Origin: a virus
DNA length: 26,720 bases
IMG/VR virus record: IMGVR_UViG_3300047371_000062
Location: 1-26,720 of that record
Strand: one strand, 5' to 3'
The notes under the pieces were generated by a model, which saw only the letters and a list, made by a program, of their open reading frames with translations, had not been told where the DNA came from and did not search any database. Below, in pieces: positions 1 to 26,720 of this stretch (the first letter of the stretch is position 1; each line of letters begins with the position of its first letter). Position numbers and translations under genes: made by a program.

Positions 1-3000
1 TTTCAGATGAATTTGATATATAATATTTTGTTTCTGTTGTTAATGTTTCTCCACCAGTTAATATTTCTGATGATGAATCGTCGTAGCTTAATGTTTCAAA
101 TGTTGTTGCTACGTCATTTATAACCTTTGTTGTATCAACTTCAGATAAGTCAATAGCTAAAGGTAAGTTTATAATATCACTTGATACTATTTCCATTTCA
201 AATGGTTCTTGTAAATTATCATTACCTAATGTTGATTGTCTGAACATATATTGTTCAAATGCTGATAGGCTTGTTGTTCCTCCATCAAGTATAGTTGATC
301 TACCAAATCTTTCAACTGCACCTTTGGTACCTTTTTGTTTAATAACACCTTGATGAAAGTTTGTAATAGTATTTTTGTTTAGTCCCAATCCACTTACCCA
401 ATCTCTATCAATGTTACCAATAGTTAAATCTTTTGACTTAGTAATTGCTGGATTAAATTCATCTACATCAGTTCTGTAAATGTCATCAACAGATTGTACT
501 GCACTATCAAAGTTTTCAACAATGTGATCACCAAACACCAAGTAACCTGGTGCTTTCTTTTCACCATTCCATTCTTGTGTACGTTGGCCTCTGATTAATA
601 ATCTTTGTTGTCTTTTATTTTTAACATCGTCATATAAGTCAACACCTAATGCTGTTTTATTTTCAAATATTAATGCGTGTTCAAAGTTTGTAGTAGCACT
701 AGTGATACTTCCAATAAACTTTTGATTTTTAGTTTCAACTGATACTATTCCATCTTGTCTGTTTATACTTAAATCGCTATGCTGAATCTTATTGCCAAAC
801 ATATCAAGTATGCTATTATTGTTATAGCTTAATTCGTTATAAGGATAAACCGATCCTGACTCAGGAGTATAAGTAAGTCTTCTTCCTATCTGTAATATAT
901 AAGTATCATTTTCTTCAGCAGTACTTGTCCAATTAACAAAGTCAGCCGCGTTTTGATCACCTTCAAACTGTAGGTTATATCCTTGGCTTTCTAAATATTT
1001 CCAGTAACCTCTAACAAAACTATAAACATCTTGTATCTTACTAACCTTACTGCCAAACTCTAATGTGCTAGGTGTACTTACAAATTTATTATATCTTCTT
1101 ACCGTAGCACCGTTAATAGTCTGTAATTCAAAATCTGTTCCATTGCTAATATTAGGTTCAAAGAATTTAAATTCTCTTTTATTATCTGCTACACCAGTTA
1201 CAGTATATGCATCTGGAGTTTTAGTAATTAATACTATAGATGCGTTAACAAAATCATTAGCTGTACCTTCATACATTGAGATATTATAATCACTATCGCC
1301 AAATTCAAAATCACCATAGTAACTAGTTTCTCCAAAGATGTTTAATAAATGTTTACTACTATACCCTTCAAGTTTTTGTAATAATTTTGTTGTTAGATTA
1401 TTATACAACTCTTTAAAGTTTTTATCTAACTGTTTTCTTAAAATGTAATTATGTTGAGCCTGTGATATTCCGTTAGCTACATATGATACTTCTTTTAATT
1501 CTAATTCGTAACTAACTGTTACACCGCTCATACTATCACTATACGAAAGTATAGGTTCACCTGTAAAGTGTGTTCCTCTACCTACCATACTTGTTGCAGT
1601 AATTTTGCCACCTGTGGATTTAAATCTTGCAGTACCTAAAACACTATCGTAGCTATCTAATAAGTAAAACTCGTTTGTATCAGTTAATCCTGAACTACTT
1701 AATATCTTAATACTGTTAATAGTTTTATAAGTTTCACCAGGCATAGTAAAACAAGAACTATTTAAATATCTTTTAGTATATGATGTATAGTAATCTCTTA
1801 CCTTGCCAGGTTGAAAATAATCTGACCATGCTCTAGTAGGATTTAATTTTAACATAGCATTAACAGTCATTGCCTGACCTAATGCAGATTGACGCCATTC
1901 TATTTCTACAGGACCCCAATCACCAAACACAAATTCTTGTGCGGCATCTGAAGCTGTAGGAGCACCTAGTACTGTATCGGGATTTACTAAATCACCGTTT
2001 GTATCTACAGGACAATTATTAGTAAAGTCCCAATAACGTCTTGCATATTTTATATCTTGTTCTGTATCTGGCGATGCTTGTGGTTTTACAATACCATTTG
2101 ATAATGCATTAAGTAATGCAGTTCTTTTTGTAGCATCAGTCCAACTAAAGTAGGTATCCCACCAAGTAGGCTTAAATGAATAACCTAACATATGCCACGG
2201 TGTTAAGTGTGGTGTAGAGGTGCCAAATACCGTCATATAAGCACCTTTATAATGTCCTGGTAGTTTGTTAGTACCAAACTTATTACCTATGCTTAATGAG
2301 CTGTAATTCCAAGTAAATGGATCAGTTTGATCATAATAGTTCGCAATATTTAAACTTGTCTTTTCATTTTTATTAGCCCAAGTTTGATAAAACTTTTCTA
2401 AATAATTATCAATGTCTGCTAACTTATACCAAGTAGATATATGTTGACTTGGCATATAATCTGTAGCACTTTTATATTTGTCTTTGATACAATAATCATC
2501 TCTATACATTAAATCTTGTACAGGTAGTCCTGCGTAAATTCTTTTTTCTAAATCAAACAATGCCGCGTGTACAGGATCAAAGTTAGCTCCAGTTACATCT
2601 GTAATTTGTCCAGTTAGTGTATAAGTATCACCATCGTGTGTGTACAAGGTTGAACCAACTACTTGTGGTTGCATACCATAAGCTAATCCAAGTTTAACCA
2701 TACTAGGTGGAATATAACATTTGTTATCCATTTGGTTGTATACTACATTAAGTATTGGATTAGTGTTAACATTATCAAGTGCCGCATATGTAAGTTTTAA
2801 ATATACAGTATCACCAATTATATCATAATCTGTGTCTTTTAATAATATTCTTTCTACTTGTTTATTATTTCCATCGTTTTCAGTTAGATATACATATACA
2901 TGATCTCTGATATTTTGATCACCGTGTATATCAAATTTTGTTTTAAATTCTTTTACAGTAGTATCTGTTATAGTAAATGTTTCAATATCATATGTGTTAT

Positions 3001-5995
3001 GATATACCATATTAGAATTATTATAAAGTTCTGAATCTTTTTTATTTCTAATAATTTCTTTAATAGCAGATTCAGTTAAAAGTTTTATACTAGAATTATT
3101 TGATCCTACAGTATATAATCTTTTAACCTGTGCTAAAAATCTTTTTCTAAATGCATACCAATCATTAGCCTGTTCATTTAATATTGCAGTTATGTTTAAA
3201 TCTTTATCTGAGTAATTTATATCATGCATTATACTAATGTCTGGATGCACAAACATTGTACCTCCGTAATATGGAGTATGAACAATGCTAGAATAATTAT
3301 TATCACCAAACATAGTTCCAGAGTAACCTGGATTAACTGTAAGTTTGTCTAACCAATGATCGATTGTTTCACTCATAGTAAATTCATATATACGTTTGTT
3401 ATTGGCATTATGTTCTAGTGTTTCTGGAAAACTAATATTTGTTGTTGGATTACTTGCATCATTATTTGTCCAAACAAAGTCAACTAAATCTCCTGTAGTA
3501 AATAAACTTTGATCAATAACTAAAGTAGTAGCATTTGCACTTACCAAAGATGTTGGAACTGGATTACCGTTAACTTTAACATTGTAAAACAGTTCATCCC
3601 AATCTTTTGAAATTGTCATAGATGCTATTTCAGTATTGTCTGCAAGTATAGTAAAGTGATCACCATCGCTGTTTGATCCAGTAACTATTGTAATTTTGGA
3701 ACCACTTCTAGTTATAGTCATATCTGGTATTGCATTACCTCCAGGATTCTCAATATCAACTGGTCCTGCTAGAAATGTAATAGTTTTTCCTGTTAAATTA
3801 TTTAATGTAAATGTTTGTTCTACACCAACTAAATGTCTAGTCTTTTTAACAGACTCGTTGTAAGTGCCATCGTTGTTGCATTTAGCTAATACAGTTACAT
3901 TACCTTTAACAATTACATTATATTCTTCTTCGGGTCTCCAATTATTTTTACCAACTGGTATAGTTAATGCTGTGTCGGGTATTGTAATTTCATACTGTTT
4001 AGTTTCTTTGGCGCCTGTTAAAGTTCCTGATGGTTTATAAAATGTTTCTAAGTTTCCTGAGTTTTTAATATGATTATAACCTGCTAATGGTTTTGCATAT
4101 CTTATATTTTGTATTGTATCGTCATATGATTTTTTGTAGTTTTTAGTTAGTAAGAAATTTTCAAATTCATACTCTGCACCCTTAGGTGTATCTTTATAAC
4201 TTAATACATGATTAATTTCAGGATCAACAAATGTTCCTGTTCCAACTTTATATCCAAAAATCTTTTCACCGGCAAATCCTGTAGAGTATATATCTTCTAA
4301 AGGAATACCTTCACAGTTATAAAATTTGTATAATGGATACTGATTAATTTTTGTTTTTTGTTGACCTAATGTAATTGTATTATTTTTATAATAAACATCT
4401 GCATATCTCCAATCTGCGTAAGCAGGATTTGCTACAGAGTTAATTTGCATAACATCATTATCTGCTAAAGTTTTTATAGCAACAAAGTTCAAAGCTGTTT
4501 TTTGATAAACTTTAGTATCACTATTATCTATATAAACATATGTAGCATCAATTGGAAGAACAGATAAATCTTCTCCACTTACTACACCATAGTCAATTTT
4601 ACCTACTTTATTTGCTACCAATGATTTTTCTGCATAGTTCCATAAATTTAATTCTTCATTGTATTCTATAATTGGTCTCTGTGCAATTCTATTTTCATTT
4701 AATATTTCAGTAAAATCATGTGTTGGAATTAACTCTTGTACTTTATTAATAGTAGCAAAGTTAACCCAGCTATTTGTTCTACTCCAAGCAGTTTGATATA
4801 CATCTCCTCTATCTATAACAATATAATCTTTGTTTGGTGTTAGTGGAGCCTGGTGATCCCATTTTTCGTTATCTTCATCGTGTCCATCTAGTGAATTAAT
4901 TAAAGCAAGTTCGTTAGCAGTTATACCTGCTACATTTGTTGCTGTCCATTTATTATTACTAAATGTAGCATCAACTAATTTTTTAAATGAAACATCTTTT
5001 GTTGATGCATCTACTTGTGTAATATAAATTGATTCTGTGTTTGTAGTTTGACCATTGTGAACCCAACCAGCAGTAAATCTTATTAAAGTATTTTCTTTAA
5101 ACTGTGCAGGATTGCTATCCTCGTTTCCAAAAATAAATCCGTCAAACAAAGGAAGTCTATTTGTATCAGCATTATAAGCATCTACTAATGCTTGTGGCGA
5201 TTGATTACTAGTAGCCCAATAACTGTTTGCAGTATTTGGAGAAACTCTTACAGGTTCACCAGTATCCCATACACCATAGTTTCTTTTTGATAGTTTACTA
5301 TAACTATTGTAAACTTTAACTCCATTTGAGTCTTTATATAATTCTAATTTTGTTTCTGGATTATTTGCAGTTACTAGATAAGTTTTATCTTTTACAGTTG
5401 AATCCCAACCTGTTCCACTAAATTTTATAATCATGCCAACTTCTAGTACAAACGAATTATTATCGTCAGTTAGTTTATATGCTGGCACACGCAACATATC
5501 AATAAGAGGATCTTTGTTCGCTCCTGTATAAACACTTTCGTATACAGGCATTTCTTCAACCCATCTATAATTTTTAAAGTTTAAAAATTTGTCAACATTA
5601 ATTGGAGGACTAAATGTAAATTTACTTGATGAATAAGACGCATTATAATTGTAAGCATTAAAGTTTTGATTTATTGCATATGTTATATCATCAAAAGAAA
5701 TTTTGTTAGTTAAGTCTTGGTTATTATTATAAGATACTATAGCAGGTGCTAGTTGAGTTTTGTTTCTTATAGTAGCATCAACACTAGGAGTTATATATTT
5801 GTCTGTAGATACTGAATACTTTCCACTATTATTTCCTATGTATCCATTAACTTGTCCTAGCGGTCCTTTTGAAACCATTTGGTCAAGGGTACTATCTAAC
5901 CAACTTTTATTAATGTCTGTTTGAAAAACATTAGGTAAAAAGTTACTAGTTTTAATTTTGTTTACCTTGTTTGGGCCTGCTTTCTTTTTAGACAT
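1..5995 (-). CDS. giant virion structural (baseplate/tail) protein, 3' part outside window
   Basis: Reading from ATG at 5995 leftward, the frame stays open to base 1: 1998 codons with no stop, so the gene continues beyond the window. Two tandem TAA codons (gp6's stop at 6001-5999 and one at 5998-5996) directly precede this ATG. The N-terminus contains FLPNVFQTDINKSWLDSTLD (residues about 19-38), and near residues 1260-1280 there is HLTPWHMLGYSFKPTWWDTY. I recall similar segments from very large structural proteins of marine T4-like phages, but could not run a search. The rest is rich in Asn, Thr, Tyr and Asp, like beta-rich virion proteins, with no signal peptide or membrane segment. It follows gp6 in the operon, the place T4 uses for gp7 (1032 aa), so a wedge or tail-tip role is inferred. 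It is at least twice the length of gp7. Confidence 0.75.
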   Translation of the reverse strand, partial: MSKKKAGPNKVNKIKTSNFLPNVFQTDINKSWLDSTLDQMVSKGPLGQVNGYIGNNSGKYSVSTDKYITPSVDATIRNKTQLAPAIVSYNNNQDLTNKISFDDITYAINQNFNAYNYNASYSSSKFTFSPPINVDKFLNFKNYRWVEEMPVYESVYTGANKDPLIDMLRVPAYKLTDDNNSFVLEVGMIIKFSGTGWDSTVKDKTYLVTANNPETKLELYKDSNGVKVYNSYSKLSKRNYGVWDTGEPVRVSPNTANSYWATSNQSPQALVDAYNADTNRLPLFDGFIFGNEDSNPAQFKENTLIRFTAGWVHNGQTTNTESIYITQVDASTKDVSFKKLVDATFSNNKWTATNVAGITANELALINSLDGHDEDNEKWDHQAPLTPNKDYIVIDRGDVYQTAWSRTNSWVNFATINKVQELIPTHDFTEILNENRIAQRPIIEYNEELNLWNYAEKSLVANKVGKIDYGVVSGEDLSVLPIDATYVYIDNSDTKVYQKTALNFVAIKTLADNDVMQINSVANPAYADWRYADVYYKNNTITLGQQKTKINQYPLYKFYNCEGIPLEDIYSTGFAGEKIFGYKVGTGTFVDPEINHVLSYKDTPKGAEYEFENFLLTKNYKKSYDDTIQNIRYAKPLAGYNHIKNSGNLETFYKPSGTLTGAKETKQYEITIPDTALTIPVGKNNWRPEEEYNVIVKGNVTVLAKCNNDGTYNESVKKTRHLVGVEQTFTLNNLTGKTITFLAGPVDIENPGGNAIPDMTITRSGSKITIVTGSNSDGDHFTILADNTEIASMTISKDWDELFYNVKVNGNPVPTSLVSANATTLVIDQSLFTTGDLVDFVWTNNDASNPTTNISFPETLEHNANNKRIYEFTMSETIDHWLDKLTVNPGYSGTMFGDNNYSSIVHTPYYGGTMFVHPDISIMHDINYSDKDLNITAILNEQANDWYAFRKRFLAQVKRLYTVGSNNSSIKLLTESAIKEIIRNKKDSELYNNSNMVYHNTYDIETFTITDTTVKEFKTKFDIHGDQNIRDHVYVYLTENDGNNKQVERILLKDTDYDIIGDTVYLKLTYAALDNVNTNPILNVVYNQMDNKCYIPPSMVKLGLAYGMQPQVVGSTLYTHDGDTYTLTGQITDVTGANFDPVHAALFDLEKRIYAGLPVQDLMYRDDYCIKDKYKSATDYMPSQHISTWYKLADIDNYLEKFYQTWANKNEKTSLNIANYYDQTDPFTWNYSSLSIGNKFGTNKLPGHYKGAYMTVFGTSTPHLTPWHMLGYSFKPTWWDTYFSWTDATKRTALLNALSNGIVKPQASPDTEQDIKYARRYWDFTNNCPVDTNGDLVNPDTVLGAPTASDAAQEFVFGDWGPVEIEWRQSALGQAMTVNAMLKLNPTRAWSDYFQPGKVRDYYTSYTKRYLNSSCFTMPGETYKTINSIKILSSSGLTDTNEFYLLDSYDSVLGTARFKSTGGKITATSMVGRGTHFTGEPILSYSDSMSGVTVSYELELKEVSYVANGISQAQHNYILRKQLDKNFKELYNNLTTKLLQKLEGYSSKHLLNIFGETSYYGDFEFGDSDYNISMYEGTANDFVNASIVLITKTPDAYTVTGVADNKREFKFFEPNISNGTDFELQTINGATVRRYNKFVSTPSTLEFGSKVSKIQDVYSFVRGYWKYLESQGYNLQFEGDQNAADFVNWTSTAEENDTYILQIGRRLTYTPESGSVYPYNELSYNNNSILDMFGNKIQHSDLSINRQDGIVSVETKNQKFIGSITSATTNFEHALIFENKTALGVDLYDDVKNKRQQRLLIRGQRTQEWNGEKKAPGYLVFGDHIVENFDSAVQSVDDIYRTDVDEFNPAITKSKDLTIGNIDRDWVSGLGLNKNTITNFHQGVIKQKGTKGAVERFGRSTILDGGTTSLSAFEQYMFRQSTLGNDNLQEPFEMEIVSSDIINLPLAIDLSEVDTTKVINDVATTFETLSYDDSSSEILTGGETLTTETKYYISNSSE

Positions 5996-5998
5996 TTA

Positions 5999-8900
5999 TT
6001 ATGTTCCTGCTCTAATGTTTTCATCTGTTATATTCTGAATAATGTCAATATCGTTAACACTTACGTCGGGAATAATAAGTTCGTCGCTGTTTGGTAAAAA
6101 CTCAAACATATCACCAAATACACTACCTGAACCCTGTGGCACAATAACAAAACTACTTAACACACCTGCAAGTTTTTTATGCACGTATGCCGCTAATTCT
6201 GTAAAGTAAAATGTTTCTCCAAAATCCCAATTTGAAGAATCAAAAAATTCTTTAATAGACTCTACAGTCTTATTTTTTAAATCAGTGTCAGTTATATTTG
6301 ATCCTATAAGTTTAATTACTCTGAATCTTGCTTTCAATGCATTTTCTGCATTTGCACCAAACAAACATTTGTATCTTATAGGTTTATAAACTATAGTATC
6401 ACTCATAGCTTTCTTTTCACCACTTGACGCAAACATCTGTCCTAGTTCATAACTTGTTGGTGGTAAAGGCATATTTGGAATTGTACCTAATAGCCAATTT
6501 TTATATTCTGTATCATATGCTGTAGTTAAAGCAAATACATCAATAACGTTTGTAAAGCTAGGATCAACTACTTGGTTGTCAGAAGCAATATGCTCCCATT
6601 CAAAGTTCATATTTTCTTTACCTGTATAAAAAGTGTCGTCTACTGATATTTGCGTTGATCCTACTGTATCAAAAAATACTTCAGGATTATCTGGTCTACT
6701 ATCTGCATTACCATCCACAAGTACTAATCTATAAGTGTTTAGTCCTAACTGATCGTATCCATATACATAAAATTTTCCTAGTTTAGCAATAGCATTATTT
6801 GAAACACCTAATGCTTGTATGCAATCTCTTTTTGATTTTTTAGTAAAAGAACTAATTTCCATTTCGTTTTGAATATTACCAAGGCGAACAGAATTACTAG
6901 TAAAGTTAAATCTTATAGTTCTTAAATGTATATCATATTGTTGATTATTATAATTAAAATATATTGACCAACTAGCATCTTCTAAATCAAAGTTATCAGG
7001 AAATTGTGTATTGGTACTAAATGTTTCAGGGCTAGTATCTACTTCCCAACTTTTATTTTTATAATTATATTTTATACTAAATGATCTTTTAGAATCAATA
7101 TAAGCAATAATAATATTTCTTTCACTTGTGCTAAAGTTTCTCGACAATGCTGGATATATAATATCTAATGTACTATTAGATGGAATGTCAGTATCAAGAA
7201 TAATTGATCCTATACCATCGTTTTGAACACCAGTTGGTTCACCTGCACTTGTTCCTGTACCTTCTATACCTAAACCATAATTGAATACATCTGTAACCTT
7301 TGCCCATTTGCTACCACTTGATGTTGTAAATTTAAGTAAAGCACCAGGGGTTATATATTGCATATATGAGTCTACTGTATCACCAACTCTAACAATATCA
7401 TTATTAGTATCAGTTATGTATCCAGTCTTAACACCACTTACGGTTTGACTTGGACTTTGCCATACAAAAGAATCTGCAGTATAGTTATGTTGTGTTCTTA
7501 GTCCACTAAATGCACTTCTATATTTTGTATAGTATAAATTTATATATTCGTCATTGTTAATAATATCTTTTACATATTTGTTAAACAGTTGACTTGAATT
7601 ATATGAACCACTAGTCGAAGATGTATGTAATCTTTCATCTTGATATAATCTAGCATCATCGCCTTGCAAGTATAAATTACTGTATTCACCTGTAGGATCA
7701 ATAAATTTTGAATATCTGCTGTGTCCACTAAATGTTCTGTTTACACTTTTTACTTTTACTACTCCACCTGTGTTATTAGATAATATAGTATTGTAGTCTT
7801 GAGCAGTAATCATTCTGTCTTGACTTGCATAATTCTTAGGTGCATTTTCTCTTATACTATCTAGCGATTCACTTGATGTAGCATTTGTAATTGCTTGTTT
7901 TAATTGTAAAGTAAATACTGCATTATAAGTATTACCATCACGTCCTGTATAGTTTACATTAATTTTTTTGTTAGTTAAATCATCTGGACGTACCACATAA
8001 GATGAGTTCTCACTTGGTCTATACCAAACTCTAATTGTGCCTTTTGGGATATTACCAAAAGTTCTATCAGGAAATAAAATTGATATTTCATTGTTCTCTC
8101 TAGTCTTAACACTAAAGATATCTCTAATACCTGATGCTAAATTATTATAAACTATATTGCTATTAACATCTTTAACTTTAGTCCATTCTTTAATAAGGTT
8201 TCCGGTTGTACTTATATTTTGTACAAAGCAATCTGTGTTATTAATATTAGGGATAGTAATATCTAATACATTACTATCAATTGGATCTTCAATAGCAAAA
8301 TCTTGATATGATAATTCACCTTGTTTTACTCCAAAGAAGAAACCTGTGTTAGCACTATTGATTCCTCTGCCGTCATTCTTAAAATACATTCCAATGTTAG
8401 AAACTGGATCTGGAGATTTTTCTTTGAATGTTAAATTAGTTTCATCATAATCACTGCTAATAATATTAAATGTTCTTGTAGAACCTGTTACTACACCTTC
8501 AACATCAAACTTAATTTGATTTGGTGTATTATTTAAATCGTAAAAATCTGTTCTAATATTATTAAGTACTACACTTTTATTTGGACTACCATATTGATTA
8601 CTATTTTGTAAAGTTGAATTTACTATGGTAATAAAATCATCTAAGTTATTAACATCATTAGTAACTTCATATTTAATTTCTTTTCCACCTAAACTTGTTC
8701 CTGCACTACCAATAACTGCTTCGTTTGTTTTAACTGCAACAACTTTCATTTCACCATACGCAGGCACATTACGTCTTGGAGAGTATCCTAAAAATTCAGC
8801 TAATTTAAAAACTGATTCTTGTTTTTCTGCTGTTGTTAAAAAGTTATTTCTAGCATTAAGATCTACTCTGTATGCTAGGTTGTGTCCAAATTGAGCTACT

Positions 8901-9100
8901 ACATCAAGTAGTGATACAAATTCAGCTGATTCAATCCAGTCATTATAATTTTCTGGATATGTGTTACGGACATAGTCAACCATTGCAGTTCTAATTGTAT
9001 CATAATCAAATGCTTGAAAGTTAGCATTAACGTAAGATTCATAAACTACAGTATAGTCTTCTGCCGCAAATATTTTATTTTGTCTAGTTTTTTGTGCCAT
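5999..9100 (-). CDS. 6: baseplate wedge protein gp6
   Basis: This is the 1033-aa baseplate wedge subunit, which in T4 forms the inner ring that clamps wedges around the hub. Residues about 57-110 carry the typical gp6/baseplate-J signature: ESAEFVSLLDVVAQFG, then YRVDLNARNNFLTTAEKQES and LAEFLGYSPRRNVPAYG. Around residues 430-450 there is the family pattern ASQDRMITAQDYNTIL. T4 gp6 is 660 aa, so this is a long version, with the extra material mainly in the middle and C-terminal parts. The ATG lies one base after the gp25 stop, so the two are translationally coupled, and the giant structural gene follows immediately. The gp25-gp6 order matches the known physical contact of these proteins in the T4 wedge. 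Confidence is high for the family and lower for the role of the extra domains. Confidence 0.9.
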   Translation of the reverse strand: MAQKTRQNKIFAAEDYTVVYESYVNANFQAFDYDTIRTAMVDYVRNTYPENYNDWIESAEFVSLLDVVAQFGHNLAYRVDLNARNNFLTTAEKQESVFKLAEFLGYSPRRNVPAYGEMKVVAVKTNEAVIGSAGTSLGGKEIKYEVTNDVNNLDDFITIVNSTLQNSNQYGSPNKSVVLNNIRTDFYDLNNTPNQIKFDVEGVVTGSTRTFNIISSDYDETNLTFKEKSPDPVSNIGMYFKNDGRGINSANTGFFFGVKQGELSYQDFAIEDPIDSNVLDITIPNINNTDCFVQNISTTGNLIKEWTKVKDVNSNIVYNNLASGIRDIFSVKTRENNEISILFPDRTFGNIPKGTIRVWYRPSENSSYVVRPDDLTNKKINVNYTGRDGNTYNAVFTLQLKQAITNATSSESLDSIRENAPKNYASQDRMITAQDYNTILSNNTGGVVKVKSVNRTFSGHSRYSKFIDPTGEYSNLYLQGDDARLYQDERLHTSSTSGSYNSSQLFNKYVKDIINNDEYINLYYTKYRSAFSGLRTQHNYTADSFVWQSPSQTVSGVKTGYITDTNNDIVRVGDTVDSYMQYITPGALLKFTTSSGSKWAKVTDVFNYGLGIEGTGTSAGEPTGVQNDGIGSIILDTDIPSNSTLDIIYPALSRNFSTSERNIIIAYIDSKRSFSIKYNYKNKSWEVDTSPETFSTNTQFPDNFDLEDASWSIYFNYNNQQYDIHLRTIRFNFTSNSVRLGNIQNEMEISSFTKKSKRDCIQALGVSNNAIAKLGKFYVYGYDQLGLNTYRLVLVDGNADSRPDNPEVFFDTVGSTQISVDDTFYTGKENMNFEWEHIASDNQVVDPSFTNVIDVFALTTAYDTEYKNWLLGTIPNMPLPPTSYELGQMFASSGEKKAMSDTIVYKPIRYKCLFGANAENALKARFRVIKLIGSNITDTDLKNKTVESIKEFFDSSNWDFGETFYFTELAAYVHKKLAGVLSSFVIVPQGSGSVFGDMFEFLPNSDELIIPDVSVNDIDIIQNITDENIRAGT

Positions 9101-9101
9101 G

Positions 9102-9479
9102 TTAAATCTCTGCGTCCTGTTCCCTATCGAACTTAATTTGCAAATCTATTGCTGTTGTAGTAGGTAGGTATGTTAAATTTACATTAACTGTAACATAATG
9201 GTCATCTTGTACTACACGAACATTTGTATCGTTAACTGTAAAACGAGGATCGTAGTTTACTACAGCAAATACTTCATTGCGTATAGACTCAATAGTATCA
9301 TCATCTAATGGTTCAAATACATAAAAAGGCAAGTCACAACCAAAAGTAGGGTCGGTCCACTTCTCTCCTTTACGTATATGAAAATGGTTTAACAGGTCAC
9401 GTTTAGCTAGTTCAAGACCAGAAAGTCCCTTGCTAGTATAAGCCTGTTCAACTGTTGTATATCCTATAATCTCGCTCAT
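9102..9479 (-). CDS. 25: baseplate wedge protein gp25 (GPW/gp25 family)
   Basis: The 125-aa protein matches T4 gp25 (132 aa) in length and pattern. A short N-terminus leads into LAKRDLLNHFHIRKGEKWTD, then DPTFGCDLPFYVFEPLDDDT, an IESIRNEV helix and NYDPRF. The DP-FG-L and YDPRF patterns define the GPW/gp25 family, the small wedge component that contacts gp6 and the sheath initiation site. Despite the family's historical name, no lysozyme activity is implied. A late promoter motif (9492-9485) lies so close that its predicted transcript would start at the ATG, and there is no Shine-Dalgarno sequence before the ATG. Read-through from the upstream operon could also supply translation. gp6 follows after one base. 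Confidence 0.9.
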   Translation of the reverse strand: MSEIIGYTTVEQAYTSKGLSGLELAKRDLLNHFHIRKGEKWTDPTFGCDLPFYVFEPLDDDTIESIRNEVFAVVNYDPRFTVNDTNVRVVQDDHYVTVNVNLTYLPTTTAIDLQIKFDREQDAEI

Positions 9480-9484
9480 ACAAC

Positions 9485-9492
9485 TATTTATG
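9485..9492 (-). promoter_or_regulatory. T4-type late promoter CATAAATA before gp25
   Basis: The minus strand reads CATAAATA in the only gap (9480-9539) of this operon. It fits the NATAAATA late motif recognised by gp55-containing RNA polymerase. With the usual spacing of about six bases to the start, transcription would begin at or beside the gp25 start codon at 9479. It would give extra late expression of gp25, gp6 and the giant structural gene. Confidence 0.6.
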
Positions 9493-9539
9493 CGATTTAT
9501 TCTGTTAGTAGTTTATGATTGTATAATTAGCTTGTAAAG

Positions 9540-10268
9540 CTATTGATTTAATTGATTTATTAGTGATCTCTTTCTACTTTCAGAAAGATTTGGCAAAAAT
9601 CTACTAGTTTCTGCGTAGTATACATACTCAGCTTGAGCCTTTTGTTTATCCGTTAATTGAAATGTACTATACTCTTTTACCAGCTGTTGAATACCTTGTT
9701 CTTTAATTAAAGATCTATTTTTATATTGTCCATAGTCTGCTAAGATAATTATTTTTGATTCAGCTTGTCTTTGTGTTCTTTGAGATCCACCTAAAATTAA
9801 TGCAGTAGCAACATAATCCCATTTCTTTTCTTCAATAAATTCGTATATACGAAATTTTCTATCTTCAGTACCAACTGATGTAATATCATTAGTAAACCAA
9901 TATAAACTTAATAACCCATCGTATTGGCTTTGAGATAACGTATCAATTGGTAAGAGTTTTTTAAATCTTCTTTCTCTATCTTTAAAAAGTTCTATCCAAG
10001 CAGTATATGCTGAATCTTCAGTTACTCCATTACCTTCTATGTCATCTACTGTTGTACTTTTATAACCTATTTTTGTTATGCCATCAACAGTTTTTTGATA
10101 TCCACTCCAACCCATAGTTCTAATAATATAGTTCATAACATTATCACTTGCTTCTAAGTCTTTTACAAATACTTCATCTCTAGCCGTGCTTGTATCTATT
10201 ATAGAAAATAAACTAAAGTCAATTAAAGTTTTATCATTAACAACGTTTCCAAAATTAAAAGTAGGCAT
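9540..10268 (-). CDS. T4-lysozyme-like structural protein, apparently catalytically degenerate
   Basis: This 242-aa protein has a stretch resembling T4-type (GH24) lysozymes: residues about 55-70 read GYQKTVDGITKIGYKST, comparable with Y-K-D-T-E-G-x-x-T-I-G in T4 lysozyme. Downstream, DTLSQSQYDGLLSLYWFTND resembles the conserved L-(S/T)-x-x-Q-x-D-A-L-x-S-x-x-x-N segment. By eye alignment the catalytic Glu11, Asp20 and Thr26 positions are not preserved (basic or other residues appear instead). I therefore infer a lysozyme fold kept as a structural part rather than an enzyme. It starts at a TAATG overlap with gp5 and lies between the spike and wedge genes, which suggests a baseplate hub or spike component. 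The alternative is an active enzyme with a shifted active site. The family assignment is moderate. Confidence 0.6.
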   Translation of the reverse strand: MPTFNFGNVVNDKTLIDFSLFSIIDTSTARDEVFVKDLEASDNVMNYIIRTMGWSGYQKTVDGITKIGYKSTTVDDIEGNGVTEDSAYTAWIELFKDRERRFKKLLPIDTLSQSQYDGLLSLYWFTNDITSVGTEDRKFRIYEFIEEKKWDYVATALILGGSQRTQRQAESKIIILADYGQYKNRSLIKEQGIQQLVKEYSTFQLTDKQKAQAEYVYYAETSRFLPNLSESRKRSLINQLNQ

Positions 10269-11464
10269 TATGCTGTATTTCCTTTACCTGTAACAAATGT
10301 TTCTTGGTTATCAACACCCAACCATGGATGCTTCTCTGGAACTCTACTTGCAACACTAACTTTAACATTTTGGTTTTGAGTTTGATTTTGTATTGTTGTT
10401 TTTGTAGCTGGTGTAGGTTCTGGTCCATTCATATCTATTCTTGCACCTTTAATAATTTGGTTACCTGCTACAGTTAAATTATAATTTACGTCACTTTGTA
10501 TATTTAAATCAACTGCACTATAGATATCAATACTTCCAACACTTGTTTCTAATTTTAAACCATCACCACCTGTGCTTTTTATATTAACACCCATTTCTGC
10601 CTGCATATTAATACTGCCTTTAGCATGAACGTTATAGTCGCCTTCTGTGTGAACACTTACTCCACCCTTGCTATAAACATCAACTCTACCTTGTTGATCC
10701 ATTTCAATCCAAGCATCGCCATTCTGTGTTGTAACAAAAATAAAACCTTTAGTGTCTTCAAGTAATACTTGAGCACCACCATGTGTTCTTAATCTAATAT
10801 TTTTACTATTACCTTTTTCGTCTCCATCGTCCATTGTAAAAGTATGTCCACCACGTGTTGTTATACCAAACACTTTACTTGGACTTTCTCTTCTAGCACT
10901 ACTCTGACTATGTCCTCTTGTATAATCTAAACTTAATCCTTGTTCGTTTAATACTGCCTGAAACCATTCATTCATTGGTTTAGTATCTGCATCATTTTGA
11001 TCATATGGGTTTTTTTCAACTGCTGGACCTAAACTCTTTTCTCCGTTAGCATAAATTTGTCCACTAGCATTTCCACCCATCATAGAGTTTCTATCTTTGG
11101 CTATAAGGCTTCCTACTACAATACCTTGTTCTAAACTACTTGTATATGCAACTAGTACATTTGTTCCTACTTCTGGTGGCTGTGGCCAAAATCCATAACT
11201 TACAGGAGCTTGTGCTTCTTTGGTTGCGTCATCGCCACTATCTTTAATTTGTGTATGCCCACCCATGGGTATTGATAGTAAACAAATTCTATCTGTGTCT
11301 TTGGAACCAAAATCTGATATTCTAACTTTAATCCTGCCAGTATATAACGAGTCACTGTTTTCTGTAACTTCACCTATGTATAGTCCACTTAAATTATTAA
11401 TGTTAAGAGCAGTATTTGCTTTTACATCATTACTAACTTTAACTCCATCATGTTTATAACTCAT
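10268..11464 (-). CDS. 5: baseplate central spike gp5 (OB fold plus beta-helix, no internal lysozyme)
   Basis: This is the spike protein at the tip of the tail tube. Residues about 22-125 look like the gp5/VgrG N-terminal OB fold (LYIGEVTEN, GRIKVRISDFGS, FWPQPPEVGTNVLVAY, QGIVVGSLIAKD). Residues about 195-350 form a run of short repeats such as FIFVTTQNGDAWIEMDQQGR, VDVYSKGGVSVHTEGDYNVH and INMQAEMGVNIKSTGGDGLK, typical of the triple-stranded beta-helix. T4 gp5 (575 aa) carries a lysozyme domain between these two parts; here, at 398 aa, it is absent. I chose ATG 11464 because it follows the upstream stop (11468-11466) and has GGAGG eight bases away. A more upstream in-frame ATG at 11482 would overlap the preceding gene and lies before that ribosome site. 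Confidence 0.88.
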   Translation of the reverse strand: MSYKHDGVKVSNDVKANTALNINNLSGLYIGEVTENSDSLYTGRIKVRISDFGSKDTDRICLLSIPMGGHTQIKDSGDDATKEAQAPVSYGFWPQPPEVGTNVLVAYTSSLEQGIVVGSLIAKDRNSMMGGNASGQIYANGEKSLGPAVEKNPYDQNDADTKPMNEWFQAVLNEQGLSLDYTRGHSQSSARRESPSKVFGITTRGGHTFTMDDGDEKGNSKNIRLRTHGGAQVLLEDTKGFIFVTTQNGDAWIEMDQQGRVDVYSKGGVSVHTEGDYNVHAKGSINMQAEMGVNIKSTGGDGLKLETSVGSIDIYSAVDLNIQSDVNYNLTVAGNQIIKGARIDMNGPEPTPATKTTIQNQTQNQNVKVSVASRVPEKHPWLGVDNQETFVTGKGNTA

Positions 11465-11465
11465 A

Positions 11466-13934
11466 TTATGTTCCTCCATCAAAGAATGTGCTGTTTACTG
11501 CTTTTTCTTTCATTGGTGTGCCTACATATTTGTTTTCACTTGTTGGTGCAGGTGCACTACCATCTGTTATTTGTATTAATTGATTCAATACTAATCCAGG
11601 ATTAGTTAGTGGATCCTTAAATCCTATTAGATTTTGAGTAAACCTTCCACTTTGAAATCTACTTTCTATACTAGTTATCTTGTATACTCCAGTTGAAACT
11701 AAATCAACTGGGCCTCTAACTTGTTTTTCTAGTAAATCGTCTGGATTGGGATTATAATTTAATAATGTTATCATTAGAGAATCTGTTGACGGCAATGGTG
11801 ATTTATCTGTTCCTTGTACATGAGCTCTAAATGTATTACCTTGCCAAAATGGATCTCCTTTTATTTCAATGTTAAAGTTAATCGCATCAGCACTTCTCAT
11901 TGCTATAGCTCCAAGCCTTTGAGCATATAACGTATCACTATTATCGTTTTCGTTTTTTTGTTGCTCTTCAACACCTAATGGTTTGTCTACATATTGAACT
12001 AAATCAATATAGTCAGTCATTGGATTGTAATCAGTATCTTCTAAGTACTTGGTAGCTTTAGTTGGGTTTGAACTGGTGTATTGTTGTCTACCTTCTGAAT
12101 GATATACTCCATCTAATGGAATTCTTGATGTAACATATAATTGTTCTATGTCAAGACTATAGTTTAGTACCTCGGTATTCATTCCTGAATACAAGTAACT
12201 ATACGATTTACATATAGATAAGTTTTTTAATCTTTGTTTTTGAAATGCTTGGTTCTGTAATCTTTCTATATCTTTCTTTTTATTCATACTTGCACCAGTG
12301 CTATCTGTGTATATACCAATTTTAAATGTAATTTTTTTATGTTCAAGTTGGCCTGTTTTTTCATCTCTTATTCCAAATTTTATATCTAGGTCAACAATTA
12401 TACTAAGAGTTATTCCTGTTTCTTCATTAACTTTTTTAACGTATGCGGCCCAGGCTGGACAGTTACGTTCAATTTGTCTTTTAATTTCTGGACCTAATGC
12501 AGTTGATGCATTAATTGATGCTTCTCTCACATCTGCATCGTCCATAGCATTGGCCATACCAGCGCCTTTGTCTGCGTTAGCTGTTGAACCCCACGCTTTT
12601 AATTTTAAACTAAAGTCTCCAATTTGTTCTCCTGATTTAGTGTCTTGAGCTAATATACCAGATATGTCACTAGTTTTATCAAAAAGAATTTCAATTTCTT
12701 TTGGCGGTTTAACTCCGTTCTTAACTTCATTAGGATGTAACTTATTAAGTTCAGCTTTATTAAATGCTGTCACTAAACCTTCAGCAAATGCTTGAACTGT
12801 ATTTACTTTAGGTATAAGCAAATCAACGGTTGTAATTGATTCTACCTGTGCTTGTTTAATCATACTAAATGCAATAATATTGTATCTAGTTCCTTCTGGT
12901 CCTGTTTGACTTCTTACTTGATTTATTTTTATAGGATAGAAAAATGCATTAGGATATTTTACACTACCACCTGTTTCAAAATCTCTGCCTAAGAATTCTA
13001 ATTTTAATACATAATGTTGTGATGGTAAGCTATATGGATTTCCTAGAGACTTTCCAACTTTTAAAATTCTATCTAAAAAAGTAAATCCCAATGGCTCCAT
13101 AAGATCAAATTGTATAACACCTGGAGTAGTATTACCATGTTCCATTCCTGGTACCACTCTTTGTATCATAGCAAAGTTATCCATTGCAAACTCAGTAGTA
13201 ACACCTGTCTGTGCTATTATCTTTGCATTGTTATTGTTAATAGCCGCTGTATCTGATCCTTCTAATAAACTTGGATCATTAAATATTTTACTATTAGTAA
13301 TATAAAAAGTCCATCTGTATGTAGGACTATCAACTGTACTTAACCAGTTTTCTGTTGATAAGTTAAATAAGTTTTTTTGCTTTGCTCTAGCACCAGCTTT
13401 TAATGCTTTCTTTTTCAGTGCCGCATCTTCAGCTTTGGCTACTTCTGCATCTTTAATAATTTTATCTTTGTATACAAGTGTTTCGCCATCGGTTTCTAAC
13501 TTGGCAAAATCAACGTCTTTTGGATCTTTTCCGTTTGCCATTGCTACACCGCTGTCAATCATTTGATCAGTGAACTTATTATTTCTACCTTCCACTTCTG
13601 TCATTGACTTTAGTAACTTTTTTGTAAGAGCTGGATTTGATTCTAGATTACCTAAATCAGCATCTGGATCAACTCCAAGGTCTTTAGCAACTTTGTCTAC
13701 ATATGCTGGTGTATTGTTCCCGTCACCTGGAGGTGCCCATCGTGTTATAAGATCTCTAACACTTTTATTATTATATTTTGTATTTGATGTGTATAAATTT
13801 TTAGCCGCGGCTCTATAACCATATTCGGGTTTTGAAAAGACTTCAAAGCCTTTGTTATTGCCAACCTTGCCTAACCAATCAGCATCGCTTTTTCTGATGT
13901 TAAGCGGATTAAAATTTTTATAATTTAAGTCCAT
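11466..13934 (-). CDS. baseplate hub structural protein with N-terminal lysozyme-like (NPLNIR-type) domain
   Basis: This 822-aa protein appears to be a fusion. Residues about 5-95 contain YKNFNPLNIR, a W-x-G pair, GFEVFSKPEYGYRAAAKNL and RDLITRWAPPGDGNNTPAYV. This pattern is typical of phage lytic-transglycosylase-like virion domains that open the cell wall during injection. Residues about 150-190 form a Lys/Ala-rich linker. The remaining roughly 630 residues (for example TYRWTFYITNSKIFND, FDLMEPLGFTFLDRI and YPIKINQVRSQTGPEGTRYN) resemble hub or tail-tip proteins of marine T4-like phages, which may play the gp27 role under gp5. It starts at a TAATG overlap with gp53, and gp5 follows within two bases. 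Its last codons contain gp5's ribosome site. The lytic domain here could replace the lysozyme missing from gp5. The hub assignment is partly inference. Confidence 0.68.
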   Translation of the reverse strand: MDLNYKNFNPLNIRKSDADWLGKVGNNKGFEVFSKPEYGYRAAAKNLYTSNTKYNNKSVRDLITRWAPPGDGNNTPAYVDKVAKDLGVDPDADLGNLESNPALTKKLLKSMTEVEGRNNKFTDQMIDSGVAMANGKDPKDVDFAKLETDGETLVYKDKIIKDAEVAKAEDAALKKKALKAGARAKQKNLFNLSTENWLSTVDSPTYRWTFYITNSKIFNDPSLLEGSDTAAINNNNAKIIAQTGVTTEFAMDNFAMIQRVVPGMEHGNTTPGVIQFDLMEPLGFTFLDRILKVGKSLGNPYSLPSQHYVLKLEFLGRDFETGGSVKYPNAFFYPIKINQVRSQTGPEGTRYNIIAFSMIKQAQVESITTVDLLIPKVNTVQAFAEGLVTAFNKAELNKLHPNEVKNGVKPPKEIEILFDKTSDISGILAQDTKSGEQIGDFSLKLKAWGSTANADKGAGMANAMDDADVREASINASTALGPEIKRQIERNCPAWAAYVKKVNEETGITLSIIVDLDIKFGIRDEKTGQLEHKKITFKIGIYTDSTGASMNKKKDIERLQNQAFQKQRLKNLSICKSYSYLYSGMNTEVLNYSLDIEQLYVTSRIPLDGVYHSEGRQQYTSSNPTKATKYLEDTDYNPMTDYIDLVQYVDKPLGVEEQQKNENDNSDTLYAQRLGAIAMRSADAINFNIEIKGDPFWQGNTFRAHVQGTDKSPLPSTDSLMITLLNYNPNPDDLLEKQVRGPVDLVSTGVYKITSIESRFQSGRFTQNLIGFKDPLTNPGLVLNQLIQITDGSAPAPTSENKYVGTPMKEKAVNSTFFDGGT

Positions 13935-14218
13935 TACGAGAACCTTACTGGAACTTTTATTGTGATACCTTCTTTAAAATCTATAATAGGGTCTTTTAGT
14001 TTATCTTGATTAAACAACGAAAACACCCACCATAACTTTGCATTGCCATATAATTCATGTGCTAACAAGTCTGGTTTATTTTGATGTTTTAGTTCTAGTT
14101 TAATACTTTTTGTAGAAGTGCTATCAATATCAATAGAATCAATATTTAAATGATCTAAATATTTTTCACCTACTACTTCTGTATTTCTATATAAACTATC
14201 TGATGAGTAAGTAGCCAT
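13934..14218 (-). CDS. 53: baseplate wedge protein gp53
   Basis: This 94-aa protein fits the LysM-like core of gp53. The central ELKHQNKPDLLAHELYG-N-KLWWVF-LFN segment (residues about 42-70) and DPIIDFKEGITIKVP near the end are the hallmark of this family, in which a short fold binds gp6/gp25 at the wedge core. T4 gp53 is 196 aa, so this is a minimal version. The start overlaps the preceding stop (TAATG), and the next gene begins with the same overlap, showing a tightly coupled operon. Its place beside hub, spike and tube-cap genes agrees with a baseplate role. Confidence 0.82.
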   Translation of the reverse strand: MATYSSDSLYRNTEVVGEKYLDHLNIDSIDIDSTSTKSIKLELKHQNKPDLLAHELYGNAKLWWVFSLFNQDKLKDPIIDFKEGITIKVPVRFS

Positions 14219-14838
14219 TAAATGAATCCTCCTTTATTTCCACCTTTCAAAAGATGTCCGCCTGAGTAAGTTTGAATATTAAATTCTTTTTTAATATTAG
14301 CTGGAGGAAGTTGCGGAACTAAATCTATTGAAGCTAATAATAATGTTGGAACTGTAGTACTTTGATCATTTCCAATATCTACATCAACATAGTCACTGTC
14401 TTCAACTAGTGTGTAGTTAAAGTTTCTCATTATTACTGGCACATAACTTGCATGAACAATTCCATATGCACTAAATTTTAAAATAGGTGGTGGTGTTCCA
14501 GCCGTCTCTGATCGTTGTTCACCAAAATCACCTTTGGTGCAAGATTTAAAAAAATGTATTGCCGCCGCAGTATATTTTGCTTCTTCTATAGTGTTTGAAG
14601 AAAACAATGCAGTAACGTTGATAGTAGGGTTAGCAGTATTCATATAATAATTTTGTTGGTATTGAGATCCTTGTACTTCGTAGGCTCCGTAGTTAGCATT
14701 ATGTGAAAACTGAATAGTAGGAGTGTAAGGAAATAAAACCCCACCTATTTCGTTTAATGGTTTTAATATGCCAAAATTCATACTAAAAGGTTTACCCTTT
14801 TGTTTCATTACTAATTTTACTTTATTTTTAACAGTCAT
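14218..14838 (-). CDS. gp48/gp54-like baseplate tail tube cap protein
   Basis: This 206-aa protein has a pattern I associate with tail-tube-cap or tube-initiator proteins of marine T4-like phages: FPYTPTIQFSHNANYGAYEV (residues about 36-55), then ITEAEYTAA-like EEAKYTAAAIHFFKSCTKGD and GTPPPILKFSAYG, followed by VPVIMRNFNYTLVEDSDYVD. In T4 gp48 and gp54 (364 and 320 aa) cap the hub and seed tube polymerisation. The fold is related to the tube protein gp19. The protein here is shorter, and I cannot decide between gp48 and gp54. It is joined to the upstream and downstream genes by TAATG overlaps. Confidence 0.65.
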   Translation of the reverse strand: MTVKNKVKLVMKQKGKPFSMNFGILKPLNEIGGVLFPYTPTIQFSHNANYGAYEVQGSQYQQNYYMNTANPTINVTALFSSNTIEEAKYTAAAIHFFKSCTKGDFGEQRSETAGTPPPILKFSAYGIVHASYVPVIMRNFNYTLVEDSDYVDVDIGNDQSTTVPTLLLASIDLVPQLPPANIKKEFNIQTYSGGHLLKGGNKGGFI

Positions 14839-15446
14839 TATTTTAGTCTATTCTCAATAAAAGCAAATATGTTCTCATCAAATTTTCCAAAGAACTGATT
14901 GAACGCTTTTACTTTTTCTTGTTTATCAACTTCACTTGCCATAACTTTTCTAAAGTCACTTGCACTCATTCCACCTTGCATAATTGGAGCGACATATACA
15001 TATCCTCGTTCATTTGCAGTAGGAACTAATTCGTTCATATCTTTTGGTAAGTCGTGTAAGAAACCTTTTCCAGTTTCTAACCTTGCCGCGTCTTTTTGTC
15101 CATATACAAGAATAGTAGCAGTATTGCTAGGGTCTTTGCCTACTGCTGACAAGTCTGGTCTATATGGATTTGTCTTAACAATCTTGTCTGCTGGTATGCC
15201 AAACATCTTACTCATTATAGAAGACTTTTCATCAAATGTAAAAGGATCTTCTCCATAATTACCGCCTGCATGGGCTTTTTGAGCTTTTTGACTGAAAGTA
15301 GTAGCGATAAATACGTTATCGGCACCAAACTTACTTACTAGATGTTTGTAGACATCACGATGTCCTTGGTGCATAGGTTGGAACCTTCCACCATAGAAAA
15401 CAGCTATATTGTCAACACTTTCTTTTAATATTTCGTTAATTAGCAT
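14838..15446 (-). CDS. HxGH nucleotidyltransferase (NMN adenylyltransferase-like)
   Basis: This 202-aa protein has the clear signature of the HxGH nucleotidyltransferase superfamily. FYGGRFQPMHQGHRDVYKHL (residues about 17-36) contains the G-x-F-x-P-x-H-x-G-H loop that binds the nucleotide phosphates, and SASDFRKVM (161-169) corresponds to the C-terminal I-S-x-T-x-x-R motif. These enzymes transfer a nucleotidyl group, for example to NMN or pantetheine phosphate; the substrate cannot be told here. It is the first gene of the baseplate operon, preceded by a late promoter and a GGAGAG ribosome site seven bases before ATG 15446. A metabolic or modifying enzyme leading a late structural operon is unexpected. 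It could act in NAD metabolism or on virion parts. Confidence 0.78.
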   Translation of the reverse strand: MLINEILKESVDNIAVFYGGRFQPMHQGHRDVYKHLVSKFGADNVFIATTFSQKAQKAHAGGNYGEDPFTFDEKSSIMSKMFGIPADKIVKTNPYRPDLSAVGKDPSNTATILVYGQKDAARLETGKGFLHDLPKDMNELVPTANERGYVYVAPIMQGGMSASDFRKVMASEVDKQEKVKAFNQFFGKFDENIFAFIENRLK

Positions 15447-15467
15447 ATTACGACTCTCCGTTACTAC

Positions 15468-15475
15468 TATTTATC
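15468..15475 (-). promoter_or_regulatory. T4-type late promoter GATAAATA for the baseplate operon
   Basis: The minus strand reads GATAAATA, matching the NATAAATA late motif. The expected start is near 15462, followed by GGAGAG (15459-15454) and ATG 15446. It stands at the head of the whole minus-strand structural operon. Confidence 0.65.
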
Positions 15476-15490
15476 AAATTAAAAAACCGG

Positions 15491-15519
15491 TTGACTTTGG
15501 GTAGGGATTCAACTATAAT
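15491..15519 (+). promoter_or_regulatory. sigma70-type early promoter of the gp55-gp46 operon
   Basis: TTGACT (15491-15496), a 17-base spacer and a perfect TATAAT (15514-15519) predict a strong host-sigma70 promoter with a start near 15526. It lies back to back with the late promoter of the minus-strand operon and 50 to 80 bases upstream of the gp55 gene. Confidence 0.85.
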
Positions 15520-15535
15520 AAGCATATCAAAAGAT

Positions 15536-15551
15536 AGAATTAAGAAATTCT
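15536..15551 (+). promoter_or_regulatory. leader hairpin in front of gp55
   Basis: AGAATT (15536-15541) and AATTCT (15546-15551) form a six-pair stem with an AAGA loop in the 5' leader. It ends eight bases before the GGAAAG ribosome site (15559-15564). All pairs but one are A-T, so it is weak. It might tune translation of the late sigma factor. Confidence 0.35.
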
Positions 15552-15570
15552 AATATCCGGAAAGATTTAA

Positions 15571-16458
15571 ATGAACAGACCTAAGAGACAGTTTTATTTG
15601 ACTAATAAGGACTTGTTAAGAGAGATCCACAAAAGTAAGATGTCTTATTGTTGGACTAAAACGGATGAGTTCTCTCATTTTGACATTATTGTTGAAGACA
15701 TCAAAGATCTTAAAAAACGAACAGTATTAGCAGAAGCAAAACAAAACAGAGCAACACGATTACAAAAACAAGCACACGAAGCTGAAGTAATTAGATGGGA
15801 GCAAGGGTTAACTGGTAAAAAAACTAAACCAAGAGTAGCCGACTTTGCAGTTGATGTTAAGAGTATAAAAGATTCTGATGTTGTAGTAAGAGTAATGACA
15901 TTTGAACACGTACCTTTAGAAAATAGAAAAAACAAACCAAAAACAGAAGCAGACCTTCACGCAAAATGTAACTTCCCACCATTTAAGCATTATGCTAAAG
16001 ATGATGATAAAAAATGGCAAGAAGTAGGAAGATCACATTGGGAAGGTGGAGTAGATAATGGACACTTTAATGTAGGACATGGAAAGACTAGTGACAATTT
16101 AGCTCGTATGTATATCAAGTTATGTGAACGATATAGTATGCGTGGTAACTGGCGTGGTTATACATATGTAGATGAGATGCGAGGACAAGCACTATTACAA
16201 CTTGCACAAATTGGATTACAATTTAATGAACTTAAAAGTAATAATCCATTTGCATATTATACAGCCGCAATTAATAATAGCTTTACTAGAGTTCTTAATT
16301 TAGAAAAAAGAAGTCAAAATATTAGAGATGATTTATTAGAAGAAGAAGGCTTAAACCCTAGTCATACTAGAACTTTTAATGCACAATGGGAAGCTGATCA
16401 AGAACGAAGAGAAAAAGAAAAAAACAAACCAATTATACCAAGTCCATTATCAAAATAG
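15571..16458 (+). CDS. 55: late-transcription sigma factor gp55 with a large insertion
   Basis: gp55 directs host RNA polymerase to late promoters. Two blocks match T4 gp55. The N-terminal RQFYLTNKDLLREI (residues 6-19) corresponds to T4 YNYVNNKELLQAI. The core at residues 177-250 (RGNWRGYTYVDEM, then NNPFAYYTAAINNSFTRVLN) corresponds to T4 SGYTQSWKQEM and NPHAYITQACFNAFVQRI. T4 has roughly 45 residues between these blocks, whereas here there are about 180, so about 130 residues are inserted; a charged, helix-prone stretch occupies 47-78. The C-terminus is short (ends PIIPSPLSK) and lacks an obvious T4-like clamp-binding tail such as SPSLDFL. It is the first gene after the early promoter. Several NATAAATA sites in this window would be its targets. 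Confidence 0.85.
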   Translation: MNRPKRQFYLTNKDLLREIHKSKMSYCWTKTDEFSHFDIIVEDIKDLKKRTVLAEAKQNRATRLQKQAHEAEVIRWEQGLTGKKTKPRVADFAVDVKSIKDSDVVVRVMTFEHVPLENRKNKPKTEADLHAKCNFPPFKHYAKDDDKKWQEVGRSHWEGGVDNGHFNVGHGKTSDNLARMYIKLCERYSMRGNWRGYTYVDEMRGQALLQLAQIGLQFNELKSNNPFAYYTAAINNSFTRVLNLEKRSQNIRDDLLEEEGLNPSHTRTFNAQWEADQERREKEKNKPIIPSPLSK

Positions 16459-16466
16459 GAGACTAA

Positions 16467-17354
16467 ATGATTACAGTAGTATACGGTAGTTATAACGGTA
16501 CCCAAGATAGCATAGCTTGGTGGTTATGTAATTCTACAACTAAGAACATTGGTCCACAAGTATATGAGTTTTTACCAGACACTTATAAATGGACTGGTCA
16601 AGCTGGTCATCGTAGTGGTATGATTTTAGACAGAATTAGACACGAAGAGTATACTGACTGTCATAGACTTATGGAAAATATACGTGGTGACATTATTGCA
16701 CCAATGCGTAAGTTTGAAAAAGATTATGATATGTTATTGTGGAGTAATTTCTTTGGTAACTTAAAACATCAAGATCAAAAAATAGAATGTGATAAACTTA
16801 TTATATGTGATCAAGATACTTACGAAGATGCTCTTCATTATGTAACTACTCATGCCTTTGGAAATTTAGACAAAGACGCCATTGATGAGCATAGTGAACT
16901 ATGGTGGACTGATCACAAATTAGTAAATGACAAGGTAACAGATAATTGGAAAAAAGTATGGTATGACACATACCATCAAAAGATGCATGATGAATTTGAT
17001 AAAGGTAATCTATTGTATATGTGGCAATTAAATTATATGCATTGGGATGTTAATAGTTTAATTGAAGGTAAAGATATAAAACCAACACTTGAACCTGCAG
17101 ACAACTTAAAAAGATTATTATTTGAAAAATTACTTGATAACAAATATGGAATTAGAACACATAGCACATTATGGAATAACCCAGGTGCATTATACATACG
17201 TGACCCACATTGGTTTAATGATGCTGATAAGATATTAAAATTTTTAGAAATTGAGAGATGCAGTAAACTCACTGAATCACTTGACAAATATAAACATGAG
17301 TATATAATAAGACGTGACTGGTTTGATTCATTAGTTAAGAAAACCTTTGCCTAG
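16467..17354 (+). CDS. protein of unknown function in the gp55-gp47 operon
   Basis: This 295-aa soluble protein has no family I recognise. It starts with a beta-strand-like MITVVYGSYNG, is rich in Trp, His and Asp (for example HSELWWTDHKL at about 142-152), and shows RDPHWFNDADKILKFLEIE near the C-terminus. There is no P-loop, signal peptide or membrane segment. AGGAG (16457-16461) lies five bases before the ATG and overlaps the gp55 stop, while gp47 follows after eight bases. It should be expressed early together with recombination functions. The C-terminal R-D-P-x-W-F stretch faintly recalls sulfotransferase-like or kinase-like folds, but this is not strong enough to assign. Confidence 0.8.
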   Translation: MITVVYGSYNGTQDSIAWWLCNSTTKNIGPQVYEFLPDTYKWTGQAGHRSGMILDRIRHEEYTDCHRLMENIRGDIIAPMRKFEKDYDMLLWSNFFGNLKHQDQKIECDKLIICDQDTYEDALHYVTTHAFGNLDKDAIDEHSELWWTDHKLVNDKVTDNWKKVWYDTYHQKMHDEFDKGNLLYMWQLNYMHWDVNSLIEGKDIKPTLEPADNLKRLLFEKLLDNKYGIRTHSTLWNNPGALYIRDPHWFNDADKILKFLEIERCSKLTESLDKYKHEYIIRRDWFDSLVKKTFA

Positions 17355-17362
17355 GAGAATGA

Positions 17363-18385
17363 ATGTTTTTTGATAAAGCAATGATATTTACCGATATCCA
17401 TTTCGGTATGAAAAATAACAGTAGACATCACAACCAAGACTGTGAAGATTTTATTGTATGGATGATAGATGAAGCTAAGAAACGAGGCATAACAAAATGT
17501 TTCTTCTTAGGTGACTGGCATCATAACAGAGCAAGTATTAACGTTAGTACGTTAAATTACACAACAAGTAACCTACGTAGACTCAATGAAAATTTTGAAC
17601 AAGTAATAATGATTACTGGTAATCACGATTTGTATTACAGAGAGAAACGTGAAATTCATAGTTTGTCTATGATTGAAGATTATAAAAATATAACTATGAT
17701 TAATGACAAACCTTTAGTTGAAGGTGATGTAGCATTTATTCCGTGGTTATGCGAAGACGAATGGAAGAATCTTAGAAAAATTAAATGTAAATATATGTTT
17801 GGTCATTTTGAACTACCAAGGTTCCTTATGAATGCATTAGTTGAAATGCCAGACACAGGTGGATTATCTGTAGACGATTTAGCTGGTCCTGAATTAGTAT
17901 TCAGTGGACACTTTCATAAAAGACAGCAACAAAAGAATGTAATCTATCCTGGTAACTGTTTCCCACACAATTATGCAGATGCTTGGGATGACGATAGAGG
18001 AGCAATGGTATTGGACTGGAATGGTGACATTGAATACTTACAATGGCCAGATGCACCAAAGTATAGAACACTATCATTGAGTAAACTTATTGATGATCCA
18101 GACAAGTATCTATCAGATAAAACATACTGTAGAGTAACATTAGACGTTGGTATTACATATGAAGAAGCAAACTTTATTAAAGAAACATTTGCTAAACAAT
18201 ATAATTTAAGAGAGATAGCTCTTATGCCAAGTAAAAAAGAAGAACACACTAATGATTGGAACAAGGGTGTAGATATACAAGTAGAGAATGTTGACCAAAT
18301 TGTTTTAAACCAATTAGATTCAGTACAAAGCGATACAATCAAAAAAGAATTATTAGTAGACATATACAGAGGACTTGAACGATAA
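17363..18385 (+). CDS. 47: recombination nuclease subunit gp47 (Mre11/SbcD-like)
   Basis: This 340-aa metallophosphoesterase is the nuclease partner of gp46. It processes DNA ends for recombination-dependent replication. The metal-binding motifs appear in order: FTDIHFG (D11, H13), FLGDWHH (D51), ITGNHD (N87, H88), MFGHFELP (about 147) and FSGHFHKRQ (about 178). The length equals T4 gp47 (339 aa). AGGAGA (17353-17358) is four bases before the ATG. The gp46 ATG begins one base after its stop, the standard coupling of this pair. Confidence 0.95.
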   Translation: MFFDKAMIFTDIHFGMKNNSRHHNQDCEDFIVWMIDEAKKRGITKCFFLGDWHHNRASINVSTLNYTTSNLRRLNENFEQVIMITGNHDLYYREKREIHSLSMIEDYKNITMINDKPLVEGDVAFIPWLCEDEWKNLRKIKCKYMFGHFELPRFLMNALVEMPDTGGLSVDDLAGPELVFSGHFHKRQQQKNVIYPGNCFPHNYADAWDDDRGAMVLDWNGDIEYLQWPDAPKYRTLSLSKLIDDPDKYLSDKTYCRVTLDVGITYEEANFIKETFAKQYNLREIALMPSKKEEHTNDWNKGVDIQVENVDQIVLNQLDSVQSDTIKKELLVDIYRGLER

Positions 18386-18386
18386 T

Positions 18387-20162
18387 ATGTTAAAAATTAA
18401 AAACATCACCGTAAAGAATTTTATGAGTGTGGGCAATGTCACACAGGCTGTTCATTTTGATAAACACGGCCTTACACTTGTGTTGGGTAACAACATTGAT
18501 TTAGGTGGAGATGGTTCACGTAATGGTACAGGTAAAACAACTATTATTAACGCATTAAGTTATGCGTTATACGGAAACGCACTTTATAATATTAAAAAAG
18601 ATAATCTAGTTAATAAAACTAATAACAAAGCAATGATGGTTACTTGTGACTTTGAAAAAGATGGACTAGCATATAGAATTGAAAGAGGTCGTAAGCCGAA
18701 CACATTTAGATATTTAATTAATAATCACGATACTACTGAAGGCATCACTGATGAAATGCAAGGCGAAGGTAGACAAAGTCAAGCAGTAATTGAACAAACA
18801 TTAGGTATGACTCATACTATGTTTAAACATATTGTTGCACTTAACACATACACAGATCCTTTTTTAAGTATGAGAGCTAACGATCAACGTGAGATGATTG
18901 AACAACTACTTGGTATTACAAAATTAAGTGAAAAAGCTGATATACTAAAAGAACTTTCAAAAAATACCAAAGATAAGATTACAGAAGAAACTTATAAAAT
19001 AAAAGGTATTGAAGATGCTAACGAAAGAATTAATAGCAGTATCAAAGATTTAGAACGTAGACAAACACAATGGACACTAAAACGTGATCAACGTTTAACA
19101 GAGTCTAAACAAGAAATACAAGTGTTGGAACATATTAATATTGATAATGAATTACAAGCACACGATGAATTTGCAAAGTTTACAGAAAAAAGAAATCAAA
19201 TAGATACATTAAATTCTGAAATTGCAAAACTTACAACACACATTGAACGTGAAACAAAACGTAGAGACAAAGCACAACAAGATTTAGATCATGCAAAAGA
19301 TCATAAGTGTTATGCTTGTGGTCAAGAAATACATGATGAACAACATGATAAAATTGTTACAAGTAAAACTGAAGCAGTAAACGAATGTCAAGAGATCATA
19401 GACGAAGATGAAAATTTATTAAAAGATTATAGAATAGGATTAGAAGAAATTGGTGAATTGGGTGATGCTCCTAGAACAGAGTACAACACATTAAATGAAG
19501 CCTATGAACATCAAAACAAAATAAATCAACTAAAGTATGATTTAACAAATGCTGAAAACGAAGCTAATCCATATGCAGAACAAATTGATTCTTTACAGGC
19601 TACAGGATTACAAGAAGTAGATTGGGCAGAAGTAAATAGATTAACAGAATTAAAAGAACATCAAGATTTTTTAATGAAACTACTTACAAACAAAGATAGT
19701 TTTATACGTAAAAAGATTATTGAACAAAACTTGCAGTTCTTAAATACAAGGCTTGAATATTATATTACAAGACTTGGACTACCACATGAAGTACAATTTC
19801 AAAGTGACTTAACAGTTACAATTACACAACTAGGTCAAGACTTAGACTTTGATAATCTAAGTAGAGGTGAACGTAATAGACTTATACTTGGATTAAGCTG
19901 GAGTTTTAGAGATGTATTTGAAAGTATGAATCATCCTATTAACTTATTGTGTATTGACGAACTTGTTGATAGTGGTATGGATACTATTGGAGTAGAGAGT
20001 GCATTAGGCATTCTTAAAAAGATGGAAAGAGACAGAGGCAAGAACGTAATATTAATTTCTCACAGAGATGAGTTAGTAGGTAGAGTAGGAAGTGTACTAC
20101 AGGTTGTAAAAGAAAATGGGTTTACAACATTCAATACTGAAATAGAAGTAATTGACGCATAA
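18387..20162 (+). CDS. 46: recombination nuclease ATPase subunit gp46 (Rad50/SbcC-like)
   Basis: This 591-aa SMC-like ATPase works with gp47. Walker A is GSRNGTGKTT (about residues 43-52). Long coiled-coil arms flank a zinc-hook CYAC (Cys308, Cys311), then the ABC signature LSRGERNRL (about 491-499), Walker B LLCIDELVD (about 520) and the switch His in LISHRDE. T4 gp46 is 560 aa. An in-frame TTG lies 12 bases upstream, inside gp47, but ATG 18387 (MLKIKNITVKNFMSVGN) gives the usual gp46 N-terminus and is preferred. It is followed by a TAATG overlap with the endonuclease gene. Confidence 0.95.
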   Translation: MLKIKNITVKNFMSVGNVTQAVHFDKHGLTLVLGNNIDLGGDGSRNGTGKTTIINALSYALYGNALYNIKKDNLVNKTNNKAMMVTCDFEKDGLAYRIERGRKPNTFRYLINNHDTTEGITDEMQGEGRQSQAVIEQTLGMTHTMFKHIVALNTYTDPFLSMRANDQREMIEQLLGITKLSEKADILKELSKNTKDKITEETYKIKGIEDANERINSSIKDLERRQTQWTLKRDQRLTESKQEIQVLEHINIDNELQAHDEFAKFTEKRNQIDTLNSEIAKLTTHIERETKRRDKAQQDLDHAKDHKCYACGQEIHDEQHDKIVTSKTEAVNECQEIIDEDENLLKDYRIGLEEIGELGDAPRTEYNTLNEAYEHQNKINQLKYDLTNAENEANPYAEQIDSLQATGLQEVDWAEVNRLTELKEHQDFLMKLLTNKDSFIRKKIIEQNLQFLNTRLEYYITRLGLPHEVQFQSDLTVTITQLGQDLDFDNLSRGERNRLILGLSWSFRDVFESMNHPINLLCIDELVDSGMDTIGVESALGILKKMERDRGKNVILISHRDELVGRVGSVLQVVKENGFTTFNTEIEVIDA

Positions 20163-20587
20163 TGATAGACTGGACTTACAAAGGTGAAGTGGTTACAGAA
20201 ATTCCAACAGGCGTTGAGGGATTTGTATATCTAATTACAAATACTACAAATAATAAAAAGTATATAGGTAAGAAGTTAGCAAAGTTTAAAACAACTAAAC
20301 CACCACTTAAAGGTAGAAAAAACAAAAGACGTGGAACAAAAGAAAGTGATTGGAGAGACTATTGGGGTTCTTCAGATCATTTAAATGCTGATGTTTTAAA
20401 GCTAGGTGAAGATAAGTTTACCAAGGAAATATTGCATTATTGCCCTAGTAGAGGCGTATTAAGCTATATGGAAGCAAAAGAACAGTTTGATCGCAAGGTA
20501 CTAGAAACAGACGATTACTATAATGGAATCATTAATGTTAGAGTAGGAAGTTCAAAAATTCTTACAGAACATCTGAAAAAAGGTTGA
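20162..20587 (+). CDS. GIY-YIG family endonuclease (Seg-like)
   Basis: This 141-aa protein has the GIY-YIG core: GFVYLITN (20-27) as the GIY strand, KYIGKK (33-38) as YIG, a basic stretch through 50-60, DWRDYWGSS (63-71) and Glu104 in MEAKEQ as the likely metal ligand. It lacks an obvious C-terminal DNA-binding domain, so it is a minimal nuclease. Comparable genes in T4-like phages are homing (Seg) or resident repair-type nucleases. It ends the gp55-gp46 operon through a TAATG overlap with gp46, which argues for a stably resident gene rather than a fresh insertion. Its stop codon overlaps the -35 box of the promoter for the following structured RNA. Confidence 0.82.
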   Translation: MIDWTYKGEVVTEIPTGVEGFVYLITNTTNNKKYIGKKLAKFKTTKPPLKGRKNKRRGTKESDWRDYWGSSDHLNADVLKLGEDKFTKEILHYCPSRGVLSYMEAKEQFDRKVLETDDYYNGIINVRVGSSKILTEHLKKG

Positions 20588-20612
20588 CAACGTTATCAAT
20601 CTTTGTTATATT
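20584..20612 (+). promoter_or_regulatory. near-perfect sigma70 promoter of the structured RNA
   Basis: TTGACA (20584-20589), a 17-base spacer and TATATT (20607-20612) give 11 of 12 consensus bases. The predicted start is near 20619, just before a 5' stem beginning at 20620. No open reading frame of note follows for 600 bases, so the promoter seems to serve an RNA gene. Confidence 0.85.
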
Positions 20613-20618
20613 ATTGAA

Positions 20619-21135
20619 AATTGGGGTTTTAAGTGCATAAACAGCAAATAATTAAAACATCATATAATTACAAATAACAATCCCAATAAAAAAGCAAAAC
20701 AGACTTAAAGTCAGACAATTACCGGCACACAACTCAATACTAATATAGGCACCAAGGCTCCGTTTGGTCGGCGTACGTCGACTCACCTTGAGGTCATGTT
20801 TCACATGATCGGATACTGGTGTTGCCAAAAAACGTCAATGCACTGATTTGACAAATCAAAAAGATCAAGCTCTCCTGACACTTGGAACTTGAGGATAGTC
20901 CGAAGTTGATAATATAGCAACGGATGTTTCTGCGTTAGTAAAGCAGTATGTAATAAGGGTACAGCGTAACCGCCCTTCCTAGGTGCTAATCTAGGTTTAC
21001 TATATTATTGTGTGTGTGCTTCTCGGTGAAGACCATTATTTACACTTGGCCTGCGGAAGGCGAAGTGTGAATAAAACATCTGGTGAAGTAGCAAGTATTC
21101 TACTAACATAAATACTATTACAAATTTTTGCTTTT
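20619..21135 (+). ncRNA. large highly structured non-coding RNA, class unrecognised
   Basis: About 500 nt follow a strong promoter with no credible protein gene. Nested long-range helices can be paired by eye. Ten pairs close the core (20690-20699 with 21126-21135). Ten pairs form 20721-20730 with 21014-21019 and 21024-21027, around a four-base bulge. Nine pairs form 20909-20917 with 21000-21008. Local hairpins include a 5' stem (20620-20626/20681-20687), a branched domain 20748-20826 with stems 20767-20772/20777-20782 and 20792-20799/20803-20810, and hairpins at 20845-20857, 20865-20892, 20930-20946, 20955-20977 and 20978-20995. A long stem 21038-21047/21063-21072 is capped by GCCT/AGGC. The region is also richer in G and C than its neighbours. 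Size and phage context recall the GOLLD and ROOL giant RNAs, but I cannot confirm membership. The 3' end is uncertain and may reach about 21215. Confidence 0.72.
21107..21114 (+). promoter_or_regulatory. late promoter CATAAATA inside the 3' part of the structured RNA
   Basis: CATAAATA matches the NATAAATA late motif, with an expected start near 21120. It would give a leader of about 100 bases for the 156-aa gene at 21219, so the RNA region and the downstream gene may be used at different times. Confidence 0.55.
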
Positions 21136-21143
21136 CTAGACAG

Positions 21144-21202
21144 CGATAGCTAATACATCGAGTTTGACGTAGTCAAACGAAGATGGTGATGTCGTAGACA
21201 TC
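21144..21202 (+). promoter_or_regulatory. twin GUA-loop hairpins in the leader of the 156-aa gene
   Basis: Two perfect hairpins with the same GTA triloop follow each other: a seven-pair stem 21162-21168/21172-21178 and a six-pair stem 21188-21193/21197-21202. The loop-closing ends are mirror images (GAC-GTA-GTC and GTC-GTA-GAC). A weaker stem pairs 21144-21147 with 21157-21160. They lie between the late promoter and the start codon and may be a protein or translation control site, or a 3' domain of the large RNA. Confidence 0.5.
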
Positions 21203-21218
21203 AATTACCTGACAAGCA

Positions 21219-21689
21219 ATGAAAGACATAATGAACTTCGACGACTTTATTACTAAATTCTTACAATGGACTGAAGATACGATAGAAAAGCCTCGTTCTG
21301 ACTTAGACGCCCAACCTATATGTCCATTTGCACGTAAGGCTAGATTGCAAAAGAAAATCCAGTTCTTGGATGCACGTAACTCTCTAGATGAAATAAAAAC
21401 ATTTGACCAAGAAAAATTTGAGATTGGTATTGCCTGGTTAGGTGATATAGATGATATTGGTCCTGTAGAAAAATTTTGCGAAGATCATATGAAAGCCAAT
21501 CCTGAACTATTACTTTTTACAAGTACACGTGATAGTGGACATTTTGCAAAAAACTTTACGGATTGTGTATTTGTTCAATTACGAGGTGATATACTTAAGA
21601 AACGTAAGTATCTAAAAACTACTAACTATTATGAGAATTGGCCTGCAGAGTATTATAAACTAATTACCGGCGACCAGAAGCCTGTTTAG
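21219..21689 (+). CDS. protein of unknown function, 156 aa
   Basis: This small soluble acidic protein has no function I recognise. Notable features are the N-terminal helix MNFDDFITKFLQWTED, a CPFARKARLQKK segment (about 35-46) and the C-terminal KYLKTTNYYENWPAEYYKL. The Cys-Pro-Phe-Ala pattern recalls a DUF1415-like segment, but I cannot support this further. ATG 21219 is the first start; a second ATG at 21231 (MNFDDF) is equally possible, and neither has a strong Shine-Dalgarno. The likely promoter is the late motif at 21107. Its 3' end overlaps the convergent gp26 extension by 26 bases (21664-21689). Confidence 0.75.
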   Translation: MKDIMNFDDFITKFLQWTEDTIEKPRSDLDAQPICPFARKARLQKKIQFLDARNSLDEIKTFDQEKFEIGIAWLGDIDDIGPVEKFCEDHMKANPELLLFTSTRDSGHFAKNFTDCVFVQLRGDILKKRKYLKTTNYYENWPAEYYKLITGDQKPV

Positions 21690-21942
21690 ATTGCTTGTTC
21701 AACTCTTCAATCCTACTATTCATTCTTTCAACTAACAATGCTATACTGTTTACGGGCATAGTCATTATGTCTTGATAACTGAAAGAACCTTCAGATCGAA
21801 TCACTATGTCAATATAATTTGACTCAGTCTTTTCGTGATCTTTATTATAACGTTCAACTATTTTAATGATTTCTTCGGGCTGACGAGAAGCTATCAACCC
21901 ACGAAAAAATTTGCTACATCCAAGTCTACACCAGTTTTCCAT
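21664..21942 (-). CDS. -1 frame extension of the gp26-like protein (GT-type chaperone tail)
   Basis: The open frame from 21942 to the TAA at 21666-21664 overlaps the 3' end of the gp26-like gene by 49 bases and lies in its -1 frame. The ATG at 21942 has no ribosome site, so independent expression is unlikely. Frameshifting at 21912-21906 would add 80 residues (starting F-R-G-L-I-A-S-R) to 272 residues of gp26, making a protein of about 352 aa. The extension is helical and charged, with SYQDIMTMPVNSIALLVERM near the end. This is the layout of lambda gpG/gpGT, where the T extension recruits the tape measure protein. The function is inferred from the layout, not from sequence similarity to T. 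Confidence 0.7.
   Translation of the reverse strand: MENWCRLGCSKFFRGLIASRQPEEIIKIVERYNKDHEKTESNYIDIVIRSEGSFSYQDIMTMPVNSIALLVERMNSRIEELNKQSKQASGRR
21877..21912 (-). promoter_or_regulatory. programmed -1 ribosomal frameshift signal in the gp26-like gene
   Basis: On the minus strand, the gp26 frame reads GCA AAT TTT TTC GTG GGT TGA. A-AAT-TTT (21912-21906) is a canonical X-XXY-YYZ slippery heptamer, overlapped by T-TTT-TTC (21909-21903), also canonical. Five bases after the first heptamer a hairpin begins: GGGTTGA (21900-21894) pairs with TCAGCCC (21883-21877) in seven pairs, one of them G-U, with a ten-base loop. The gp26 stop codon lies inside the stem. Confidence 0.75.
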
Positions 21943-22721
21943 TCATGTTGACATTCTTGACACTTTGCGTTAAACGCAGTTTCAAGACCTGATTCGCTGA
22001 GTTCTTCAACTTTAGCTTTTACTTTGTCATAATCACTTTTGGTTATAGTTTGTAACCACTCTTTGATCATTTCTTTGTCAACTATTGTATCGCCGTTTGC
22101 ATTAACACTACTAATACTATTAGTAATCAATGCTACTGTAAGTTCTGCAATTTCTACAAATGTTTTACCAAATAACTCTTGTCTGCCGGCATCATCTAAT
22201 TTTGCGTCAGCTAAACTAGCAATCATTTTTTGCTGTTTAATTTGTTGTACTTGCAAAGTAGTTCTATCTTGTAACGTATATGGGTTACAAGTAACCTTAA
22301 TATCATCTTGTATAACAACTTCTTGATCTGATGTTGTTGATTTTGTATTAGATAACATTGCACTTGCATTGAGTGTTAGTTGGTTTTGGTGTTCGCATTT
22401 TGGACATTTAACATCTATATCAATGTCCTTACCGAAACTTGCTTGTCTAATTCCAACCAGTATTACTAATAAATCACTGACCGGCATATTATTTGGATCT
22501 TTAATATCCGGACAACAACTTTTAATTAGACTTACTGTGGCTTCTCCGTTAAACAGAGCATCCGGTGTCTTGGTTATAAGTTCATCCCTTGCTGTCATTG
22601 CATATACTGCTAGTTCGTTATCTGCTGATAATGTTGGTTTATCTTTATAGAATCTACCACCACTTGGCAAACTTACGTACATATTTGGTTTTCTATATGC
22701 TTGAATTAATGGGTTTGTCAT
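21894..22721 (-). CDS. 26: gp26-like baseplate hub assembly / tail chaperone protein
   Basis: This 275-aa protein resembles the T4-like baseplate hub assembly protein annotated as gp26 in marine phages. It has an N-terminal YRKPNMYVSLPSGGRFYKD (residues 9-27) and a central CPKC (Cys106, Cys109) paired with a C-terminal CQEC (Cys254, Cys257), which together suggest a zinc ribbon. T4 gp26 is 208 aa. I chose ATG 22721 because GGAGA (22731-22727) precedes it; an in-frame ATG at 22742 lies before that site. A late promoter at 22796-22789 should drive it. Four codons before its stop is the frameshift signal, so both a 275-aa and a roughly 352-aa product are expected. The divergent neighbour is a tape-measure-like gene, which fits a chaperone role. 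gp51 is an alternative name. Confidence 0.75.
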   Translation of the reverse strand: MTNPLIQAYRKPNMYVSLPSGGRFYKDKPTLSADNELAVYAMTARDELITKTPDALFNGEATVSLIKSCCPDIKDPNNMPVSDLLVILVGIRQASFGKDIDIDVKCPKCEHQNQLTLNASAMLSNTKSTTSDQEVVIQDDIKVTCNPYTLQDRTTLQVQQIKQQKMIASLADAKLDDAGRQELFGKTFVEIAELTVALITNSISSVNANGDTIVDKEMIKEWLQTITKSDYDKVKAKVEELSESGLETAFNAKCQECQHEWKTGVDLDVANFFVG

Positions 22722-22764
22722 TAGTTTCTCCAATTTATACATTATAGTATACTTTAATGAATAC

Positions 22765-22772
22765 CATAAATA
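22765..22772 (+). promoter_or_regulatory. late promoter CATAAATA for the tape-measure-like operon
   Basis: CATAAATA on the plus strand fits the NATAAATA late motif, with a start expected near 22778 and the first start codon at 22823. Confidence 0.6.
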
Positions 22773-22788
22773 CTGTATATTACAAGTG

Positions 22789-22796
22789 TATTTATA
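22789..22796 (-). promoter_or_regulatory. late promoter TATAAATA for the gp26-like gene
   Basis: The minus strand reads TATAAATA, an exact T4 late promoter. The start is expected near 22783, giving a leader of about 60 bases to ATG 22721. It lies to the right of the opposing plus-strand promoter, so the two promoters are interlaced and each transcript crosses the other promoter. Confidence 0.68.
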
Positions 22797-22822
22797 CGAA
22801 TTAAAACACCAGAAAACGAGCT

Positions 22823-24733
22823 ATGCAAGAATATTTTGATAACCTAGTAAAAAACTATCCTTGGGCAACTGAAGAAGCCTTAGATATGTTAAATTCGGAA
22901 TTAACCGAAGGCAATATGACAATCGCTAAAGTAGCGGCAATAATAGGTGATGGCTCAAAAGCAATACAAGTATCTAAAGCAAAAGATAAATCAAAAACAG
23001 CAGAAGAAAAAGCAAAAGAAAACCAAGATAAAATTGATGGAATAATTAAAGATACAGGCGGCACTATTAAAGGACTTATGGCAAATGCTCAACCAGCAAA
23101 TGCTATTGCAGAATTATCACATGAAGTAGCCAAGATAGCATATAACACTGGTGCAACAATTGGTAACTTTATGGGACCAGCAGTAGGAAAATTTGGTAAA
23201 GTGTTAAGAGGTGCAACTACCGCAGGTGGTAAAGCAATAGTAGCAACAACTGGTATTGGTGTAGTTTATGCAAAACTCTTAACTGAACAAGACAAGTATG
23301 CAAGGCAATTAATTAATTATGGTTCAGTAGTATCAGATATAGATATGTATACAACATTAAGATCTTCTATTAGAAATTTAGGAATGGGATTTAAAAAATA
23401 TGCAGACGTAACAGAATCAGCCTTGCCGTTTATTACAGCATCAGAAGGTGACGTATTCAAAGGGCAGGTAATATTAGCAGAGTTCTTAGAAGATGTATCT
23501 ACTAACGAAAAATTCTCTGACTTTGGTATGACAATACAACAACAGACACAATTTCTAGCACAAGAAGCAGAAACACTTTATCAATTAGGAGAACTTGATA
23601 ACATGAAATCTAAAAGTCAAGATATACTAATTAATTCATTTGAAAAAGCAAACAAATTAGGATTGTTTTTAGCAGACAGTTTAGGACAATCACGAATGGA
23701 AACACTAAGACAAAGAGAAGAAGCACGTACTACAGTAGACTTTCAAACAGCTATACTACAGAATGCTCAATATTTAAACGAAACACTAGGTGCTAATGCT
23801 ATAAAAAATATTACGGCGGCAAAAGGTTATTTTGCTCCATTAATGAATGCAACAATGGGTGAAGAGTTTAAAGAAGCATTTGGTAAAGCAGTAGAAGGTA
23901 CAGTAGGTGATATACAATACGACCAATCAGCAATTAACAATATTCCACAAGATTTCTTAGATAAACTACAGGCAGTAGGACCAGGGGTTGCACAGATGTT
24001 TGTAAAAATGGTAGAAGATACATCCACAGGAAAGATTACATCAGAAGCAGAGGCAGTAGCAAGACAACGTGAATTTGTTAAATTAATAAAAAAACAATTA
24101 CCAAAATTATCAGCAAACAGTGAAATTCTTACTTGGGCTAATACAGTAATTGCCGGAGCGACTATAGTTCCAGATAGTTTTACAATGGCAGATTTAGATA
24201 AATTAACATCTCCTACTTTTTATAAAGAACAAACAGAACAAGCAGATTCTACAATTGATGCAATAGATAACTTTTCTGTTACATTTCAAAATATACAAGA
24301 AATGTTAACACCGGGTTTTGCTACAATTGGTAACTCAGCAGAATTCTTAACAAAGAATATGTTAAGATTTGGTAACGCAGTAAGTGGGTTCTTTGGCGGT
24401 AGTGATAGGTTTAATGAAATTTATAATGAACAAACAGATAGAGTTTTAAACGAAACCCTTGCAAAAGTAAACGAAAAAAATATAGATTCTTCATTAACTA
24501 TTGCAAAACAAAATATTGATAGTTTTGAAAAAGAAAAAACTATGATGAACGAAATGTTAGAAGAGGCAGAAAATGAACTTGAAGATGGAGCAGATAAGAC
24601 ACTTCAAGTAAATAATATAATGCAAAAGATAGAAACGTTAGATAAATCAATAGAAATATATGCAAGGTATCTAAAAGAATTAGAAGATAAAAAGAAAACA
24701 TTTGTGTTTAGAGAAGCAGAGGCAAAACGTTAA
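22823..24733 (+). CDS. tape-measure-like virion structural protein (first of two paralogues)
   Basis: This 636-aa, mostly helical protein has the build of a tail tape measure. A charged N-terminus (to about residue 75) is followed by a Gly/Ala-rich hydrophobic stretch (about 105-155, with IGNFMGPAVGKFGK and ATTGIGVVYAKLLTEQ), long helical regions and a C-terminal coiled coil (about 560-636). T4 tape measure gp29 is 590 aa. The context supports this: the opposite-strand neighbour is the frameshifted gp26-like chaperone gene, just as tape measure genes sit beside gpG/GT in lambda-like phages. The next gene starts at a TAATG overlap and looks like a diverged copy. I see no enzyme motif. An internal virion protein is the main alternative. 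Confidence 0.6.
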   Translation: MQEYFDNLVKNYPWATEEALDMLNSELTEGNMTIAKVAAIIGDGSKAIQVSKAKDKSKTAEEKAKENQDKIDGIIKDTGGTIKGLMANAQPANAIAELSHEVAKIAYNTGATIGNFMGPAVGKFGKVLRGATTAGGKAIVATTGIGVVYAKLLTEQDKYARQLINYGSVVSDIDMYTTLRSSIRNLGMGFKKYADVTESALPFITASEGDVFKGQVILAEFLEDVSTNEKFSDFGMTIQQQTQFLAQEAETLYQLGELDNMKSKSQDILINSFEKANKLGLFLADSLGQSRMETLRQREEARTTVDFQTAILQNAQYLNETLGANAIKNITAAKGYFAPLMNATMGEEFKEAFGKAVEGTVGDIQYDQSAINNIPQDFLDKLQAVGPGVAQMFVKMVEDTSTGKITSEAEAVARQREFVKLIKKQLPKLSANSEILTWANTVIAGATIVPDSFTMADLDKLTSPTFYKEQTEQADSTIDAIDNFSVTFQNIQEMLTPGFATIGNSAEFLTKNMLRFGNAVSGFFGGSDRFNEIYNEQTDRVLNETLAKVNEKNIDSSLTIAKQNIDSFEKEKTMMNEMLEEAENELEDGADKTLQVNNIMQKIETLDKSIEIYARYLKELEDKKKTFVFREAEAKR

Positions 24734-26720
24734 TGGCAAAGACAACTAACATACTATTACCAGATGGAAGTACGATACAAGTACCTGCATGGGCTACAGA
24801 AACCACATTGGTTGGAATGGCTCAACAAATGCAACGTACAAACGTATTGACTAGCGAAATGTTAAACGGTGTTAAAGAGATGTCAGACATGGACGATGAA
24901 GTAATTGAAGCTATAAACAATACTATTAATGCAGTAAAAACAAACGCAGAAACAGATTTAAATCAATCAAAAGAAAGTAAACGAGGATTAGTAGGTGCAG
25001 TAAAAGCAGTAAACAATACAGCAACATTCTTTGGAGATGCAGAAAAACCAATGAGTAGTATGGTTGGTGCATTAAAAACGTTATCAAAAAATATGGATGG
25101 TCCTAATGGAAAAGGTGGATTAGCCAAACTAACCAAGGCTTTGAAACTAGAAGGATTTATGAAAAGATGGGGCGGAGCAATGGATGTTGCGGCTGATGTT
25201 GCACTAGCCTGGGCAGGTTGGAATGCGGCCAAGTTTGAACAGTTTGCAGAAGTACAACAAAAAATGATAGACAGTGGTTCTATATTTTATGATAGTGCAG
25301 GTGAGTTTGATAAACTGTATGAACAAAGTTTTAGATCAGGTGTAACCTATAATGCGTTTGCAGATACAATATCTAATTATGGATCAACAATGACAGCATT
25401 AGGCGGAAACGTTTCAAAAGGTAGTAAAAAGTTTATAGGAATGTTTAAACAGTTAAGTGAAGTTACAGATGACATGGGTGACTTGGGTATGCAGAATACT
25501 GAGTTAATGAATCAATATGCGGCCTACTTAGAAATGGCACGTATAACAGGACAAATAGATTCAAGGTCCATGGAAGAACAAGGTAGAGAACTTGGAAACT
25601 CGTTTGCTAACCTTGTAGTTGAATCAACTGCTCTAGCTAGTCTAACAAAATTAAATAGAAACCAAGCACTAGCGGCACAAGTATCAGCATTAAGTGATGT
25701 AAGATTAGCGGCCGGTACTAGTATATTAAGAGGACAGGGTTTAGAAGACCAAGCTATATCAGTAGAAAATATTCAAAAACAACTTGCATTAATTATAGAA
25801 GGAGCTGAAGGTCCAGGAAAACAAGCATTTGAAAATCTAGGAGAAGCAATTAATATAGCAACAATGTCATATTCAAGAGACATTGGAAACTTTACATTAG
25901 AAGGATTCTTAGATCAAGGGACTCTAGCAACATTACAAACAGTGGCTCCAGGATTAACAGATGCAATAGCAATGAAAGTTAGAGAAGGAACACTAACAGG
26001 TGAAGGTGTAAACAATTTCTTAATGAATGAAATAAGCAAAATTGATACCACAAAACAATTTTCAGCATCAGCAGAAGGATATGGTAAAGAAATTCAAGGT
26101 ATTCAGTCAACTGTACTTTTATTTAATAAAGACTTTAAAGCAGTAATTGGTAAAAACCAAGAAGAAATTAAAAAACTTAATGAAGAAACAAAGAAAAAAT
26201 TAGAAGCGGCAGGTACTACAGTAGAAGCAATGAACGATGCGGCTAAAATGTTTTTAACTGCTCAAGAAGCAATTACATTACCAATTAATAAATTAAGTGC
26301 TGGCGTCGAATCAGTATCACAATGGTTTGAAGAAAATTCAACAATGATAAAGAATGCCTCTTCAAAGTTCTTTGGACAAACTGCTGAAGATTTAGAAAAT
26401 GCCGACAAAAATTCTGACAAGGATAGTACTCCTAACAGTAGCGACAGTGATGCAGTTAGTAGTGCTCCTGGTAATGGAATGTTACCAGAGAGTTATTATG
26501 GTCATCATCTGGAAGGGCAAAGTCATGCAGTAGTTAAACCAATAGACATGATACCTGTTGCCAATAGGTCGAAAAGCGATCTAAAAAATGATTTGACAAA
26601 GTATGCAGATCATGTTAAACTATTAGAAAATAGTGTTGTTGCTAATAAAGAACTTCAAATAAAACGATACAAAGAGCATATTGAACTAATTAAAGCAGAA
26701 ATAGATGCTAAAGAAAAGAT
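24733..26720 (+). CDS. tape-measure-like virion structural protein (second paralogue), 3' part outside window
   Basis: From ATG 24733 (TAATG overlap) the frame is open to the window end: 662 codons and more. The layout parallels the preceding gene. It has a charged N-terminus, an Ala/Gly-rich hydrophobic helix (about 148-170, AADVALAWAGWNAAKFEQFA), then a stretch containing DLGMQNTELMNQYAAYLEMA and ITGQIDSRSMEEQGRELGNS that aligns by eye with DFGMTIQQQTQFLAQEAETL and LGELDNMKSKSQD of the first copy, and a C-terminal coiled coil (from about residue 615). An acidic Ser/Asp-rich linker near 555-580 leads to LPESYYGHHLEGQSHAV, not present in the first copy. It is probably a virion protein expressed late with its neighbour. 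Its exact role is unknown. Confidence 0.65.
   Translation, partial: MAKTTNILLPDGSTIQVPAWATETTLVGMAQQMQRTNVLTSEMLNGVKEMSDMDDEVIEAINNTINAVKTNAETDLNQSKESKRGLVGAVKAVNNTATFFGDAEKPMSSMVGALKTLSKNMDGPNGKGGLAKLTKALKLEGFMKRWGGAMDVAADVALAWAGWNAAKFEQFAEVQQKMIDSGSIFYDSAGEFDKLYEQSFRSGVTYNAFADTISNYGSTMTALGGNVSKGSKKFIGMFKQLSEVTDDMGDLGMQNTELMNQYAAYLEMARITGQIDSRSMEEQGRELGNSFANLVVESTALASLTKLNRNQALAAQVSALSDVRLAAGTSILRGQGLEDQAISVENIQKQLALIIEGAEGPGKQAFENLGEAINIATMSYSRDIGNFTLEGFLDQGTLATLQTVAPGLTDAIAMKVREGTLTGEGVNNFLMNEISKIDTTKQFSASAEGYGKEIQGIQSTVLLFNKDFKAVIGKNQEEIKKLNEETKKKLEAAGTTVEAMNDAAKMFLTAQEAITLPINKLSAGVESVSQWFEENSTMIKNASSKFFGQTAEDLENADKNSDKDSTPNSSDSDAVSSAPGNGMLPESYYGHHLEGQSHAVVKPIDMIPVANRSKSDLKNDLTKYADHVKLLENSVVANKELQIKRYKEHIELIKAEIDAKEK

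Follow-up and report, generated by a model that had tools for sequence, protein, structure and literature searches.

To our knowledge, GOLLD and ROOL are structured RNAs with no known function. Both are phage-borne and elaborately structured, with kissing loops that bridge molecules, according to the part of the description consulted (PMC12286853). An abundant, ORF-less transcript of ~800 nt is described for the lytic phage ICP1, near the lysis genes, in the consulted part of its source (PMC7567579). The RNA described here is encoded in a 26,720-nt stretch of viral DNA, the window (IMG/VR record IMGVR_UViG_3300047371_000062, positions 1–26,720). It shares phage origin, rough size, elaborate structure and kissing loops with GOLLD and ROOL, but it has no adjoining tRNA, and its twin loops go unmentioned in the part of the GOLLD/ROOL description compared (PMC12286853). 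The membership in one of these classes suggested in a preliminary description was not borne out: the window has no Rfam match to either up to E = 10, and the Rfam models find neither in its relatives. Large size, lack of ORFs and comparable length liken the RNA to the ICP1 transcript as described in the consulted part of that source, though the latter belongs to another phage and another gene neighborhood (PMC7567579).

The Rfam search of the window returned only three chance matches, to other families and far below the cut-offs. The region had been said to fit no tRNA, tmRNA, group I intron or RNase P, and this held – ARAGORN found no tRNA or tmRNA gene in the window, and the RNase P and group I intron models were unmatched up to E = 10. 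GAGGATAGTCCG and a later ACAG..AACCGCC have what we take to be the look of RNase P motifs, but GAGGATAGTCCG is not conserved in the family and Rfam was empty, and the RNase P reading was rejected. The RNA also bears a presumed resemblance to a group I intron, a reading set aside on the missing Rfam match.

The Polynucleobacter-1 model (RF01718) has no match in the window, either at the gathering score or up to E = 10. In 12 of the 20 divergent loci scanned, the core defined below directly follows a match to this 141-nt model, as it does in L146 (89.4 bits). The core of this Polynucleobacter-1-bearing sister clade is homologous to that of the window, whereas the 5’ domain of the window differs and the full RNA is about four times the length of the model. 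Polynucleobacter-1 looks like one domain, the 5’ part, of a longer phage RNA.

The RNA gene and its core fold

The features of the locus are collected in Table 1. The sequence downstream of the promoter very probably encodes a large, folded non-coding RNA. The sigma70 promoter of the preliminary description, with 11 of 12 consensus bases, was confirmed, with a 17-bp spacing and a TG before the second hexamer. In a pattern search, 12 of 13 close relatives had TTGACA plus a −10-like hexamer ahead of the RNA (L025 was missed). Promoter-like sites overall show no excess over shuffles (51 versus 52.6); since they are as frequent in shuffled sequence, the conservation of this promoter weighs more than its score. 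Transcription of an RNA of ~590 nt, with the two ends given in Table 1, is predicted from these sequence features.

Table 1. Features of the RNA gene and its neighborhood (positions in the window)
Feature	Position	Strand	Basis or remark
Flanking gene, SegE-like GIY-YIG protein	20162–20587	+	One side of conserved slot
Sigma70-type promoter, TTGACA-17-TATATT, extended −10	20584–20612	+	Predicted transcription start ~20619
Non-coding RNA gene (very probable), ~590 nt	20619–~21206	+	Start predicted from promoter, end from last conserved hairpin
5’ hairpin GTTTTAA/TTAAAAC	20626–20658	+	Alifold, 13 relatives; little variation, weak evidence
5’ domain, inner hairpins 20767–20770/20779–20782 and 20792–20798/20804–20810	20748–20826	+	29 relatives
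Hairpin TGATTT/AAATCA	20844–20858	+	One pair with both-side changes
Conserved core	20858–21094	+	220.3 bits to covariance model R1; the model included L001, whose sequence here is that of the window
Helix Pa, 20865–20869/20888–20892, inner 20873–20875/20884–20886	20865–20892	+	Covariation, 53 sequences
Hairpin Pb, 20905–20907/20916–20918	20905–20918	+	Displays kissing loop; covariation, 53 sequences
Kissing loop, 5’ pseudoknot strand	20909–20917	+	Covariation, column-pair ranking, close relatives
Long-range helix Px	20946–20948 (5’ strand), 20998–21000 (3’ strand)	+	Covariation, 53 sequences
Hairpin Pd	20955–20977	+	Near-invariant motif GGTACMGCRTAACCGCC at 20958–20974, its inner part used as search motif and its invariance thus partly by selection; motif search, covariation
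Hairpin Pe, 20978–20982/20991–20995	20978–20995	+	Covariation, 53 sequences
3’ pseudoknot strand	21000–21008	+	Covariation, column-pair ranking, close relatives
Twin loop R1, GGTGAAG at 21025–21031	21019–21032	+	Loop comparison across family; L001 row identical to the window
Stem Pf between twin loops, 21043–21051/21059–21067	21043–21067	+	82.1% paired; register shifts between clades
Twin loop R2, GGTGAAG at 21082–21088	21077–21090	+	Loop comparison across family; L001 row identical to the window
3’ domain, 21156–21159/21182–21185 around 21162–21168/21172–21178; last hairpin 21188–21193/21197–21202	21156–21202	+	Alifold, 13 relatives
Flanking gene, T4-type baseplate protein	21894–22742	−	Other side of slot

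The region had been described as free of any credible gene, and its ORFs agree with this. In L001, whose sequence here equals that of the window, the longest runs to 58 aa; in the other 12 close relatives it is 24–75 aa. A protein-coding reading was rejected on these short ORFs and on the lack of a Pfam match for the ORF of 58 aa. The RNA of the window folds beyond chance (z = −4.39, with none of 100 shuffles equally good).

Across 37 pairs in 53 sequences, 94.7% of cells were paired (75.2% when shuffled), and 399 cells had changes on both sides, compared to 123.7 in shuffled alignments and a value that none of 500 shuffles reached. The kissing helix ranked first in an unsupervised ranking across all column pairs, and both-side changes occur at all five of its core pairs in the 53 diverse sequences. 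Among the 13 close relatives, eight of the nine pairs of 20909–20917/21000–21008 are kept in every one and the remaining pair in 10, with both-side changes at two pairs. This was one of three long helices listed in the preliminary description, and the only one that the check for compensatory changes in these relatives supported. The suspected pseudoknot is also upheld: a hairpin loop joins a downstream strand, in the manner of a kissing interaction. The GTTG/CAAC hairpin proposed at 20905–20921 is conserved only in part in its exact form (20907/20919 is unpaired in 9 of 13 relatives); a shorter form of 3 bp there does covary.

The other two long helices did less well. In 20690–20699/21126–21135, nine of ten pairs are each broken in three or more of the 13 relatives, and four are broken in most of the relatives that have letters there. 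In 20721–20730/21014–21027, seven of ten pairs are broken in three or more and four in most, and none has a both-side change. The alignment around both helices is AT-rich and gappy, so they are unsupported rather than disproved. The earlier argument from the nesting of three helices fails for two of them; its conclusion stands, as fold and covariation support a large, structured, pseudoknot-bearing non-coding RNA with its own promoter-like site.

Outside the core, the inner hairpins of the 5’ domain have both-side changes, while its outer pairs are only partly kept (29 relatives). The hairpin at 20844–20858 is overlapped by an alternative, almost invariant pairing, 20834–20838/20848–20852.

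Distribution, genomic slot and RaK2-like phages

The collection of homologues from viral metagenomes, proposed in the preliminary description, recovered the core in 128 further viral contigs: 91 loci gave 90 once the window’s own copy (L011) was set aside, full-length matches added 3, and all 35 of 35 new loci made up the rest. One exact-motif match, judged to be chance, was found in 84,980 prokaryote species genomes, using a strict 21-letter motif by which divergent copies may be missed. L138, from a Heimdallarchaeota bin, and L004 and L018 were set aside as chance motif matches. The family occurs near-exclusively in viral contigs, mainly because viral contigs were searched.

Two families account for the nearest upstream gene in all 41 representatives, counted in 5 of them after skipping a minus-strand ORF of 75–84 aa that overlaps the RNA. 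A gene for SbcC-like gp46 lies at most three ORFs upstream in 33 of the 41, and a baseplate gene at most three ORFs downstream in 33; the RNA of the window lies in this gp46-to-baseplate slot as well. Its core is 99.2% identical to that of L009, and the downstream gene 79.1%. Eleven of 12 environmental contigs (54.8–235.6 kb) have one RNA place and the 235-kb contig has two. Two further weak antisense matches in these contigs overlap known places.

The phage had been called T4-like. It does have T4-type genes, but among cultured phages its flanking genes match best those of jumbo phages – PA5oct, Phosso and Atu_ph07, then the GAP32/121Q group. The window’s own phage is presumably of jumbo size; the record is a 26.7-kb fragment. 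Phage Melnitz (L013) shares the SegE-like gene, and model R1 finds no RNA in 8.2 kb. Model R2 has no match, under stricter filters, in the whole records of PA5oct, Phosso, Atu_ph07 and Vibrio 2.275.O. Weak matches of model R1 run without filters on the slot (best E 0.013, antisense in PA5oct and Deifobo) were taken as chance. In PA5oct and Phosso, the slot is nonetheless a long gap, and the sequence there folds well (z = −5.27 and −5.39, respectively, with 20 shuffles for each). The literature searched, including PMC6892783 and PMC7760394 by a term search, gave no description of the full-length RNA, although a published PA5oct RNA may exist.

An unannotated RNA of the same architecture is present in the RaK2-like phages GAP32, CBB, 121Q, Munch, BF, XaC1 and XbC2. 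It lies in the same slot between gp46 and baseplate gene, and its elements follow the same order: at the 5’ side a kissing-loop hairpin, a helix beside the 3’ kissing strand, an ACAG..AACC hairpin and a hairpin; at the 3’ side the 3’ kissing strand, a twin loop, a GC stem and a twin loop. Five copies are found in GAP32, Munch, BF, XaC1 and XbC2 and four in 121Q, all on one strand of each record, so that RaK2-like genomes carry up to five copies, compared to one or two in the window’s family. On the circle they are spaced more evenly than expected at random (simulated P 0.0007–0.028, in genomes that are related and not independent).

A 7-bp kissing complement is present in 28 of 29 RaK2-like copies (permuted mean 11.0, maximum 19), and identical twin loops in all 29. 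From one genome to the next, a corresponding copy tends to retain its characteristic kissing 7-mer (TTCATGT, CTGAATT, ATTGTAT/ATTGCAT, rTCGAAT). Each of the five Munch paralogues has a kissing pair different from the others; GAP32 and BF each have two copies with the same pair. On 21 RaK2-like loci the best match of model R1 is off the core (E 0.26), with none on the core at E ≤ 1. Model R2, on 19 sources (15 with the window’s family), gave four matches, three of them weak ones on the core of members of the window’s family (E 0.04–0.11); the window was not among them. Common descent of the window’s family and the RaK2-like RNA is likely, but weakly supported by the covariance models.

Twin loops and the proposed role of the RNA

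Two hairpin loops flank stem Pf, and both carry the same variable tetramer. Of 53 rows compared, 3 had no GNNA in loop R2; in the other 50, without exception, the loop R2 tetramer recurs in the loop R1 zone (permuted mean 9.25, maximum 21 in 2000 permutations). The state of loop R2 has changed about 16 times by parsimony, a count that depends on a single tree from a short alignment. Later-found loci, with 4 duplicates dropped, share the twin tetramer in 28 of 28 rows with GNNA (3 further rows have none); these loci are related to the first set, and relatives share loops by descent. Very divergent members also double a motif – AGCGAA occurs twice in L146 and ACGAAAT twice in L145. In 3 of 41 clusters, the loops share only part of the motif.

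Pairing of loop R1 with loop R2 was rejected, as the tetramers are mostly not palindromic. The RNA has no third copy of the twin motif beyond constant sequence, and the motif is not enriched in flanking DNA. Complements of the loops within the same RNA are mildly enriched as 5-mers (41 versus 31.9 permuted, 6 of 500; 39 versus 32.2, 18 of 500) and 6-mers (20 versus 15.1, 36 of 500), and not as 7-mers, which leaves some room for a partner in cis. Loops that change in step suggest that both would grip the same partner.

The favored reading, held with modest confidence, is a trans-acting structural RNA that serves as a two-site scaffold for two copies of one partner. What the data show are the RNA structure, the near-exclusive occurrence in viral contigs, the fixed slot, loops that remain identical despite repeated change, and multiple copies in cultured relatives. 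The RNA would be transcribed from its own sigma70-type promoter in a relative of the jumbo phages. The kissing-loop pseudoknot and the adjoining long-range helix would lock the core, and from it two hairpins would project, one to either side of a stem and both with the same apical loop. These loops would be the working surface, each binding one copy of the same partner, which may be a phage or host protein, or an RNA; a change in the partner’s recognition would require both loops to change. Action would presumably be in trans, and two-site binding is proposed from the identity of the loop sequences alone. A wider and more doubtful idea is that the PA5oct/RaK2 supergroup shares a system of collinear, evenly spaced RNA genes, with a kissing ‘address’ per slot and the same recognition-loop pair for one trans factor. 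This would be a genome-wide RNA platform, for replication, transcription or packaging, and not a single regulatory RNA.

It is unlikely, though worth weighing, that the RNA is instead a homo-oligomeric ornate RNA, a nanocage or ring like GOLLD or ROOL, with kissing between molecules and twin loops docking on neighbors. Size, phage origin, kissing loops and a large conserved structure all resemble those RNAs as described in the part consulted (PMC12286853), and the different kissing pairs of the Munch paralogues would be expected if like assembles with like, but the shared pair in GAP32 and in BF means that pairs are not always distinct. Moreover, identical and mostly non-palindromic loops cannot pair mutually, neither a third motif copy nor a strong complement was found in the RNA, and the window has no tRNA.

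Still less probable is an element of genome position, in which the RNA genes would serve replication or DNA partition as marks or primers, for example as origin-linked R-loop RNAs. Such an element would account for the four to five copies per cultured genome, their single orientation and their roughly even spacing (at the P values given above, from related genomes), and corresponding copies do tend to keep their 7-mer. Environmental contigs, however, nearly all show a single place, even the 235-kb contig showing only two, and the constraint goes beyond a DNA motif and acts on RNA pairing.

It is improbable that the twin loops read anticodons through a T-box-like contact, their GNN plus A pairing with anticodon NNC plus U33 of two tRNAs. 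Nearly all twin tetramers are GNNA, and contig G003 (loops GACA, and GAAA in the second copy) has tRNA-Asp(gtc) and tRNA-Glu(ttc), of little weight among 20 tRNA matches, but near relatives differ in the implied codon, which switches between Ala, Val, Gly and Asp. G001 (loop GTGA, Val) has 12 tRNA matches, and the 11 that were read include no tRNA-Val, nor do the 6 of G002; the tRNAs of G005 (loop GGTA, Gly) are those for His and Trp only, and G004, G006, G007 and G009 have no tRNA match.

In a 2010 survey, a ‘y’ for Polynucleobacter-1 reportedly falls in the cis-regulation column. A cis-regulatory leader of the downstream gene (21219–21689) is the most improbable reading: a same-strand ORF follows the RNA in the window, and the survey’s table entry for Polynucleobacter-1 reads ‘y y ?’ in the part consulted (PMC2864571), but several clades without a same-strand gene next downstream (representatives L104, L116 and others) keep the RNA and its 3’ hairpins, which argues that it is not a leader, the next annotated gene is convergent in GAP32, CBB, XbC2, BF and 121Q (same-strand in XaC1), and the late-promoter-like CATAAATAC at 21107 could serve the downstream ORF.

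A class of twin-loop jumbo-phage RNA is proposed, and the RNA of the window has its kissing pseudoknot, identical loops and slot. In this class, two loops vary in sequence yet remain the same as each other, a feature that it adds to large phage RNAs and that points to function. With this class, a 141-nt Rfam fragment of unclear role becomes part of a defined long phage RNA. Annotated jumbo phage genomes contain conserved, unannotated RNA genes, and the small ORFs annotated over some of them are probably spurious. A 121Q-like phage, Sharanji, is listed with the host E. coli K12 MG1655. The class is present in cultured phages, including phages of E. coli laboratory strains, and can therefore be tested at the bench.

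Promoter, coding content and structure

The proposed sigma70 promoter is present, with 11 of 12 consensus bases and a TG ahead of the -10 element, and 12 of 13 close relatives have the same pattern preceding the RNA. As the preliminary description held, the following ~600 nt contain no credible gene (longest ORF 58 amino acids), and the stretch folds better than 100 of 100 shuffled versions (z = -4.39). The absence of a tRNA or tmRNA also stands: ARAGORN found none in the window. An Rfam search of the window gave no match at gathering score, and the three matches up to E = 10 were each far under the cut-off, near the promoter or the upstream gene.

A hand-written structure was tested on a 53-sequence alignment. 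Paired cells made up 94.7%, versus 75.2% after shuffling, and the covariation score was 0.546, versus 0.195 for shuffled alignments and at most 0.132 for all slid versions, over which the structure has an advantage because it was built from the same 53 sequences. When all column pairs were ranked without supervision, the kissing helix came out as the top helix. This is the innermost of three nested long-range helices proposed earlier; the other two lack support in the relatives, and a second long-range helix adjoining the kissing helix had been missed. Covariation is also found in hairpins Pa, Pb (the kissing-loop hairpin), Pd and Pe. Stem Pf is 82.1% paired, since its register shifts between clades. 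Among 29 relatives, the outer pairs of the 5' domain are only partly kept.

Features of the RNA and its surroundings in the window
Feature	Position	Observation
Stretch in the long first gene	356–379 (-)	24-base, 92% match to 21105–21128; probably chance
Late sigma factor gene	15571–16458	
Sigma70 promoter match	17281–17308 (+)	12/12 bases; within ORF 16467–17354
Promoter of the RNA	20584–20612	
Proposed outer helix	20690–20699/21126–21135	9 of 10 pairs fail in ≥3 of 13 relatives
Proposed middle helix	20721–20730/21014–21027	7 of 10 pairs fail in ≥3 of 13 relatives
5' domain hairpin	20767–20770/20779–20782	Changes on both sides, 29 relatives
5' domain hairpin	20792–20798/20804–20810	Changes on both sides, 29 relatives
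Hairpin	20844–20849/20853–20858	Changes on both sides, 29 relatives
Kissing helix	20909–20917/21000–21008	
Second long-range helix	20946–20948/20998–21000	
Late-promoter-like site	21107–21115 (+)	CATAAATAC, in the RNA 3' part; TATAAATAC in relative L009
Downstream ORF	21219–21689 (+)	Start may be 21231

The late-promoter-like site, which reads ATAAATA in 8 of 13 relatives, may drive the downstream ORF. The later start of this ORF is suggested because one relative (L008) lacks the first ATG and keeps the second.

Relatives and their genomic slot

The first loci came from exact-motif scans of IMG/VR, and sampling is thinner for family members without the motif used. Run with a profile built from close relatives, nhmmer matched 91 of 137 loci, one being the window's own copy. 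Searching the window and 46 other loci with R1, the covariance model of the window's family (cmsearch), added three full-length divergent members (L029, L068 and L043), and a tighter-motif scan gave at least 35 new loci, 35 of 35 matching the family. In total, the RNA is found in at least 128 viral contigs besides the window, on contigs of up to 221 and 235 kb. The 235-kb contig, shared by L086 and L145, carries a second, divergent copy (L145, ~2010–2440) with different neighbour genes and its own doubled loop motif, ACGAAAT. A 21-letter motif had a single match, by chance, in 84,980 prokaryote species genomes. Blastn against the cultured-phage collection recovered no RNA of the window's family – four records matched the SegE-like gene only, and three weak rows were 27–36 nt long.

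Between the window and L009, identity is 99.2% in the core, 94.8% in the SegE-like gene and 79.1% in the downstream ORF. In 41 representatives the nearest upstream gene belongs to only two families (34 SegE-like, 7 other), skipping in five of them a minus-strand ORF of 75–84 amino acids that overlaps the RNA. Of the 41, 33 have an SbcC-like gp46 gene no more than three ORFs upstream, and 33 have a T4-type baseplate gene, on the opposite strand, no more than three ORFs downstream; the remainder include contigs cut at their ends. The RNA occurs with and without a same-strand ORF downstream, which argues against a leader.

The closest cultured matches to gp46 (50% identity) and the baseplate protein are in PA5oct-like jumbo phages, followed by Phosso, Atu_ph07, Vibrio 2.275.O and the RaK2-like group. 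Long folding gaps occupy the slot in PA5oct (L140 3930–4830, z = -5.27, tiny annotated ORFs only) and Phosso (L141 3860–4650, z = -5.39, no annotated ORFs). Neither has a convincing sequence match to the RNA, and both are leads only. Small hypothetical proteins annotated over the RNA or slot in four jumbo phage records (L218, L221, L216 and L140) are probably spurious.

RaK2-like phages and Polynucleobacter-1

The slot in the cultured phages GAP32, CBB, XaC1, XbC2 and Munch contains 680–810 nt without an annotated gene; that of SD-6_S16 has tiny ORFs only, and these six stretches resemble each other. XacN1 has annotated ORFs ahead of its baseplate gene. The GAP32 stretch (folding z = -3.93, 100 shuffles) has matches at 139 places in 31 of 50,697 phage records, some of the 31 being two records of one phage. 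A promoter-like TTGGAA-18-TATAAT with TG lies just upstream of the GAP32 copy in the gp46 slot (L224 1478–1507). In 11 of the matching records the core has the same element order as in the window's family, and its structure is 98.5% paired, with covariation of 0.263 versus 0.119.

Run under stricter filters, R2, the covariance model of this group, finds five copies each in GAP32, Munch, XaC1, BF and XbC2 and four in 121Q, whereas PA5oct, Phosso, Atu_ph07, Vibrio 2.275.O and six environmental contigs yield no copy. Copies lie on one strand only within each record, and their circular spacing is more even than random in six of six genomes, which are related (simulated P 0.0007 to 0.028). Of 29 copies, 28 have a perfect 7-bp complement between the kissing-loop region and the downstream part; taking the downstream part from a different copy gives a mean of 11.0 (maximum 19 in 500), and letter shuffling gives 5.7. 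The kissing 7-mers (TTCATGT, CTGAATT, ATTGTAT/ATTGCAT, rTCGAAT) tend to stay with corresponding copies across genomes, with exceptions such as those of XaC1; ATTGTAT is used by two copies in both GAP32 and BF.

The two groups share the slot, the element order, an ACAG..AACC hairpin motif and the twin loops, and their common descent is likely, with weak support from the covariance models. R2 hit four places in 19 sources (154,301 bases). Three lie on the core (L029, E = 0.04; L104, 0.097; L145, 0.11), and none is in the window; R1 gave none on the core of 21 RaK2-like loci at E ≤ 1.

An Rfam scan of 20 divergent loci placed a match to Polynucleobacter-1 (RF01718) directly upstream of the core in 12. 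L146, among the family's most distant members (R1 score 32.3 bits), has it in the same place at 89.4 bits. The table of a 2010 survey lists Polynucleobacter-1 for Burkholderiales and for fresh water/estuary, with the entry 'y y ?' (PMC2864571). By its position, Polynucleobacter-1 looks like the 5' domain of a longer phage RNA, whose core recurs in the clade of the window behind a different 5' domain.

Phages are already known to carry large ornate RNAs. No description of this RNA class, its twin loops or its multi-copy layout was found in the open-licence literature searched, and the words 'intergenic' and 'non-coding' are absent from the CBB paper.

Twin loops and their partner

A GNNA-loop hairpin lies on either side of Pf, with a tetramer that varies between clades (GTCA, GACA, GGCA, GTGA, GGAA, GCCA, GTAA, GGTA or GGGA). 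Counting the loop R2 tetramer anywhere within the loop R1 zone, the two sides agree in 38 of 38 representatives (3 of 41 lack GNNA in loop R2) and 50 of 50 alignment rows (3 of 53 lack it), versus a mean of 9.25 and a maximum of 21 with permuted partners (2000 permutations). The loop R2 state changes 16 times on a single tree of the core minus the loops. The 35 later-found loci, new yet kin of the first set, agree in 28 of 28 (four duplicates dropped, three rows without GNNA). Very divergent members have other motifs, likewise doubled. In the RaK2-like group the tetramer is invariant, with both loops reading GTCA in all 29 copies. The letter after it is G in both loops of 16 copies, A in both loops of 12, and differs between the loops in one.

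The RNA has no third copy of the twin motif beyond constant sequence. Complements of the loops elsewhere in that RNA show mild enrichment as 5-mers (41 versus 31.9, 6/500; 39 versus 32.2, 18/500) and 6-mers (20 versus 15.1, 36/500), and none as 7-mers. Phage tRNAs with anticodons matching the twin loops were sought in nine contigs: four had no tRNA match at all, three (G001, G002 and G005) lacked the matching tRNA among those read, and G003 had 20 tRNA matches, including matching ones plus many others.

Since identical loops cannot base-pair with one another, they would most simply be read as binding one partner twice. A GOLLD-like assembly and a role in genome position are rival explanations. 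The conserved core, with its two identical loops that change jointly, is best explained, from sequence comparison, as a putative scaffold that would hold two copies of a single partner.
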